Shown: positions 1 to 61,880 of the stretch, piece by piece | How the letters are laid out: every line of letters begins with the position of its first letter | How positions within the stretch are numbered: the first letter of the stretch is position 1 | Origin: Burkholderiaceae bacterium | GTDB lineage: Bacteria; Pseudomonadota; Gammaproteobacteria; Burkholderiales; Rhodocyclaceae | DNA: 61,880 nt | Reading direction: 5' to 3' | NCBI GenBank assembly: GCA_021738065.1 | Contig: JAIPCT010000010.1 | Location: forward strand, 1-61,880 | The notes under the pieces: model-generated | The model's database searches: none | Seen by the model: the letters and a program-made list of their open reading frames with translations, nothing else | Told to the model about the DNA's origin: nothing | Program-made: the position numbers and the translations under genes

Positions 1-1
1 G

Positions 2-136
2 AAAACCATCAAGCGCCTGATCCGGCGCGGCAACATCATGTTCTTCGTATTCAAGAACAAGGCCCAGCTGCAGGACGCCGGCTACGAGGATTTTCTCGAA
101 TCGCTCGGCCTGGCCTTTCTCGGCGCCTGCCGGTGA
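2..136 (+). CDS. 3' end of an unrecognised protein gene
   Basis: Only the last 44 codons are inside the window, in the frame starting at base 2 and ending at TGA 134-136. The visible C-terminus is basic then hydrophobic (KTIKRLIRRGN, then IMFFVFKN) and ends in LGLAFLGACR. It is too short to assign to a family. The next gene starts at GTG 133 and overlaps this stop in a GTGA junction, which suggests translational coupling and supports both frames being real. Confidence 0.55.
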   Translation, partial: KTIKRLIRRGNIMFFVFKNKAQLQDAGYEDFLESLGLAFLGACR

Positions 137-330
137 TTTTCTACAATCCCCACGGCGCACCCGAACTCGCCTGCGATCACTGCGGTTGCCGCTGGGTCGA
201 TCGGCTCAAGGGCAAGGCCTATTGCTACGAATGCGGCGAGGAAATCACCGCCGAATCAATCGCCGAATTTCAGCGCGCGCTGCAGGAACTTGCCGAAAAA
301 GGACCTCACCGCGGCGGCGATACCACGTAG
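133..330 (+). CDS. Small zinc-ribbon-like protein
   Basis: A 65-residue protein started by GTG inside the stop of the preceding gene. It has two cysteine pairs, CDHCGC near residue 14 and CYEC near residue 31, the spacing of a small treble-clef or zinc-ribbon knuckle. The tail is acidic and helical (AESIAEFQRALQELAEKG). No catalytic signature is visible, so it could be a metal-binding accessory or nucleic-acid/protein-binding protein. It converges with the thioesterase gene on the other strand and overlaps its 3' end by 25 bases. Function unknown; coding status rests on the coupled start and the clean CxxC pattern. Confidence 0.6.
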   Translation: MIFYNPHGAPELACDHCGCRWVDRLKGKAYCYECGEEITAESIAEFQRALQELAEKGPHRGGDTT

Positions 331-734
331 CGTTCCAGGCGGGATCGCAGGTCTTCGGAAATCGGCACCGAGCGGTGGTTTTTCAGCGAGGCAACAACGA
401 CAGTGAGCGTGGCCTGAACCCGCACTACGCCGTCCGACGTGCCGGTGACGTTCAGTTCCACCGAACTCTTGCCGATGCGGTTAACCGAAAGCGCCAGGCG
501 CAGCATTTCGCCGACCTTGCTCGGCGAAAGGAAGCGGCAGGTGATGGTGCCCATCGGCACGCCCATCCCGTCCTCGACATGGAACTTGGCGAAGTCGATG
601 CCCAGGCCCTGGTTGAACCAGTCCTCGACGAGTTCGTTGAAGAGCACGAAGTATTGCGGGTAGAAAACGATCCCGGCCGGGTCGCAGTGATGGAAGCGAA
701 TCAGCTTGTCACATTCAAATGGGGATGCGTTCAT
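306..734 (-). CDS. Acyl-CoA thioesterase, 4-hydroxybenzoyl-CoA thioesterase (hot-dog) family
   Basis: A 142-residue single hot-dog domain, the usual length of the 4HBT family, which hydrolyses acyl-CoA to free acid and CoA in the cytoplasm. The N-terminal signature HHCDPAGIVFYPQYF matches the family active-site helix, whose Asp (in CDPAG) is the nucleophile or general base of 4-hydroxybenzoyl-CoA thioesterase. A GGAGA Shine-Dalgarno lies just upstream of ATG 734. The substrate cannot be read from sequence; aromatic acyl-CoA is plausible given the family name but unproven. It is monocistronic and convergent with the small zinc-ribbon gene. Confidence 0.85.
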   Translation of the reverse strand: MNASPFECDKLIRFHHCDPAGIVFYPQYFVLFNELVEDWFNQGLGIDFAKFHVEDGMGVPMGTITCRFLSPSKVGEMLRLALSVNRIGKSSVELNVTGTSDGVVRVQATLTVVVASLKNHRSVPISEDLRSRLERYVVSPPR

Positions 735-1039
735 TGATCATTTCTCCGACGATAATTTGACCGTCTGGATGATATCCCACCAGCGGCTGCATTGCCTTGC
801 CTGAGCGCAAACTCAGGAAAGGCATCCGGGTTCAAATTTGATATCGAATTAGCATGCAGTGACACTTGGGATTCGTTGGAATTCCGTATCCACGCATGAA
901 ACCGCCGGCGGCTCATATGTGCCCTAATCGGACATGGCGGCTGCTCCATTGCAGACGTTCAGCGTATGACTTCACCACCGGGTCATCGCATTTCCAAGCA
1001 ACGTCCGACGTAAGGATCGGGCACGCCGGACTATGGTCC
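735..1039. other. Intergenic gap with a 13-bp hairpin
   Basis: No convincing gene is seen. The gap holds an inverted repeat, arms 793-805 and 812-824, with one mismatch and a six-base loop. It could end minus-strand transcripts coming from the 1.0-9 kb operon, but it has no T-run, so the terminator reading is weak. Confidence 0.4.
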
Positions 1040-1480
1040 TCAACGCTCGACCACCAAAAATTCACGGGTAGCCAGCAACCCATTCGCTGAGTGAAGTTCG
1101 ACATGGCACGAGCCTGGGCCAAGCACGCTGCCCGGTGCGGCGTGAACCAAATAGTAGGGTGACATGCTTACTGTGTATTCAGCGGAACGCTGGTGAGCAA
1201 GCCTGGTTTCATTGAACCATTTCATCGTATAAGTGGATGTTGAAGGGGTAACGGGGTCGTCCGCCACTAATGTGGCATGGGCGTGAATTTTCCCGTTGAA
1301 CGTAAAGCGCGTAAAGCGGTTTCCGATTCCCTGAATGTTACCTGGCACATTGCTGCCTGTCGCCGTGACCAGTGTAGTTCGCCAGGTCGTCGGTGGCACC
1401 GGCTGTGAGACACATCCAAAGCAGACCAAAGCGGTCAAAACGATGCCAAGCAGCATGAGCGGATGGGCGCGTTGATTCAT
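1040..1480 (-). CDS. Predicted lipoprotein, unknown function
   Basis: A 146-residue protein with a short basic N-terminus, a hydrophobic stretch and a lipobox-like ALVCFGC, so signal peptidase II processing and lipid attachment near residue 23 are likely. The rest is polar with beta-strand character (TRFTFNGKIHAHATLV, YTVSMSPYYLVHAA) and one further Cys in GSCHVELH. I do not recognise the family. It is the last gene of the minus-strand operon, 29 bases after the stop of the large secreted protein, and may be an envelope partner of it. Confidence 0.7.
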   Translation of the reverse strand: MNQRAHPLMLLGIVLTALVCFGCVSQPVPPTTWRTTLVTATGSNVPGNIQGIGNRFTRFTFNGKIHAHATLVADDPVTPSTSTYTMKWFNETRLAHQRSAEYTVSMSPYYLVHAAPGSVLGPGSCHVELHSANGLLATREFLVVER

Positions 1481-1509
1481 GGCGATCTCCGGATGGCAAA
1501 TGTAACTGA

Positions 1510-2979
1510 TCAGCGAGTTGTGCAGGATGGGCCCTGGCAGCTCGGCCCATTAAGATCATAGGTGGTCGAGTGCCCGGGATTGCCATCTGGTTTGGGTACG
1601 CCTTTCGGGATCAGGAAGTCACCCGAGTTCCCGCCATACAGACCAGCCGGGTATGTGAATGGCTTGAGGACTACGTACTTCCTGAATGTTGAGCTCATCC
1701 GCGGCTTTGGTGGTCCCTGGTTGACTGTTGGAGGAAACGCTTTATCAATGGCAGCGTACCAGGCGTCGAGGTCAGCCAATGTTGCGTTTCGCAGAAACCC
1801 CTTGCTGATAGCATCTTCGATTCCCGCAAGCCCGGCCAAGGGAGCGTTCTTGTCATAGTAGGACTCGGGTGTGGTATCCGGTGACGAAATCAGCTTGATA
1901 TCCGTGGGTACGGGATCGCCAACCACCACCCTTCCATTTTCAGCATGGAAAAGATTATCCACTGGGCGATTAAATGCGCGAGACGAAAGTTGGCTTACAT
2001 CTTCTCGTGTCGTATGTGGCTCCACATAGAATCCGCCGCAAGGCCCTTTATTGTCGTAGGTGCTGATCAGGGTAGGCACACCGCTCTCAAGGCCGGCAAC
2101 GAGTTGTCGGTGATATCCGCCAACCAGCACAGCGATGATCTTCGTGCGCTCAGTCCAGTTAATGCTCCAGATTGCTGGCGAATAGGCGCCAAGGATTAAA
2201 ACGACCGGCTTCCCTGGGGCGTTGACCGTCACATCGATCTGGGTGCTTGCGCTCCCGCTTTGATCGATTTGGAAGGAAATCGGTCGGCCGGCGTAGGCCC
2301 CGGCAGCAAATACAGCAACATCCGGCGGCAAGCTTAAGCCGGGGAAGCTGCAGGCGTCGACCATTGGCTGAATATCCCGGCATGCCCGATTGCCCTTCAG
2401 GCTGTAGGCCTGCTCAATTTCAGGCGCCGCCTGGCGGGCCTTCCCTTCAATATCCGCTTTCTCGGCAATCAGCTTGGCTTTCAGGTCGGTCAACCCGGAG
2501 TATATTTTTTCCACCTGCTGATTTGCTAATTCGGATTTGGGTTGGTCGCGGAACGGGTTTGGTGTTGTCCGATCCCATTCGAGCACGCGATCAAGAATGC
2601 GGAGAAAGTTCGCCGTGTCCTGGAATGCGTAATTGTTGATCGGAACGCCGATCGTCATCATCATGATCGTAAGAAGTTGCCCACGATCGCCTTTCTCGAA
2701 AGCCAGTTGGTACCTTGTGCGCAACTGTGCTGCGTAGAACCAGAACACCGCCTCGTCCTTCTTTCCTTGCTGGAAAAGAACTGCGGCCGGTGAAAACAAT
2801 TCCAGGGGCTCTTTGAGCGTCTCTTGCGCGCGAATGATCTCCTCGGCGGCGGCAAGCACGAAAGCCGGGTTGCAGGACTGAAGTCGCTCCCGCGCCGGTG
2901 TGGTGCTGCCGGCATATGAGGGTGCTGCCTGAAATATTGGAAGCAGCATGATAAAAAGCCCAAGTCGTGCGCACCACAT
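1510..2979 (-). CDS. Large secreted protein of unknown function
   Basis: A 489-residue exported protein. I choose ATG 2979 because it sits one base after the stop of the upstream lipoprotein gene and gives a clean signal peptide (MWCARLGLFIMLLPIFQ, then APSYAG). An ATG at 3003 is also open but buries the signal. The first 200 residues look helical, with Cys in SCNPAF and NRACRDIQ. A middle beta-rich stretch has the pattern VVLILGAYSPAIWSINW followed by VLVGGYHRQLVAG, suggesting a sandwich-like domain. The C-terminus is Pro/Gly-rich and ends PSCQGPSC. No enzyme motif is recognised. Co-transcription with TelA and two lipoproteins points to the envelope. Confidence 0.7.
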   Translation of the reverse strand: MWCARLGLFIMLLPIFQAAPSYAGSTTPARERLQSCNPAFVLAAAEEIIRAQETLKEPLELFSPAAVLFQQGKKDEAVFWFYAAQLRTRYQLAFEKGDRGQLLTIMMMTIGVPINNYAFQDTANFLRILDRVLEWDRTTPNPFRDQPKSELANQQVEKIYSGLTDLKAKLIAEKADIEGKARQAAPEIEQAYSLKGNRACRDIQPMVDACSFPGLSLPPDVAVFAAGAYAGRPISFQIDQSGSASTQIDVTVNAPGKPVVLILGAYSPAIWSINWTERTKIIAVLVGGYHRQLVAGLESGVPTLISTYDNKGPCGGFYVEPHTTREDVSQLSSRAFNRPVDNLFHAENGRVVVGDPVPTDIKLISSPDTTPESYYDKNAPLAGLAGIEDAISKGFLRNATLADLDAWYAAIDKAFPPTVNQGPPKPRMSSTFRKYVVLKPFTYPAGLYGGNSGDFLIPKGVPKPDGNPGHSTTYDLNGPSCQGPSCTTR

Positions 2980-2980
2980 A

Positions 2981-3331
2981 TCAGCGGTTATCGATGCCGC
3001 CATTAGATATGGCTGCAGCCGATCCTGGCGGCAGCGGCCTCGTCTGAATGGATCCAGCGGCAGGGGCCATTGGTGCTGGCGGCGCTTTCATGGGTCTTGG
3101 CGCCGCATCCGCATCCCTGCACAGGGTCTTGGTGCTGCCATCATAAAACACCATGTGGAAGGTTTCTACCTTGTTCACCTTGGCATACGCTGGGTCCTTG
3201 CAGTCATAATTGTCGGCCTGGCCGACGAGCCTGATGGCGTCTCCCTTGCCAAGATCAACAATCAGGTCGTTGGCGCACCCTGAGAGAAGGGCGATCGCCA
3301 TGGCGGCGATTGCGATATGTCCAGTTTTCAA
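2981..3331 (-). CDS. Predicted lipoprotein with proline-rich tail
   Basis: A 116-residue protein with signal peptide and lipobox LLSGC at residues 15-19. The start is TTG 3331, chosen because GGAG lies six bases upstream and the signal sequence begins directly after it. The mature part has a compact region with two Cys (YDCKD, TLCRD) that could form a disulfide, then a Pro/Ala-rich tail (MKAPPAPMAPAAG) typical of cell-wall or membrane-spanning linkers. Family unknown. It lies between the XpaC-like gene and the large secreted protein in the same operon. Confidence 0.7.
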   Translation of the reverse strand: MKTGHIAIAAMAIALLSGCANDLIVDLGKGDAIRLVGQADNYDCKDPAYAKVNKVETFHMVFYDGSTKTLCRDADAAPRPMKAPPAPMAPAAGSIQTRPLPPGSAAAISNGGIDNR

Positions 3332-3350
3332 TATCTTCTCCGTTGCAACC

Positions 3351-4082
3351 TTAGATTTTCATTCGAATGAATTTCTCGTGATGTTTCAGCTTCTCTGCTT
3401 TTTCCGCAATGACCACTTCGAGAATTCCGGTCAATCGAGTGTTCATTATCCTCAGCTGTTCCAGCAGTGAATCTTCGGCTGTTCGATCTGTTGATAACTG
3501 AATGAGCGTGCGCGTAGCTGTCTTCAGGTCGGCGTAATGCCGACACGCATCCGGAATGTATCTGGCGACCATTTCGCGCGCAAACAGCGCATCGTCAATC
3601 GGTGGTGTCCCGGCCAGAACCAGGGCAAGCGACTCCTTGATTGTGGCGATGAGCGTGACGGCTTCCGCCGGAAGCGATGTCGCGTGCTGAGTCAGGAGGC
3701 GATCCAATTCTTCGGCATCAACAACGAGCTTGAGTTCGTATGAATTCGTGGTTCGTGGACGGGTAAGAAATACAACGAGAGCGATCAACCCAGATCCAGT
3801 TCCGGCAAATATCCAGAAGAGGCTACTGGCGATGGTCCCGGTCACGACCAATGCAGCGCTGACGGCAAGTGCGATAGCGATCAGGTACTGCCTAGCGCCA
3901 ACAAGCGATTTGTCCGGATTTTGTTGGCGAAGGGTTTCCGCAAGGGGTGGTCCGGCAATTTGCTTCTGCTTCAAGCGATCAATGCGTTTGCGCGACTGCG
4001 GGCCGCCGGCAATGGGTGACTGGGGTTGCGGCAATTTTGCCGGCAATTTCCCACTCACCCATCCTGTATTTTTTGGCGGCAT
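3351..4082 (-). CDS. XpaC-like membrane protein
   Basis: A 243-residue protein with a basic, Pro/Gln-rich cytoplasmic N-terminus, two adjacent membrane helices around residues 65-105 (YLIAIALAVSAALVV, IFAGTGSGLIALVVFL), then a helical C-terminal domain. The C-terminus carries the pattern RYIPDACRHYADL and a final long helix, resembling the (F/L)P-T-L...Y region of the 5-bromo-4-chloroindolyl phosphate hydrolysis family (XpaC). In Bacillus and elsewhere xpaC sits next to a telA/yaaN gene, as here two genes away, which strengthens the call. The molecular role of XpaC proteins is not established; they track with toxic-anion and envelope-stress genes. Confidence 0.55.
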   Translation of the reverse strand: MPPKNTGWVSGKLPAKLPQPQSPIAGGPQSRKRIDRLKQKQIAGPPLAETLRQQNPDKSLVGARQYLIAIALAVSAALVVTGTIASSLFWIFAGTGSGLIALVVFLTRPRTTNSYELKLVVDAEELDRLLTQHATSLPAEAVTLIATIKESLALVLAGTPPIDDALFAREMVARYIPDACRHYADLKTATRTLIQLSTDRTAEDSLLEQLRIMNTRLTGILEVVIAEKAEKLKHHEKFIRMKI

Positions 4083-4091
4083 GCGCAGTAG

Positions 4092-4550
4092 CTACTCGCT
4101 AGCCGCAACGGCCGGCTCGGAGCCTTGTGCGTTGGCAGCCGCTTCCATGTAATCCGCTTCTTGCTTGTCCCGAAGCGTCTTGGCCAGCGTAAAAGCTGCG
4201 CTGACAAGGAATAGCCAGCTGACCACCATGAAGCCCTTCTCCCAATCGCCGATATTCATCCGGAGCAACCCCCATGAGGTCATAGCTACCGATGAAAAAA
4301 AAGCAACCCATACCGTCATCACCCACGATCCAGTATCAACCTTTTCATCCCGGTTGTCGCGAACCAGCTTGGAAAGCGCAAGTGTAGCGAACAGGCAAAA
4401 TAGGAATCCGATCGCCAGAAAGGCGCGATCAAGGCCTTCGCTGGGCATATGCCAAACGCCGATCAAGCAGGCCAGCATAGCCAGGCCGAAGGATAGCCAC
4501 ACCTGCATATTCCAACTGGCGGTGTCGCGGCGAACATAATATTGCTTCAT
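4092..4550 (-). CDS. YiaA/YiaB-family inner-membrane protein
   Basis: A 152-residue membrane protein made of two tandem two-helix units (about residues 12-65 and 72-130). The second unit, TGSWVMTVWVAFFSSVAM followed by GDWEKGFMVVSWLFL, matches the YiaA/YiaB two-helix domain closely, and the first (ASWNMQVWLSFGLAML) is a diverged copy. The C-terminus is acidic and cytoplasmic. AGGAGAT precedes ATG 4550. Spacing is 36 bases from TelA and 9 bases to the XpaC-like gene, so it is within one transcription unit. YiaA proteins have no firm biochemical role; the context suggests envelope stress. Confidence 0.8.
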   Translation of the reverse strand: MKQYYVRRDTASWNMQVWLSFGLAMLACLIGVWHMPSEGLDRAFLAIGFLFCLFATLALSKLVRDNRDEKVDTGSWVMTVWVAFFSSVAMTSWGLLRMNIGDWEKGFMVVSWLFLVSAAFTLAKTLRDKQEADYMEAAANAQGSEPAVAASE

Positions 4551-4586
4551 GGTGGATCTCCTGTTGTGGTGAAAGTTATGGTGCGG

Positions 4587-5786
4587 TTAGAGCTGAACCG
4601 GCCCAGCCAAGACGGGATCTGAAAGTACGGCCAGCTTGTCCTGGCGTACCTTGTCTAGATAGGAATCCGCTCGTTTCAACTGTTCCTGGATGGCGGTATT
4701 GTTCTGCCCCATTACCTCCACCGCCTTGGTGCGGAAGGTGTCGAGCGTATCCATCGCCTTGAAGGTCAAATCAAACATCTCCTTCATTTTTTCGATGCCG
4801 AGCAATGGATTGCTGCCGAACTGGGCGACACGTTCAACGTGGTTGTTGAGCTGCTTACCCGATTCAGCGATCAAGTTCTCGATCGCGCTATTCACGCCGG
4901 AAAGCATGTTCATCACTTCGATCTGATTTCCAGTTGCGCGCGCTACAACCTGCGCTACGGAAAGTGCCGACATGCCGGTCGTTGCCACGCGATCGCAGCC
5001 GACGATCATCTCGCGTGACGTCTTCTTCAGCATGTCCAGAGCCAGATAGCCATTGACGCATACTGCCTGCTGCGTCAGCATGTCCTGGAGGTTTTGCCGA
5101 GCATAGTATTGAACTTCCTGCTCGAGCGCTTTTGCCCTGTCGGCGTCGGTGGCCTTGAGGGCGGACACTTTTTCGGCGAGGCGTTGATCAAGCTGCTCGG
5201 CGAACCGAATCGCCCCCGTCAGTTTTTGCATGGCTTCCCAGAGACGGGCTCGCGCAGCATCAATTCCGATAGCGTCCTTTTGCATGTCGTCGCGCGCGCT
5301 ATACACCTGCTGCAGCGCTGTTTGCATTTGGACGCCCGCACTTTGGAAACGCCTGAAATAGGCCTTCAGGCGATTACCGAACGGAATGAACCCAAGGATC
5401 TTGTTTGGCGCCAGCAAGTCGCCCTGCTTGCCTGGATTGAGGTCATCCAGATGCTTGCGCATTTCGCCGATTGCCACAAAAGCTGGCGAATTCTCCACTC
5501 CGATCATTCGTTGCTGCATAAAGTGGCTACTCATGAGCCCGGCCGCGATCGAGATTTCTTCCCGTCCAAGTCGGAACGCGGAATCGAGTTTTGCCTTGAA
5601 TGCATCAGACTGAATATCCTCGCCCAGGAGTTGGGCAATGAATCGTTCAACCTGGTCATCAACAGCCTGGCATTGCTGATCGCCTAGCGACACCATCTGC
5701 TTTGCGGCGGCGGGTTCTACCTCGGCAATTCGCTCCGGTGGAGTCAATTGGGTGATGCTTTCGTTTGTGCTGGCTTGCGTTGTCAT
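4587..5786 (-). CDS. telA: Toxic anion resistance protein TelA/KlaA/YaaN family
   Basis: A 399-residue, almost fully helical soluble protein of the usual TelA length. Family-typical segments include NKILGFIPFGNRLKAYFRRFQ near residue 130, the long coiled-coil centre, and SREMIVGCDRVATTGMSAL followed by VAQVVARATGNQIEVM near residue 270. TelA/KlaA proteins are linked to tellurite and colicin or nisin tolerance and probably act at the cytoplasmic face of the membrane; mechanism unknown. AAAGGAG precedes the start. Its neighbours YiaA-like and XpaC-like are commonly envelope-associated, and the MFS-PlsC lipid protein is directly upstream. Confidence 0.88.
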   Translation of the reverse strand: MTTQASTNESITQLTPPERIAEVEPAAAKQMVSLGDQQCQAVDDQVERFIAQLLGEDIQSDAFKAKLDSAFRLGREEISIAAGLMSSHFMQQRMIGVENSPAFVAIGEMRKHLDDLNPGKQGDLLAPNKILGFIPFGNRLKAYFRRFQSAGVQMQTALQQVYSARDDMQKDAIGIDAARARLWEAMQKLTGAIRFAEQLDQRLAEKVSALKATDADRAKALEQEVQYYARQNLQDMLTQQAVCVNGYLALDMLKKTSREMIVGCDRVATTGMSALSVAQVVARATGNQIEVMNMLSGVNSAIENLIAESGKQLNNHVERVAQFGSNPLLGIEKMKEMFDLTFKAMDTLDTFRTKAVEVMGQNNTAIQEQLKRADSYLDKVRQDKLAVLSDPVLAGPVQL

Positions 5787-5825
5787 CCGTGTACTCCTTT
5801 AAGTGATCCGGGCTTAGTTGGTCGG

Positions 5826-7706
5826 TTAGCGCGTGTCGCCCCGCAGCGCCAATACAGTCTGCTGAAGTTCGTCCGGAGTCGCGCTTTCGGCAAGCGGTGC
5901 TCCGATAGCCAGTCCAATTCTGGAAAGCAGTCCGCGTCGCAATGGTTTGGTCATGGCCGGTCCGTCTTTACGGGAAAAGAAACTTCCCCATAGCCCTTGC
6001 AGTGCCATTGGAACGATGGGAACAGGAGTGTCGATGCGCTCCAGGATGCGCATGTATCCCGGGCGGAACGGATACATTTCCCCGGTATCGGTGATGCGAC
6101 CTTCGGGGAAGATGCCAACCAGGTCGCCCTCCTTTAGTGCTTGCGCCGCAGTATCAAAAGCGCACTCCATCATTACTGGATCCTCTTTCGCTGGCGCAAT
6201 GGGGATGGCCTTGCTGGTGCGAAATACGAAACCCATAACGGGCCATTTGAAGATGTTGTGGTCCATGATGAAGCGGATGGGGCGACGACAAGCGGCTGTA
6301 ACAACCAGTGCATCGACAAAGCTGACATGGTTGCAGACAATAATCGCCGGCCCGGTTTCGGGGATGCTGTCCATTCCTTGCACTCGCAGGCGATACGCCG
6401 AGTGGATCAGTACCCAGACGATAAACCGTAGCAGGAACTCGGGCACCAGTCCGTAAATGAAGACGGCCACTGCGGCATTGCACAGGGCGGCCACCGCAAA
6501 CAGCATCGGAATGCTCAGGCCGGCGGCCAGCAGCCCGGCAGCACCTGCGGCGCCTACCACCATGAACAACGCATTCAGGATGTTGTTGGCGGCAATGATG
6601 CGCGCGCGATGTTCCGAGTTTGAGCGTTGTTGAACCAAGGCATACAGGGGGACGATGAAGAATCCGCCGAACGTGCCAATCAGTGTGAGATCAATCAAGA
6701 CGCGCCAGGTCGTACCCACGTTCAGTAGTGCCAGTGCGCCCAATGGCTCCAGTGAAGGTGTTCCGGGGGAAGCAAATGCCAGATCCAGCGCGAATACCGT
6801 CATGCCGATCGAACCCAGGGGTACCAGACCCAGCTCAACACGGCCGGCGGAGAGCTTCTCGCACAAGAGTGATCCGACGCCGATACCGAAAGTAAATGTG
6901 GCCAGTAGTAGGGTCACAGCGGTTTCGCTGCCGCCCAGGATGTCCTTGGTATAGGCTGGAAACTGGGCAAGAAACAAGGCGCCGAACAACCAGAACCAGG
7001 AGATCCCCATGATGGACAGGAATACGGTTTGATTGCTCCGGGCGAATTGAATGTTGCGCCAGGTCTCCGTGAATGGATTGAAGCTGACGTTGAGTGTCGG
7101 CGCTGGTGGCGCGGCAACCGGAATTGCCCGGGACGCCAGATAGCCAACGATGGCGATGACCAGACCTGTGGCTGTAATCCATGTTGTGCCGCCGGCGGCG
7201 CCGGCCAGCAGACCGCCAAGTAGTGTCCCGACCAAAATGGCGACAAAGGTGCCCGCTTCGATCAAAGCGTTGCCGCCGACCAGTTCCTCGCTCTTGAGGT
7301 GTTGGGGCAAGATTGCGTACTTGACCGGGCCGAAGAGCGTCGACTGCAAGCCCATCAGAAACAGGCTGGCAAACAGAACCTCAATACTGTGAAGTGCAAA
7401 ACCGGCACCGGCAATTAGCACAATGCCGATTTCCAGCATTTTCGAGAAACGCGCCAGGAGTGCTTTGTCGTGTTTGTCGGCCAGCTGGCCAGCGGTGGCG
7501 GAAAACAGAAAGAATGGCAGGATGAATATGCCTGCTGCCAGATTCGCCAACATTCCCGGCTGAAGTGTTGTCCAGCTGGCGGCCTGGAAGGTTAGCAGTA
7601 CCACCATCGCGTTTTTCAATACGTTGTCGTTCAACGCTCCAAGCAGCTGGGTATGGAACAGCGGAGCAAAGCGGCGGGTGCGCAGCAATCCGGATTGCGA
7701 GCTCAT
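5826..7706 (-). CDS. MFS transporter fused to PlsC-type acyltransferase
   Basis: A 626-residue fusion. Residues about 10-405 are a 12-helix MFS domain resembling the lysophospholipid flippase LplT, with the loop motif GQLADKHDKALLARFSK. Residues about 440-620 are a lysophospholipid acyltransferase with the catalytic NHVSFVD near 461 and the FPEGRI substrate motif near 534. Known LplT-Aas systems flip lysophospholipid inward and re-acylate it; here both steps sit in one chain. The AMP-binding acyl-ACP synthetase domain found in many Aas fusions is absent, so an external acyl donor would be needed. It is in the TelA operon, 39 bases upstream of telA, suggesting membrane lipid repair. Confidence 0.88.
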   Translation of the reverse strand: MSSQSGLLRTRRFAPLFHTQLLGALNDNVLKNAMVVLLTFQAASWTTLQPGMLANLAAGIFILPFFLFSATAGQLADKHDKALLARFSKMLEIGIVLIAGAGFALHSIEVLFASLFLMGLQSTLFGPVKYAILPQHLKSEELVGGNALIEAGTFVAILVGTLLGGLLAGAAGGTTWITATGLVIAIVGYLASRAIPVAAPPAPTLNVSFNPFTETWRNIQFARSNQTVFLSIMGISWFWLFGALFLAQFPAYTKDILGGSETAVTLLLATFTFGIGVGSLLCEKLSAGRVELGLVPLGSIGMTVFALDLAFASPGTPSLEPLGALALLNVGTTWRVLIDLTLIGTFGGFFIVPLYALVQQRSNSEHRARIIAANNILNALFMVVGAAGAAGLLAAGLSIPMLFAVAALCNAAVAVFIYGLVPEFLLRFIVWVLIHSAYRLRVQGMDSIPETGPAIIVCNHVSFVDALVVTAACRRPIRFIMDHNIFKWPVMGFVFRTSKAIPIAPAKEDPVMMECAFDTAAQALKEGDLVGIFPEGRITDTGEMYPFRPGYMRILERIDTPVPIVPMALQGLWGSFFSRKDGPAMTKPLRRGLLSRIGLAIGAPLAESATPDELQQTVLALRGDTR

Positions 7707-7721
7707 GGGTGACTCCTGGGA

Positions 7722-8486
7722 TCAGAGGCCGACGCGAAGGCGTTTTGCTCCGCGCGCAAGCAAAAAGGCTTCAATCGACTCGACCGTGACGGTATCGATG
7801 CGATCCGCCCATCGCTGTGCCGAGGGATGGTCATCAAAGGCCACGTTGGCGCGAAACATGCGCCCGCCTAGTCGCGTTAATGCTGAAATCTTGAGTTGGC
7901 TCGGGTGGTATCCGTTGGCCAGCAGCCAGTGTTGTGCCTGCTCTCGATTCTCGGTTCCGGATGTCGATGCGGCAATCAGTTCCAGCACCCACTGGTTCGA
8001 GTTCTGGTATCGCGTGGAAAATGGATAGGCCACCATGTTGTACGCCGGTTTATGCAGGCGTACGGGAATGTCGCTGGCAAGCGCGGCCGACAGTTTTGAT
8101 TGCATTTCAGCGTCAGGAATGATCACCAGCCCTTCCCATCGCAGCGGTGTGTCGGCAAAGAAGTTGGCCAGTCCTTCGTTGTACAGGGCGGATTGATCGC
8201 TGCCACAGTCGTTCAGCAGGTGCACGGCGATCCAGCGTCCTGCCGGATGATCCCGCCAGATGAGGCCAGCATGCGACCATGAAAGCCCGTACTTAGACAG
8301 ATCTTGCCCGGAGCGAGCAAGAATCACCACTTGTGCGCCGGAATCGTCGAGAGCCTTGCGCGTGGCCAACCCCAGTTCGAAGCTTTTCCGCAAGCTGTCC
8401 GGAGTCGGGTCCTGCTCCTCACACGACTGGCCGGCGAATGCCGGCAAGGCGATGAGCAGGAAAAGTGCGGCCATCAGGTGTTTCAT
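7722..8486 (-). CDS. DUF2145 family secreted protein
   Basis: A 254-residue exported protein with signal peptide MKHLMAALFLLIALPAFA cleaved before GQSCEEQ. The body has the features I associate with DUF2145: a conserved SHAGLIWRDHPAGRWIAVHLLNDC stretch near residue 70, LYNEGLANFF near 100 and PYN/YPFSTRYQNSNQWVLELIA near 145. The His, Cys and Asn content suggests a papain/NlpC-like or related hydrolase fold, but that is only inference. It overlaps the upstream small secreted protein by four bases (ATGA) and is 15 bases from the MFS-PlsC gene. Confidence 0.78.
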   Translation of the reverse strand: MKHLMAALFLLIALPAFAGQSCEEQDPTPDSLRKSFELGLATRKALDDSGAQVVILARSGQDLSKYGLSWSHAGLIWRDHPAGRWIAVHLLNDCGSDQSALYNEGLANFFADTPLRWEGLVIIPDAEMQSKLSAALASDIPVRLHKPAYNMVAYPFSTRYQNSNQWVLELIAASTSGTENREQAQHWLLANGYHPSQLKISALTRLGGRMFRANVAFDDHPSAQRWADRIDTVTVESIEAFLLARGAKRLRVGL

Positions 8487-8902
8487 TTGGCGACTTTCGA
8501 ATGATGCACAAGGCTTTTGCCGATCTCGTTCGGAATGAACGCGATCAGACGACTGGCCTGATAGACGGAGTAGCCGGCAGCGCTGGCGGTAACGGCAAGC
8601 ACCGTTCCCGCAGTCATCGATACGTTGCCAAGTGCCTTGGCAGTTGTTTTGATGGACACAGTGGCACCGGTGGACATGTCCTTGAGTACGAGCACGATGG
8701 ACTCTCCCGCTTTCTCGACAGCCATGACCGTCAGAGAGGCAGCGACGGCCAATACCGATACTGCCCCACCAACAACGCTACCAGTGGCTTGGGATACCCC
8801 TGCAGACGCATTGACTGAGGCGTTGGAAGCGTTCTGGGCATGCACAAAGCCGGGAAGCAAGGTGATTGAGACTATCAGCGAGACAATACGCAGTGACTTC
8901 AT
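8483..8902 (-). CDS. Small secreted Ala/Ser/Val-rich protein
   Basis: A 139-residue protein with signal peptide (MKSLRIVSLIVSITLLPGFVHA) followed by an Asn/Ser/Ala repeat (QNASNASVNASAGVSQA) and one or two long small-residue hydrophobic helices (VVGGAVSVLAVAASLTVMAV; MTAGTVLAVTASAAGYSV). The composition suggests insertion into or association with a membrane after export. No family is recognised. It heads the operon: AAAGGAAA precedes ATG 8902, and its stop overlaps the DUF2145 start by four bases, so the two products probably act together. Confidence 0.7.
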   Translation of the reverse strand: MKSLRIVSLIVSITLLPGFVHAQNASNASVNASAGVSQATGSVVGGAVSVLAVAASLTVMAVEKAGESIVLVLKDMSTGATVSIKTTAKALGNVSMTAGTVLAVTASAAGYSVYQASRLIAFIPNEIGKSLVHHSKVAK

Positions 8903-9010
8903 GAAGGTTTCCTTTCAAGGATGGGTTGTGCAGTAGTGATTTGCAGGTGTAAACCTATTACTATTGTCATACTGATGTAACTGCCTCTTTCGATATATAC
9001 AGCAAAAAAA

Positions 9011-9322
9011 CTACGTCGATTCCATGATGTAGTCAGCGACATTTCCAAAGACTGTCAGCAGCCAGTCCCGATCAATCCAGAACCAGACTTCCTTGCCAAT
9101 CTTTTTCGACTGAAGCACGCCGGCATCACGTAAAACTTTTAGGTGATGGGATACGGTCGAGCGCGCCAAAGTAGAAACCTCGGCGATCTGCCCCACATTG
9201 AGGTGTTCGCCAGGTTCAAATAACAACAGAATGCGTTGGCGATGCTCGTCGCCCAAGGCCACAAACACCTTGGACATCTCTCGCCACTGAGATGGAATTG
9301 CTCTTCCGTAGTTCTTTTTCAT
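9011..9322 (-). CDS. ArsR/SmtB-type winged-helix regulator
   Basis: A 103-residue DNA-binding protein with the ArsR fold: LGDEHRQRILLLF, then NVGQIAEVSTLARSTVSHHLKVLRDAGVLQSKKIGKEVWFWI (recognition helix STVSHHLKVL and wing). There is no CxC metal-binding motif in the recognition region, so the signal is not an arsenite-type thiol ligand; the single-domain proteins of this type can sense other cues. It lies 108 bases upstream of, and in line with, the TelA-containing operon and probably controls it. The start is uncertain: ATG 9322 lies 7 bases after a -10 box; an internal ATG at 9277 would give an 88-residue protein. Confidence 0.85.
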   Translation of the reverse strand: MKKNYGRAIPSQWREMSKVFVALGDEHRQRILLLFEPGEHLNVGQIAEVSTLARSTVSHHLKVLRDAGVLQSKKIGKEVWFWIDRDWLLTVFGNVADYIMEST

Positions 9323-9329
9323 AACGAGG

Positions 9330-9358
9330 ATAGTAGTTATATCGTTTTATATTGTCAA
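9330..9358 (-). promoter_or_regulatory. Near-consensus sigma-70 promoter of the ArsR-type gene
   Basis: On the minus strand TTGACA (9358-9353) is followed by an exact 17-base AT-rich spacer and TACTAT (9335-9330). Only one base differs from consensus across both boxes. The spacer contains ATAT on each side (ATATAAAACGATAT), a possible operator for the ArsR protein. The -10 box ends seven bases before ATG 9322, so the transcript would be leaderless or use the ATG at 9277. Confidence 0.75.
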
Positions 9359-9796
9359 CACCTACCTGGCGTTCATCAAATTAACAATCAATATTTGAAA
9401 AGATAGGCTGGGCCCGAGTACCGAAAATGATTGCCTTTCCTCGACTTAACTCGCTGCAACATGGTGTTTGTGCGTACGCCTAATTGCCCATCGTGCGAGC
9501 CTTGAACTGACCACATTGGCCCCGACTACTTTCCGGTCTGGACGGGAGTTTGCGCAAGGTAGCCCCTGATCAATGAAAGATGTGCAGACTGGTCAATCGA
9601 TGGCGCGCATGCAACAGCCTTCGATTCGCGAATGGGTATATGTCTATGCCATGGGGAATGACCGTTGTGGAGAAGAATCGTCACTGACCGCTTTTGGCCG
9701 AACTTGGACCACCAGTTTCACGATCAGGGGCAGACCGATGGCACTATGCGCGGCGCGGCTGATGGTCGATTGCATGTATCGGATCGTCCAAAAAGG
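9359..9796. other. Gene-free stretch
   Basis: About 440 bases between the ArsR promoter and the TrpB2 terminator. Open frames here cross the terminator and show no family resemblance, domain or Shine-Dalgarno. It may hold a decayed gene, but I cannot identify one. Confidence 0.5.
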
Positions 9797-9828
9797 AAAA
9801 GGAAGAGAGCTCGCGCTCTCTTCCTTTT
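9797..9828 (-). terminator. Rho-independent terminator after trpB2
   Basis: A perfect 14-bp stem (9797-9810 with 9815-9828) and four-base loop TCGC. On the minus strand the stem is followed by a T-rich run (TTTTCCTTTTT), and it begins 28 bases after the TrpB2 stop. The plus strand also ends in a short T-run, so it may work in both directions. Confidence 0.85.
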
Positions 9829-9855
9829 TGACCTGCTTTCAATTGCTTCGAGGGT

Positions 9856-11226
9856 TCAGGCGGCCTTTGGCGGCCAGTCGACCTGGGGCAGTCCTTTGAG
9901 CGCCTCGTCCACCAATTCCTTCGGATAATCGAAGTCTTCCAGTTGGCCCGACAGATAACGGTCGTAGGAGGCCATGTCGAAGTGGCCGTGGCCGGAGAGG
10001 CAGAACAGCAGGGTCTTCGGCTCGCCCGATTCCTTGCAGCGCATCGCTTCGTCGATCACCGCACGAATCCCGTGGCAGGATTCCGGCGCCGGAATGATGC
10101 CTTCGGCCTTGGCGAACATCACGCCGGCGGCAAAGGTCGCTACCTGCGGCACGGCAACGGCTTCGATCAGCTTCTCGTGGTACAGCTGCGAGACCAGCGG
10201 CGATTCGCCGTGATAGCGCAGGCCGCCAGCGTGGATGCCGGGAGGCATGAAGTTGTGGCCCAGGGTGTACATCTTCATCAGTGGGGTGTAGCCGGAGACG
10301 TCGCCGTAGTCGTAGGCATACACGCCCTTGGTCATCGACGGGCAGGAGGTCGGTTCGACACCGACCAAGCGGACCTTTTTGCCCGCCGCCTTGTCGGCGA
10401 GGAAGGGGAAGGCAATGCCGGCAAAGTTCGAGCCGCCGCCGCAGGGTGCAAACACCATGTCGGGATACTCGCCAACCTTGGCCAGCTGCGCCTTGGCTTC
10501 CTGGCCAATGATGGTCTGGTGCAGCAGAACGTGGTTGAGCACCGAGCCCAGCGCATAGTTTGTGTCCTTGCGCGAGGCGGCTTCTTCAACAGCTTCGGAA
10601 ATCGCCAGGCCGAGGCTGCCCTGATTGTTCGGGTCTTCGGCCAGTGCCTTGCGACCGGCTTCGGTCATGTCGGTCGGGCTGGGGAAAACATTGCCACCCC
10701 AGGTCTGCATCATTGAGCGACGATAGGGTTTCTGCTCGTAGCTGATCTTCACCATGTAGATGCGTACTTCGATGTCGAACAACTGTCCGGCAAACGACAA
10801 CGCGGAACCCCACTGGCCGGCGCCGGTCTCCGTCGTCAGGCGCGAAAAGCCGGCCTGTTTGTTGTAGTAGGCCTGCGGTACCGAGGTGTTGGTCTTGTGC
10901 GAACCGGAGGGGCTGACGCCCTCGTACTTGTAGAAAATCTTGGCCGGTGTGCCGAGCATTTTTTCCAGACGGTGTGCGCGCATCAGGGGCGTCGGACGCC
11001 ACAGTTTGAAGATTTCACGAACCTCTTCCGGAATGGCAATCCAGCGCTCGGCACTCATTTCCTGCTCGAGAAGATTTCCCGGGAAGATCGCCAGCATCTG
11101 CTCCGGTGTCACCGGATTGCCGTCGGGTGCCAGCGGCGGCAGCGGGGGATTGGGCATGTCGGCCACCACGTTGTACCAATGGGTGGGTATCTCGCTCTCA
11201 TCCAGCATGATGCGGGTCTGTGTCAT
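9856..11226 (-). CDS. trpB2: Tryptophan synthase beta chain, TrpB2 (TrpB-like) subgroup
   Basis: A 456-residue PLP enzyme that joins indole and serine to make tryptophan. The long N-terminus ([19 protein letters not shown]) and length identify the TrpB2 group rather than the ~400-residue TrpB1 that pairs with TrpA. PLP Lys is K111 in SGSHKTN; the phosphate loop is PCGGGSN. The start is placed at ATG 11226, where AAGGAGA sits upstream; the longer open frame adds 24 unlikely residues. No trpA is nearby and a strong terminator follows, so it is a stand-alone gene. TrpB2 proteins are thought to recycle indole or act on related substrates such as O-phosphoserine. Confidence 0.93.
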
Positions 11227-11618
11227 TTCTCGTCTCCTTGATAATTGTATTGGACTACACAATCTTGTTTTCCCCGCCGCAACAATAGTTGCGACCAAGT
11301 AATGACGCTTGCGTTTGCCTGCAATGCAACTACATTTTTAATCCTGAATCAGGATGGCTCGAGGGCGGATGAAAGGCGGTATCGCTCTCGACCCGAAAGT
11401 CTAATACGGGATACAGTACACTGTATGCAAACTGAGGATGTGATGTCAATCTCTTTGATAGGGTTTTTTGCCGGCAGCGCCGATGGAAGCGATGGTGCTC
11501 CGCGGCAATGGGCAGATCGATACATCGGGCTGACGACATTCCGGCACAATCTGCGTGTCCGGTCGAAGCTGTGACCGGATGCCGCTAGTGTCGCTCATGC
11601 GAGGGCTTGAGAGTACAA
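11227..11618. other. Divergent promoter region between trpB2 and the xdhC operon
   Basis: 392 bases with no gene. It separates divergent trpB2 (minus) and the Mo-maturation operon (plus) and must hold both promoters. The clearest structure is the dyad at 11411-11426, listed separately. Confidence 0.5.
11411..11426. promoter_or_regulatory. Dyad-symmetric operator candidate
   Basis: ATACAGT-AC-ACTGTAT: two perfect seven-base arms separated by two bases. It is about 190 bases from both divergent starts. The form is that of a binding site for a dimeric helix-turn-helix regulator; the regulator is unknown. Confidence 0.45.
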
Positions 11619-11942
11619 ATGAATACAGACAACGATTCCCTGTTTGAAACCCTGCGTCAGTGGCGGGCGGCGGGCAAATCCGCGGCGCTCGCCACGGTTG
11701 TCAGCACCTGGGGTTCGTCGCCGCGTCCGGCAGGCAGCCATCTGGCGGTCGATGCCGACGGCCATTTCGTCGGCTCGGTGTCCGGCGGCTGCATCGAAGG
11801 CGCGGTGATCGAGGCCGCAGAACAGGTCATGGTCAGCGGCCAGGCGCGGATGCTGGAGTTCGGCGTCAGCGACGAACAGGCCTGGCAGGTTGGATTGGCC
11901 TGCGGCGGGCGGGTGCAGGTGTTCGTCGAGCCGGTCGAATGA
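11619..11942 (+). CDS. XdhC/CoxI family protein, N-terminal domain only
   Basis: A 107-residue protein covering the XdhC/CoxI N-terminal domain: LATVVSTWGSSPRPAGSHLAV, then SGGCIEGAVIEAA with the conserved Cys, and GLACGGRVQVFVE. XdhC binds molybdenum cofactor, helps install its terminal sulfur and delivers it to xanthine-dehydrogenase-family enzymes. The usual Rossmann half is a separate gene starting within this stop codon (ATGA, four-base overlap). I choose ATG 11619; TTG at 11607 is also open. First gene of the operon. Confidence 0.88.
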   Translation: MNTDNDSLFETLRQWRAAGKSAALATVVSTWGSSPRPAGSHLAVDADGHFVGSVSGGCIEGAVIEAAEQVMVSGQARMLEFGVSDEQAWQVGLACGGRVQVFVEPVE

Positions 11943-12658
11943 AAGCCGCCATTCTCGACCGTATCACTGCCGCAAGGCGTGCGCGCCAGCCGCTGGTGCT
12001 GGTCACGCGTCTCGCCGATGGCGCGCAGTGCCTGCTGGATGCCGCAACGGCCGCAGGTAGTTTGTCGCTGCCGGCGGTACAGGCGGCGGAAGCCCGAAGC
12101 CTGCTGAGTTCCGGGCGCAGCACGCGCCTGAACTGCGACGAAGGCTTGTTTGCTCGGGCCTATGTGCCGTCGCCGCGCCTTTTGATCGTCGGCGCCGTGC
12201 ATATCGCCCAGGCCCTGGCGCCGATGGCGGCGAGCGCCGGCTATGAAGTCATCGTCATCGACCCGCGTGGCGCCTTCGCCTCGCCCGAGCGTTTTCCCGG
12301 CGTGAAACTGACCGACGAGTGGCCCGACGAAGCCCTGACGCGTCTCGGTCTCGATGCGGCCACGGCGCTGGTGGCGCTTTCGCACGATCCCAAGCTTGAC
12401 GATCCGGCACTCGAACTGGCGCTGCCGAGCACGGTTTTTTACATCGGCGCGCTGGGCAGTCGGCGCACCCATGAGAAACGCCTGGAACGACTGCGTGCCG
12501 CCGGCCTGGGTGAGCTCACCGGACGCATTCATTCGCCGATCGGCATCGATCTGGGCGGTCGCGCGCCGGCCGAAATCGCGGTATCCATCCTCGCCGAGCT
12601 GATCCAGGTGCGCTATCGCGGCGAACATGCGGCAAGCGGCGCGGCAACGCGCGCATGA
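11939..12658 (+). CDS. XdhC family protein, Rossmann domain
   Basis: A 239-residue protein holding the C-terminal XdhC half. After a beta-rich N-terminal lead (RQPLVLVTRLADGAQCLL) it has a nucleotide-binding Rossmann core (PSPRLLIVGAVHIAQALAPMAASAGYEVIVIDPR), then ALVALSHDPKLDDPAL, YIGALGSRRTHEKRLERL and the signature RIHSPIGIDLGGRAPAEIAVSILAEL. Its start overlaps the N-terminal-domain gene by four bases and its stop overlaps the next start (ATGA), so the genes are translationally coupled. Together they form one split XdhC that chaperones Mo cofactor for Mo hydroxylases. Confidence 0.9.
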   Translation: MKAAILDRITAARRARQPLVLVTRLADGAQCLLDAATAAGSLSLPAVQAAEARSLLSSGRSTRLNCDEGLFARAYVPSPRLLIVGAVHIAQALAPMAASAGYEVIVIDPRGAFASPERFPGVKLTDEWPDEALTRLGLDAATALVALSHDPKLDDPALELALPSTVFYIGALGSRRTHEKRLERLRAAGLGELTGRIHSPIGIDLGGRAPAEIAVSILAELIQVRYRGEHAASGAATRA

Positions 12659-14304
12659 TCTTCGGCGAATTTCCCCTGGCCGAGTGCGACGGGCTGCTGC
12701 TGGCGCACAGCCTGCGCCTGCCCGACGGTATATTGAAGAAAGGTCGCCGTCTCACCAGCGCCGACTTTTCGGCGCTTGGCGCGGCAGGTATTCAGCGCGT
12801 CACGGGGGCACGGCTGGAGGCCGACGATGTCGATGAAAACGCCGCCGCCGGCATGCTTGCCGCCGCACTGCGCGGCCCCGGAACAGCCACGCGCGCACCG
12901 CAGGCCGGGCGCTGCAATCTCTACGCCAGCGAGCGCGGCCTGCTCCGCGTCAATGCCGCGATCATCGATGCCGTCAATCGCCTCGATGAGTCGGTGACGC
13001 TTGCCACCTTGCCACCCCTGACAATGGTCCGGGCCGGCGCCGTGATCGCCACGGTCAAGATCATTCCGCTGGCGGTGAAGCGCCAGCTGGTCGACGCCTG
13101 CGCGTTGCAGGCGGCAGTTCAAGACGGGCAGGGGGCCGCACTGGCCATGCTGCCCTTCCGGCCGCAGCGCGCGGCGCTGATCGTCACCGAGCAGCCCGGT
13201 GATCCGCAGCGCAACTACGTCACGGCGGTGAATAGCAGTCGCCGCCGTCTGCAAGATCTGGGCAGCCATCTGGGGCTGGTGCAGCGCTGCGCGCACAACA
13301 GCGACGCCGTCGCCAGCGCCTTGCGCGAAGCCCTCGCGGCGGGCTGCTCGCTGATCCTGATCGCCGGCACCACGGTGCCCAAGGACCGGGCCGATACCGT
13401 ACCCGCCGGCATCGTCGCGGCGGGCGGAACAATCATGCATTTCGGCATGCCGGTAGAGCCGGGCAACATGTTGTTGCTGGCGCAAATCGGCGCGGTGCCG
13501 GTGATCATCCTGCCCGGCTGCGCGCGCTCGCGGCGCAGCAATGGCCTCGACTGGGTCCTGCAACGCATGCTGGCCGGATTGCCGATGGCGGGCGAGCAGA
13601 TCATGGCCATGGGTGTCGGCGGGCTGATCCGCAGTCCGGTGGAAGCCGACGACGAAACGGCGGCGCAGCCGGATGATGCCAAGGCGCCGGCCGGCCGCAA
13701 GGTCGCGGCCCTGATTCTGGCGGCAGGCAGCGGCAGTCGTATGGGCGGCGACAACAAGCTGCTGCGGCCGGTGGGCGGCGTGCCGATGCTGCGGCGCGTG
13801 GCGAACGCGGCTCTGGCTTCGCGCTGCAATTTGGTGCGCGTGGTCACCGGCGCGGCGGCCGTCAGCCTTGAAGCCAGCCTCGCCGGTCTCGAGGTCGAGT
13901 TCACGCACAATCCGCATCATGCAACGGGCATGGCATCGTCCCTGCGCGCCGGCATCGAGGCGCTGGCGCCCGAAGTCGATGCGGTGGTGGTGTTGCTGGC
14001 CGACATGCCGCGTGTCGACGGCGGCCATATCGACCGCCTGCTGGCAGCCTTCGATCCGCAACGGCCCGCGATCATCGTGCCGATGAAAGACGGGCGGCGC
14101 GGCAACCCCATCCTCTGGCCGCGCCGCTACTTCGCCGAAATGCTCGGCGTGCAGGGCGACGTCGGCGCGCGCGAGCTTCTGCAACGCCACGCCGCGCAGA
14201 TCACCGGTGTCGACTTCGACGATGACGCCATCTTTGCCGACGTCGATACGCCCGAGGCCCTGGCGGCGATCGGCGAGTCGCCATGGGCGCGTCGACGCTA
14301 CTGA
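12655..14304 (+). CDS. Fusion of MoeA-like molybdopterin-binding domain and MocA-type cytidylyltransferase
   Basis: A 549-residue two-part enzyme. Residues about 1-335 resemble the molybdopterin-binding part of MoeA/MoaB proteins (LPDGILKKGRRLTSADFSAL, GTTVPKDRADTVPAGI, and FGMPVEPGNMLLL). Residues about 350-540 are a NTP-transferase of the MobA/MocA type with LILAAGSGSRMGGDNKLL, VVVLLADMPRVDGGHID and GRRGNPILWPR. MocA adds CMP to Mo-molybdopterin to make the cytosine-dinucleotide cofactor of Mo hydroxylases, so the fusion probably couples Mo insertion or binding to nucleotide attachment. It overlaps its neighbours by 4 and 22 bases. Confidence 0.9.
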   Translation: MIFGEFPLAECDGLLLAHSLRLPDGILKKGRRLTSADFSALGAAGIQRVTGARLEADDVDENAAAGMLAAALRGPGTATRAPQAGRCNLYASERGLLRVNAAIIDAVNRLDESVTLATLPPLTMVRAGAVIATVKIIPLAVKRQLVDACALQAAVQDGQGAALAMLPFRPQRAALIVTEQPGDPQRNYVTAVNSSRRRLQDLGSHLGLVQRCAHNSDAVASALREALAAGCSLILIAGTTVPKDRADTVPAGIVAAGGTIMHFGMPVEPGNMLLLAQIGAVPVIILPGCARSRRSNGLDWVLQRMLAGLPMAGEQIMAMGVGGLIRSPVEADDETAAQPDDAKAPAGRKVAALILAAGSGSRMGGDNKLLRPVGGVPMLRRVANAALASRCNLVRVVTGAAAVSLEASLAGLEVEFTHNPHHATGMASSLRAGIEALAPEVDAVVVLLADMPRVDGGHIDRLLAAFDPQRPAIIVPMKDGRRGNPILWPRRYFAEMLGVQGDVGARELLQRHAAQITGVDFDDDAIFADVDTPEALAAIGESPWARRRY

Positions 14305-15521
14305 CAGGATGCGGCGACGCCAACACGCTGCGCGCGGAATTTCCGCTGCTGGCGGCGGCACCCGAACTGCACTATCTGGACAGCGCCGCCACTTCGCAAA
14401 TCCATCGCTCGGCGCTGGATGCCGTGCTGCACCACGAAACCACCAGTCGGGCCAATGTCGCACGCGGCACCTATCGGCTGGCCGAAGCCGCCGATCTGGC
14501 TTTTGAAAATGCACGTCGCACCACGGCGCGTTTTCTCAACGCCACGTCGGCCGACGAGATCGTGTTTACCTCGGGCGCCACCGCGTCGCTGAATCTGGTG
14601 GCGCATGCCTTCGGCAATACCTTGCAGGCGGGCGACCGGGTGCTGATTTCGGTGGCAGAACATCACAGCAATTTCGTGCCCTGGCAGATGCTGCGCGACC
14701 GCATCGGGATCGAGCTGGCCTTGATACCGGTGCGCGCCGACGGGCAGCTCGATCTGGCGCGCCTGCCGGAACTGATGGGCAGCCGCTGCCGTCTGCTGGC
14801 GCTGACGCATTGCTCGAACGTGACCGGCGCCCGCACCGATGTCGCCGCCGTGGTCGCCGCCGCGCGCCAGGCCGGGGCCAGGGTTTTGCTCGACGGCGCG
14901 CAGGCGGTGCAGCATGGACCGCAGGACGTGCGTGCGCTGGGCGTGGATTTCTACGCCTTCTCCGGCCACAAGTGCTTCGGCCCGGGCGGCATCGGCGTGC
15001 TCTGGGGCCGCCACGAACTGCTCGCCGCGATGCCGCCGTTTCTCGGCGGCGGCGGCATGATCGGCGGGGTCACGCCGGCACTCTCCACCTGGGCGCCGCC
15101 GCCGCAACGCTTCGAAGCCGGAACGCCGCCCATCGCCCAGGCCATCGGCCTCGCGGCGGCGCTCGAATGGATGCTGGGCCTGCCCTGGCCGCAGATTCAT
15201 GCCCGCGAAGACAGCCTGTGCCGGCAACTGATCGAAGGCCTGCGCGCGATTTCGGATCTGCGCCTGCTCGGGCCCGATGCCGCCGTGTCGCGTGCGCCGA
15301 TAATCTCATTCGAGATGCCCGGCCTGCATCCGCACGACATCTGCCAGGTGCTCGACACGCACGGCCTGGCATTGCGCGGCGGCCATCACTGCGCCCAGCC
15401 GCTGCTGGCGGCGCTGGGCGTGGAAAGTTGCAGCCGTGCCAGCATCGCGCTCTACAACGACGCGGCCGATATCGAGGCCCTGCTGTCGGCGCTCGACGCG
15501 GCGCGGCGGGAATTGACATGA
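14283..15521 (+). CDS. SufS-like cysteine desulfurase (class V aminotransferase)
   Basis: A 412-residue PLP enzyme. Visible signatures: LDSAATSQ near residue 33, TSGATASLN near 96, AEHHSNFVPW near 125, PLP Lys K230 in SGHKCFGP, and the catalytic Cys C370 in RGGHHCAQP, the short-loop SufS-type arrangement. It releases sulfur from cysteine as persulfide. The start lies 22 bases inside the MoeA/MocA gene and the stop overlaps the SufU-like gene. In this setting it most likely supplies the terminal sulfido ligand for Mo cofactor, as NifS4 does with XdhC in Rhodobacter, rather than general Fe-S assembly. Confidence 0.9.
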   Translation: MGASTLLTGCGDANTLRAEFPLLAAAPELHYLDSAATSQIHRSALDAVLHHETTSRANVARGTYRLAEAADLAFENARRTTARFLNATSADEIVFTSGATASLNLVAHAFGNTLQAGDRVLISVAEHHSNFVPWQMLRDRIGIELALIPVRADGQLDLARLPELMGSRCRLLALTHCSNVTGARTDVAAVVAAARQAGARVLLDGAQAVQHGPQDVRALGVDFYAFSGHKCFGPGGIGVLWGRHELLAAMPPFLGGGGMIGGVTPALSTWAPPPQRFEAGTPPIAQAIGLAAALEWMLGLPWPQIHAREDSLCRQLIEGLRAISDLRLLGPDAAVSRAPIISFEMPGLHPHDICQVLDTHGLALRGGHHCAQPLLAALGVESCSRASIALYNDAADIEALLSALDAARRELT

Positions 15522-15994
15522 GCGCGGGCGACTCGCTCTACCAGGAGGCGATCAAACAGTTCGCCCAGGCCGCGCACGGCCACGGGCAACTAGCGCAGGC
15601 GGCGGGCGAAGCCAGGCTGGACAACCGGCTGTGCGGCGACCGCGTGCGCATGCAGGTGGCACTTGCCGCCGACACGATCAGCGCCGTCGCGCATGAGACC
15701 AGGGGCTGCCTGCTCTGTCGTGCCGCCGCCTCGTCGATCGGCATGCACGCGCCGGGGCAGGATCACGCCGGTATCGTCGCCGTCACCCAGGCGCTGCAAG
15801 CCATGCTCGAAAACGGCAGCCCGCTTCCCGCATCCCTTGCCGCGCATTGGCCGGAGCTGGCGATGTTCGAACCGGCGCGGGCCCACCCCAGCCGACACAA
15901 ATGCGTGCTGCTGCCGTTTCAGGCGCTGCGCGAAGCACTCGAAAAATCCACCGCAGCGGGTACCTCCGGCGCGTTCGCGGCTCCCGCCCGATGA
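15518..15994 (+). CDS. SufU-like sulfur-acceptor/scaffold protein
   Basis: A 158-residue IscU/SufU-fold protein. The three metal-ligand cysteines typical of SufU are visible: C39 in NRLCGDR, C64 in RGCLLC (with an extra C67) and C129 in SRHKCVLLPF. SufU in Firmicutes is a zinc-dependent sulfur acceptor for SufS. Its start overlaps the desulfurase stop by four bases, so the two likely form a transfer pair. A SufU-type rather than IscU-type partner is unusual for a proteobacterium and fits a dedicated Mo-cofactor sulfuration role. The last 20 residues are low complexity. The neighbouring GCGCTGATAAAG is a repeat, not part of the gene. Confidence 0.82.
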   Translation: MSAGDSLYQEAIKQFAQAAHGHGQLAQAAGEARLDNRLCGDRVRMQVALAADTISAVAHETRGCLLCRAAASSIGMHAPGQDHAGIVAVTQALQAMLENGSPLPASLAAHWPELAMFEPARAHPSRHKCVLLPFQALREALEKSTAAGTSGAFAAPAR

Positions 15995-15998
15995 CGCC

Positions 15999-16085
15999 CG
16001 AAAAGTCGGCGCTGATAAAGCCCCTGCGCAGCAAGGCGGTCGAGCAAACTACGCTCTTCTCGCCGCTGCGGATGGCGATACGGCG
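15999..16085 (-). repeat. Dispersed repeat family 2, copy 1
   Basis: Reads on the minus strand from CGCCGTATCGCC to AGCGCCGACTTTT, with about 60 bases between, including GAGCGTAGTTTGCTCGACCGCC. The same ends and much of the interior recur at 29969-30129 (plus), and the ends alone at 30170-30197 and 32369-32395. It fills most of the space between the SufU-like and DUF2889 genes. Confidence 0.75.
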
Positions 16086-16134
16086 TCCCCGCCGGCCGGG
16101 ACGTCGCTGCACGCCATTTTTAGCGAGATAGAAC

Positions 16135-16704
16135 ATGTCCACAGACCCTCAACGCAAACTCATCCATACCCGGCAGATCATTTGCCGCGCTTTCCATCGA
16201 AAGGACGGCTTGCTCGACATCGAAGCCACGCTGTCCGACCAGAAGGGACAGGAAGTCGCTTTCCGTTCGCGTCCTTCGGTGAAGGTGGATGAGTTCATGC
16301 ATCGCATGACGGTGACGCTGACCATCGACGGCGACTACACGATTCACGATGTCAAGGCCGAAACCGGGCAGGCGCCCTGGGCCATGTGCGGCGGCACCGA
16401 CGACGCCTATCGCGGACTGATCGGACTGCGCATCGGGCCCGGATTCACGCAAAAGATGAAGCAGCTGCTCGGTGGCGTGCAAGGCTGCACCCATGTCACC
16501 GAACTGGTGGCGCAGGCCGCCAACACCTATATGCAAGCTTCATGGCCCGACCGCATTGCGCGGCAGATGGCAGTCAGCGCCGACCCGCGCGGCTGGCCCG
16601 ACAAAAGCACGCTCGGCTTCGTCAATCACTGCCATGCCTGGCGCGCTGACGGCGAAACCCTGGCGCAGGAGTATCCGGAGTTGGTGAAGCCGAAGGAGCC
16701 GTAG
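16135..16704 (+). CDS. DUF2889 family protein
   Basis: A 189-residue cytoplasmic protein matching DUF2889 in length and pattern: an N-terminal IHTRQIICRAFHRKDGLLDIEATLSD, the segment FMHRMTVTLTIDGDYTIHDV, the Cys-bearing PWAMCGGTDDAYRGLIGLRIGPGF and GCTHVTELV. The biochemical role of this family is not known; members often sit by aromatic or hydroxylase catabolic genes. It follows the maturation operon after 140 bases that hold a repeat element, so co-transcription is possible but less certain. Confidence 0.82.
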   Translation: MSTDPQRKLIHTRQIICRAFHRKDGLLDIEATLSDQKGQEVAFRSRPSVKVDEFMHRMTVTLTIDGDYTIHDVKAETGQAPWAMCGGTDDAYRGLIGLRIGPGFTQKMKQLLGGVQGCTHVTELVAQAANTYMQASWPDRIARQMAVSADPRGWPDKSTLGFVNHCHAWRADGETLAQEYPELVKPKEP

Positions 16705-17038
16705 CTCACCGTCTCGCATCATGACTCTGCGGCGGCCGCGGTCGATGGGGATTTGGCGCCCGTCAAACGGTGACGATGCACCTAGCGGGCAAGCGATGGG
16801 AGACTTCCGGTTCCGGATGGCCACTGTTTGCCACGTGCATGACGACTTCACTGCAAAAAACTTCCACCCAACGCCTGCTGTTCATGGCGCCACCCGAGCA
16901 GCCTTGATTTGAGGCTTTCGTTTGTCTGGCGATTCCGCAGCGATTCAACTACCATTTTGTTGTGGCTGACTTGGGGAGAGTCACGACGCGGTCGAGGCCG
17001 GTTTTGAGCGATGTGGTATTGCGACGGGAGAGTAGGGA
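16705..17038. other. Gene-free stretch before the SET gene
   Basis: 334 bases with no supported gene; composition becomes less GC-rich toward the SET gene. GGGAGAG just before 17039 serves as ribosome-binding site of that gene. Confidence 0.5.
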
Positions 17039-17506
17039 ATGGTGTCAAAGGTTGTTGCGAGAAGAAGTCCGCTTCACGGCGTGGGATTGTTCGCCACAAG
17101 AGATTTGGAAGCTGGAGAGAAGCTGATCGAATACAAGGGGAAGCGCTACGAAAAAGGAGATCGGCCGGAGTTGGGAGACGACGGGATCACCAAATTCCTG
17201 CGCCTGTCGGATGGCTCGGGAATAGACGGAACCGGCTGGGCCGCACTGGCCAACCACGGATGCCTACCCAACTGCGAGTTGTTGGAGGAGGAGGGTCGGG
17301 GGCGGCCGAGGGCATGGCTGTATGCCTTGAAGGACGTGATGAGCGGCGAGGAACTGGTGTGGGACTACTGCCTGGACATCAGGTCGAGGCGGGACGCGTA
17401 TTCGGATTGGGCATGCGCTTGCGGCGCCGAGGACTGCCGGGGCACGATGGCGGATCCAAAAACGGTACGGGGCGCAACAGGCAGGGCGAGTAAAAAAATA
17501 AAGTAG
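17039..17506 (+). CDS. SET-domain protein lysine methyltransferase-like protein
   Basis: A 155-residue stand-alone SET domain: HGVGLFATRDLEAGEKLIEY near residue 13, the cofactor motif NHGCLPNCEL near 77, GEELVWDYC near 108, and a post-SET zinc cluster (CACGAEDCRGTM near 128). SET enzymes transfer methyl groups from S-adenosylmethionine to lysine. The key Asn-His and Tyr residues are present, so it may be active; the substrate is unknown. Arg codons AGA/AGG are frequent, unlike neighbouring genes, and it lies beside a toxin-antitoxin pair, suggesting horizontal acquisition. Confidence 0.88.
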   Translation: MVSKVVARRSPLHGVGLFATRDLEAGEKLIEYKGKRYEKGDRPELGDDGITKFLRLSDGSGIDGTGWAALANHGCLPNCELLEEEGRGRPRAWLYALKDVMSGEELVWDYCLDIRSRRDAYSDWACACGAEDCRGTMADPKTVRGATGRASKKIK

Positions 17507-17792
17507 AAGCGAAATAGGGCCAAAGGCGAGGTTGTCCGTCGCTTGGCTGGCTTGCCGCAACCGCCCAGGGGCCATATCGAAGGCGAAAAATGCCCGGAAC
17601 TGAACGACGGGTAACTCCCCTCGAAGGAGGCCTTCAGTTTTGCGGTCCTTCGAGCAGCAAGTTGGTCACTCTCGGCTTTCGAGATTGAAATGCTTGCTGT
17701 GGAATATGAGCATTCCGGCGCATGCGATGATTGGTGGCGCCAAATTGGCGACAGTGATACACTGAACGCTCAGGCAAAGTTGGAGGTAAAAA
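17507..17792. other. Spacer with inverted repeat and TA promoter region
   Basis: No gene. A nine-base inverted repeat (CTCGAAGGA 17620-17628, TCCTTCGAG 17646-17654) may end the SET transcript. Just upstream of the antitoxin, TTGGTGGCGCCAAATTGG is a partial dyad that could bind the antitoxin for autoregulation. Confidence 0.35.
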
Positions 17793-18104
17793 ATGGGAAC
17801 TGCCATTGCCAAGCAAGATCGCATCGGTGCTCGCGTACCCCACGAGGTTTATGAAACCTTGTGCCGTGCCGCCGAACTGACGGGTGCCACGGTCAATCAG
17901 TTTCTGGTGCAAGCGGCGCTGAAAGAGGCACAGGAAGTCATCGAGCGGCAAGAAGTCATTCGGCTCTCGCCGCGGGACTGGAACTGGTTGCTCGACCTTA
18001 TGGAGAATCCGCCTAAGCCGAATGCCAAACTGAAGGCCGCCCTGAAGCGCTACCAGAAAGCGAAGCAAGATGATTCAGGTACGAGCTTTAGCTGGGGATC
18101 ATGA
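17793..18104 (+). CDS. tacA: DUF1778 (TacA-type) antitoxin
   Basis: A 103-residue protein with an N-terminal ribbon-helix-helix (RIGARVPHEVYETLCRAAELTGATVNQ) and a flexible C-terminus ending in NWLLDLMENPPKPNAKLKAALKRY, the toxin-neutralising arm of DUF1778 antitoxins. GGAGGT lies just upstream. It overlaps the GNAT toxin gene by 35 bases, the standard order for this type II system. The RHH half probably represses the promoter as a complex with the toxin. Confidence 0.9.
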   Translation: MGTAIAKQDRIGARVPHEVYETLCRAAELTGATVNQFLVQAALKEAQEVIERQEVIRLSPRDWNWLLDLMENPPKPNAKLKAALKRYQKAKQDDSGTSFSWGS

Positions 18105-18555
18105 CCGGCAGGGATTCGACTGTGGCCGCCAGGAACTGAACGACTGGCTGCGGCAGGTCGCCCGTCAGCATCAGGACAAGGGACTGTCGAAGACCTTCGT
18201 CGCCGTTCGCGAGGAGGTGCCAACTCGCATCTGCGGCTATTACACACTGACGCTGGCAGAACTAGAGAACCGGCATCTGCCGGAAGCCTGGCGCAAGAAG
18301 CTGCCGCGTCGCATTCCCGGTGTACGCTTGGGTCGGTTGGCTGTCGATAGACAGCATCAGGGCAAGGGGCTTGGCGAGCTGCTACTGGTCGATGCCCTGA
18401 AACGGGCGCAGCGCATTTACGCCGAGGCAGGCGGGATTGGTTTGTTCGTCGATGCGCTGGATGAACAGGTGGCAGGTTACTACCGGAGCTTCGGCTTTGA
18501 TGCATCCCCGGATAACCCACTGCTGTTGTTCCTGGTGGCAAAGATCACAGAGTGA
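18070..18555 (+). CDS. tacT: GNAT acetyltransferase toxin (TacT-like)
   Basis: A 161-residue GNAT domain with the acetyl-CoA loop RLAVDRQHQGKGLGELLL near residue 90 and the C-terminal GLFVDALDEQVAGYYRSFGF. N-terminal FDCGRQELNDWLRQVARQHQ is characteristic of TacT/AtaT-type toxins, which acetylate the amino acid of charged aminoacyl-tRNA and stop translation. Translation probably couples to the antitoxin. Which tRNA it attacks cannot be read from sequence. Confidence 0.9.
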   Translation: MIQVRALAGDHDRQGFDCGRQELNDWLRQVARQHQDKGLSKTFVAVREEVPTRICGYYTLTLAELENRHLPEAWRKKLPRRIPGVRLGRLAVDRQHQGKGLGELLLVDALKRAQRIYAEAGGIGLFVDALDEQVAGYYRSFGFDASPDNPLLLFLVAKITE

Positions 18556-18752
18556 GTGAGCGGCGGGTTTAGGATTAGATTGCAGTCATCGCTCATGGAT
18601 ATGTCACCCGACTTCTAAAGGTACATTGCCGACCTCCTCGTCGAAGCTCGCTAAACCGCTCTATGTCTGCTCGACAGGAATCGTTCCTGAACAGACGCCC
18701 ATCCCCGCGGATTGCGTTATGGTCAACCCATTGGAGAAAATGGAGCCAACGC

Positions 18753-19766
18753 ATGAGGACAAGAACACCCATCAGATTGACGCAACACTGGCTGATGGTC
18801 CTGATCGCCGCATGGTCTGGATTCGGCACTTCCGCGTCGGCGCAGGAGACGGCCGTGACGAGCCAGCCGGCAAGGCCGACGATCATCAAGCCTGCCGACA
18901 CCGGCATGACAGGCTGGCTGGGGCCGATGGTTGATGTGCATAGCCAGGTTGATGAAGATACGGATTTGTCATCGCTGGTGCCGATGCTCGATTCGGGCGG
19001 CGTTTCCTACGTACTGCTGTCCACCCGCTTTGATCAACCCTCGTCCGAGATTCATGCCCTGGCCGGCAAGCATCCCGATCGGATCGTGGCGGCAGCCAAG
19101 ACCAAAACCAAGGCTTTGATGAAGTCGAGGGAAGGCGCGGATCAGATCTTCCGCGAGGAGTGGCAGTCCTATCCCTATCGCGCCATGGCCGAGGTCATCA
19201 TGTGGCATGCGGCCAAATCCGGGGTCGGCGCCGGGCAAGCCGTTATCGAACCGGACAGCCCGCACCTGCTGCCGCTGCTGGAGGCGTCCCGCAAGGCGAA
19301 AATTCCTTTCATGGCGCACATCGAGTTCGCCATGCTGAGATCGGGGAAGGCTGCATACATGGCCAAATTCAAGACCCTGCTCGATGCCAACAAGGACGTG
19401 AGCTTCGGCTTGATTCACATGGGCCAACTGGATGCGGAGGAGGCCGAGCAATTGCTTTCCTCGCATCCCAATGTATTTTTGATCACATCGCACAGCAATC
19501 CGGTCACCTACAACGAATCCGTCCTGCCCTGGACCCGCCTTATCGAAGGCGAGGCATTCGCGCCCCGCTGGCGGCCCGTTATCGAGCGTTTTCCGGACCG
19601 CTTCGTCCTGGCTTTCGATAACGTTTTTCACTTTCAGTGGCGAAAAAGTTTTCTGCCGCAGGTGGCTCTGTGGCGCAAGGTGCTGAACACCGTTCCCGAT
19701 GAATTGGCGCATCGCATTGCCCATGGCAATGCGGAGCGACTCTGGGGCTTTGCTGCGGTCCAATAG
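18753..19766 (+). CDS. Exported amidohydrolase-like TIM-barrel protein
   Basis: A 337-residue protein with a signal peptide (TQHWLMVLIAAWSGFGTSASA). I start it at ATG 18753 rather than 18663 so that the signal is N-terminal; GGAG lies nearby. The body resembles the amidohydrolase-2 family: MVDVHSQVDED near residue 50, PFMAHIEFAM, FGLIHMGQL, FLITSHSNP and FVLAFDNV at the end of predicted barrel strands. The usual HxH of strand 1 reads HSQ here, so one metal ligand may be lost and activity is uncertain. It appears to be monocistronic. Confidence 0.75.
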   Translation: MRTRTPIRLTQHWLMVLIAAWSGFGTSASAQETAVTSQPARPTIIKPADTGMTGWLGPMVDVHSQVDEDTDLSSLVPMLDSGGVSYVLLSTRFDQPSSEIHALAGKHPDRIVAAAKTKTKALMKSREGADQIFREEWQSYPYRAMAEVIMWHAAKSGVGAGQAVIEPDSPHLLPLLEASRKAKIPFMAHIEFAMLRSGKAAYMAKFKTLLDANKDVSFGLIHMGQLDAEEAEQLLSSHPNVFLITSHSNPVTYNESVLPWTRLIEGEAFAPRWRPVIERFPDRFVLAFDNVFHFQWRKSFLPQVALWRKVLNTVPDELAHRIAHGNAERLWGFAAVQ

Positions 19767-19891
19767 CAGCTGCCGAGCCCGGACGAAGGCAAGTGCCGCG
19801 TTCTGCCGCCGATCAATGTCGGTAATCGACTGGCGGAGCGAGCGCGGCCCATCTTGTATGCTTCGGTCTTTGCCCGAACCACGTCCACGCC

Positions 19892-21196
19892 ATGCGCCTG
19901 CCCGCCCAAGCCCGCCAAACCGCCCTTGATCTGATCGACTTCATCGATGCCAGCCCCAGCCCCTGGCATGCTGTGGCCAGTGCCGAGGTGCGCTTGCAAG
20001 CCGGCGGCTTCACCCGGCTGGAGGAGGGCGCGCGCTGGCAGCTGGCGGCGGGTGGGCGCCACTATGTGGTGCGCGGCGGCGCGTCGCTGATCGCCTTCGT
20101 GCTCGGCAGCCAGCCGCTGGCGGAGGCGGGTTTTCGCATCGTCGGCGCGCACACCGATTCGCCGGGCTTGCGCCTCAAGCCGCGGCCCGCGCTGGGCGAC
20201 GATGGCCTGATGCGGCTTGCCGTGGAGGTGTATGGCGGGCCGATACTCGCCACTTTTGCCGACCGCGATCTGAGCCTGGCGGGACGCGTCGTGTTGCGCA
20301 CGGCGAGCGGGCCGCGCGCGCATCTGCTGCGCTTTGAGCAACCGCTGCTGCGCCTGCCCAACCTGGCGATCCACATGAATCGCGAGGTGAATGAGCAAGG
20401 CCTGAAGTTCGACAAGCAAACTGAGTTGCCGCTGATTCTTGGCCTCCTCGATGTTGAGGAGGGCGCCGATGCCTTCCTGCGCAGCATGTTGGCCGATGCC
20501 GTCAAAGGCGAGGCGGCGGATCTGCTGAGCTGGGAACTGGCGGCTTACGATGTTCAGCCCGGCAGCCTGTGGGGCGCGGACGAAGCCTTCATCGCCAGCC
20601 GCCAACTCGACAACCTCGCATCCTGTCATGCCGCGCTCGCCGCCTTGACGGCTAGCGCTGCGCCGACAGCAAGCTGCGTCGCGGCGCTGTTCGATCACGA
20701 GGAAGTCGGCAGCGAGAGCGCGGCGGGTGCCGGCGGCAGCCTCATTACCGATGTGCTGGCGCGCATCGGGCTCGCACTCGGCCTCGACGACGAAGACCGG
20801 CGCCGGGCGCGGGCACACAGCTTCTTTGTCAGCGCCGACATGGCTCACGCCTACCAGCCGAACTTTCCCGCCGCCTATGAGCCCGACCACAAGCTGAGGG
20901 TGAATGGCGGGCCGGTCATCAAGAGCCATGCCGGCCAGCGCTACGCCACCGAAGCCGAGACGGCGGCGCGGTTCATGGACTTGTGCCAGCAGGCGGAGGT
21001 GCCCTGCCAGCACTACGCGCATCGCGGCAATCTGGGTTGCGGCAGCACCATCGGTCCCATCGTAGCGGCGCGGCTGGGCATTGCCAGCGTCGATGTCGGC
21101 TCGCCGATGTGGGCCATGCACAGCGCCCGCGAAAGCGCCGGCGCGCGCGATCCGGCCTACATGATCGCGGCACTGGCGGCGCTCTATGCGAGCTGA
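19892..21196 (+). CDS. apeB: M18 family aminopeptidase
   Basis: A 434-residue dinuclear-zinc aminopeptidase that removes acidic N-terminal residues. Family motifs: AHTDSPGLRLKP near residue 86 (first His ligand), SRQLDNLAS near 231 (bridging Asp), LFDHEEVGSESAAGAG near 267 (catalytic Glu pair), SADMAHAYQPNF near 311 and the C-terminal CGSTIGP and MHSARE (last His). All metal ligands and catalytic residues are in place and the length is normal. Cytosolic, with no operon partner evident. Confidence 0.94.
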   Translation: MRLPAQARQTALDLIDFIDASPSPWHAVASAEVRLQAGGFTRLEEGARWQLAAGGRHYVVRGGASLIAFVLGSQPLAEAGFRIVGAHTDSPGLRLKPRPALGDDGLMRLAVEVYGGPILATFADRDLSLAGRVVLRTASGPRAHLLRFEQPLLRLPNLAIHMNREVNEQGLKFDKQTELPLILGLLDVEEGADAFLRSMLADAVKGEAADLLSWELAAYDVQPGSLWGADEAFIASRQLDNLASCHAALAALTASAAPTASCVAALFDHEEVGSESAAGAGGSLITDVLARIGLALGLDDEDRRRARAHSFFVSADMAHAYQPNFPAAYEPDHKLRVNGGPVIKSHAGQRYATEAETAARFMDLCQQAEVPCQHYAHRGNLGCGSTIGPIVAARLGIASVDVGSPMWAMHSARESAGARDPAYMIAALAALYAS

Positions 21197-21492
21197 CCAC
21201 CGGGTATCGCAGCCAGGGCGTCTGGCGTCAGGCGATCCGCAGTGTCCCTCAGGTTCGCGATGCGTTCGGTGGCAGCGTCGCGGCGCGTGTGAGTCGGGGC
21301 CATGTGGTCGCCCCGATCTGCGAGCTGTTGCGATTCATCGGCTGCGAGATTGACCGTCACGATTCCGCCGATTGGTGCTCGCGTCGGCGCGTCCCGCAGC
21401 GCCTACGATTGGTCGCGGCGGAGTTCCACGACTATGTCGAAATCATGCCCTGAACTTTGCCAACACTGGCGCCGGAACAAAGAGAATCAAGC

Positions 21493-22215
21493 ATGGCTAT
21501 TGAATCACTGCCGCTGAACGCGGAGACCGTTCGCATCCTGTCGGGCGTGACCACCGCCACGCTCACCACCGTGCTGCTCAAGAAAGGCTTGCGCAATGTC
21601 TGGATGCGCGGCGCCATGCCGCTGCAGACGGGCCAGCCGCGCCGCGTCGGCCGCGCCTTCACGCTGCGCTTCGTCCCGGCGCGGGAGGATCTCGCCACTC
21701 CCGCCTCCTGGGCCTCGCCGATATCCACTCGCGCCGCGATCGAGGCCATGCCCGCCGGCTGCATCGCGGTGGTCGACGCCATGGGCGTCACCGATGCCGG
21801 CATTTTTGGCGACATCCTGTGCGCGCGCATGCAAAAGCGCAAGGTGGCGGCGCTGATCAGCGACGGCGTGATTCGTGATCTGGCCGGCGTGCTCGGCACG
21901 CAGTTGCCGGTGTGGTGCCGGGGCACCGCGGCGCCGGCATCGGTGGCCGGGCTCACTTTTGTCGGCTGGCAGGAGCCGATAGGCTGCGGTGGCGTCGCCG
22001 TGATGCCCAACGACGTGGTGGTCACCGACAGCGACGGTGCCGTGCTGATCCCCGCCGCGCTGCTCGACGAGGTGGTTGCCGAAGCAGTGGAGCAGGAGCG
22101 GCTCGAAGGCTGGATCATCGAGCAGGTCGCGGCCGGACTGCCCCTGCCTGGCCTCTATCCGCCGAATGAGGAAACCCGTGCGCGCTACGAGGAATGGGCG
22201 CGAAAGCACCGCTGA
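21493..22215 (+). CDS. RraA-like / HMG-CHA aldolase family protein
   Basis: A 240-residue RraA-fold protein. Family motifs are GDILCARMQKRKVAALISDGVIRDL near residue 105 (the DGxxRD pair binds the metal and pyruvyl substrate in 4-hydroxy-4-methyl-2-oxoglutarate aldolases) and VMPNDVVVTDSDGAVLIP. It is longer than RraA proper (~160), with extensions at both ends, and has conserved aldolase residues, so aldolase or hydratase-like chemistry is more likely than RNase E inhibition. I choose ATG 21493; an upstream in-frame ATG (21457) lacks support. Confidence 0.82.
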   Translation: MAIESLPLNAETVRILSGVTTATLTTVLLKKGLRNVWMRGAMPLQTGQPRRVGRAFTLRFVPAREDLATPASWASPISTRAAIEAMPAGCIAVVDAMGVTDAGIFGDILCARMQKRKVAALISDGVIRDLAGVLGTQLPVWCRGTAAPASVAGLTFVGWQEPIGCGGVAVMPNDVVVTDSDGAVLIPAALLDEVVAEAVEQERLEGWIIEQVAAGLPLPGLYPPNEETRARYEEWARKHR

Positions 22216-22377
22216 GTTGGTGGCTCTTGGCGGCGGGGCAAGACTGCAGGCCAGACGCGCATCCGCCTTGTTTCGATCCGCAATTCTGCCGCGTTCCTGG
22301 CGGCGAAACACGACCTGCTGGAATATGCAAACAGCAACGTGTATGCTCGTTTCCCACCAACATTGTGGAGACACATC

Positions 22378-22716
22378 ATGACTTTTGGCGAATCCATCAG
22401 CACCTGTTTCACGAAATATGCAAGCTTCGACGGCCGTGCATCTCGCTCGGAATTCTGGTGGTTCGCGCTGTTTACTTTCCTCGTGTCTGTCGGCACCGGA
22501 TTGATCAGCGAGACGCTGTCGGGCTTGTTTTCCCTGGGTGTTCTGCTGCCATCCCTGGCCGTCGGCGCGCGGCGATTGCACGACACCGACCGAAGTGCGT
22601 GGTTTCTGCTGGTTTGGCTGATTCCGCTGATCGGCTGGATCATCATGATTGTCTGGGCGATACAGGAAGCCAAGGAACCCAACCGGTTTTCTTCGGGCGG
22701 GTCAGAGGCTGGTTGA
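22378..22716 (+). CDS. DUF805 membrane protein
   Basis: A 112-residue DUF805 protein: the N-terminal FTKYASFDGRASRSEFWWFALF, and the C-terminal GARRLHDTDRSAWFLLVWLIPLIGWIIMIVWA motif. Three or so membrane helices. TGGAGA precedes ATG 22378. DUF805 is widespread in the inner membrane of bacteria with unknown function. Confidence 0.88.
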   Translation: MTFGESISTCFTKYASFDGRASRSEFWWFALFTFLVSVGTGLISETLSGLFSLGVLLPSLAVGARRLHDTDRSAWFLLVWLIPLIGWIIMIVWAIQEAKEPNRFSSGGSEAG

Positions 22717-22831
22717 TTTCCGCTGGGTGTCGCGTTTCATCGCGGGTGACTTGAGGCGGACCGTTAAGCCAACCTGCGGCCGGGTTGGCGCATGACGCGC
22801 CGCGCGTTTCAGCCGCGTGTGGCGGGCTGAC

Positions 22832-25204
22832 ATGCACAAGTTGCTGGGTTTCTGCTTTGTCCTGACGGGGGCTTCGGCCCTGCTCGCCGAACAGGCGTTC
22901 GAGAAACTGTTGACGACCTTGCTGGGGGCTTCCACGCCGGCGACGGCAACGGTATTGGCGGTGTATTTTTTCGGCCTCTCGGCGGGTGCGGGTTTGTATG
23001 GCCTGTTGTGTGCCCGCATCAAGAATCCAATTCGCGTATTTGCCTGGCTTGAGGGCCTTGTCGCGCTTTGGGCGCTGGGCTTTTGCGTCGGCTTCGACAG
23101 CTTCCAGGAAGTCTTCATTCCCCTGCTGCGCCTTGGCGTGGAAAGCCCGCCGGCGCTCGCCGCGCTGCGTGGACTGGTCGCGGCATGCTGGATCGTGCCG
23201 CCGACATTGTGCATGGGCGCCAGTTTTCCGGCGATGGTGGATTCGATTTCAACCCTGCGCCTGCCCGCACCGCGCCGGGCGATTGCCGGCATCTACAGTT
23301 TGAATCTGCTGGGCGCCCTGATCGGCGCGGTGCTCGGCCCGACGCTGACATTTCCGCGCTGGGGCGTGGACGGCACCATGTTGTTCGCCGCCGTGCTCGA
23401 CGGCAGCGTATGCCTGGCAGCGCTGGCGCTGGCGAGCAGAAATCCGCGACCGCAGCGGGTCACCGTGAGCGAGCCGGCGGCACAGAGCATATCTTCCTCT
23501 CCGCATGGAATGCGCCTGATTCTGTTGCTGGCCGGCCTTTCCGGCTTCATCCTGTTTTCGCTGGAAGTGCTCTGGGCGCATCTGCTCGGCGCCGTCCTCG
23601 GCAACAGTGTCTATGTGTTCGCCGCCATGCTGGCTTTCGTCTTGCTTGGTCTGCTGCTCGGCGCGGCGATCAGCAGCGTGCTCTTCCCGGCACGTCTGGC
23701 ATTGCCCGCCTCCCGCCTCAGCCTCGTCTATGCCCTGGGCGCGGGCTGCATCGCCTGGCAGCATCTGGCCTGGCCGGGTGTCCCGGCCCAGTTTTCTGCC
23801 GCCGGTCCCGGCATTGTCGGCTTTCTCGAAAGCGAAGTGTTCCGCTGGACGCTGGCCGCAAAACTGTTGCTGCCGACCGCCACGGTGATGGGCATGAGCT
23901 ATCCGCTATTGTTTCGCCTTGCCGAGTTTCCTCTGCATGCGCAGGCCCGTGGTGCGGCGCTGGCGGCGATGACGAATACATTAGGCTGCATCGGCGGCGC
24001 ATTGCTGACCGGCTTTGTCCTGATTCCGGCGCTCGGATCGGAAACCAGCCTGAGCCTGCTCGGGGTGCTGGCCGCGGTTTGCGGTGGGCTGATCGCCGTC
24101 GCGTTGGCCAGCGGCCGCATGCGACGCATGCTGGTGCTGTTGAGCAGTGCCTGTGCCGGCCTCTTCGTGCTTCTTCCCGAGTGGGACAGGCTGGCGCTGA
24201 GTTCCGGCGAGCATGTCTACTTCAAGCGCAGTTTCGTGGTGGCGCAGAGTCAACTCAAGATGTTCCACGAAGATACCTACGGCGGCATCACGACGGTGAT
24301 CTCGTCGCCGGTCGACGGCGCCCACCCTGAGGAAACAAGCAAGTTTCTGCTGACCAATGGCAAGTTTCAGGGCGACGATTCTGTCGAGATGGAAGCGCAG
24401 ACCGGATTTGCGCTGATTCCGGCCTTGTTGAGCCGGCATTTTGATCAGGCCTGCGTGATCGGGCTGGGTACCGGACGAAGCGCCTACGTGGCGCAGGCTT
24501 TTGATTTCCGGCGCATGGCGATTGCCGATATTTCGCCCGGTATTGCCGATGCCGCGGAAAACTATTTTGGCCATATCAACGGCAACATCCTGCGCCAGGC
24601 CGGGGTAAGCCTGATGCTGGAAGACGGGCGCAACCTGCTGTTGTTGCGCGATGCCTGGCGCTGCGATCTGATCTCCATGGAAATCAGCAGCATCTGGTTC
24701 GCCGGCTCCACCAATCTCTATTCCCGCGAGTTCTACGAGATCGTGCGTAGCCGTCTGGCGCCCCAGGGCATCTTTCAGCAATGGCTGCAGATTCATCATA
24801 TCGGCTTTGCCGAGCTGGGGTCGGTGCTGGCGAGCGTGCGCAGTGTCTTCCCCCATGTCGGCCTGTGGGTGTTCGGCGGGCAGGGCATCATCGTCGCCTC
24901 CGACTCGCCGCTGGTGTTTTCCGCCGCCGCGCGCGAACGGTTTCTGGCGCAGGAAAACACGCTTGACCTCGGGCGCGATGCGCGGCAAACGCTGATTGAC
25001 TCTGCCAAGCGCAGCCTGGTTCTGACGCCGGAGGACACCAGCCGTATGGTGGCGCAGGGCGGCTTCACGCTGAACACCGACCGCAACCGTTATCTGGAAT
25101 ACGCGACGCCACGTTACAACGCGAGTCGAACGGATCACCGGGCCGAGAATCTTTTGCAGCTCAAGCGTTTTTCGAGCGGTAGCGAAATCCGGGAAGTCAA
25201 ATGA
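22832..25204 (+). CDS. Membrane-fused spermidine-synthase-like protein
   Basis: A 790-residue protein with a multi-helix membrane half (about residues 1-470, including LTGASALLAEQAFEKLLTTL, GLLLGAAISSVLF and a run to LLVLLSSACAGLFVLLPEW) and a soluble Rossmann half resembling spermidine synthase (GLGTGRSAYVAQAF near 550, LEDGRNLLLLRDAWRCDLISMEIS near 600). The catalytic Asp of aminopropyltransferases (in VDSTDP-type motifs) reads MEISS here, so it may not be a polyamine enzyme. Such fusions are common in environmental bacteria and unassigned. ATG 22832 is preferred; GTG 22817 is possible. Confidence 0.8.
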   Translation: MHKLLGFCFVLTGASALLAEQAFEKLLTTLLGASTPATATVLAVYFFGLSAGAGLYGLLCARIKNPIRVFAWLEGLVALWALGFCVGFDSFQEVFIPLLRLGVESPPALAALRGLVAACWIVPPTLCMGASFPAMVDSISTLRLPAPRRAIAGIYSLNLLGALIGAVLGPTLTFPRWGVDGTMLFAAVLDGSVCLAALALASRNPRPQRVTVSEPAAQSISSSPHGMRLILLLAGLSGFILFSLEVLWAHLLGAVLGNSVYVFAAMLAFVLLGLLLGAAISSVLFPARLALPASRLSLVYALGAGCIAWQHLAWPGVPAQFSAAGPGIVGFLESEVFRWTLAAKLLLPTATVMGMSYPLLFRLAEFPLHAQARGAALAAMTNTLGCIGGALLTGFVLIPALGSETSLSLLGVLAAVCGGLIAVALASGRMRRMLVLLSSACAGLFVLLPEWDRLALSSGEHVYFKRSFVVAQSQLKMFHEDTYGGITTVISSPVDGAHPEETSKFLLTNGKFQGDDSVEMEAQTGFALIPALLSRHFDQACVIGLGTGRSAYVAQAFDFRRMAIADISPGIADAAENYFGHINGNILRQAGVSLMLEDGRNLLLLRDAWRCDLISMEISSIWFAGSTNLYSREFYEIVRSRLAPQGIFQQWLQIHHIGFAELGSVLASVRSVFPHVGLWVFGGQGIIVASDSPLVFSAAARERFLAQENTLDLGRDARQTLIDSAKRSLVLTPEDTSRMVAQGGFTLNTDRNRYLEYATPRYNASRTDHRAENLLQLKRFSSGSEIREVK

Positions 25205-25297
25205 TCACCACAGAGTGCACGGAGAGCACGGAGAAAGGCAGACCTGGACTGCCAGCCGAATTGATTTTCCCCGTGGCCTCCGTGCCCTCCGTGGTGA
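25205..25297. repeat. Long inverted repeat family 1, copy A
   Basis: Arms of about 27 bases (TCACCACAGAGTGCACGGAG... and its near-complement ending CCTCCGTGGTGA) enclose about 40 bases. The arms consist of roughly nine-base units of the type CACGGAGAG. The element lies exactly between two converging genes and may act as a bidirectional terminator. Confidence 0.85.
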
Positions 25298-25317
25298 AGC
25301 CTTTCAGGTTCGCCTGA

Positions 25318-26130
25318 CTACTTTGAGGCGATCCGCAGGTCGTCCTGATAGGGCTCGCTCTTCATGTGGAAGGCCACCGGCCCGGTGGGCTGGGCGTGAA
25401 GGAACTGGACCACGAAGGGAGCGTCGGAATCGAGCAGTTCCTGCGACGGGCCTTCGGCTTGCACCACGCCGTCGTGGATCAGGTAGGCGTAGTCGACCAC
25501 TTTCAGGGATTCCGATACGTCGTAGGTGACCACAATCGAGGTCGCGTGCAGCGCGTCGTTCAGGCGCCGGATCAGTTCGGCGATGACGTTGAGCGAGATC
25601 GGGTCGAGGCCGGCGAAGGGCTCGTCGTACATGGTCAGCATCGGGTCCAGCGCAATCGCACGGGCCAGCGCCACGCGCCGCGCCATGCCGCCTGAAAGCT
25701 CGCTGGGCATCAACCGGGTGGTGCCGCGCAGACCAACCGCGTGCAGCTTCATCAGGACCAGGTCGTGGATCATCTGTTCCGGCAGATCCGTGAGTTCGCG
25801 CATGGGGAAGGCGATGTTGTCATACACCGACAAGTCGCTGAACAGGCCGCCGGCCTGAAACATCAGGCCCAGGTTGCGGCGCAGCTCAAACAGGCCGTCG
25901 TAGTCAAGCTCATGCACGACGCGGCCATTCACCTTGACGCAGCCGCGGCTCGGCTTGAGCTGCCCGCCGATCAGGCGCAGCAGGGTGCTTTTGCCCGAGC
26001 CGCCAACGCCGAGGATAGACACCACGTTGCCGCGGGAAATCTTCATGTTGATGCCCTTGAACACCTGATTCTCACCATAGGCGAAATGCAGGTCTTCGAT
26101 TTCAATCAGATGCTCGGATTCCTGGTTCAT
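25318..26130 (-). CDS. MlaF-like ABC transporter ATP-binding protein
   Basis: A 270-residue ABC ATPase with Walker A GVGGSGKST near residue 43, signature LSGGMARRVALARA, Walker B PMLTMYDEPFAG and the C-terminal extension typical of MlaF (GPVAFHMKSEPY). MlaF drives phospholipid transport between the membranes. Oddity: the H-loop histidine of VVTHD is Tyr here (TAC at 25522-25524), which usually impairs ATPase activity. No permease, MlaD or MlaB gene flanks it. Start chosen at ATG 26130, after a non-conserved 16-residue extension. Confidence 0.82.
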   Translation of the reverse strand: MNQESEHLIEIEDLHFAYGENQVFKGINMKISRGNVVSILGVGGSGKSTLLRLIGGQLKPSRGCVKVNGRVVHELDYDGLFELRRNLGLMFQAGGLFSDLSVYDNIAFPMRELTDLPEQMIHDLVLMKLHAVGLRGTTRLMPSELSGGMARRVALARAIALDPMLTMYDEPFAGLDPISLNVIAELIRRLNDALHATSIVVTYDVSESLKVVDYAYLIHDGVVQAEGPSQELLDSDAPFVVQFLHAQPTGPVAFHMKSEPYQDDLRIASK

Positions 26131-26363
26131 GCGGGCAGGTGTTTGGCTCGGTTCGGGGTGGCTCAGGTGCCGGGACACTGGTGAGCGCGTGTCCGGCGAA
26201 TTTTACGACGGTATGGGCGCCAGGCAAAGGCGCGATGCGCGGCAATTATTTGCACGGGATTTGCTCTGAATTAAGCCGCGTTTAAGTTCGACGCGGCATC
26301 ATGATGAAAGAGACTGAGTGAAAGGAGGACACTGGCTGCGCATGTCATCGCGCTACCCGCATC

Positions 26364-27635
26364 ATGACGTCGTTTACCTTGTTGCTGTGGATAAGCTTCG
26401 GCATCGCCGTGCAACTCGGCCTTTTGGTCGCCATTGCGTTTTGGCGCCATTGGCAGGGATACTCGGCGCTGCGCGGGCGCGTTGCGGATGCTGATCCGGC
26501 TGTGGTTCCCGGTATTCCGGAAGAGCCCGAGGGAGCGCTGGTCGCGGCCTGGTCGGGGCTGCGGGATTTCAAGGTGGCGCGCAAGGAAGTTGAAGATGCC
26601 GCACGCGGCATTTGTTCCTTCTATCTGGTGCCCGAAGACGGCAAGCCCTTGCCGGCCTACCTGCCGGGCCAGTTCCTGACCTTTCGCCTCGACGTGCCGG
26701 CGGCAGGCGGCAGCGAGCAGATCGTGCGCTGCTATTCGCTGTCGGACGCGCCACAGCCCGATCACTACCGCGTCTCGATCAAGCGTGTGCTGACGCCGAT
26801 CGGTAGCGGATTGCCGCCGGGGTGCTCGTCGGGCTTCTTTCACGACCAGGTCGAGGTGGGCAGCCGTTTGCAGCTGCGCGCGCCGGCCGGGCATTTTCAT
26901 CTCGATAGCGGCAGCGGCCCGGTGGTGCTGATCGGCAGCGGCATCGGCATCACGCCCATGCTGAGCATGCTGAACTGGAGCCTGGCGCAACAGCCGGGGC
27001 GCGAAATCTGGCTGTTCTACGGCGCGCGCAACGGCCGCGAGGCGATCATGGCCCCGCATCTGCAATCGCTGGCGGCGCAATACGCCAACTTCCACCTGCA
27101 CCTGTGTTTCAGCGATCCCCTGCCCGCCGAGCAGGCGGGACGCGACTATCACCATCATGGACGAGTCGAGGTTGCGCTGTTACGCATGGAACTGCCGCTC
27201 AAGCCCTATCACTATTACATCTGCGGCCCGACGCCGATGATGGCCAGTCTGGTGCCGGCGCTGGATGACTGGGGCGTGGCGGATTCGCACATTCATTTCG
27301 AGGCCTTCGGCCCGGCCTCGATCAAGCGACGCCGAGTAGCGACTGCAGCGGCAGGTGCAACGCCAGTTCCGATGGCAGGCGACATCGTGGTCAGCTTCGC
27401 CAGATCGGGCAAGCAACTTAACTGGGACGCGAGCGCCGGCAGCCTGCTGGCATTCGCCGAGGCCAACGGCATCGCGGTCGATTCGGGTTGCCGTGCCGGT
27501 GGCTGCGGTACCTGCCAGACCAGTATTGCCGCCGGCGAGGTAGCTTACGGTCAGCCGCCGGATTTCGATCCGGAGCCGGGCACCTGCCTGCTTTGCGTGT
27601 GCACGCCCAAGACCAGTGTCACCCTGGAGGCATAA
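26364..27635 (+). CDS. Membrane-anchored flavin/2Fe-2S oxidoreductase
   Basis: A 423-residue electron carrier: N-terminal membrane helix (residues 3-25), FAD domain with the RCYSLSDAP motif near 120, NAD(P) domain (LIGSGIGITPML, then YICGPTPMM), and a C-terminal plant-type ferredoxin with CRAGGCGTC and a final Cys (CLLCVC) holding one 2Fe-2S cluster. It would take electrons from NAD(P)H or pass them to the cytochromes. The next gene starts one base after its stop. Oddity: AAAGGAGGA lies 35 bases upstream of ATG 26364, with no Shine-Dalgarno close by. Confidence 0.9.
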   Translation: MTSFTLLLWISFGIAVQLGLLVAIAFWRHWQGYSALRGRVADADPAVVPGIPEEPEGALVAAWSGLRDFKVARKEVEDAARGICSFYLVPEDGKPLPAYLPGQFLTFRLDVPAAGGSEQIVRCYSLSDAPQPDHYRVSIKRVLTPIGSGLPPGCSSGFFHDQVEVGSRLQLRAPAGHFHLDSGSGPVVLIGSGIGITPMLSMLNWSLAQQPGREIWLFYGARNGREAIMAPHLQSLAAQYANFHLHLCFSDPLPAEQAGRDYHHHGRVEVALLRMELPLKPYHYYICGPTPMMASLVPALDDWGVADSHIHFEAFGPASIKRRRVATAAAGATPVPMAGDIVVSFARSGKQLNWDASAGSLLAFAEANGIAVDSGCRAGGCGTCQTSIAAGEVAYGQPPDFDPEPGTCLLCVCTPKTSVTLEA

Positions 27636-28214
27636 ATGAGCAACTCATTGTGGCGCGAGCAGGTTCTGCCCTTCAGTTTGCTGGTGGGGTTTCTGGCGGC
27701 GGCGACGCTGGCCGGCGACTACCTGCTGCACCGCCTGGATCTGGTCTGGGTGGGCCGCTATCTGGGCATTCCAGGCACGATCCTGATCATCGGCTCGCTG
27801 ATCTACTCGGCGCGCAAGCGCAAGATGATCACGGTCGGCAACCCGAAAACCCTGCTGACCCTGCATGAAATCGGCACCTGGCTCGGTTCGCTGATGGTGT
27901 TGATCCATGCCGGCATCCATTTCAACGCCATCCTGCCCTGGCTGGCGACGGTGGCGATGGGCGTCAATGTCATCAGCGGCATGGTTGGAAAAATGCTGCT
28001 CGATCGTTCGCGCCGCCACGTGCAAGGCCAGCGCGAGCACTACCAGTTGCGCGGACTGTCGCGCGCCGAGGTGGAGCGTGCGGTGTTCTGGGATGCCGTG
28101 GCGATTGACGCGATGACACGCTGGCGCAAACTGCACATTCCCATTTTCATTGTTTTTGCAGTGCTGGCGCTGGGCCATATTGTCAGCGTCTTGCTGTTCT
28201 GGGGCTGGGCATGA
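27636..28214 (+). CDS. Membrane cytochrome b subunit
   Basis: A 192-residue protein with four predicted membrane helices. His residues are placed for heme: LTLHEIGTWLGSLMVLIHAGIHFN in helices two-three and KLHIPIFIVFAVLALGHIVSVL in the last. The pattern resembles the b-type subunits that move electrons between the membrane and periplasmic multiheme cytochromes. It lies between the flavin/2Fe-2S reductase (one base apart) and the octaheme cytochrome (four-base overlap), so the three genes form one transcription unit. Confidence 0.82.
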   Translation: MSNSLWREQVLPFSLLVGFLAAATLAGDYLLHRLDLVWVGRYLGIPGTILIIGSLIYSARKRKMITVGNPKTLLTLHEIGTWLGSLMVLIHAGIHFNAILPWLATVAMGVNVISGMVGKMLLDRSRRHVQGQREHYQLRGLSRAEVERAVFWDAVAIDAMTRWRKLHIPIFIVFAVLALGHIVSVLLFWGWA

Positions 28215-28972
28215 AGCCCTGGCTCAAGTTCGTGCTGGCCGCCAACCTGTTCGCGTTGGCGGTACTGGTCTTTGTCTATCCGCATCTGATGGTGGGGCCG
28301 GGCAAACTGATTCCCGGCCATAGCCAATTGGAAACCGACTGTTTCGCCTGCCATGCGCCGCTGCGCGGTGTCAGCTCCGAGCGCTGCGCGACCTGTCACA
28401 AGCCGGCCGAGATCGGCCGCCTGACGACGACCGGCCAGCCGCTGACGAAGCCGTTGACCTCGACGCCTTTTCATCAAAAGCTGACCAGCCAGAACTGCGT
28501 CGCCTGCCACAGCGACCATGCCGGCGTGTCGCGCTATCACACCAAGGGGCGCTTCGACCATACCCTGCTGCAAACCTCGGCGCGCAGCGAATGCCAGGGC
28601 TGCCACAAGTCGCCCGACGATTCGCTGCACCGGCAGATCAGCGGCAATTGCAGCCAGTGCCATACGCAGGAGAAATGGGTGCCGGCGACTTTCGATCACA
28701 ACAAGTATTTCGTGCTTGATCGCGACCACAACACACGCTGCGTGACCTGCCATGTGCGCAACGACTACAAGCGCTACACCTGTTACGGCTGCCATGAGCA
28801 CACGCCGGCCAACATCCGCCGCGAACATGTCGAGGAAGGCATCCGTGATTTCGACAACTGCGTCGAATGCCACCGTAGTGCCGACGAGGATGACATTCGC
28901 AATCGGCCCGGCGACGGCCGAGGAGAACGAGGAGACGAGCGTGAGCGACGCAAACGCGATCATGACGATTGA
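28211..28972 (+). CDS. Membrane-anchored octaheme c-type cytochrome
   Basis: A 253-residue protein with an N-terminal signal anchor and eight CxxCH heme motifs: residues 44 (CFACH), 59 (CATCH), 96 (CVACH), 128 (CQGCH), 147 (CSQCH), 177 (CVTCH), 191 (CYGCH) and 217 (CVECH). Extra His residues (FDHTLL, HNKYF, DHNTR) may be distal ligands. It resembles class III cytochrome or NapC/NrfH-like families in density but is not typical of either. The tail is very acidic and basic (DDIRNRPGDGRGERG...RKRDHDD). Start overlaps the cytochrome b stop. It would carry electrons in the periplasm. Confidence 0.88.
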   Translation: MKPWLKFVLAANLFALAVLVFVYPHLMVGPGKLIPGHSQLETDCFACHAPLRGVSSERCATCHKPAEIGRLTTTGQPLTKPLTSTPFHQKLTSQNCVACHSDHAGVSRYHTKGRFDHTLLQTSARSECQGCHKSPDDSLHRQISGNCSQCHTQEKWVPATFDHNKYFVLDRDHNTRCVTCHVRNDYKRYTCYGCHEHTPANIRREHVEEGIRDFDNCVECHRSADEDDIRNRPGDGRGERGDERERRKRDHDD

Positions 28973-29011
28973 GCATGAGCCTGCCCGGATTTGCAGTGAG
29001 CTTGTGAGTTG

Positions 29012-29944
29012 ATGACGACGGCACCCGGACAGGGAGCATCCCCTGCATCGCTGATTCGCTACGCCTGGCTGTCCATCGCGGCGGCGATCGCCACGATTGC
29101 GCTGAAAGGCTTGGCCTGGTGGCTGACCGGATCGGTGGGCTTGCTTTCCGACGCCATCGAGTCTTTTGTGAATCTGGCCGGCGCGCTGATGGCGCTGTGG
29201 ATGCTGACCCTGGCTGCGCTGCCGGCCGACGACGATCACGCGCATGGTCACGGCAAGGCCGAGTACTTTTCCAGTGCCTTCGAGGGTTTTCTGATTCTGC
29301 TGGCGGCAGTCGGTATTGCCTATACCGCGATCGACAGGCTGCTGCATCCGCGGCCGCTGGAGGCGATTGGGGTGGGCATTCTGGTTTCCGTGCTGGCTTC
29401 CGCGATCAATTTCGTCACGGCGCGCATCCTGTTGAAGGTTGGCACCGAGCAGGGCTCGATCACGCTGGAAGCCGATGCGCACCACTTGATGACCGATGTA
29501 TGGACCTCGGTTGGCGTGATCCTCGCGGTGGGCCTGGTCTGGGTCAGCGGCTGGCTCTGGCTTGATCCGGCGATTGCCTTGCTGGTTGCGGCCAATATCG
29601 TGTGGACCGGGTGGCGGCTGATGCAGCGCTCGGCAGCCGGGCTTATGGATGTTTCGCTGCCGGTGGAGGCTCTGGCGCAGATCGAGTCGATTCTGGCTGG
29701 TTATCGCCAGCAAGGACTGGAATTTCATGCGCTGCGCACGCGCCAGGCGGGACGCCGCAGTTTCATCACCCTGCATGTGTTGGTGCCGGGGCAATGGACT
29801 GTGCAGCAGGGACATGACTGGGCCGAGCGGATCGAAACCGAGATCCGCGCCGCGCTGCCGCAGGCCCATGTCACGACGCATCTGGAACCGCTCGAAGACC
29901 CGGTATCGATGGTCGATCAGGGGCTGGACCGGGCGCCGCACTGA
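29012..29944 (+). CDS. Cation diffusion facilitator (metal efflux)
   Basis: A 310-residue CDF protein with six membrane helices and a cytoplasmic C-terminal domain. Family residues: [13 protein letters not shown] in helix 2, [13 protein letters not shown] after helix 2-3, and [16 protein letters not shown] in helix 5 with the HxxxD metal pair. Divalent metal export (Zn, Fe or Mn type) driven by the proton gradient; specificity is not decidable, as helix 2 lacks the DxxxD Zn/Fe-type pair. A short gap from the cytochrome gene; possibly part of the same unit. ATG 29012 preferred over TTG 29009. Confidence 0.9.
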
Positions 29945-29968
29945 GGCGGCGCAGCGCTGCTCACCGTC

Positions 29969-30129
29969 GCCGTATCGCCATCCGCTACGGCGAGGATCCG
30001 CAGCGGCGAGGAGAGCGTAGTTTGCTTGACCGCCTTGTAGCGCATCCGCAGCGAAGCGGGCAGGGTTTTGTCCTGCCCCTTCTTGCTGCGCAGTTGGTTT
30101 ATCAGTTGTTTCATCAGTGCCGACTTTTA
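29969..30129 (+). repeat. Dispersed repeat family 2, copy 2 (long form)
   Basis: Begins GCCGTATCGCCATCCG and ends TGCCGACTTTTAG; interior contains GAGAGCGTAGTTTGCTTGACCGCC, shared with the copy at 16.0 kb. It carries extra inserted segments (CTACGGCGAGGATCCG near 29983, a GC-rich piece near 30050-30090 with CAGGGTTTTGTCCTGCC). Confidence 0.75.
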
Positions 30130-30169
30130 GCGGATCGTGGCCAATCGGAGCGGTGGCCCGTCGTCCGCC

Positions 30170-30197
30170 CGCCGTGTCGCCAGCGCCGACTTTTCCG
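30170..30197 (+). repeat. Dispersed repeat family 2, copy 3 (minimal form)
   Basis: The two ends of the family joined directly: CGCCGTGTCGCC immediately followed by AGCGCCGACTTTTCC, with no interior. It ends 12 bases from the stop of the bifunctional beta-oxidation gene. Confidence 0.65.
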
Positions 30198-30209
30198 ACG
30201 GACTCGCGT

Positions 30210-32222
30210 TCAGCGGGTCTTGCTGAAATCCGGCTTGCGCTTTTCCTTGAAGGAGCCGATGCCCTCGTAGGCGCTTTCGGTGCAGGCGGAATGGCCGAAG
30301 GCCTTGTAGCCGACTTCCAGTGCGGCTTCGAAAGTGTGCGCGGCGGCGGCTTCGAGAATGGCTTTTTCCATGATGGCTATGCACTCGCGGCTCAACACCT
30401 GGCCGCTGGCGGCGCGAGCTTCGATGGCGTCGATGCTGATCGCCACCGGGCCGTCGCCGATTGGCGAGACGTGACCCGCCAGTTCGCCGACACGCGCCAC
30501 GGCCATTTGGATCAGGGAGGCGTAGTCCTCGGCGAGGCCGCTGACTATGCCGAGCTCATGTGCGCGCGAGGCTTTCAGGCGCTCGGCCTGGCGCAGCATG
30601 GCATTGAAGGTGGGCGCGGCATGTGGCCAGCGACGATACGGCACCACCATGGCGCCGATGCCATGGACGATACCCAGGGTCACTTCCGGCAGCTGGATCG
30701 AGGCGCGCTTGAGCGCGACGATTTCATGGCAACGCATCGCCAGTTCGAAGCCACCGCCCAGCGCCATGCCGTTCAGCGCGGCCACCACGGGCTTCTTCAT
30801 TTGGTCCAGATGCACCAGCAGGCGCGAGCAGTCGCGCGCGTATTGTTCCGAAGCCGGTGCGTCGCCGAGCATGTCGACGAAGCGGCCGATGTCGCCGCCG
30901 GCACAAAACGCCTTGGTGCCGTAACCGGTGAGGACGAAGCCACTGACCTTGGGATCGTTTTCATGGCGCTGGATGACGGCAAGAATCTCGTCGTTCATTT
31001 CGTCATGCAGGGCGTTGAGCGCCTCGGGGCGGCGCAGGGTGATGACTTTCACGCTGCCGATGTCGTCGACCAGGATATGGCGGGTAAATTTTTGATAGGC
31101 GGCGAAGGGGCGCTTGGGCATGGGCATGCCGTGGCGCTCCTGGCGCAGGCGCATCAGCGCCTTGCCGGTGGTCTGCTCGCCGAGTTTGCGCATCAGGTCG
31201 AGCGGTCCGTCCTTGAAGCCGAGGGCGAGGCGGCAGCCCAGATCAAGATCGGCGGGCTCGCCGATCTTGCGGTCGGCGATGTCCACACTTTGCGAGAACA
31301 GAATGCCGAGCAGGCGTTCGCGCACGGCGGTGGCGACGTCTTTTTCCACCGCGACCGGCTTGCCCGGCGCCACGGTGAGCCAGCGGTCGACCGACTGGAA
31401 GATCGGCGCCGGCGTGTAATGCGGGCCTTCCATTTCGGCTTGCAGGGTGTTGGTCTCGGTGATGATCGGATTGCCGTTGGCCAGATTGAGCACGAAGAAG
31501 GGCCCGGCATGGACGAACTCGGCGGCGACGCTGTCGACTTCGGCGGCGGTGGCGCGGTCGAGCAGCATGGCCGACTCGTTGCACCAGTTGTCGAATATCC
31601 GGTCGAGCATGAAGCAGGCGACGTCGGCGGTGACCAGCGGCACTTTGCCGGTGGTGCAGAATACCCAGCGCAGGTACTCGACCACGGCCGGGTCGACCTT
31701 GTTCCAGGTGATGACTTCAACCGCTGGATTGCGCCAGGCCGGGGCGAAGAAGTGGGTGACCGTGGCGCGCGCCTTGTGCTTGAGCTGGGCGAAGATGCGC
31801 GCGGCGGGCAGCGAACTGGTGTTGGAGGTGATCAGCGCTTCGGGCCGCACCACGGCTTCGATCTGGGCGAAGATCTTGCGCTTCAGCGCCATGTTTTCGG
31901 TGGCGGCCTCGATCACCCAATCGCACTCGGCGATGTCGGCGTAGTCGAGCGTGCCGATCAGATTCGAATTCACGGCGGCCGCGTCGGCCTCGCTCATCTT
32001 GCCCTTGGCCACGGCTTTTTTCGAGTAGTCCTGAAAGCGCTGCAAGGCGCCGTCGATGGCATTTTGCGAGACATCGACGAGATAGAGCTTGAGATCGGGC
32101 AGCGCGCTTTTCAGGTAGTAGCCGATGTCGGGGCCGATGGTGCCGGCGCCGATTACCGCAACGGCTCGGGGCAAGGGTCGCGCAGGCGTGGCGAGCAGGG
32201 GGTTGGCAAAGGCTTTGATCAT
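30210..32222 (-). CDS. 3-hydroxyacyl-CoA dehydrogenase fused to enoyl-CoA hydratase
   Basis: A 670-residue bifunctional enzyme with the dehydrogenase first: VAVIGAGTIGPDIGYYLKSA near residue 20 (NAD site), TSNTSSLPAARI, and THFFAPAWRNPAVEVI with the catalytic His. After about residue 400 comes a crotonase domain: GTKAFCAGGDIGRFVDML near 460 (oxyanion loop) and ALNGMALGGGFELAMRCH near 510. The order is the reverse of FadB/FadJ, where the hydratase is N-terminal. It would perform two steps of beta-oxidation. Start ATG 32222; the longer frame adds 21 residues with no support. Flanked on both sides by minimal repeat copies. Confidence 0.9.
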   Translation of the reverse strand: MIKAFANPLLATPARPLPRAVAVIGAGTIGPDIGYYLKSALPDLKLYLVDVSQNAIDGALQRFQDYSKKAVAKGKMSEADAAAVNSNLIGTLDYADIAECDWVIEAATENMALKRKIFAQIEAVVRPEALITSNTSSLPAARIFAQLKHKARATVTHFFAPAWRNPAVEVITWNKVDPAVVEYLRWVFCTTGKVPLVTADVACFMLDRIFDNWCNESAMLLDRATAAEVDSVAAEFVHAGPFFVLNLANGNPIITETNTLQAEMEGPHYTPAPIFQSVDRWLTVAPGKPVAVEKDVATAVRERLLGILFSQSVDIADRKIGEPADLDLGCRLALGFKDGPLDLMRKLGEQTTGKALMRLRQERHGMPMPKRPFAAYQKFTRHILVDDIGSVKVITLRRPEALNALHDEMNDEILAVIQRHENDPKVSGFVLTGYGTKAFCAGGDIGRFVDMLGDAPASEQYARDCSRLLVHLDQMKKPVVAALNGMALGGGFELAMRCHEIVALKRASIQLPEVTLGIVHGIGAMVVPYRRWPHAAPTFNAMLRQAERLKASRAHELGIVSGLAEDYASLIQMAVARVGELAGHVSPIGDGPVAISIDAIEARAASGQVLSRECIAIMEKAILEAAAAHTFEAALEVGYKAFGHSACTESAYEGIGSFKEKRKPDFSKTR

Positions 32223-32368
32223 GGCGGAATCCTGTGTATGCGGTATACAAAGGCGAATTATCCGACAATATCCCCTGTTGCACAATTGCTTTGACGCGGC
32301 GCTGTCGTTGGCGCGCGGGCGCTACGTGGCGGCGGGCCCGGCGCTGCTGTCTATCTCGACGGGGTGCC

Positions 32369-32395
32369 GGAAAAGTCGGCGCCGGCGATACGGCG
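32369..32395 (-). repeat. Dispersed repeat family 2, copy 4 (minimal form)
   Basis: On the minus strand CGCCGTATCGCC is followed directly by GGCGCCGACTTTTCC. It is an inverted counterpart of the copy at 30170-30197, on the other side of the beta-oxidation gene. Confidence 0.65.
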
Positions 32396-32436
32396 TTGGC
32401 GCGGACTACAGTGCCGGTCCGCGATGCGATCCGTAA

Positions 32437-33657
32437 TCAGGAGCGCACCAGAGACTCTTCCCGCAGGCGCGTTTCCCAGGATTCGATCCAGCCGACCAGT
32501 TCGGCGGCCGGCATCGGGCGGGCGATGAAATAGCCTTGCGCCAGATCGCAACGCGCTCGCTGCAGGAAATCCCAGTCTTCCCTGTCCTCGACACCTTCGG
32601 CGACGACTTCCATGTCCAGTTGCCGGGCGAGATTCAGGTTGGATTCAAAGATGGCGCGCAAGGTGCGATGACCGTGGGCACCATGCACGAAGCCGCGGTC
32701 GATCTTGAGTTCGTCGAATGGCATGTCGCGCAACTGGGCGAGCGAGGAATGTCCCGTGCCGAAATCGTCGATCGACAGGCGAAAGCGTTTCAGGCGCAGC
32801 CGGGTCAGGACTTCGAGCGGCACGCGCAGGTCGGTCAGCAAACGGCTTTCGGTGACTTCGAGCACGATGGAAAACGGTGGCACGCCGGACTCGGCTGTCG
32901 AATTCGCGACGAAGTCGGCAAAGCTCAGCGAGGTGAGATTGTCCATTGAGACATTGATCGCCACCCGCAGCGTCAGCCCCGCATTGCGCCAGGCGCGACT
33001 TTGTTCCAGCGCATCGTGCAGCACGACGCGGGTCAGATCTTCGATCAGGCCGGTCGCCTCGGCGATGCCGACGAACTGATCCGGGAGGACCAGGCCATCG
33101 ACTGGATGCTGCCAGCGCACCAAAGTCTCGACGCCGACGACGCGGCCACTGGCGACAGCCACCTTGGGCTGGTAGTAATTGATGAATTCGCCATTGCCAA
33201 TGGCGGTGCGCAAGGCGTCGGCGACATAGGCATCCTTCGCGGCGCGCGCACCGCTGGACGCCGGCCGTGTCCACGTTGTCAGCAGTCCCGCCAGAGCTTC
33301 CGGTGACACCGGCTTTTGCAGATGACCGAGCAACTCGATCTTGTGCGCCTGAACCAGCCGGCCGGCGGCTTGCAAAGTCCGCTCGTCCTCACCGCTGACA
33401 AGCACCAGGCTACCCGCATAGCGACTGTCGACCAGATGGCGGACAAACTCGATACCGTCCATGTCCGGCATGTTGAGGTCCAGCAGAATCAGGTCCGGTG
33501 CAGCCGCCGACGTGGCCAGCACATCGAGCGCGGCACGGCATCGGGCATGTGGCGAAATCGACTTGAAGCCCAGCGTTTCCAGCAGTCGAGTGAGCAGTTT
33601 GAGCATGAAGGAATCGTCATCGATCAGCATCACCTTGACGTTTGAATTGTCGACCAC
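32437..33657 (-). CDS. Response regulator with EAL c-di-GMP phosphodiesterase domain
   Basis: A 406-residue protein: receiver domain (VMLIDDDSFM, phosphoacceptor in LILLDLNMPDMDG, residues 8-130) and EAL domain (about 150-400). The EAL motif reads ETL; the other catalytic segments are intact (INVSMDN, VLEVTES, LSIDDFGTGHSS, FDELKIDRGFV, VVAEGVED, GYFIARPM), so hydrolysis of cyclic di-GMP is plausible. GTG start at 33657, with GGGAG five bases before. It lies 11 bases after the hybrid kinase, its likely phosphodonor through the HPt domain. Confidence 0.92.
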   Translation of the reverse strand: MVDNSNVKVMLIDDDSFMLKLLTRLLETLGFKSISPHARCRAALDVLATSAAAPDLILLDLNMPDMDGIEFVRHLVDSRYAGSLVLVSGEDERTLQAAGRLVQAHKIELLGHLQKPVSPEALAGLLTTWTRPASSGARAAKDAYVADALRTAIGNGEFINYYQPKVAVASGRVVGVETLVRWQHPVDGLVLPDQFVGIAEATGLIEDLTRVVLHDALEQSRAWRNAGLTLRVAINVSMDNLTSLSFADFVANSTAESGVPPFSIVLEVTESRLLTDLRVPLEVLTRLRLKRFRLSIDDFGTGHSSLAQLRDMPFDELKIDRGFVHGAHGHRTLRAIFESNLNLARQLDMEVVAEGVEDREDWDFLQRARCDLAQGYFIARPMPAAELVGWIESWETRLREESLVRS

Positions 33658-33668
33658 GATCGCTCCCG

Positions 33669-36600
33669 CTAATCGACTGCGGTCTGGCTCGGTTCGGCCA
33701 GCTTGGCATTCAAATGCGCGAACACGGCATTCAGTTCGCGCTCGAATCCAGGCAACAGCGTCAGCAGCGTCGTGTTGGAACCGGCCTTTCCGGCCAGCTC
33801 GATTTCGGCGCAGAGTTCGCCCAACTTCAGCGCGCCGACTGCGCGCGCCGAGGCTTTGAGCTTGTGGGCGGCGTCGCTGGCGAGTCTCGCGCGTCCTTCA
33901 CGGCAGGCGGCGCACAACTCCTCCCCGACCGCACTGGCACTGGTGCGAAAACTTTGCAGGAAGTCGCGGATCACCGCCGGATTGCTGCCCACCAGCTTCG
34001 CCAGCACCTCGACATCAAGTGTCGCAAAAGTCGGTGTTGGCGAGACGGCGGCGGGATCGAGCGCAGCGCGAGTTGCCGGCAGCCAGCGGTCCAGCATGGC
34101 TTGCAGTTCGGCCAGCGGTGTCGGTTTGCTCAGGTAGGCATCCATGCCAACAGCCAGGCACCGCTTCGCCTCGCCTCTGAGGGCGTTGGCGGTCAGCGCG
34201 ATGATCGGGATGTGGCGCTGGCTGGTTTCACTGGCGCGAACTTCCAGGCACAGTTCGTAGCCGTCCATCTCCGGCATGTGCAGGTCCGTGAGGATCAGCG
34301 CGTGATCACCGCTCTCCCATTGCTTCAGCGCCTCCCGCCCGTCGCCGGCGACATCGGCCGCATAGCCGAGCAAAGCGAGTTGGCGCAGGATCACTTTCTG
34401 GTTGGTCTCGTTGTCCTCGGCTACCAGAATCAGCCTGCCTTGCTGTATCGCTTCGGTGCGCGACGGTGGCTTGAGCGCGGCTTCGGACTTGTTGGAGAGC
34501 GGTCTCGCCACTTTCTCCGGCAGACTTTTCCCGGCGGCGCTGGCGACCGCATACAGGAAGGTTCCGCGCTCGAGCCCATTGCCATCCACCACCACCAGCC
34601 CTGGCGCAACGGTTCGCGGCTCGCGGCGATGCCCGCGCCCGATGAGCACAAAACGGACATCCTGATCGGGCCGGCTTGCGGCGGCATGCAGCTCGCTCTC
34701 AGGCATCGGGTCGTCGCCAGCGTCGATGACCCATACCGAAAGCCCGCTGGGTCCGCTTTCCCGCGCCGCGGCAAGGTCCGGCGTCCGTTCAACATTGGCG
34801 CCACCGTGCGATAGATAAACGGCGAGGTCGCCGCTCAGCGTGCCGCTGCCGCCGACGAGCCGGCAGCATAGCCCGGCGACGGGAGACGCCGCTTCATCGG
34901 CGTTTGCAACGTCGGGCAGTTTCGACAAGGGCAAGCGCGCGAGGAAGCTTGAGCCGATTCCCGGTGTGCTGCGCACCGAAATCTCGCCTCCCATCAGTTG
35001 CAGCAGGTTTTTGACAATGGCCAGTCCCAGTCCCGAGCCGCCGAAGCGCCGGGTCGTGGTGACGTCGGCCTGGCTGAATGAGTTGAACAAGCGCGCCTGG
35101 GTCAGCGCATCCATGCCGATACCGTTGTCATTCACCTCAAACTCGACTGCAAGCTGTTCGGCATCCTGCCCGACAAGGCAGGCGCGCAACGCCACCTTGC
35201 CCTGGCGGCTCGCGCCACTGGAAAACTTGATGGCGTTGTTGGCGAGATTGACCAGCACCTGGCGCAGGCGCAGCGCGTCGCCGAGAACTTTCGCGGGAAT
35301 CGCCGGATCAATGAAGAGCGTGAACTCGACGCCTTTCTTGGTCGCCTCGTGATCCAGCATCTTGCAGACTTGCTCCACCACGGCAGCCACGGACATGCTC
35401 TCCCGTTCGACCTCCATCCGGCCTGCCTCGATCTTCGAGAAATCGAGAATGTCTTCGATGATGCCGAGCAGGGAGTAGGCCGAGTCGCGGATGGTATCGA
35501 CGATTTCGACCTGATAGCCCTTGAGACTGGTTTGATGCAGCACGTCGACCATGCCGATCACGCCGTTCATGGGGGTGCGGATTTCGTGACTCATGGCTGC
35601 GAGGAAGGCCGACTTGGCGTGGCTGGCCTGTTCGGCTTCGTGCCGCGCCTGTTCCAGCGCCTTCATGATGCGCTGCCGATCGCGCACGTCGCGCAGTATG
35701 CCGGTAAAAAAGCGCTTGCCGCCGACAACATATTCGCTGATCGACAGTTCCATCGCGATATGGGTGCCGTCCTTGTGCAGCCCCTCGACTTCGGCGCCGA
35801 TGCCGATGATACGAGCCTCGCCCGTGCGACGAAAGTTCTCCAGATAGCCGTCGTGGGCGGCGCGGTGCGGCTCAGGCATCAGCATGGACACATTGCGGCC
35901 GATGACTTCGTCCACGCGATAGCCGAGCACGGTTTCGATAGCAGGGTTGGCGGACTGGATGATGCCCGTCTCGTCGATGCTGATAATGCAATCCACCATG
36001 TTCTCAACGACGGAACGGATCTCCTCTTCCTTGCTGGCCAGCGCCGCGTAGGCCAATTGCAGGTCCTCGGTGCGCTCGGTCACGCGATCTTCCAGCAGTT
36101 CATTGGATTGCTTCAGCGTTTCTTCCGCCAGCTTGCGAGCGGTGATGTCGGTATGGGACACCACCACGTTTGGCTGGCCGTCTGCCATGAAACGTGTCGC
36201 GCGGAAAAGAAACCAGCGCTTCTGTTGCGGGGAATGGCAGGGATACTCGAAGCTGCCCTCGGCGTGCCCGTCGGCGATCATTTTCCTGATCATCTGAGCG
36301 GCCCTGGCGGCTTCCGCGACGCCTTCTGCCGCCGCCCCGTCGCAAACGCTCAGGTAGTTCACCCCTTCGCCGGTCCGGTCCGCCGGCAGATCGTTCTGTT
36401 CGGCAAACTCGCGCCAGGCTCGGTTGGTTTGGGTGATGCAGCCGCTACTATCCAGTACGGCGATACGGGCAGTCAGTGCATCGAGCGTGGCACGGGTAAA
36501 GCGCTCCGATTCGGCCAGGTGTTGCAAATCTTTCAGGTGTTCACTGATATCGACAAAGGCGGCCACATAGTGACTGACTCCGCCTGCTTCATCGCGGACG

Positions 36601-37697
36601 GCGGAGATGGTCAGCCATTTCGGATAGATCTCGCCGTTCTTGCGCTTGTCCCAGATTTCTCCCGACCAATAGTCTGCATCGCGCAAAGCCGCGTGCATCC
36701 GGGTAAAGAAGGCGGCATCGTGCCGCCCGGAGCTCAGTACGTTGGGTGTCCGCCCGACGATTTCGTCCGACGCATAACCGGTGATCGTTGAGAAGGCTTG
36801 ATTGACGCGCAGTATCTTCGAGTTGCAATCGGTGATCATGATGGCTTCCTGCGTCTCGAAGGCGATGGCGGCAATGCGCAGGGATTGGCTCATTGAGCGG
36901 TGCCGCCGTTCGGTATGGGCCTGCAATTGCCGATGAGCCTCCTCGAGTTGCGCCAAAGCCTGCGCATTCTGTTGCGCCATGCGCCTGTCGAACAAGGCGG
37001 CGATGCTACCGACGCCAAACCAGTACAGTGCAACCAGCGACACCATGATCGCCGGTATGTGCGGCTCGATCCCCGAGCCGTCGCTGCGGCACACGCTGCC
37101 TGGCATGATTTCCGTGCCCAGCATGGCGGTGTAATGCATGCCGGAAATCGCCAGACCCATGATCACGCCGCCCAGTGTGAAACGCGGTACTTCCGGCATG
37201 CTGATCCGCTCGCCCCGGTACATCATCAATAGCGCACCCAGTGATGCAATAGTGGCCACCACGAACGAGGCCGCGACCGAAAGCGAGTTGTAGCTGATCG
37301 GTGGCGTCATATCGATGGCCGCCATGCCGGTGTAGTGCATGGTGCTGATGCCCGCTCCCATCGTCAGGCTGCTGACGACAATGCGGCTGCGGCTGATGTC
37401 AGGCAAGCGCAGTGCATGAAAACCCAGCATGGCAGCGATAATCGCCGGCAAGGCTGACAACAGCGTCAGGGACAGGTTGTAAGTGATGCGTATCGGCAAC
37501 TCAAAGGCCAGCATGCCGATGAAGTGCATGGACCAGATCGTCAGGCCCAGCGTCGTCCCGCCGACAAGCATCCACACCCGCGCTGCCCGCCCGCTGCTTG
37601 TGCGCATGCGCTGGGCGTGCGCAAGCGAGGTCAGCGAGCCGACGATTGCGATCGCCACGCTGAGCAGGACCAGAGAAAAATCCCAGCTGATCGGCAT
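33669..37697 (-). CDS. Hybrid histidine kinase with MHYT sensor, PAS, REC and HPt domains
   Basis: A 1342-residue membrane kinase. Residues 1-240 form a MHYT sensor (SMHFIGM, TMHYTGM, GMHYTAM), which in other proteins may sense gases or redox via copper. Three PAS domains follow near 285-405, 410-520 and 565-690. HisKA has SHEIRTPMNGVIGM at about 700, then an ATPase domain (NDNGIGMD, RRFGGSGLGLAI). A degenerate receiver lacks the Asp, then a true receiver (LILTDLHMPEMDG, about 1137), and a C-terminal HPt with AAHKLKASARAVGA near 1277. ATG 37697 is preferred over TTG 37778. It likely phosphorylates the downstream REC-EAL protein. Confidence 0.93.
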   Translation of the reverse strand: MPISWDFSLVLLSVAIAIVGSLTSLAHAQRMRTSSGRAARVWMLVGGTTLGLTIWSMHFIGMLAFELPIRITYNLSLTLLSALPAIIAAMLGFHALRLPDISRSRIVVSSLTMGAGISTMHYTGMAAIDMTPPISYNSLSVAASFVVATIASLGALLMMYRGERISMPEVPRFTLGGVIMGLAISGMHYTAMLGTEIMPGSVCRSDGSGIEPHIPAIMVSLVALYWFGVGSIAALFDRRMAQQNAQALAQLEEAHRQLQAHTERRHRSMSQSLRIAAIAFETQEAIMITDCNSKILRVNQAFSTITGYASDEIVGRTPNVLSSGRHDAAFFTRMHAALRDADYWSGEIWDKRKNGEIYPKWLTISAVRDEAGGVSHYVAAFVDISEHLKDLQHLAESERFTRATLDALTARIAVLDSSGCITQTNRAWREFAEQNDLPADRTGEGVNYLSVCDGAAAEGVAEAARAAQMIRKMIADGHAEGSFEYPCHSPQQKRWFLFRATRFMADGQPNVVVSHTDITARKLAEETLKQSNELLEDRVTERTEDLQLAYAALASKEEEIRSVVENMVDCIISIDETGIIQSANPAIETVLGYRVDEVIGRNVSMLMPEPHRAAHDGYLENFRRTGEARIIGIGAEVEGLHKDGTHIAMELSISEYVVGGKRFFTGILRDVRDRQRIMKALEQARHEAEQASHAKSAFLAAMSHEIRTPMNGVIGMVDVLHQTSLKGYQVEIVDTIRDSAYSLLGIIEDILDFSKIEAGRMEVERESMSVAAVVEQVCKMLDHEATKKGVEFTLFIDPAIPAKVLGDALRLRQVLVNLANNAIKFSSGASRQGKVALRACLVGQDAEQLAVEFEVNDNGIGMDALTQARLFNSFSQADVTTTRRFGGSGLGLAIVKNLLQLMGGEISVRSTPGIGSSFLARLPLSKLPDVANADEAASPVAGLCCRLVGGSGTLSGDLAVYLSHGGANVERTPDLAAARESGPSGLSVWVIDAGDDPMPESELHAAASRPDQDVRFVLIGRGHRREPRTVAPGLVVVDGNGLERGTFLYAVASAAGKSLPEKVARPLSNKSEAALKPPSRTEAIQQGRLILVAEDNETNQKVILRQLALLGYAADVAGDGREALKQWESGDHALILTDLHMPEMDGYELCLEVRASETSQRHIPIIALTANALRGEAKRCLAVGMDAYLSKPTPLAELQAMLDRWLPATRAALDPAAVSPTPTFATLDVEVLAKLVGSNPAVIRDFLQSFRTSASAVGEELCAACREGRARLASDAAHKLKASARAVGALKLGELCAEIELAGKAGSNTTLLTLLPGFERELNAVFAHLNAKLAEPSQTAVD

Positions 37698-38098
37698 ATG
37701 CTCTGCCGCCGCTACGCTATCGAGTGGCGCCAGCGTCTGCCGACGGTGGCAAACAAGCGTGCCGCTGCCGGCAGCCAAATCGTGAGCGACCGCCCGCAGC
37801 GCTCACCGTTGCTTCAGGGCAAAGCCAGAAAATAATCCGGGCTGATTCAAAATGCGGGGTACACATCCGTCGCTCCATGTTTCCGTTGGCGCAAGGTGCA
37901 TGAAGCGCGCGCCCGTATTCCACAAGCGAGGCGGTTTTTTGGGCCCCGACTTCAAACAGCCAAAATCAGCCGTTTGACTTATGCCTTATAGCATAAGTCC
38001 ATGCTAGCACACGGGTTATTGCTTGCGACATCAATGATTTTGATTGTTGCTGTGCGCCAATCTGACCATTCCACGGTGTCGAAGAATCGGAAGTGCTC
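37698..38098. other. Gap upstream of the hybrid-kinase operon
   Basis: 401 bases without a gene between the ANTAR gene and the hybrid kinase, both on the minus strand. Contains the dyad at 37976-37999. The AT-rich section 37960-38050 probably holds the promoter of the hybrid-kinase/EAL unit. Confidence 0.5.
37976..37999. promoter_or_regulatory. Perfect 9-bp inverted repeat
   Basis: GACTTATGC and GCATAAGTC separated by CTTATA. No T-run follows, so an operator is more likely than a terminator. It sits between two signalling transcription units. Confidence 0.5.
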
Positions 38099-38653
38099 TT
38101 AAAGTCTGGCATCCCTCTTGGTGTCGATCATGGAGCGGGCGACATCTTCCAGTTTGCGGCGCTCGCTGCGGGCGCGCTGGCGCAGGTGCTCGAATGCCGT
38201 TGCCTGGTCCGTTCCGTCTGTACGCATCAGCATGCCGACGGCGGTGGCAATGGTGCGGTTGCTCTTGAGCGCGCCTTCGAGTCCGCTGATGTCTTGGGCA
38301 CGGGCCAATGCGGTGCGGATCATGGGCAGGATGGAGGCGATGCTCAAGGGCTTGACCAGATAGCCGAGTGCGCCGATCTCCACCGCGCGCTCTACAAAGT
38401 CGTCGTCGCCATAGGCGGAGAAAAACACAAACGGCACGCGTGTTTCGTCGCGCAGGCGCCGCGCCAGTTCCAGGCCGTCGAGGCCGGGCATGCGGATGTC
38501 GAGCAATGCCAGTTCGGGTGCTTCGCTCTTGCACAGTTCCAGTGCCTGCAAGCCATCCCTTGCCTCGATGACTTCAAAGCCGGCTTCGCGCAGGCCTTCG
38601 CCGAGCGTCAGCAGCACCACCCGGTCGTCATCGGCAATCAGTATTTTCGTCAT
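38099..38653 (-). CDS. REC-ANTAR transcription antiterminator
   Basis: A 184-residue response regulator: receiver (ILIADDDRVVL, phosphoacceptor in LALLDIRMPGLDG, SAYGDDDF) and C-terminal ANTAR RNA-binding domain (ALKSNRTIATAVGMLMRTDGT, FEHLRQRARS). Phosphorylated ANTAR proteins dimerise and bind twin hexaloop RNA to prevent termination. It overlaps the upstream HisKA_2-type kinase by 26 bases, so the kinase(s) are its likely partner. Target leaders are not evident in the window. Confidence 0.92.
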   Translation of the reverse strand: MTKILIADDDRVVLLTLGEGLREAGFEVIEARDGLQALELCKSEAPELALLDIRMPGLDGLELARRLRDETRVPFVFFSAYGDDDFVERAVEIGALGYLVKPLSIASILPMIRTALARAQDISGLEGALKSNRTIATAVGMLMRTDGTDQATAFEHLRQRARSERRKLEDVARSMIDTKRDARL

Positions 38654-40802
38654 GTCCCGTCCGCTTCCTTCTGTTCCGCAAGTTAACCACCGGCGCGACC
38701 AGCTCCAGGCGTGTCAGCATGAAGCCCTCTGCGTCGATTTCATACGTCAGTTCGGCGCCCTCTTTCGGCAGCAGCGAATGTACCAGACGCAAGCCGGTGC
38801 CAAGGTTCTTTACGCCGAGAAGTGCCGTATCGGGCGCCTCCTTCAGGGCATTGCGTATGGTCATTTGCACTTTGCCGTTCTTGGCGCTTAGCGATACTGT
38901 CGGTGTGAACACGCCAATGGGCGAATGCTTGACCGCATTGAAAATCAGCTCATTGAGCACCAGGGCAACGGGAACGGCCTCGCTGTTTTCGATCCGGGTC
39001 GGCTTGAAACAGGTGTACTCGTTTTCCAGGTGGAAATTCACCGGGTACTGCGACAGTTCGGCGGCGGTGTTGCAAATGCTGCGGATGCTGTCGCACAGGC
39101 GAATGGCCTCGTCCGGATTGGTGCTCTGCAGGCCGTGCACGAGGGCAATCGCATGGACCTGGCCGATTGCTGTTTTCAACCGCGGGTCGAGTTCGACGAA
39201 CTTGCCCAGTTCGCGCTGCAGCAGTCCGGCGACGCTCTGCAGATTGTTCTTGATCCGGTGATGGACTTCGCGCACCAGCGTGACGCGATGCTGCTGAGCC
39301 TCAGCCAGACGCTGCGCTTCGCTCTGCCTGCGTTGGGTGACGTCGCGCAGCACGGCGATCACCGCGGGCTTGCCGTCGAAGATGATGTTTGAAATCGCAG
39401 ATTCCATCATGATGATCGTCCCGTCGAACGCCCGATAACGCCGTTCGAGTGGTGGCAGGGAGGAGACATCGCCCCGGTTCAGGGCGTCGACGCGTGCCTC
39501 GGTGATCGTCCAGTCTTCAGGAGCGACCAGTTCCTTCCAGCGGCGTCCGATCAGCGCCGCCGCGGAGTCGGCGTGGAACAGGCGTACGGCGGCATCATTG
39601 ACGAAAATGGTTACGTAGTCCCGATAAACCAGGATGGCATCGGGCGAATACTGGAAAAAAGCGCGGTAGCGTTCCTCACTCTCGCGCAGGTGGGCATCTT
39701 TTTCTGACAAGCTTGCCAGCAGGCGATTGAAGCCGCCGATCAGTTCGCCGATTTCGTCCCGTCGGGGGATGGGCAGGGGATGCAGCAACTGGATGTTTTC
39801 GGGAAGGCTGGCCAGGGTTTTTGCCGTGGACTGCAGGGGTGCGAGCTGGCGGCGCAACATCAGCCAGGTCAGGCTGCCCGCCAGCAGCGTCAGCATGATC
39901 GCAGCCAGCAGCATGCGTTGTTGCATGACGCGAATCGGTGCGAAGGCCTCCGCCGTGGGGAGGGTGACGACGACAAACCAGTTCGCCACGGGAATGCTCT
40001 TGACCGAAGCCAGCACTTCGACGCCGAGGGGATTGATGAGAATCGCGGAACCATCGAAACCCTGGACAAAACGGTCGATCACCGGATGGGTCCTGGGTGC
40101 CGGGAGCGTCATTTCATGGCTCTGGTAGGTGGCAGTGATGACCCGCCGAGTTTGTCGCGACACAAGTACAAAGCCGCCCGTCTGGCCGTAGCGGATATCG
40201 GTTGCCCGGCTCAGAAAATTCGGCTCGCCCAGGTTGGTCACACCTGACAGGGCACCGATAGTCTTGCCCGTGCTATCGCGAATGGGTGTTGTGATGCCGA
40301 AAACCGGCACCTGCAGTTTCTTGCCGACGACCGGTTGGTCAATGGTCGCTTTGCCTTCCCGCAACGCCACGGCAACCGAATCGACGTCCAGGTAATTGAT
40401 ATCAATTCGTCCTGTCGCCAGCGGGACGTCGGCAATCGATTTGCCATCGGGCCTGAAGGCGACGATGCCGCCGGTGAACAGGCTTTGCAGTAAAGGAAGA
40501 TTTTCCAGGTATCGCTGCAGGCGCTGCGGATTGTCGAGCATGGCCGGACGGATGGTGCCGGCTACGGTTTCCAAAGCGCGCAGCCGATCCTCAAGCCCGC
40601 GATTGATTTCTCCGGCCAGGACGGAAACGGTGGACACCTGCTGGCCACTCACCAAATCCTGCATATCCTGGCGCAGCACTCGACTGGCATACAAGGTCAG
40701 CGACCAGATCGAGACGATGAAAATGCACAGGGTGAACAAGGTAATCCGGGTCCTGAGCGAGCGCCATTCGGGGAATGCAATCGGGTCGCGCATGGTGCTC
40801 AC
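38628..40802 (-). CDS. Membrane sensor kinase, Cache-HAMP-PAS-HisKA_2
   Basis: A 724-residue kinase with an N-terminal membrane helix (TLFTLCIFIVSIWSLTLYA), a periplasmic double-Cache-like sensor (about 45-285), a second helix (MLLAAIMLTLLAGSLTWLML), HAMP (PRRDEIGELIGGFNRL), PAS (RYRAFFQYSPDAILVYRD) and a HisKA_2-type dimerisation helix with REVHHRIKNNLQSVAGLLQRE near residue 510, then an ATPase domain (LVLNELIFNAVKH, NLGTGLRLVHSL). Small-molecule ligand sensing is likely. It overlaps the ANTAR regulator and, by four bases, a second kinase. Confidence 0.92.
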   Translation of the reverse strand: MSTMRDPIAFPEWRSLRTRITLFTLCIFIVSIWSLTLYASRVLRQDMQDLVSGQQVSTVSVLAGEINRGLEDRLRALETVAGTIRPAMLDNPQRLQRYLENLPLLQSLFTGGIVAFRPDGKSIADVPLATGRIDINYLDVDSVAVALREGKATIDQPVVGKKLQVPVFGITTPIRDSTGKTIGALSGVTNLGEPNFLSRATDIRYGQTGGFVLVSRQTRRVITATYQSHEMTLPAPRTHPVIDRFVQGFDGSAILINPLGVEVLASVKSIPVANWFVVVTLPTAEAFAPIRVMQQRMLLAAIMLTLLAGSLTWLMLRRQLAPLQSTAKTLASLPENIQLLHPLPIPRRDEIGELIGGFNRLLASLSEKDAHLRESEERYRAFFQYSPDAILVYRDYVTIFVNDAAVRLFHADSAAALIGRRWKELVAPEDWTITEARVDALNRGDVSSLPPLERRYRAFDGTIIMMESAISNIIFDGKPAVIAVLRDVTQRRQSEAQRLAEAQQHRVTLVREVHHRIKNNLQSVAGLLQRELGKFVELDPRLKTAIGQVHAIALVHGLQSTNPDEAIRLCDSIRSICNTAAELSQYPVNFHLENEYTCFKPTRIENSEAVPVALVLNELIFNAVKHSPIGVFTPTVSLSAKNGKVQMTIRNALKEAPDTALLGVKNLGTGLRLVHSLLPKEGAELTYEIDAEGFMLTRLELVAPVVNLRNRRKRTGHDENTDCR

Positions 40803-42382
40803 CGTTTCTGGCCGTGTGGCATGACGATGGGGGAAATTAGCTCCAGGTGCGTCAGTATCTGCCCCGCGGTGTCCTGTTCAAAGCTCAGGCGTGCGCCCTG
40901 GAGCGGCATCAACGACCGCACCAGGCGCAATCCGGTGCCCAGCCCCTGACCGGTTTCGAAGTTGAATTCGGGCGCCGTGGTCCAGCCATTGCGGATCGAC
41001 AACTTGGCGCGGACGCCGTCGGCGCTCAGCGAGACATGCGTCGCCGCACCACCCACGGGCGCGTGCTTGACCGCATTGAGGATCAGTTCATTGAGCACCA
41101 ATGCGATTGGAACGGATTCGTCGCTGTTGATCCCGACCGGCAGGAAGCTGGTCTGTTCATGTTCGATGCGAAACATCACCGGGCGTTGCAATAATTCGGA
41201 CACCGTCTTGCAGATGCTTTTCACGTTGTCGCACAAGCGAGTTGCCTCATCCGGAGCGGAACTTTGCAAGCCATGCACCATGGCGATCGCGTTGATCTGG
41301 CTGATCGCCGTTTCCAGCCGGGGGTTCAACCCCGTGAACTTGCCCAGTTCGCGCTGCAGCAAACCGGCGACGCTTTGCAGATTATTCTTGATGCGGTGGT
41401 GGACTTCGCGCACCAATGTGTCGCGCTGCTGCCGGGCGTGCGTCAGTCGTTCGATTTCCGCCTCGCGTCGCGCGGTGATGTCTTCAGCCAGTCCGATTGA
41501 ATACAGCAACTCGCCATTGGTCTCATCCGTCACGGCGACGGCGTTCAGCGACACCCACAGCGTGTTGCCGGTCTTTGTGACATAGCGCTTTTCCATCGAG
41601 AAATGCCTGCCGTCGTCGGCTCTGAGCATCGAGGGATTGGCGATAGTGAGTTCCTGGTCGACGGGATGGGTGATATCCAGATAACTCATGCCGAGCAGTT
41701 CCGCCTCGCTGTAGCCGAGCATGCGGCAGAAGGCAGGGTTGACCTGCCGGTAGCGTCGGTCCGGTCCGGCAACGCCGATGCCGATGGGCGAGTGCTCGAA
41801 AATGGCGTTGAAGCTCTGTTCGCGTTGCCTCAGGCTGCGCCGCTCAACGGTATCGATCAGGGTCAGCAACACGGTTCCGCCGTTGCCATCGTCCTTTACG
41901 TATCGGCAATCAAGCCGCGCCGGAAACTGACTGCCGTCACCGCGTTGCAGCAGCAGAACTTCCGAGGGCTTGTCGGTGGTGTTCAACACCGAGAGGAATA
42001 GCTGATACCAGCGATCGCTATCCTCGGCTGTGACGAACTTCGCAAAGCGGCGGGAGACCAGTTTTGAGCGATTCATGCCGAGCAGCGTGGCGCCGGCCAG
42101 ATTACAGGCGGCGATCAGGCCGGTATTGCTCAAGGTGAAATAGCCGATGGGGGCGAACTCGAAAAGCTCCGCGTAACGGTCGCGGGATTTCTCGAGGGAG
42201 ACTTGAGTTTGGCGCATCGCCTCGTTTTGCATCTCGAGTTCAATTTGATGCACCTGCAACTCATGCAGCAGTTCTTCCGGGGAGCGGGCAGGGTGCTTCG
42301 CAGCCGGTTCGTCCATGACAGGATGGGCGACAGGTTGTAGCGGCTTGGAAGTGCGCGGTTTCCGTTTTCCGGGCAGTTTCAT
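40799..42382 (-). CDS. Soluble PAS-HisKA_2 sensor kinase, paralogue of the next gene
   Basis: A 527-residue kinase with two PAS domains (about 70-190, 195-310; RYAELFEFAPIGYFTLS, FNAIFEHSPIGIGVAG) and the same HisKA_2 transmitter (REVHHRIKNNLQSVAGLLQRE near 328; LVLNELILNAVKHAPVG; GLGTGLRLVRSL). No membrane helix, so cytoplasmic sensing. The transmitter is very similar to that of the downstream gene, indicating duplication. It probably signals to the shared ANTAR regulator. First gene of the unit. Confidence 0.92.
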   Translation of the reverse strand: MKLPGKRKPRTSKPLQPVAHPVMDEPAAKHPARSPEELLHELQVHQIELEMQNEAMRQTQVSLEKSRDRYAELFEFAPIGYFTLSNTGLIAACNLAGATLLGMNRSKLVSRRFAKFVTAEDSDRWYQLFLSVLNTTDKPSEVLLLQRGDGSQFPARLDCRYVKDDGNGGTVLLTLIDTVERRSLRQREQSFNAIFEHSPIGIGVAGPDRRYRQVNPAFCRMLGYSEAELLGMSYLDITHPVDQELTIANPSMLRADDGRHFSMEKRYVTKTGNTLWVSLNAVAVTDETNGELLYSIGLAEDITARREAEIERLTHARQQRDTLVREVHHRIKNNLQSVAGLLQRELGKFTGLNPRLETAISQINAIAMVHGLQSSAPDEATRLCDNVKSICKTVSELLQRPVMFRIEHEQTSFLPVGINSDESVPIALVLNELILNAVKHAPVGGAATHVSLSADGVRAKLSIRNGWTTAPEFNFETGQGLGTGLRLVRSLMPLQGARLSFEQDTAGQILTHLELISPIVMPHGQKR

Positions 42383-42492
42383 GCTTTTCTTTCTGGATCG
42401 ATGCAGCGGGTCGTCACGATCAATCGATCAAATCATGCTGATCAGGATAATCGAAATCGCAGCTTTGGATTGCGTGACGAATGCTTTTGGAA

Positions 42493-43119
42493 TCATGGCT
42501 TGCGGCTACGCAGGCCGAGCAGCGCCGAGCGTCCCTTGTGGCCGCTGCCTTCCGCGATGTCGTCCTCGTATTCGATCAGTTCCTCGATCTCCCAGTCCGC
42601 GAATGCGTCGATCAGCATTTCACGGGTATACAGGTTTTCCAGCTGCGAAGGCCCGCCGGTGCCGTATTCGAGTTGCTTCGGCGTGTAGCCGAGCAAGACA
42701 ATGCGTCCGCCCGGCCGGGTGAGCTGCTTCATGGCTGCGAACTGTCCCGGGCGCTGGGCCGGGCCGGCGAACTGGATGAAAATACCGATCACCCAGTCGA
42801 AACTGTTGTGCAGCTGCGGCGGCGGCCAACCGGGCGCCAGCATGTCGGCAACCATGAAATCCACATGCACCTTGCGCTGAGCGGCCAGGCGCCGCGCCTT
42901 GTCAACGGCGACCGTGGAGAGTTCGAGGGCCGTGACATCGAGGCCTTGCTCGGCAAGCCAGACGGAGTTTCTGCCTTCGCCGTCGGCAACCAGCAGCGCG
43001 GTTTTGCCGCTGCGCAGAAGCTCCGAGTGTCCGCTGAGAAAGTGATTGGGCTCGGTGCCGAACAGATAGTGTTCGCCGGCATCCGTGTAGCGGGCGTCCC
43101 AGCCGGGTTTAGTGCTCAT
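42493..43119 (-). CDS. Class I SAM-dependent methyltransferase
   Basis: A 208-residue methyltransferase with a TehB/thiopurine-type outline: WDARYTDAGEHYLFGTEPN near residue 8, glycine-rich loop ALLVADGEGRNSVWLAEQGLDVTALELS near 42, DFMVADMLAP, and motif III near LTRPGGRIVLLGYTPKQ. The acidic residue after beta-2 (ALELS) binds the ribose. The substrate is unknown; TehB-like members detoxify tellurite or selenium species. The next gene downstream on the minus strand belongs to another unit. It starts 15 bases after the ABC transporter stop, so it may be in one operon with it. Confidence 0.82.
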   Translation of the reverse strand: MSTKPGWDARYTDAGEHYLFGTEPNHFLSGHSELLRSGKTALLVADGEGRNSVWLAEQGLDVTALELSTVAVDKARRLAAQRKVHVDFMVADMLAPGWPPPQLHNSFDWVIGIFIQFAGPAQRPGQFAAMKQLTRPGGRIVLLGYTPKQLEYGTGGPSQLENLYTREMLIDAFADWEIEELIEYEDDIAEGSGHKGRSALLGLRSRKP

Positions 43120-43134
43120 CGACGCATCATCCTT

Positions 43135-44922
43135 TCAGTTGCGTTGTGCACTCGCGGGATCGCCTGGATGCCCCTGCGCCGTCGCGGCAAATTGCAGACG
43201 CGCCAGATGGGCATACAGTCCATCCTGGCGCACCAGTTCGGCGTGGGTGCCGGTTTCGACGATGCGGCCCTGATCCATCACCACGATGCGGTCGGCTTTC
43301 TGCACCGTGGCGAGGCGATGGGCGATGACCAGGGTGCTGCGGTTTTTCATCAGCTTTTCGAGTGCCGCCTGCACCAGGCGTTCGCTCTCGGCATCGAGCG
43401 CCGAGGTGGCTTCGTCAAGCAGCAGGATCGGGCGATCGGCCAGCAAAGCGCGGGCGATGGCGATGCGCTGGCGCTGCCCGCCCGACAGACGCACACCGCG
43501 CTCGCCCAGGTCGGTGTCGTAGCCTTGCGGCAACTGGCTGACGAACTCGTCGGCATGGGCGGCGACACAGGCCGCGCGAACTTCCTCGGGGCTGGCATCG
43601 GGGCGGGCATAGCGCACGTTCTCCAGCGCGCTGGTGGCGAAAATCACCGCATCCTGCGGCACCAAGGCGATGCAGCGCCGCACCGCAAGCGGATCGGCAG
43701 TCGACAGCTCGATGTTGTCGAGACTGAGGCGTCCCGCTTGCGGATCGTAAAAGCGCAGCAGCAGCTGAAACACCGTGGTCTTGCCGGCGCCCGAGGGACC
43801 GACCAGGGCCACGGTTTCGCCGGGCGAAACGGCGAGGCTGAAGTTGCCTAGCGCAATCGTGTCGGGCCGCGACGGGTAGCGGAAGCTGACGTCGTCAAAC
43901 TGGATGGCGCCTTGCGGGCGTGCGGGCAGAGGCACGGGGTTCGCCGGTAGGGTGACTTCGGGTTGGGCCGCCAGCAGTTCGAGCAGGCGCTCGGTGGCGC
44001 CGGCGGTGCGCTGCAGGTCGCCCCAGGTTTCGGACAGGGCGCCGACCGCGCCGGCCACCAGCGCGGCGTAAAAGACGAAAGCGGAAAGCTGGCCGGGGCT
44101 GATGTCGCCGGCCAGCACGTCGTGGCCGCCGACCCAGAGAATCAGTGAGATCGCGCCGAAGACCAGGATCAGCACCGCAACCACCAGCGTGGCGCGATTG
44201 CGGATGCGTTCGAGCGAGGTGCGGAAGCCGCGCTCGACCAGTGCAGCAAAATCGTGACGGTCGGCTTCCTCGTGGCCATAGGCCTGGACGATGCGGATCT
44301 CGTGGATGGTTTCGTCGATGCGGTTTCCCAGGTCGGCGACGCGATCCTGACTGATGCGCGCCAGGCGCCGCACGCGGCGACCGAACAACACGATGGGCGC
44401 CACCACCAGCGGCACGCCGCCCAGCACCAGCAGCGTCAGTTTGAGATTGGTGGTGAACAGCATGGCCAGACCGCCGATCAGGATCAGCAGGTTGCGCAGG
44501 GCGATGGAAAGGCTGGAGCCAATGGCCTGTTCGATCAGCGTGGTGTCGGCCGTGAGCCGCGATATGACGGCGCCGGTTCGTCCCTGCTCGAAGTACGAAG
44601 GCGGCAGGGTCAGCAAATGGTCGAAGACGCGGCGTCGCAGATCGGCGGTGACGCGTTCGCCGAGCCACGATACGTTGTAAAAACGGACGTAGGTGGCGGC
44701 TGCGAGCAGGGCGATGACACCGAACATCATCATCAAGGCGCGGTCGAGCCAAGCCGGGTCGCCGGCGGCAAAGCCGCGGTCGATCACCGCGCGCAGTCCC
44801 TGACCGACGCCGAGCATGGCGACTGCGGCCACCACCAGCGCGATGGCCGCGAGAATCACGCGGCTGCGATAGGGTTTGAGCAGGGAAACAAAAACGCGGG
44901 CGGAGGATTTCAGATCGGACAT
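43135..44922 (-). CDS. ABC exporter, fused membrane and ATPase domains (MsbA-like)
   Basis: A 595-residue half-transporter: six membrane helices (about 20-300), then an ATPase domain with Walker A ALVGPSGAGKTT, signature LSGGQRQRIAIARALL, Walker B PILLLDEATSALD and H-loop VIAHRLAT, all intact. Homologous to MsbA-type lipid or drug exporters; acts as a dimer in the inner membrane. ATG 44922 (before SDLKSSARVF) is preferred; the longer frame adds 52 non-homologous residues. The methyltransferase follows 15 bases downstream. Confidence 0.9.
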   Translation of the reverse strand: MSDLKSSARVFVSLLKPYRSRVILAAIALVVAAVAMLGVGQGLRAVIDRGFAAGDPAWLDRALMMMFGVIALLAAATYVRFYNVSWLGERVTADLRRRVFDHLLTLPPSYFEQGRTGAVISRLTADTTLIEQAIGSSLSIALRNLLILIGGLAMLFTTNLKLTLLVLGGVPLVVAPIVLFGRRVRRLARISQDRVADLGNRIDETIHEIRIVQAYGHEEADRHDFAALVERGFRTSLERIRNRATLVVAVLILVFGAISLILWVGGHDVLAGDISPGQLSAFVFYAALVAGAVGALSETWGDLQRTAGATERLLELLAAQPEVTLPANPVPLPARPQGAIQFDDVSFRYPSRPDTIALGNFSLAVSPGETVALVGPSGAGKTTVFQLLLRFYDPQAGRLSLDNIELSTADPLAVRRCIALVPQDAVIFATSALENVRYARPDASPEEVRAACVAAHADEFVSQLPQGYDTDLGERGVRLSGGQRQRIAIARALLADRPILLLDEATSALDAESERLVQAALEKLMKNRSTLVIAHRLATVQKADRIVVMDQGRIVETGTHAELVRQDGLYAHLARLQFAATAQGHPGDPASAQRN

Positions 44923-45007
44923 GGCTTGGGCTGCGGGATTCGGGGTGCATTGTATGCCCCCGGGACTGGAGTTATAGTGAAGAGCCCATTCACGGCTCGG
45001 GCACATC

Positions 45008-45403
45008 ATGACATCACTTCCTCTGGCGTCGCTTGTCACCTTGCTGGTGGTCCTGCTGATGTTCGTCACCGGCATCAACGTGGCTTTGGCCCGGGGACGC
45101 TACGGCGTCCGGGCACCGGCCGTGACCGGACATGACATGTTCGAACGCGCTTTTCGCATTCAGATGAACACCCTGGAGAATGCGGCGCTGATGCTGCCAG
45201 CCTTGTGGCTGTATGCCGGTTTCATCGACGATCTTGGCGCCGGTGCGATGGGCGGCATCTGGCTCGCTGCCCGTGTCTGGTATGGCGTCGCCTATCAGAA
45301 GTCACCGTCCAGCCGGGGCGGCGGCTTCAGCGTCGCGCTGCTGGCAACTACGGGGCTCTGGCTCGGCGCGCTGTGGGGCCTGGTGCGGACCCTGCTGAAC
45401 TGA
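45008..45403 (+). CDS. MAPEG family membrane protein
   Basis: A 131-residue protein with four membrane helices. Family signature FRIQMNTLENAALMLPALWLY, with the ERxxxNxxE-like arrangement (FERAFRIQMNTLEN) of the glutathione-binding site, and GRVWYGVAYQ-like ARVWYGVAYQK. MAPEG proteins are microsomal/inner-membrane glutathione transferases or related enzymes. Divergent from the ABC exporter; 45 bases before the nuclease gene. Confidence 0.88.
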   Translation: MTSLPLASLVTLLVVLLMFVTGINVALARGRYGVRAPAVTGHDMFERAFRIQMNTLENAALMLPALWLYAGFIDDLGAGAMGGIWLAARVWYGVAYQKSPSSRGGGFSVALLATTGLWLGALWGLVRTLLN

Positions 45404-45448
45404 GCGGCGGACTTCGATGCATCCGGGAAGCCGAAAGCCGAAACAGCC

Positions 45449-45988
45449 GTGACTCAGCTGCGCCTTCTCCTCGTGCTGGGTCTGCTGCTGGGCGCGGGTC
45501 CTGTCCTCGCCGACAGCATCGAAGGGCGGGTGGTCGAAGTCGGCGATGGCGATACGGTCATCGTGGTCGATGCCGGAAACCGCCGGCACAAAATCCGGCT
45601 GGTGGGTATCGATGCGCCGGAAGCCAAACAGGCATTCGGCGCGGAATCGAAAAAGCATTTGGTCAGGCTCGTGCTCAATCGTTCCGTCACGGTGGTCGAC
45701 CCGACGCTGGACCAAAACGGGCACACCATCGCCAAGCTGATGGTGTCGGACCTCAACTGCAATCACCCGGCCTGCACCAGGATCCACGATGTCGGTCTGA
45801 TGCAGCTCATGGCGGGACTGGCCTGGTGGTATCGGGGATATCCACGCGAGCAGTCGGACTCCGATCGCGGTTACTACGAGTTTGCCGAGTTCGAGGCCAA
45901 GGCCAAACGCAAAGGCCTGTGGCAAGTCATCAATCCCGAGCCGCCGTGGGATTGGCGCAAGCGGACCCACAAGTCCTGGAGCAGTTGA
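45449..45988 (+). CDS. Secreted thermonuclease-like (SNase fold) protein
   Basis: A 179-residue protein with signal peptide (LRLLLVLGLLLGAGPVLA) and SNase OB-fold: VVEVGDGDTVIVV, IRLVGIDAPEAKQAFG (R50, E58) and AKLMV. The second catalytic arginine of the family (in DRYGR-type turn) is His92 here (DQNGHTIAK), so nuclease activity may be reduced or lost. Starts at GTG 45449. C-terminal NPEPPWDWRKRTHKSW is common in bacterial members, which can process DNA in the periplasm. Confidence 0.87.
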   Translation: MTQLRLLLVLGLLLGAGPVLADSIEGRVVEVGDGDTVIVVDAGNRRHKIRLVGIDAPEAKQAFGAESKKHLVRLVLNRSVTVVDPTLDQNGHTIAKLMVSDLNCNHPACTRIHDVGLMQLMAGLAWWYRGYPREQSDSDRGYYEFAEFEAKAKRKGLWQVINPEPPWDWRKRTHKSWSS

Positions 45989-46030
45989 GCGTCCGACGCG
46001 ATGTCGGTCAGTTGGCCGAAGAAAAAAATC

Positions 46031-46125
46031 TCACCACGGAGGGCACAGAGGTCACGGAGAAAGGCGGAGAGGCGGATCTGGGTTCTCGCTTGATGTCTCC
46101 GTGACCTCCGTGTACTCCGTGGTGA
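46031..46125. repeat. Long inverted repeat family 1, copy B
   Basis: 28-base arms with three mismatches (TCACCACGGAGGGCACAGAG... at 46031-46058, complement ending CTCCGTGGTGA at 46125), around 39 bases. Lies between two converging genes, like copy A. Confidence 0.85.
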
Positions 46126-46163
46126 TCATTTGCTTTTCCATCAATCATCTCGATGACCGACCA

Positions 46164-47333
46164 TCAGGGCCGATGCGGCGCGCTGGGCGCAATCAGCACT
46201 TTCCAGAACTCCCGGAAATAGAGCACGAAACAGCTTGCCCAGAGCAGGGCGGCCAGACCGATGGCGAGATGGCCGAGCCCAGGAACGCCGGATGCCAGGC
46301 GCAACACGGTGGCCCCGAACATCAGGGCAAAGGCCGCCAGCATGGGACGCGGCACGACCAGCGGGCGACCGGTATGGCGCAGGCTGACGCGGGTCATCAG
46401 GCCGAGCATCATCATGCCCAGGCTGCCGACCGTGAAGGCGTGCACCCAGACGCCTTCGGCGACAAGGCCGGTGAGTTCGGCGACGGCCTTGAGCACAAAG
46501 GCCACGATCAGCCAGGCAAAGCCCAGATGCATGACCAGCACCAGCGGCACGTCGGCGACCCGCCAGCCCTGCCAGCGCGCGCAACGCCAGCCATGGAACA
46601 GGGCGCATGCCAGCGCGCTGCCGCCGATCCATGCCGCTGGCGCGGCGGCAAGGTCGAGCGCGGCAAGCAGCAGCACTGCGGCGACGGCAAGTGTGTCCAG
46701 CAGCATGTTGAAGGGCGCCTGATCGCCACGGCCTTTTTCGCGCAGCGCATTACCGGTGAATATAGGTGCCAGCACGCCGCCCTTGAGGACATACAGCACG
46801 ATGAGGGCATACAGCGCAAGGTGCAAGGCGCGGCCGGCTTGCGCCGGGTTGTCGGTGAAGACGCCGTGATGGTAGAGCAGGTTGGCAGCGAAAAGCGCGG
46901 CCAGAATCGGTAGCAACAGCAGGTACAGGCGGTTGCGCGCTTCGAGTAACTGCGGGGTCAGCATGAGGAATAGCGCCGGAAACAGCAGGCAATCGACAAT
47001 CGCCGGCAGCAGCGCCGGCAGCCAGGGCGCAGCCCAGAAGGCGATGCGTCCGGCCAGCCAAAGGGCGACCAGCAGGATCAGCCGGCGCCCGCGAATCTCT
47101 TCCGTTGCGGCCCAACTGGGTAATGCTGTGAGGACGATGCCGGTGATGATTGCCGCCGAGAAGCCGAAGATGAACTCGTGCCCATGTTGCAGTCGCAGCG
47201 GAACTTCATCGATGGGAAGACTCCATGCGCCGAGATACGCTCCCAGCCAGGCCGCAAGCAGCAGCGGTGCGTAAAGCGCACCCATAAAATAGAAGGGCCG
47301 AAAGGCGCTGGACCAGAGCGGGGAAGAGATCAA
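46164..47333 (-). CDS. nnrS: NnrS family membrane protein
   Basis: A 389-residue polytopic protein, about 12 helices, with the NnrS N-terminus (PLWSSAFRPFYFMGALYAP), HGHEFIFGFSAAIITGIVLTA and later conserved His (LFHGWR, VMHLGFAWL, VHAFTVGSLGMMMLGLMTRVSLRHTGRP). NnrS binds heme and copper and eases nitrosative stress by protecting iron enzymes, so it suggests the host meets nitric oxide (e.g. during denitrification). Start is TTG 47333, with the family N-terminus directly after. It lies 33 bases after the oxidoreductase stop and could be co-transcribed. Confidence 0.9.
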   Translation of the reverse strand: MISSPLWSSAFRPFYFMGALYAPLLLAAWLGAYLGAWSLPIDEVPLRLQHGHEFIFGFSAAIITGIVLTALPSWAATEEIRGRRLILLVALWLAGRIAFWAAPWLPALLPAIVDCLLFPALFLMLTPQLLEARNRLYLLLLPILAALFAANLLYHHGVFTDNPAQAGRALHLALYALIVLYVLKGGVLAPIFTGNALREKGRGDQAPFNMLLDTLAVAAVLLLAALDLAAAPAAWIGGSALACALFHGWRCARWQGWRVADVPLVLVMHLGFAWLIVAFVLKAVAELTGLVAEGVWVHAFTVGSLGMMMLGLMTRVSLRHTGRPLVVPRPMLAAFALMFGATVLRLASGVPGLGHLAIGLAALLWASCFVLYFREFWKVLIAPSAPHRP

Positions 47334-47366
47334 GACCGGGTTGGCATCGAGTGGGGTGAGTCCGGA

Positions 47367-50300
47367 TTATGCGGTAAGCGGCTCCCGCTCCGTTGGGTCG
47401 AGCGCGCGATTGAAATCCGCCATCAGCTCTTTCTGCTTTGCCAGCGCCAGCGCGACCGAGCGTTGCTTCACCGGGCCGTAACCGCGAATCGACTCCGGAA
47501 TGCCGGCGAGTGCCACTGCCTGGCTCAGATTGCCTGCTTCAAGCCGGTTCAGTACGTCGGCGATGCAGCGCTCGTAATCGGCGATCAGTTGGCGCTCCTG
47601 GCGGCGTTCTTCGATGTGGTCAAAGGGGTTGAACGACGTGCCGCGCAGAAACTTGAAGCGGGCGAGCAATTTCATCGCCGGCATCAACCAGGGGCCGAAG
47701 CGGATTTTCCTGGGCTCGTCTCCCGGCTTGGCACCGCGGCTCCAGGGCAGGGTGACATGAAAATTGAGCCGGTAGTCGCCTTCGAAATTGGCTGCCAGCG
47801 CATTCTGGAAGTCCGCTTCGACAAAAAGGCGCGCGACCTCGAACTCGTCCTTGTAGGCCAGCAGTTTGAAGAAATTGCGCGCCACGGCTTCCGTCAGCGC
47901 CGTTGCCTGCCCGCGAAGCGGAGTCCCAGGTACGCAGAGCGAGCCAGCGCCGAGTTTTTGCTCCCTTTGCCGTGTTCGATCCACCAGGGCGAGGTAGCGC
48001 CGGGCGTAGGCCGCGTCCTGGTAGTGGGTCAGAAACACGCGGCGGCGCTCGATGGTTTCGTCCAGATTGATCGACAGCTTGTGTGTCGGAGCATCTGTTG
48101 TCCCGGCCGCGGCCAGCGCCTCGACGCCTTGCGGGTCAAGGGCGCAGCGGCGGCCCCAGTTGAAGGCGCGGCGATTGTCCTCGGCTCCGGCACCGTTGAG
48201 TTCGATCGCCTGCATCAGGGCCGGCAAGGAAAGCGGTATCAAGCCGCGCTGAAAAGCCAGGCCGAGCATGAAAATATTGGTGGCAATGGAATGTCCCATC
48301 AGGCGCGATGCCAGTCGGCCGGCGTCGACGAAGCTTGCCGCATCCGCGCCCACCGAATCCAGCACCGACTGCTCCATGGCGTCGGACGGAAAGCCTCGGT
48401 CGGGATTGCGCACGAACTCACCGGTAATGGTTCTTCCGGTGTTGATAATTGCGTGCGTGACGCCGGGCGCGGTTTTGGAAAGCGCGTCGTCGCTCACGGC
48501 AACGACAATATCGCAGCCGAGCAGGAGCGAGGCTTCACCGGTGGCGATTCGGGTTGAATGCAGTTGCTTCTGGTGATTTGCGATCCGCACGTGGGACATG
48601 ACGGCGCCGCCTTTTTGTGCCAGGCCGGTCATGTCGAGCACGGTGACGCCCTTGCCTTCGAGATGTGCCGCCATGCCGAGCAGGGCGCCAATGGTCACCA
48701 CGCCGGTGCCGCCGACGCCGGCGATGAGGATGCCGTAAGGCTCGTCGAGCTTGGGCTGCCGGGGTTCCGGCAGATCGGCGAACTTCTCGTTGGCAGACTC
48801 CAGAGCGCGGCCACGGCGGACCTGGCCGCCGTGCACGGTGACAATGCTTGGGCAGAAGCCGTTCACACAGGAATAGTCCTTGTTGCAGGAATGCTGATCG
48901 ATGGCGCGCTTGCGGCCGAACTCCGTCTCCAGCGGAATCACCGCAAGGCAGTTTGATTTGACGCTGCAATCGCCGCAGCCTTCGCAGACCATTTCGTTGA
49001 TGAATACACGTACGGAAGGGTCTGGAAACGTGCCGCGTTTGCGCCGGCGGCGCTTCTCGGCGGCACAGGTCTGGTCATAGATCAGGATGGTGACACCGGC
49101 TGTCTCGCGCAGTTCAATTTGAGTGGCTTCGAGTTCGTCGCGATGCCGAATCTGGATTCCCGGCGCGAAATCCCGCACGCTTGCGTACTTTTCCGGTTCG
49201 TCGGACATGACGATGATTCGCGCGACGTCTTCGGCAGCGAGCTGGCGCGTCAGTTGCGGCACGGTCAGCGTGCCGTCGAGCGCCTGGCCGCCGGTCATGG
49301 CGACGGCGTCGTTGTAGAGCAGTTTGTAGGTGATGTTGATCTTTCCCGCCACGGCGGCGCGAATCGCCAGCAGGCCGGAATGGAAGTAGGTGCCATCGCC
49401 CATGTTGGCGAACACGTGTTGCGTGCCGCTGTGTCCCGAGACGCCGAGCCAGGCCGCGCCTTCACCGCCCATGTGGGAAATGGTCACCGTATTGCGGCCC
49501 ATCATCACCGCCATCAGGTGGCAGCCGACACCGCCCAGCGCGCAACTGCCCTCGGGTACCTTGGTAGATTGATTGTGCGGACAGCCCGGGCAGAAATAGG
49601 GCGTGCGCATCAGCGTCACTCGCGGCTTGGACAAGGCACTCGCCTTGGTGTCGAGGAAGGCGATGTAGTCGGTGATGCGCGGCGCCTGATGAAAGCGGCC
49701 GAGGCGCGCGGCGATGGCGCGGGCGACGAGGGCAGGGGTCAGTTCGGCGGTGGGCGGCAACAGCCAGCGATTGACCGGGACCGGCCATTCGCCGGATTCA
49801 TCGAATTTGCCGATCACCCGCGGGCGCACGTCCTCGCGCCAGTTGTAGAGCATTTCCTTGAGTTGGTATTCAATGATCTGGCGTTTCTCTTCGACCACCA
49901 GAATCTCTTCCAGACCTTCGGCGAAATGACGCACCGAATCGGCTTCCAGCGGCCAGGGCATGCCCACCTTGAACAGGCGCAGGCCGATTTCGGCGGCGTA
50001 CTGTTCATCGATGCCGAGATCGTCGAGCGCCTGGCGTACGTCGAGATAGGCCTTGCCGCAGGCGATGATTCCCAGCCGCGGGCGGGGGCTGTCGAAAATG
50101 ATCCGGTTCAGTTTGTTGACGCGGGCATAGGCGATCGCCGCGTAAACCTTGAACTCCTGCAGACGGTGTTCCTGCGCCAGTTGCGGGTCGGGCCAGCGGA
50201 TATGCACGCCATCCTGCGGCAGGTGAAAATCCTCCGGAATGATGATCTTCAGTCGCTCGGGCGAGACGTCCACCGTGGCCGAACTCTCGGCGGTATCGGA

Positions 50301-50906
50301 GGTCACTTTCAGCGCTACCCAGCAGCCGGAGTAGCGCGACATGGCCCAGCCGTGCAGTCCGTAGTCGAGGTATTCCTGCAAATCTGCAGGGGCGAGTACC
50401 GGGATGCCGCAGGCGGAAAACATGTGCTCGCTCTGATGCGCAACGGCTGAAGAACGCGCCGAGGGATCGTCACCGGCAATCAGCAGCACGCCGCCATGTT
50501 TGGCGGTGCCGGCATGGTTGGCATGCTTGAACACGTCGCCGCAGCGGTCGACACCCGGCCCCTTGCCGTACCACATCGAAAAAATGCCGTCGAACTTTGG
50601 TTGCGGGAAAAAGTGGAGTTGCTGTGTGCCCCAGATCGCGGTGGCGGCAATGTCCTCATTGACGCCGGGTTGGAACTTGATGTCTTTTGCCTTGAGGAAT
50701 GCTTCGGCGGCATGCAGGGCCGTGTCAAGGCCGCCCAGCGGCGAACCGCGGTAGCCGGAGATATAGCCGGCGGTATGCAGGCCGGCAGCCTGATCGAGGG
50801 CGTGCTGCAACAGGGGCAGGCGTGCCAGCGCCTGCATCCCGGTAAGAAAGACGCGACCGTGTACAAGTCGGTACTTGTCGTCGAGTGAAACCTTTGCAAG
50901 ATTCAT
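47367..50906 (-). CDS. Indolepyruvate ferredoxin oxidoreductase, fused subunits
   Basis: A 1179-residue fusion of alpha and beta subunits plus C-terminal domain, like aryl-pyruvate:ferredoxin oxidoreductases of Azoarcus and Aromatoleum type. First part: SGYRGSPLGGLD, then the TPP-binding half (CPGCPHNQS, GEGAAWLGVSGHSGTQHVFANMGDGTYFHSG). Fe-S ligands: CEGCGDCSVKSNC and CNKDYSCVNGFC (two clusters). Then the gamma-type domain (ILIAGVGGTGVVTIGALLG). It decarboxylates aromatic 2-oxoacids (e.g. phenylpyruvate, indolepyruvate) to acyl-CoA, reducing ferredoxin. GGAGGGG precedes ATG 50906. Confidence 0.92.
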   Translation of the reverse strand: MNLAKVSLDDKYRLVHGRVFLTGMQALARLPLLQHALDQAAGLHTAGYISGYRGSPLGGLDTALHAAEAFLKAKDIKFQPGVNEDIAATAIWGTQQLHFFPQPKFDGIFSMWYGKGPGVDRCGDVFKHANHAGTAKHGGVLLIAGDDPSARSSAVAHQSEHMFSACGIPVLAPADLQEYLDYGLHGWAMSRYSGCWVALKVTSDTAESSATVDVSPERLKIIIPEDFHLPQDGVHIRWPDPQLAQEHRLQEFKVYAAIAYARVNKLNRIIFDSPRPRLGIIACGKAYLDVRQALDDLGIDEQYAAEIGLRLFKVGMPWPLEADSVRHFAEGLEEILVVEEKRQIIEYQLKEMLYNWREDVRPRVIGKFDESGEWPVPVNRWLLPPTAELTPALVARAIAARLGRFHQAPRITDYIAFLDTKASALSKPRVTLMRTPYFCPGCPHNQSTKVPEGSCALGGVGCHLMAVMMGRNTVTISHMGGEGAAWLGVSGHSGTQHVFANMGDGTYFHSGLLAIRAAVAGKINITYKLLYNDAVAMTGGQALDGTLTVPQLTRQLAAEDVARIIVMSDEPEKYASVRDFAPGIQIRHRDELEATQIELRETAGVTILIYDQTCAAEKRRRRKRGTFPDPSVRVFINEMVCEGCGDCSVKSNCLAVIPLETEFGRKRAIDQHSCNKDYSCVNGFCPSIVTVHGGQVRRGRALESANEKFADLPEPRQPKLDEPYGILIAGVGGTGVVTIGALLGMAAHLEGKGVTVLDMTGLAQKGGAVMSHVRIANHQKQLHSTRIATGEASLLLGCDIVVAVSDDALSKTAPGVTHAIINTGRTITGEFVRNPDRGFPSDAMEQSVLDSVGADAASFVDAGRLASRLMGHSIATNIFMLGLAFQRGLIPLSLPALMQAIELNGAGAEDNRRAFNWGRRCALDPQGVEALAAAGTTDAPTHKLSINLDETIERRRVFLTHYQDAAYARRYLALVDRTRQREQKLGAGSLCVPGTPLRGQATALTEAVARNFFKLLAYKDEFEVARLFVEADFQNALAANFEGDYRLNFHVTLPWSRGAKPGDEPRKIRFGPWLMPAMKLLARFKFLRGTSFNPFDHIEERRQERQLIADYERCIADVLNRLEAGNLSQAVALAGIPESIRGYGPVKQRSVALALAKQKELMADFNRALDPTEREPLTA

Positions 50907-51206
50907 CTGCAATCCCCTCCATGCGGCTTCGCACGCAGTTACAAGCTAGCGTGCGTTCCATTCCATGCGCGACCCCGGCCGGGGTCGCAGCGCTCAACGT
51001 CGTGGGCGTTGGCGGGCAGGTCGGGAGCTGTGCGTGGTGGTGCACCACCACGTTCTGTAACGCATCGAAATTTTGTGGGAAGGGGTCATGCGCGGTCGCC
51101 GCCCTGCACCACAAAGCTGCGACTGCCGGACAGTGGGTGTAGCTGCCCGGTGTGTCGCGCGGCCTTGGGCAAAGCTGGCATTGGTCTCATCGGCGTTCCG
51201 GCTGCG
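50907..51206. other. Gap with two perfect 20-bp palindromes
   Basis: No gene. At 50969-50988 GCGACCCCGGCCGGGGTCGC and at 51033-51052 CGTGGTGGTGCACCACCACG are both perfect palindromes, 44 bases apart. The first is 63 bases upstream of the oxidoreductase start. They may be operators for that gene, or terminators of the TRAP operon ending at 51207. Confidence 0.55.
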
Positions 51207-52499
51207 CTATTTGACGAACTGCGTCAGATACAGGGCGATGCCCGGGAAGGCGACGAGGATGGCCAAGCGCACGACGTCGGCGCCAACGAAGGGCATCACG
51301 CCGCGGAAGATGGTCTTGGTCGACACATCCGGCAGCACGCTGCGCAGGACGAAAACGTTGAGGCCGACCGGTGGCGTGATCATGCTGATTTCGGTAACGA
51401 CGACAACGATGATGCCAAACCAGATCAGGTCGTAGCCAAGGTGGGCAACCAGCGGATAGAACATCGGTACCGTCAGCAGGATCATCGACATGCTTTCGAG
51501 TACACAGCCGAGCGCGACGTAGATGATGAGGATGGCGATGATGACCAGAATCGGCGTGTCGCGGAAGCGTTCGGCGTAGGTCGTCAGTTCCCCGGGCATG
51601 CCCGACATGTTGATGAAGTTGGCAAAGATCAGTGCGCCGATCAGGATGGTGAAGATCATGCCCGTGGTGACGGCGCTATCCACCAGGATGTGGCGCAGCA
51701 TGCGCAAGTCCAGACCCTTGCGCATGATCAGGAATACCAGCGCACCGCCGGCACCGATGCCGGCGGCTTCGGTCGGCGTGAATACGCCGCCGTAGATGCC
51801 GCCGATGACAATGAGGAAAAGCGACAGCACGGCCCACACCTTGCCTAAAGCGACGAAGCGCTCGCCCCAGGGCATGGGGTCGCCGGGCGGGCCGGCCTTG
51901 GGGTCGAGTCGCACCGTAACCGCCACGGCGCCCATGTAGCAGATGATCGCAAGAATCCCGGGCAGAATGCCGGCGATGAACAACTTGCCGATGTTCTGCT
52001 CGGCGATGATGCCGTAGATGACCAGCACGACGCTGGGCGGGATCATGATGCCCAGGGTGCCGCCGGCGGCAATCGATCCGGTGGCGAGCGCGTCGGAGTA
52101 GCCATACTTGCGCATCGAGGGCATGGCGACTTTGGACATGGTGGCCGCAGTGGCCAGGCTCGAGCCGCAAATTGAGGAGAAACCTCCACAGGCGAGGATG
52201 GTCGCCATGGCGAGCCCGCCTTTGCGATGACCCAGGAAGGCGTAGGAAGCCCGATAGAGCTCGTTCGACAGCCCGGCTTGGGTCACCAGGTTGCCCATCA
52301 GGATGAAGAGCGGGACGATCGACAAGGTGTAGGACATTCCCGTCTCGAACGCCACCGTGCCGATCATGAAGAGAGCGGCCTGGGTGCTGACGATGTAGGC
52401 AAAGCCGGCAAAGCCGACTATGCCCATGGAAAAGGCGATGGGCAGACGCAGAAAAGTCAGGCCCAGCATGACGGCAAAGCCGATGAGCGCTTCAAACAT
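51207..52499 (-). CDS. dctM: TRAP transporter large permease (DctM)
   Basis: A 430-residue membrane protein with about 12 helices and DctM landmarks: MGIVGFAGFAYIVS, SIVPLFILMGNLV, GSSLATAATMSKVAMPSMRKYGY, GTLGIMIPPSVVLVIYGIIAEQNIGKLFIAGILPG. It is the proton/sodium-coupled channel half of a tripartite carboxylate transporter. Last gene of the TRAP operon; 10 bases after DctQ. Confidence 0.95.
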   Translation of the reverse strand: MFEALIGFAVMLGLTFLRLPIAFSMGIVGFAGFAYIVSTQAALFMIGTVAFETGMSYTLSIVPLFILMGNLVTQAGLSNELYRASYAFLGHRKGGLAMATILACGGFSSICGSSLATAATMSKVAMPSMRKYGYSDALATGSIAAGGTLGIMIPPSVVLVIYGIIAEQNIGKLFIAGILPGILAIICYMGAVAVTVRLDPKAGPPGDPMPWGERFVALGKVWAVLSLFLIVIGGIYGGVFTPTEAAGIGAGGALVFLIMRKGLDLRMLRHILVDSAVTTGMIFTILIGALIFANFINMSGMPGELTTYAERFRDTPILVIIAILIIYVALGCVLESMSMILLTVPMFYPLVAHLGYDLIWFGIIVVVVTEISMITPPVGLNVFVLRSVLPDVSTKTIFRGVMPFVGADVVRLAILVAFPGIALYLTQFVK

Positions 52500-52509
52500 A
52501 TCGTGTTAC

Positions 52510-53031
52510 CTAAGATTCAACGGTTGCTTCGGATCGCGCCTGGCTCAGCATGATGAGGAGCAGCACGAACGCCGTGACGGCAGCCTGAAAGCTCATGTAA
52601 TAGACCAGGGGCCATATCTTGACTTGCAGTACGGCGGTGAATTCGCCATTGTTGAGCATCTGTCCGGCTTTTACCCAGAGACGCCAGGAAATCACTGCGA
52701 GACAGGCGCAACTGACGGCGTTCAGCAATACATGTAGGGCCGGCTTGACGAAGCGTGGAATAAATTGCTCGAAGAGGTCTACGGTCACTTGTTCCTGCCG
52801 CAAGGTAACCAGCGGCAGCGAGGTGAATATCAGCGCGCCCATGACGAATTCGGTCACTTCGAGCGCACCCGGCACCGGCGCGTTGAAAATATAGCGGCCG
52901 GCGACGTCGACGCAGGTGAGCAGCATGATGAAAAGGAGAGTGAGGGCGGCCAGGCCGCCCAGTACTCTCACGAAATAAATTTCCCAGCGGCCCAGGATCG
53001 GGCCGCCGGGATTCACTGAAGCACCGGTCAC
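52510..53031 (-). CDS. dctQ: TRAP transporter small permease (DctQ)
   Basis: A 173-residue four-helix protein: LAALTLLFIMLLTCVDVAGRYIFNAPVPGALEVTEFVMGALIF, the standard DctQ stretch, and VKIWPLVYYMSFQAAVTAFVLLLIML at the end. It links binding protein and large permease. Three bases separate it from dctP and ten from dctM. Confidence 0.92.
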   Translation of the reverse strand: MTGASVNPGGPILGRWEIYFVRVLGGLAALTLLFIMLLTCVDVAGRYIFNAPVPGALEVTEFVMGALIFTSLPLVTLRQEQVTVDLFEQFIPRFVKPALHVLLNAVSCACLAVISWRLWVKAGQMLNNGEFTAVLQVKIWPLVYYMSFQAAVTAFVLLLIMLSQARSEATVES

Positions 53032-53034
53032 AGT

Positions 53035-54057
53035 TTACTTGCCGGAAAGTTTCTTGATTTCAGCGCGGAACTCAGCCATTACAGCTGCGCCGTCGACGCC
53101 CTTGGCCTTCGCCTCGGCGTACCAGGCGCCTTCCAGGCCCTCGGTCTTGGCTTTGATCTCGCCGACGAGAGTGGAACTGGCGCTGCGGATATCGACCAGG
53201 GCACGATTCATCTGGCGCAGCCCTTCGTCGTCTTCCCGATCCCAAACCTTGCCGGCCATGCGCGCGTAGTTCTCGCCGGAAACCTTCATGATGGCATCCT
53301 GGTCGGCCTTGGAAAGGCTCTTGAACTTGGCTTCGTTCATCCACAGGCCGAAGCTGACGTTGTAGAGGCCGCCGGGCACCACCGTCATGTGCTTGATCAG
53401 CGGCGTCAGCTTGAAAGCAGGCACGGAGTCTTTCGGGAACCAGATACCGTCGGCAATGCCGCTCTTGAGGACCTCGTAGGTTTCGGAAGCCGGCTTGAGC
53501 AAGGGCACGGCGCCGATCGCCTTTGTGATGTCCACGACCAGGCCGCCACCGACGCGGATCTTCATGCCGTTGACGTCGGCCAATGTGGTCATCGCCTTGT
53601 TGGTGCTGTACATCTGGCCGGGACCATGGGTCATCAGGCCGAGCAGGACGACGCCCTTGTGCTCGTCGAGCTTCGCCATGTGCTTCATGTAGGTGCGGTA
53701 GTAGGCGACCGAAATGGCTTCGGCGGAATCGCCGAGGAAGGGGAACTCAGCCATCTTGGTCATCGGGAAGCGACCCGGCGTGTAGCCGTGCACGGAGAGG
53801 GACACATCGGCGAGGCCGTCGCGCACCGCATCGAAGGTTCCCGGAGGGCTGGCTACGGCTTTCGGCAGCAGGTTGAATTTGACGCGACCTTGGGTGGCTT
53901 CCTCGACCTGCTTGGACCAGCCGAGCATCATGTCCTTGGTGATGATGTGGCTGGGTGGCAGCCAGGATGACATGGTCAGCGTGGTCTGGGCCTGTGCCGG
54001 TGACCAGGCCAGGACGCCGGCCAGCAGCGTTGCAGTAACTATCGCAATCTTCTTCAT
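53035..54057 (-). CDS. dctP: TRAP transporter substrate-binding protein (DctP)
   Basis: A 340-residue periplasmic binding protein with signal peptide (MKKIAIVTATLLAGVLAWSPAQA) and the DctP core: LTMSSWLPPSHIITKDMMLGWSKQVEEAT, MKIRVGGGLVVDITKAIGAVPL with the conserved Arg that fixes a ligand carboxylate, and GIADGIWFPKDS. The ligand is an organic acid, likely the substrate of the downstream/upstream catabolic genes. AAAGGAGG before the start. First gene of the TRAP unit. Confidence 0.95.
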   Translation of the reverse strand: MKKIAIVTATLLAGVLAWSPAQAQTTLTMSSWLPPSHIITKDMMLGWSKQVEEATQGRVKFNLLPKAVASPPGTFDAVRDGLADVSLSVHGYTPGRFPMTKMAEFPFLGDSAEAISVAYYRTYMKHMAKLDEHKGVVLLGLMTHGPGQMYSTNKAMTTLADVNGMKIRVGGGLVVDITKAIGAVPLLKPASETYEVLKSGIADGIWFPKDSVPAFKLTPLIKHMTVVPGGLYNVSFGLWMNEAKFKSLSKADQDAIMKVSGENYARMAGKVWDREDDEGLRQMNRALVDIRSASSTLVGEIKAKTEGLEGAWYAEAKAKGVDGAAVMAEFRAEIKKLSGK

Positions 54058-54121
54058 GGTGTTCCTCCTTTGGTTTGTCGAACTGTTTTAAGTGTTACGT
54101 ATTCCGTATCCCGCATGCGCC

Positions 54122-54149
54122 ATTGTGTAACAGATTAAATCCATGTCAA
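54122..54149 (-). promoter_or_regulatory. Candidate promoter of the TRAP operon
   Basis: On the minus strand TTGACA (54149-54144), 16-base spacer, CACAAT (54127-54122), giving a leader of about 60 bases to dctP. The region 54058-54285 holds no gene. Confidence 0.45.
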
Positions 54150-54285
54150 GCGCCATGATATTCGCTGATGCCTGAAAACGGACCGTGCCGGCGCCTCAAA
54201 AATGACATGGGCAAATTATTGGCGGCGGCAGTCTGGTGAATGCAAAAGAGAATCGGGGAATCTCGGGAAATGCCCATAGGGATCA

Positions 54286-55503
54286 TCAGTCTCGTTGCAT
54301 GGTTGAAGCATTGCTTGCCACGATCCCATTTTTTTCAAGCCGCTCGATGTCCGAGTCCGTGCAGCCGGCTTCGGCAAGCACGGCCTGGGTGTGCTCGCCG
54401 TACTTCGGCGCAAAAGCAAGTTCGCCGCTGGCCTCGGCATGGTCGACTGCCTGCGGTTGCAGGCGGACCACCCGCCCGTCGGGCATACGTGTCGTCGTCA
54501 AGCGACTGGCGACAGCTGGCATGTCGCGAACCGAGGGGATGTCGTGAATCGGCGCGCAGGGGATGGTCGCCTTGCGGAAATCCTCGGCGATTTCCGCCGT
54601 GGTGAACTGGCGGGTGACCGTGCCCATGTCGCGGTGGATGGTTTCGCGCTCGGCACGTCGTCCCTCATTGGTCGTGCGTACCGCATTGGCGACGGGTTTG
54701 AACTTGGGGATATCGGTCAGGCGGCGCCACTGCACGTCGCTGCCGATGGCCATGTAAATGAATCCGTCGGTCGTCGGGTAGACATTGGTGGGGACGAATT
54801 TTCTATGCTCGTTGCCGCAGCGGGTGATTTCCGAGGGATCGCAGTTGAAATCGAGCAGCGGCAGGGTGGTGATCAGCCAGGAAGTGGCGGCCTGCAGCAT
54901 CGAAACATCAATGCGGCTGCCCTTGCCTGTTTCGGCACGTTCCAGCAGCGCCATCATCACGTTGGCGTAAACTTCGTCACCCGCCTTGAGGTCTATCAGC
55001 GGCACGCCCGATAGCGTCGGCGGACCGTCGCTCGGTCCGGTCAGCTCCATGTAGCCGGCCATTGCCTGTATCACCGGGTCGTACCCCGGCGCGTCGGGAT
55101 ATTCCGGGCCCATGGCGGAGATGCCGGCCCAGATCAGATCCGGCTTTACCGCAGCAAGTGTTTCATAGTCGATGCCCAACTGCTTGTAACGCTTGGGCAC
55201 GGTATTGCAGCAAAAGACATCCACTTCCAGTTCCACGATCAGTCGGCGCAGCAACTCCTGGCCCTGCGCTTCCTTCAGGTTGATCGCAATGGCCTCCTTG
55301 CCGACGTTGGGGGCGATGAAATAGGTGCGGCGGTCGTCGTCTGCAACCCTGTCCCCGATATAGCGATTCGGATCGCCGGGCAAGCCATCGCCGCTCGGGG
55401 TCGACTCGATGCGAATCACGCGCCAGCCGAGTTGGGCAAAGCGCAGCGTGGCGTAGGGTAGCGACAGTGCCTGCTCCATCGAAAGAACGGTGCGGCGCTT
55501 CAT
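54286..55503 (-). CDS. Family III CoA-transferase (CaiB/BaiF type)
   Basis: A 405-residue enzyme that moves CoA from a donor acyl-CoA to a free acid. Features: [90 protein letters not shown] (catalytic Asp in LIDLKAG), and [14 protein letters not shown]. It probably activates the acid taken up by the neighbouring TRAP system. It lies downstream of the Mo-hydroxylase large subunit with a repeat element in the 108-base gap. Confidence 0.9.
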
Positions 55504-55512
55504 AAAGGCCTT

Positions 55513-55596
55513 TCACCACGGCGACACGGCGACGCGGCAAAAAATCGGCAAAACGCTTTTTCTGACCCTTGGCCGTGTCGCCGTGTCGCCGTGGTA
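55513..55596. repeat. Long inverted repeat family 1, copy C
   Basis: 25-base near-perfect arms of eight-base units (CACGGCGA repeated), 55513-55538 and 55572-55596, inside a presumed operon between the Mo-subunit and CoA-transferase genes. The unit sequence differs from copies A, B and D but the architecture is the same. Confidence 0.8.
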
Positions 55597-55611
55597 AATG
55601 CTTTTCTCATG

Positions 55612-58026
55612 TCAATTTGCTTTCCACGGCTTCCAGTAGAGCTTCGGAGTCTGGCCGCGAAGCGCGCGGTAGACGCGTTCCGGAGTGAATGGCAATTCGT
55701 AGATCCGCACCCCGGTGGCGTTGAAGATCGCGTTGGCGGTGGCCGCCGCGATGCAGATCGACGGGGCTTCGCCAACGCCTTTCGCTCCCTGGGGACCCTC
55801 ACCGTCCATGGACTCGATGAAGGAAATGTCCATTTCCGGAATCTCGGGCGCGGTCACCAGTTTGTAGTCGCGGAAGTTCGGATTCTTCATCACGCCGTTT
55901 TCGATCATCAGGTCTTCCGTCAGGGCGTAGCCCTGGCCCATGATGACGCCGCCTTCGATCTGGCCTTCGATGCCGAGGCGGTTCAGTACCCGGCCGACGT
56001 CATGGGCGCCGGTAACCTTGGTCATCTTGACGATGCCGGTATCGGTATCCACTTCGACCTCCACCACTTGCGTACCCCAGGCATAGGCAGCCGAAACGTC
56101 GCCCTTGAAGCCCTTGTCTTGATGCACGCTGGGCGGCTCGTAGTAGAAGGTGGTCATCACCAGTTCGGCCTTGTCCTGGAAGTGCAGGTTGCGCAACAGC
56201 TTCGAGAGTTCGACCACGGCTTCGCCATTGGCGGCCTTGATGACGAAGCCGCCACGCAGATCCAGATCGCTCTCGGCGCATTCGTACTTCGTCGCCGCTA
56301 CGGCAAGGATTTTCGCCTTGGCCTTCTTCGCCGCACCGATCGCCGAGTTGCCGGCGATGAAGGTGGTGCGGCTGGCATGCACGCCGACGTCCCATGGCGT
56401 GATGGCCGTGTCGTTGTTGACCACCGTCACTGCCGAAATCGGCAAGCCGAGCTCTTCGCACACCAGTTGTGAAAGCACGGTTTCCGAACCCTGGCCAATT
56501 TCCGAGGCGCCGGTGATCAGCGTGATATTGGCAAAGTCGTCCATTTTGAGAATGGTGCCGCAGCCGTCCGACGGATAGATTTTTGCGCCACCACCAACGT
56601 GCAACATGGAAGCCATGCCGACGCCACGCTTTATGTTGCCCGCCGCATTGCGATTCGCCACGTTCTCCTGGACCTTGCGCGCGTAGTCGCTGCGTTGCGC
56701 CGCCGTATTGATGCAGTCCTTGAAACCGCAACTCTTGAAACTCATGCCCTGGCCGGTGGTTTCACCCGCATCCTGGGCGTTCTTCAGGCGAAACTCGAGA
56801 GGGTCCATGCCGATTTTCTCGGCCAGCATGTCCATGTGCTGCTCGATGGCGAAGGTGGCTTGCAAATTTCCATAGCCGCGGAAAGAGCCGGCATACGGAT
56901 TGTTGGTGTACACCGCCGCCGTGTGGTAATCGCAGTGTGGCACCCGATACAGCGAGGAGAATGTCTGCATCATGACGAAAGGCGTGGTCGCGCCCCACGA
57001 TGTATAGGCGCCGTTGTCGTGCAGGGTATGCACCTGGCGGAAAGTCAGGGTGCCGTCCTTTTTGCAGCCCGAGCGCAGGGTCAGCAACACCGGTTGGCGC
57101 GTCGGCGAGGCGAGGAATTCCTCTTCCCGGGTGAACAGCATCTTGACCGGACGCTTTGCGGCGCGTGCGAGGTAGAGGCAGATCACCTCGAAGGGATAGA
57201 TGTCGAGCTTGGAGCCAAAGCCGCCGCCGATCGGTGGCTGAATGATGCGGATGCGCGCCGGATCCATGTTCAGGTATTCGGCAAACTCGCGCTTGTGCAG
57301 AAAGGGCACCTGAGTGTTCGAGTACATCAGCAGGTTGCCCGAGGAATCGAACTCGGCAATCATGCCGGAGACGCCCATGCAGCAGTGCGTGACGTAGTGC
57401 AGTTTGAAGGTGTCCTCGATCACCACGTCCGACTCGGCTTCGCCCTGAATCACGTCGCCATGAACGTAGTCGAAGCGCATGGCGATGTTGTCGGGCTTGC
57501 CCTTGTGGGCAATCGACATGCCTTGCTTGAGATGTTCGTGGCTGCCATCGGCGCCATGGGGTTCGGGATGGATCAGGATGGCATCGGGTTTGATCGCGTC
57601 TTCCGGATTGGAAATGACCGGCAGATCCTCGTATTCGACCTTGATCAGTTTGAGCGCCGCCTCGGCTATCTCCTCCGATTCGGCGGCTACCGCCGCGATC
57701 TCATCGCGCTCGCTGCGGACGCGGCCGACCTTCAACGGAAAGTGGTCCTTGGCAACGCCGATCGGGCGCTGATCGGGAATGTCCGCGGCGGTGATGACCG
57801 CGTGCACGCCCGGCAGCGCTTTCGCTGCCGAGGTGTCGATCGATTTGATCAGCGCATGAATGCGGTCGGATCGCAGGATTTTTCCGTGCAACTGGCCCGA
57901 CAGGTTGATGTCGTGGATGTAGCGTGTCTTGCCACTGGCCTTTTCGGGAGCATCCATCTTGGGAATGCGCTTGCCGATCAGCGTGTCGGGTTCGATGACT
58001 CTGGCCTTCTTTTCTGCAACGTTCAT
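55612..58026 (-). CDS. Mo-hydroxylase large (molybdopterin-binding) subunit
   Basis: An 804-residue xanthine-dehydrogenase-family large subunit: GKTRYIHDINLSGQLHGKILRSD, PPIGGGFGSKLDIYPFEV (cofactor loop), active-site loop AGSFRGYGNLQATFAIEQH, ASEIGQGSETVLSQ, and GAKGVGEAPSICIAAATANAI with the catalytic Glu. The CO-dehydrogenase motif AYRCSFR is absent, so CO oxidation is excluded; it should hydroxylate a C-H bond with water. Cytosine-dinucleotide cofactor is expected, supplied by the maturation operon at 11.6-16 kb. Gene order FAD, Fe-S, Mo is as in coxMSL. Confidence 0.92.
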   Translation of the reverse strand: MNVAEKKARVIEPDTLIGKRIPKMDAPEKASGKTRYIHDINLSGQLHGKILRSDRIHALIKSIDTSAAKALPGVHAVITAADIPDQRPIGVAKDHFPLKVGRVRSERDEIAAVAAESEEIAEAALKLIKVEYEDLPVISNPEDAIKPDAILIHPEPHGADGSHEHLKQGMSIAHKGKPDNIAMRFDYVHGDVIQGEAESDVVIEDTFKLHYVTHCCMGVSGMIAEFDSSGNLLMYSNTQVPFLHKREFAEYLNMDPARIRIIQPPIGGGFGSKLDIYPFEVICLYLARAAKRPVKMLFTREEEFLASPTRQPVLLTLRSGCKKDGTLTFRQVHTLHDNGAYTSWGATTPFVMMQTFSSLYRVPHCDYHTAAVYTNNPYAGSFRGYGNLQATFAIEQHMDMLAEKIGMDPLEFRLKNAQDAGETTGQGMSFKSCGFKDCINTAAQRSDYARKVQENVANRNAAGNIKRGVGMASMLHVGGGAKIYPSDGCGTILKMDDFANITLITGASEIGQGSETVLSQLVCEELGLPISAVTVVNNDTAITPWDVGVHASRTTFIAGNSAIGAAKKAKAKILAVAATKYECAESDLDLRGGFVIKAANGEAVVELSKLLRNLHFQDKAELVMTTFYYEPPSVHQDKGFKGDVSAAYAWGTQVVEVEVDTDTGIVKMTKVTGAHDVGRVLNRLGIEGQIEGGVIMGQGYALTEDLMIENGVMKNPNFRDYKLVTAPEIPEMDISFIESMDGEGPQGAKGVGEAPSICIAAATANAIFNATGVRIYELPFTPERVYRALRGQTPKLYWKPWKAN

Positions 58027-58110
58027 GGCGATGTTTCCTTAACGTGAAACAACTCGTTCGAGGCGACTGAACTTAGTCGAGCGAAGCGAGCAAATTGGTA
58101 GCTCCGCCCT

Positions 58111-58132
58111 GGGGCGGGGATGGGGTGGGGGG
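58111..58132 (+). other. G-quadruplex-forming motif
   Basis: Four G-runs of 4, 4, 4 and 6 separated by C, AT and T. Very short loops predict a stable quadruplex on the plus strand, the template strand for the flanking minus-strand genes. It lies in the 173-base gap between two subunit genes. Confidence 0.65.
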
Positions 58133-58199
58133 CCTTCAATTCGCTTTTCGCGTGTTTCATCCTCGGCAGGTGGCGCTCGGTGTCATGAGTGTTCGGTCC

Positions 58200-58673
58200 T
58201 CAGCTGGGTGCGCCGCTCACCGAAGCGATGGCGTCGATGATTTTTTTATAGCCTGTACAACGACACAGGTTGCCCTCGATACCGCGCTTGATACTGCCCG
58301 CATCGCCGCCGCAACCGCTGCGCAGCAGGTGGTCGGCCTGCATGATCATGCCTGGCGTGCAGAAGCCGCACTGAACCGCGCCATGTTCGACGAAGGCGGA
58401 GCGCAGGGCATCGGCCTTGCTGTCATTGGCCAATCCCTCGATGGTGGTGACATTGCGGCCATCGCAGTCGACGGCGAACATCAGGCAGGAGTTGAGCGAT
58501 ACGCCATCGACCTGTATGGTGCAGGCGCCGCATTCACCTTCGCCGCAGCCGTATTTGGTGCCGGTCAGTCCGATCACATCACGCAGCATCGCAAGCGCGT
58601 TCATGGAGACATCAACGGCAACGCGCCGCGTGATGCCATTCAGTTTGAATTCGATGTCATGCTTGAGCGACAT
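58200..58673 (-). CDS. Mo-hydroxylase small (2Fe-2S) subunit
   Basis: A 157-residue two-cluster protein: plant-ferredoxin domain with [16 protein letters not shown] and LNSC, and helical domain with [11 protein letters not shown] and [12 protein letters not shown]. All eight Cys ligands are present. It relays electrons from the Mo site to FAD. It overlaps the FAD-subunit gene by 17 bases. Confidence 0.95.
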
Positions 58674-59523
58674 GGCTGAGTATCCTTTTCGTGATGTTGT
58701 GGATCATTTCCTTGCGGTACCAGGCGGTGGCGCGTACGTCGTCGATCGGTTTGACTTCATCGCGGGCGATTTGTGCGATCTTCTCGATCGTCGCTTCATC
58801 GAGTCGCTGTCCCTCAAGCGCTTGCTCGGTCTGCGACGCGCGTACCGGCGTCGGTGCCACGGCGCCGAAGGCAACCCGGACATTGGACAGGGTGCCGTCC
58901 CTGAAAGTGCCCGCAACGCCGATGGAAATCGTCGAAATGTCCAGAGCGGGTCGCGTTCCGTGTTTGTAGAAATGGGCGACATGCCCCTCTGCCGGCAGCG
59001 GGATGCGCACGCTGGTGACCAGTTCGCAGAGCGATTTGCGGGTCTTGCCCGGGCCGACGAAGAAGGTCGATAGCGGCATGCAGTGGCGGTAGATCTTGTT
59101 TTCCGGCATCGACGCCAATTCGACGCAGGCATCCAGTACCAGCAGCGGAATCAGCATGTCGCCGGCCGGCGAGGCGTTGCAGATGTTGCCGCCGATAGTG
59201 CCGGCGTTGCGGATCTGGTCACTGGCAAAATGGTCGCAGGCCACGACCAGTACCGGCAGACGCTCGCGGATCAGCGGGTGTTCCATTATCTCAGTGATAG
59301 TCGTGAGCGCACCGATGCGGATTTCCTTGCCTTCCAGCGTGATGCCGGAAAGTTGGGGAATATGGCGGATGTTCATCAGCGTCTGCTTGATCTTCAGCCT
59401 TCCCGCCTGGCTTTGCGGCGTCAGGTCGGTGCCGCCGGCCAGTATCGTGACGTCGCCGTCCTTGAGACATTCGACCGCCTGGTCGAGGCTGGTGGGCGCG
59501 AAATAGTGTTTCAGTTCGGTCAT
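58657..59523 (-). CDS. Mo-hydroxylase medium (FAD) subunit
   Basis: A 288-residue FAD-binding subunit: TILAGGTDLTPQSQAG (FAD loop), RNAGTIGGNICNASPAGDMLIPLL, and a C-terminal CO-dehydrogenase-flavoprotein domain. It lacks the four-Cys 4Fe-4S insert of 4-hydroxybenzoyl-CoA reductase beta subunits, so it belongs to the ordinary hydroxylase group. ATG 59523 is used since the family N-terminus (LKHYFAPTSLDQAVECL) starts there. Confidence 0.93.
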   Translation of the reverse strand: MTELKHYFAPTSLDQAVECLKDGDVTILAGGTDLTPQSQAGRLKIKQTLMNIRHIPQLSGITLEGKEIRIGALTTITEIMEHPLIRERLPVLVVACDHFASDQIRNAGTIGGNICNASPAGDMLIPLLVLDACVELASMPENKIYRHCMPLSTFFVGPGKTRKSLCELVTSVRIPLPAEGHVAHFYKHGTRPALDISTISIGVAGTFRDGTLSNVRVAFGAVAPTPVRASQTEQALEGQRLDEATIEKIAQIARDEVKPIDDVRATAWYRKEMIHNITKRILSHVAQA

Positions 59524-59536
59524 TTTTCCATCTTTC

Positions 59537-61150
59537 TCAAAAGCGAATCGGTTCCTGATAGCGGCCGAATACATTGACAAGCTCTTTCGTCATTTCGCCC
59601 ACGCTGGCATAAGCCTTTACCGCTTCGACCAGCGCCGGCATGACGTTGTCGCCGGCTGCTGCTGCTGCTCGCAGGCGGCTGAGTGCGGCATCCACGGCGG
59701 TGTTGTCCCGCTCGGCACGAATCCGCTTGAGGCCTTCGATCTGCACTCGCGCGTCGTCCTCGTTGTAGGGGTGAAACTCGACCGGATGGTCTTCTTCCTG
59801 CTCATTGCGATAGCAGTTGACGCCGACCTTGGGGAAGGCGCCCGACTCGATATCGCGCTGCATTTTGTAGGCTTGTGCCGAGACCTTGGCCTGGATGGTG
59901 CCTTCGGACACCATCTTGACGATGCCGCCCTGGGCATCGGTTTCGGCCATGATTTCCTCCATCTTGCTGCGCATTTCATTGGTCATGGTCTCGACATAGA
60001 ACGAGCCAGCCAAAGGATCGACGGTTTCAGTCAGGCCCATTTCCTCGATCAGCAGCTGCATGGTGCGCAGTGAAATGCGCGCCGAGTACTCGGTGGGGAT
60101 GGTGTAGGCCTCGTCGTAGGAACACAGCGCCATGGTCTGCGTGCCGGACAGCGCCGAAATCAGCGCGTAGTAGGCGCCGCGCATGATATTGACTTCCGGT
60201 TGTTCGAAGGTCAGGCCGCCGCCGCCGCCGGCAGCGATCATGCGCAGCCACATCGAGCCCGGCTTTTCGGCACCGTACTCCTCCTTCATGATCTTGGCCC
60301 ACAGCCCTCGACCGGCGCGGAATTTGCAAACCTGCTCGAAGATGTTGCCGAAAATGTTGAAGTTGTACGACAGGCGTCCGGCAAATTCGTCGACCGAGAG
60401 GCCGCGTTTGATGGCGTCGTCGGCATAGGCTTTGGCGATGGAAAATGCGTAGGCCATTTCCTGGGCCGGCGTCGCGCCCGACTCGCGGATGTGATAGCCG
60501 CAGACCGAGACCGGGGTGTATTTCGGCGCGTGCGTGGCGCAGTACTCGATGGTGTCGCCGACCAGGCGGATCGAAGGCTCCACCGGAAAGATCCAGGTGC
60601 CGCGGCCGATAAATTCCTTGAGGATGTCGTTCTGCGCCGTGCCGCGTAGTTCCTTGATGTCGTAGCCGCGCTTTTCCGCCATGGCGAGATACATCGCGAT
60701 CAGGATCGCAGCGGCGCCATTGATGGTCAGCGAGACGGTGATCTTCTTCAGATCGATACCGTCGAAGGCAATTTCGAAATCGCGCAGCGTGTCGATCGAC
60801 ATGCCGACACGGCCGATTTCACCTTCGGCCAGGGGATCGTCTGAATCGAGACCGATCTGTGTCGGCAGATCGAAGGCGACATTGAGCCCGGTCTGACCGT
60901 TGGCGATCAGGTACTTGAAACGCTGGTTGGTGTCGGCCGGGTTGCCGAAGCCGGCATACTGGCGCATGGTCCAGGGTTGCTTGCGATACATTTCGCGGTG
61001 AATGCCGCGGGTGAAGGGATACTGACCGGGCTCGCCGACCATCTCCATGCCGCCGCTGGCGGCGACGTCCTCCGCCGTGTAGAGCGGCTTGACTTCGATG
61101 CCGGATTCGTTGATCACTTTCTTTATGGTGGGCTTCTGCGGTGCATTCAT
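59537..61150 (-). CDS. B12-dependent acyl-CoA mutase large subunit (methylmalonyl-CoA-mutase type)
   Basis: A 537-residue catalytic subunit. Substrate-defining positions match methylmalonyl-CoA mutase: Tyr65 in WTMRQYAGFGN (Tyr89 in the Propionibacterium enzyme) and Arg183 in KEFIGRGTWIFP (Arg207), rather than Phe/Gln of isobutyryl-CoA mutase. So a carboxylated acyl-CoA, methylmalonyl- or succinyl-type including alkyl-substituted, is expected. The cobalamin domain is on a separate gene. Start ATG 61150. Confidence 0.92.
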   Translation of the reverse strand: MNAPQKPTIKKVINESGIEVKPLYTAEDVAASGGMEMVGEPGQYPFTRGIHREMYRKQPWTMRQYAGFGNPADTNQRFKYLIANGQTGLNVAFDLPTQIGLDSDDPLAEGEIGRVGMSIDTLRDFEIAFDGIDLKKITVSLTINGAAAILIAMYLAMAEKRGYDIKELRGTAQNDILKEFIGRGTWIFPVEPSIRLVGDTIEYCATHAPKYTPVSVCGYHIRESGATPAQEMAYAFSIAKAYADDAIKRGLSVDEFAGRLSYNFNIFGNIFEQVCKFRAGRGLWAKIMKEEYGAEKPGSMWLRMIAAGGGGGLTFEQPEVNIMRGAYYALISALSGTQTMALCSYDEAYTIPTEYSARISLRTMQLLIEEMGLTETVDPLAGSFYVETMTNEMRSKMEEIMAETDAQGGIVKMVSEGTIQAKVSAQAYKMQRDIESGAFPKVGVNCYRNEQEEDHPVEFHPYNEDDARVQIEGLKRIRAERDNTAVDAALSRLRAAAAAGDNVMPALVEAVKAYASVGEMTKELVNVFGRYQEPIRF

Positions 61151-61167
61151 GACGAAAACCCTTTTTT

Positions 61168-61242
61168 GCCACAGAGGACACAGAGAACACAGAGAGTACA
61201 AGTCACCCGGTCTTTCTCTGTGACCTCTGTGTCCTCTGTGGC
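61168..61242. repeat. Long inverted repeat family 1, copy D
   Basis: 28-base arms with two mismatches (GCCACAGAGGACACAGAG... 61168-61195 and complement 61215-61242), nine-base units of the type CACAGAGGA. It lies between the genes for the two mutase subunits. Confidence 0.88.
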
Positions 61243-61262
61243 TGGATTGTTGGTTTGGAAGT

Positions 61263-61664
61263 TCACTGGACTTCCTTCCGGATGTATTCCGTGATGGCGT
61301 CGAGCTTGGAACCCGATGGGAAGATGCCCTTGAAGCCCAGTTCGCGTAGGGCCGCGTGGTCTTGCGCCGGCAAGTTGCCGCCGATGACCCACAGCTTGTC
61401 GGTGAGTCCGTTGGCTTCGAGCAGCGGCTTCAGCTTGCGGCAGAAGGGGATATGCGAGCCGGCCATCGATGACAGCGAGATGACGTCGACGTCCTCTTCG
61501 AGAGCGATGCGTGCGATCTGCTCCGGGGTTTGCCGCAATCCCGTATAGATCACCTCGAAGCCGGCGTCCATCATGGCACGCGCGACCACTTTGGCGCCCT
61601 GGTCATGGCCGTCGAGGCCGGGTTTCCCCAGCAATACCTTGATGTGTCTAGTGTTGTTCGTCAT
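61263..61664 (-). CDS. B12-binding small subunit of acyl-CoA mutase
   Basis: A 133-residue cobalamin-binding domain: GKPGLDGHDQGAKVVARAM (DxHxxG with the His that ligates cobalt), SSMAGSHIPFCRKLKPLLE and VIGGNLPAQDHAALRELGFKGIFPSGS. Completes the mutase with the large-subunit gene 112 bases downstream. It overlaps the acyl-CoA dehydrogenase stop by four bases. Confidence 0.95.
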   Translation of the reverse strand: MTNNTRHIKVLLGKPGLDGHDQGAKVVARAMMDAGFEVIYTGLRQTPEQIARIALEEDVDVISLSSMAGSHIPFCRKLKPLLEANGLTDKLWVIGGNLPAQDHAALRELGFKGIFPSGSKLDAITEYIRKEVQ

Positions 61665-61880
61665 GCGGAAATTTCCTTGGCAATGATGAGTTTCAGCATC
61701 TCACTGGTGCCGCCACCGATCAAGGTGAAGCGGACGTCGCGCAGGTAGCGTTGCACCGGGTACTCCATGGCATAGCCGTAGGAGGCGAAGACGCGTGCTG
61801 CCTTGTCGCAGACCGTGGCGGGGGTTTCGGGGGCGGACAGCTTGGCCATCGCGGCTTCCTTGTGATAGGGCTTGCCCGAG
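61661..61880 (-). CDS. 3' end of acyl-CoA dehydrogenase
   Basis: The last ~72 codons are visible; the gene runs off the window. Residues such as AKLSAPETPATVCDKAARVFASYGYAMEYPVQRYLRDVRFTLIGGGTSEMLKLIIAKEIS are the C-terminal helix bundle of the family, with R(D)xR...GGGTSE. The product oxidises acyl-CoA with FAD and passes electrons to ETF. It is first in line (minus strand) of the mutase/hydroxylase unit. Confidence 0.9.
   Translation of the reverse strand, partial: SGKPYHKEAAMAKLSAPETPATVCDKAARVFASYGYAMEYPVQRYLRDVRFTLIGGGTSEMLKLIIAKEISA

Follow-up and report, generated by a model that had tools for sequence, protein, structure and literature searches.

The constant partner of XdhC in the proteobacterial loci compared here is a SufU-type protein (hereafter SufU), and the cysteine desulfurase SufS is an optional member of the operon. 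The recurrence of this pairing points to a seemingly undescribed way of supplying molybdenum enzymes with sulfur, in which SufS probably charges SufU with a persulfide and SufU then donates the sulfur to the molybdenum cofactor held by XdhC. The pairing is represented by a five-gene operon in the window, i.e., the whole stretch of 61,880 nucleotides that was analysed (Table 1).

Table 1. Features of the window that are discussed in the text.
Feature	Position	Strand	Evidence
XdhC N-terminal half (XdhC_CoxI domain), 107 aa	11619..11942	+	PF02625 E 1e-27; ATG at 11619
XdhC C-terminal half (Rossmann domain), 239 aa	11939..12658	+	PF13478 E 1.8e-41
Fusion: MoCF/MoeA-like molybdopterin-binding domain (~residues 1-345) and MocA-type cytidylyltransferase domain (~349-549)	12655..14304	+	NTP_transf_3 E 4.7e-41
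SufS-type cysteine desulfurase, 412 aa	14283..15521	+	Aminotran_5 E 8e-126
SufU-type protein, 158 aa	15518..15994	+	NifU_N E 1.2e-6
DUF2889 protein, 140 bases after SufU	16135..16704	+	PF11136 E 1.3e-38
Molybdenum hydroxylase L subunit	55612-58026	-	PF02738/PF20256/PF01315
Molybdenum hydroxylase S subunit	58200-58673	-	PF01799/PF00111
Molybdenum hydroxylase M subunit	58657-59580	-	PF00941/PF03450

The operon and its proteins

The five open reading frames, read from the sequence, lie on the + strand between positions 11619 and 15994 and overlap consecutively by 4, 4, 22 and 4 bases. A sequence-only reading had proposed both the identities of the five genes and overlaps of 4-22 bases, and the reading frames and domain matches bore it out. 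The gene set is beyond chance because the same genes recur in the same order in other genomes.

XdhC is split over two genes, whose products both exceeded the domain cut-offs (96.3 bits for PF02625, cut-off 24.3; 142 bits for PF13478, cut-off 29.7). Each half scored far under the cut-offs of the curated equivalogs TIGR02964 and NF045664; since low scores are expected for halves, we assigned the operon XdhC to the XdhC/CoxI family and to neither equivalog. The gene of the C-terminal half was the sole PF13478 match in the genome assembly, which thus contains one XdhC.

In the fusion protein, the MocA domain matched NTP_transf_3 with 141.1 bits, and the protein reached 147.5 bits with the MocA equivalog TIGR03310, under the cut-off of 186.45. 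Its predicted structure (pLDDT 90.4) resembled Rv0371c (2we9; Z 25.5 over 190 aligned residues), the match lists of the fold search being filled by the MocA domain. The MoCF half of the window protein had no Pfam match of its own, PF00994 (MoCF_biosynth) being unmatched at E 0.01, and PF00994 was matched in 26 of 39 fusion homologues. The molybdenum handling that the first reading ascribed to a MoeA-like domain depends on a weak MoCF match, and no result here points to Mo insertase activity. Apparent XdhC-MocA gene fusions in two other loci (L088 and L114), deduced from ORF ends, were dropped, the XdhC matches lying in another frame; Pfam found no XdhC in the L114 protein.

The desulfurase scored 471.2 bits with the SufS model TIGR01979, slightly under the cut-off of 475.1, and is therefore termed SufS-type. 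By alignment, its PLP lysine is Lys230, and His351 and Cys370 correspond to His354 and Cys373 of Mycobacterium tuberculosis (Mtb) SufS; the docking histidine, active cysteine and PLP lysine were invariant in all 59 operon rows, including that of the window. Likewise, the acceptor is termed SufU-type with 73.7 bits for TIGR01994, under the cut-off of 92.5. Its key residues are Cys39, Asp41, Cys64, Cys67, Arg126 and Cys129. The acceptor cysteine, the zinc Asp/Cys/Cys set and the arginine before the third cysteine were present in 81/81 operon rows, Cys39-Asp41 and Cys64-Cys67 sitting inside the motifs by which the SufU loci were selected; Tyr8, Arg126 and Cys129 were also invariant (81/81). The predicted structure (pLDDT 95.5) has a SufU fold, with TM scores of 0.84-0.90 (by target) to 6jzw, 6jzv, 8odq and 9dcl. 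Zinc binding and persulfide uptake from SufS are predicted. The IscU motif LPPVK was found in none of the 81 operon rows and is present in the genome's own IscU. Lys128, in a position named as a SufU mark (PMC10216065, in part), occurred in only 5 of the 81, against 23 of the 25 rows used for comparison, which were 24 canonical SufU proteins plus the IscU of this genome (L060).

In the phylogenetic trees, the operon SufU proteins (81 rows) formed one side of a well-supported branch separating them from the sampled SUF rows, and the operon SufS proteins (59 rows) did the same with respect to 25 SUF comparison rows, which include two identical pairs. Two lone SufS genes, L188 and L189, were rejected as XdhC partners: L189 scored 651.9 with an encapsulin-cargo desulfurase model (cut-off 800), and L188 was its sister in the SufS tree.

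Conservation of the neighbourhood and the likely client

The best 80 of 118 relatives from a SufU-like motif scan were kept as loci. In 73 of these 80, XdhC was encoded upstream of SufU at a distance of no more than 6 kb, as it was in 70 of the 73 loci whose upstream sequence extends for 4 kb or more. The XdhC-SufU loci span alpha-, beta- and gammaproteobacteria and include Aromatoleum isolates and two finished genomes, AP021857 and CP059265. Among the culturable carriers are a Sulfuritalea strain and Aromatoleum tolulyticum, whose operon has SufU but not SufS. SufS adjoined SufU in 58 of the 80 loci and was not adjacent to it in 21 of the 73 with XdhC (among the loci lacking SufS, L102 is uninformative, with only 1,034 bases upstream). 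The link to XdhC is no by-product of a SufS-SufU unit, because SufU stays with XdhC in those 21 loci. Packaging of cofactor handling with a desulfurase and an acceptor, as first read, is thus real and conserved, except that the constant companion of XdhC is SufU and not the SufS/SufU pair.

Control loci with canonical SufU or SUF genes had no XdhC beside them, either in one set of 10 (L050-L059) or in another of 20 (L172-L191). A profile search of 398 genomes of the phylum, free of the motif selection of the scan, was followed up in the seven highest-scoring genomes; of the 5 other genomes with a residue-complete SufU-type protein, 3 have XdhC adjoining it, one (G379) has SufS-SufU with XdhC not nearby and one (G715) has SufU alone. 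Among the scanned loci, L133 and L137 carry SufS-SufU with no XdhC in reach, and in L139 SufS-SufU follows homologues of the hydroxylase S and M subunits, with no XdhC match. The DUF2889 gene follows SufU in 19 of the 80 loci, all close relatives on the tblastn map (L062-L079 and L136), and its membership of the system is uncertain.

The first reading placed the operon away from any hydroxylase gene, which is true locally, but an L, S and M set lies about 40 kb off in the same window and is the likely client of the operon. In L118 and L124, homologues with 74% and 83% identity to it are found at a distance of 6-7 kb from XdhC-SufU. Contig C126 of the assembly carries a further large-subunit gene, and hydroxylase genes were present in 48 of the 50 operon genomes searched for SufBD, SufS and hydroxylase (49 genomes of the scanned loci, chosen for spread, and the source genome). 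In L093 and L079, genes for an AAA protein (CoxD-like), CoxE and CoxG stand between hydroxylase S-L-M and XdhC.

The proposed relay and its alternatives

The operon would be dedicated to producing the molybdenum cofactor in its finished, sulfurated form. MocA would add CMP to Mo-molybdopterin, assisted by the fused MoCF domain, and the cofactor would be bound by the XdhC halves. Sulfur from cysteine would form a persulfide on SufS Cys370; a zinc-type SufU would then dock via its metal to SufS His351 and accept the persulfide on Cys39. The sulfur would finally pass to the XdhC-held cofactor, directly or via Cys67, yielding the Mo=S ligand needed by hydroxylases. Observed here are gene identity, order, conservation and residues, a single XdhC, and no SufB/SufD in the assembly. 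The zinc-ligand swap between SufS and SufU is published for the Mtb and Bacillus subtilis relatives (PMC10216065, in part) and XdhC sulfuration for Rhodobacter capsulatus (PMC2997495, in part); the delivery from SufU to XdhC is the step that we infer. Counting against the relay are the sulfuration by R. capsulatus NifS4 with no acceptor (PMC2997495, in part), the SufS-SufU loci in which no XdhC was found nearby (L133, L137, L139 and G379), the lone SufU (G715) and the rarity of Lys128.

IscS and IscU of the source genome exceeded their curated cut-offs (contig C94), so that SufS/SufU is not the sole Fe-S sulfur system here; its being the sole one would, according to the first reading, have refuted that reading. 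SufB/SufD (PF01458) was not found in this genome, whose assembly is 87.6% complete. PF01458 was matched in 20 of the 50 operon genomes if one 55-bit match (G309) is counted; with that match taken as absent, SufB/SufD was not found in 30 of the 50. In all 15 genomes tested that have no SufS in the operon, a SufS is present elsewhere, beside SufBD in 14, and carries the SufU-docking histidine (15/15). Genomes with and without SufBD numbered 5 and 30 for operons with SufS, and 14 and 1 for operons without it (Fisher p 1.6e-7); when relatedness was respected, the pattern was not significant (median p 0.25), the 4 supported independent pairs being too few.

The main rival, which we consider unlikely, is that SufS and SufU are dedicated to providing the small subunit of the hydroxylase with [2Fe-2S] clusters, SufU being the scaffold and the link to XdhC reflecting only a shared client. 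The clients do carry two [2Fe-2S] domains (Fer2, Fer2_2), the arrangement in L139 would fit, and the title of PDB entry 9dcl is that of a [2Fe-2S] SufU from M. tuberculosis. The presence of IscS and IscU, the many operon genomes in which SufB/SufD was not found and the lack of LPPVK in operon SufU argue otherwise, as does a section heading of PMC10216065 (seen in part), "Mtb Zn-SufU Is Not an Intermediate in Fe-S Formation". In addition, most scanned loci have XdhC and MocA with no hydroxylase in reach, a large-subunit match occurring in the flanks, often short, of 19 of the 80.

We regard as improbable that SufS and SufU feed an earlier step (the molybdopterin dithiolene, via MoaD) or several thio-cofactors and stand here for co-regulation. 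Desulfurases of other bacteria do serve several pathways (PMC8300815, in part) and XdhC is not near SufS-SufU in L133, L137 and G379; yet IscS is present, and what recurs as the constant partner is XdhC, which acts late, and not moaD, moaE or moeB (MoaD genes themselves being outside the search). Delivery of selenium by the pair, as proposed for selenium-dependent molybdenum hydroxylases, is most improbable. The absence of SelD had been considered as an argument against it and failed, SelD being present (434.6 bits, cut-off 125), and the selenium-dependent gene set includes a selenocysteine-lyase-like class V protein, EF_2568, and MocA- and XdhC-related families (PMC2276186, in part). SelD is nevertheless on a different contig (C121), the operon desulfurase is SufS-type and reached only 200.7 bits with TIGR01977 (EF2568; cut-off 377), and its partner SufU has persulfide-relay residues. 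Equally far-fetched is that the pair belongs to general Fe-S assembly, as a stray or a backup, and lies here by happenstance: both families are known from SUF, but the gene order is conserved across classes, the SufS and SufU clades are apart from the sampled SUF proteins, and IscS/IscU are present with SufB/SufD not found.

Returning to the relay from SufS through SufU to XdhC, a broader proposal could in our view go either way: that proteobacteria turned the front half of SUF into a three-part molybdenum cofactor relay, SufS to zinc SufU to XdhC, with a specific adaptor SufU bearing the invariant extra Cys67. The desulfurase would be either in the operon or borrowed from SUF, one SufS then feeding two cofactors via two SufU, and where SufB/SufD is missing the relay would be unlinked from Fe-S building.

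Comparison with known systems

How the catalytic sulfur reaches the molybdenum of xanthine-oxidase-type enzymes in bacteria is known in detail from one pair, NifS4-XdhC, in which transfer is direct (PMC2997495, in part), and we found no SufU step in molybdenum cofactor sulfuration in the literature searched. If the relay is true, a SufU-type carrier explains how sulfur passes without free sulfide, SufU is not bound to iron-sulfur clusters, and this hydroxylase class gains a named, deletable sulfuration step; recombinant hydroxylases of such bacteria may then need sufU (and sufS) co-expressed for activity.

As in R. capsulatus, where the cofactor is bound by XdhC and receives its sulfur from a cysteine desulfurase before it enters the hydroxylase (PMC2997495, PMC10609526, both in part), the operon combines XdhC with a desulfurase. 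In R. capsulatus, however, the desulfurase acts directly on XdhC, with no acceptor protein described in those parts, whereas the loci here combine a constant neighbour, SufU, with an optional desulfurase of the SufS type. An XdhC family gene beside a MocA-type gene is also known from B. subtilis pucA-pucB and Arthrobacter xdhC-mocA, for which, unlike here, the same part of PMC2997495 mentions neither SufS nor SufU. The eukaryotic sulfurase ABA3/MOCOS similarly couples a desulfurase to a cofactor-binding module, but the two are fused into one polypeptide, which has a MOSC domain and no relation to XdhC (PMC2997495, in part).

The Oligotropha carboxidovorans coxDEFG genes have their counterparts in the CoxD-like AAA, CoxE and CoxG genes of L093 and L079; in O. 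carboxidovorans, sulfuration needs CoxD and takes place on the folded enzyme, SufS and SufU going unmentioned in the part of PMC4240915 concerned, and the window operon has no cox D/E/G genes. The SelD-linked molybdenum hydroxylase set shares class V desulfurase/lyase, XdhC-related and MocA (YgfJ) families but involves selenium, an EF_2568-type enzyme and a SirA-like protein instead of SufS and SufU (PMC2276186, in part). Finally, the SufS-SufU systems of B. subtilis and M. tuberculosis share with the operon the type II desulfurase with docking histidine and, in SufU, the acceptor cysteine, the zinc aspartate and cysteines, the arginine and the third cysteine (PMC10216065, in part). They serve Fe-S assembly together with SufB/C/D, in contrast to a genome here in which SufB/SufD was not found, and the operon proteins differ from them in their separate clades, in the lysine before the third cysteine, mostly replaced, and in the invariance of Cys67.

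The operon and its host genome

The sequence-only reading had proposed five overlapping genes for molybdenum cofactor maturation, and all five ORFs were recovered at the same positions, with overlaps of 4, 4, 22 and 4 bases. Their domain matches were, in gene order, XdhC_CoxI, XdhC_C, a MobA-like NTP transferase, a SufS-like class V aminotransferase and a SufU-like NifU_N domain. SufS, SufU and MocA each scored under the NCBI curated cut-off of the nearest model (SufS short by 4 bits), and we thus use SufS-type, SufU-type and MocA-type as labels. The MocA half of the fusion was clear in its structural model (pLDDT 90.4, Z 25.5). The first half of the window fusion obtained no match in the Pfam comparison; MoCF_biosynth was matched by 26 of 39 homologues. 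A TrpB-like ORF closely related to the one divergent from the operon (see the table) was also present at the equivalent place in locus L065.

Features other than the XdhC-SufU genes, in the window, the host genome and other loci
Feature	Sequence	Coordinates (strand)	Remark
ArsR-family regulator	window	9011-9322 (-)	divergent from operon
TrpB-like PALP enzyme	window	9856-11298 (-)	divergent from operon
DUF2889 gene	window		begins 140 bases after operon SufU
Hydroxylase large subunit	window	55612-58026	with own S and M genes
Second hydroxylase large subunit	host contig C126		
GTPase-like protein	L045	2702-4225	GTPase-like by eye; between XdhC and SufU
GTPase-like protein	L046	2460-4319	GTPase-like by eye; between XdhC and SufU; same genus as L045
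NnrS gene (PF05940)	L124	12835-14037	downstream of SufU; ORFs in L049 and L118 also look NnrS-like by eye

The host assembly (3.40 Mb, 148 contigs) carried IscS and IscU, both over their cut-offs, on contig C94, adjoined by a third, NifS-like desulfurase; no SufB/SufD was found in this assembly, which is 87.6% complete. PF13478 was matched in the operon only, so that within the assembly the operon XdhC is the sole one for two hydroxylase large subunits. NCBI models left the window hydroxylase unassigned (best score 601 bits, against the 4-hydroxybenzoyl-CoA reductase cut-off of 994.55).

Distribution of the XdhC-SufU association

Among 300 genomes of the order, the window SufU had five close relatives (46-55% identity), four of them from one genus. 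Both XdhC halves stood beside SufU in all five, the MoCF/MocA fusion in one and SufS in none. Ten loci with canonical SufU genes of about 30% identity (L050-L059, 10-19 kb long) gave no XdhC match; all had SufS except L057, which gave no SufS match either.

A wider scan compared the SufU alignment with species genomes, required one of two motifs and kept the best 80 of 118 relatives. XdhC lay at most 6 kb upstream of SufU in 73 of these 80 loci, and upstream in 70 of the 73 kept loci having at least 4 kb of upstream sequence; the counts are not independent, because 18 of the 80 loci are closely related to the window. All components (the two XdhC halves, the MoCF domain, SufS and SufU) were present together in 41 loci (47 if either half counts), and XdhC with SufU but without SufS in 21. 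Of 66 judgeable loci, 53 had the XdhC halves split and 13 had them fused. Among the seven loci without XdhC, four have at most 2.4 kb upstream before the sequence ends, and in L139 (Paramagnetospirillum) SufS-SufU come after a MocA-type gene and homologues of hydroxylase S and M. L133 and L137 (Candidatus Thiodiazotropha) have a bare SufS-SufU pair, with neighbours that by eye resemble a radical SAM protein of the CofG/H type and an oxidoreductase of the F420 type. Alpha-, beta- and gammaproteobacteria are represented in the tree of scanned loci, together with a single MAG that carries a deltaproteobacterium label. Numerous records are MAGs under doubtful names, yet, judging by titles, AP021857 and CP059265 represent finished genomes and the Aromatoleum, Dongia and Paramagnetospirillum records come from isolates.

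A profile search of 398 genomes of the phylum was performed without motif requirement, and the seven best genomes were followed up. The SufU residue set was complete in the window and five others and incomplete in G364. XdhC adjoined SufU in G611, G356 and G483; G379 had SufS-SufU with no XdhC match and G715 had SufU alone. With adjacency in three of five, the association is strong, yet not universal.

A third protein with the NifU_N fold, similar to Brucella 5uft, was frequent in other genomes of the phylum (L202, L203, L205, L207-L212, L214, L215, L218, L221, L223, L224). In this protein CGS replaces CGD and the third Cys is absent, so that part of the zinc site is missing.

Hydroxylase large-subunit matches occurred inside the fetched flanks of 19 of the 80 loci, and 48 of the 50 operon genomes examined contained PF02738. 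L118 and L124 encode hydroxylases 74% and 83% identical to that of the window, 6-7 kb from XdhC-SufU. The order in L093 and L079 (hydroxylase, CoxD-like AAA protein, CoxE, CoxG, XdhC, fusion, SufS, SufU) is that of an extended cox-like cluster; the large subunits of L093, L085, L096, L117 and L122 score under the CO dehydrogenase cut-off. In Aromatoleum tolulyticum (L189, G343:C20), a gene of the SufS family that most resembles the encapsulin-cargo desulfurase adjoins hydroxylase M, S and L homologues.

Replaceable SufS and constant SufU

PMC10216065 describes how, in Mtb, the SufU zinc trades its Cys40 ligand for SufS His354, the freed Cys40 accepting the Cys373 persulfide; E. coli SufS, with Tyr in place of His, is non-functional with Mtb SufU. 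In the operon sequences, SufS His351, Cys370 and PLP Lys230 were invariant (59/59), as were SufU Tyr8, Cys39, Gly40, Asp41, Cys64, Cys67, Arg126 and Cys129 (81/81). Cys39-Asp41 and Cys64-Cys67 lie inside the scan motifs, so that only Tyr8, Arg126 and Cys129 are free of this motif selection; a Cys at the position of Cys67 also occurs in 12 of the 25 comparison rows. The Lys that precedes the third Cys and marks SufU was retained in only 5 of 81 operon SufU. In quick trees with SH-aLRT support only, operon SufS (support 99) and operon SufU (support 100) each formed one side of a well-supported branch against the sampled SUF and comparison rows. The SufU model (pLDDT 95.5) reached TM 0.84-0.90 (by target) against SufU structures and mostly 0.68-0.79 against IscU entries, the top match being 2qq4, titled IscU of T. 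thermophilus.

We searched 50 genomes, 49 picked for spread from the 80 loci plus the host. All had a SufS-type enzyme, and 20 had SufB/SufD, one 55-bit match included. With this match counted absent, SufBD was present in 5 and missing from 30 genomes with SufS in the operon, and present in 14 and missing from one without it (Fisher p 1.6e-7 across both groups). In those 14, SufBD adjoins the SufS gene by coordinates, followed in 13 by a canonical SufU match, the exception within the fetched stretch being L175; in the fifteenth (G344, L129) SufS is located elsewhere. The docking histidine was present in SufS of all 15. At L191 (G342), Asn replaces it in the SUF-linked SufS, and the operon SufS of the same genome has His. 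The state of operon SufS changed nine times on the XdhC_C+SufU tree, with only four supported independent pairs (on average 3.4 in the opposite and 0.0 in the same direction; median p 0.25). With so few pairs, the SufS/SufBD pattern is suggestive but unproven when kinship is respected. In these operons SufS seems replaceable and SufU not.

Proposed sulfur transfer and known systems

The XdhC-SufU association is conserved and for the most part has gone unnoticed, and it marks out SufU as the likely adaptor that brings sulfur to an XdhC system. A sulfur relay to XdhC through SufS and SufU is the reading we consider probable. That SufSU would instead supply the [2Fe-2S] clusters of the hydroxylases seems improbable to us.

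Within the open-licence literature, where absence is unproven, no report of SufU in cofactor sulfuration was found by title or abstract; no full text combined SufU with XdhC and a cysteine desulfurase, and a 2010 review alone combined MocA, XdhC and SufS. In published work, relatives of XdhC and MocA belong to a selenium-linked gene set together with an enzyme of class V (PMC2276186), CoxD is deemed responsible in the case of CO dehydrogenase (PMC4240915), and in R. capsulatus the cofactor on XdhC is sulfurated directly by NifS4 (PMC2997495, PMC10609526).
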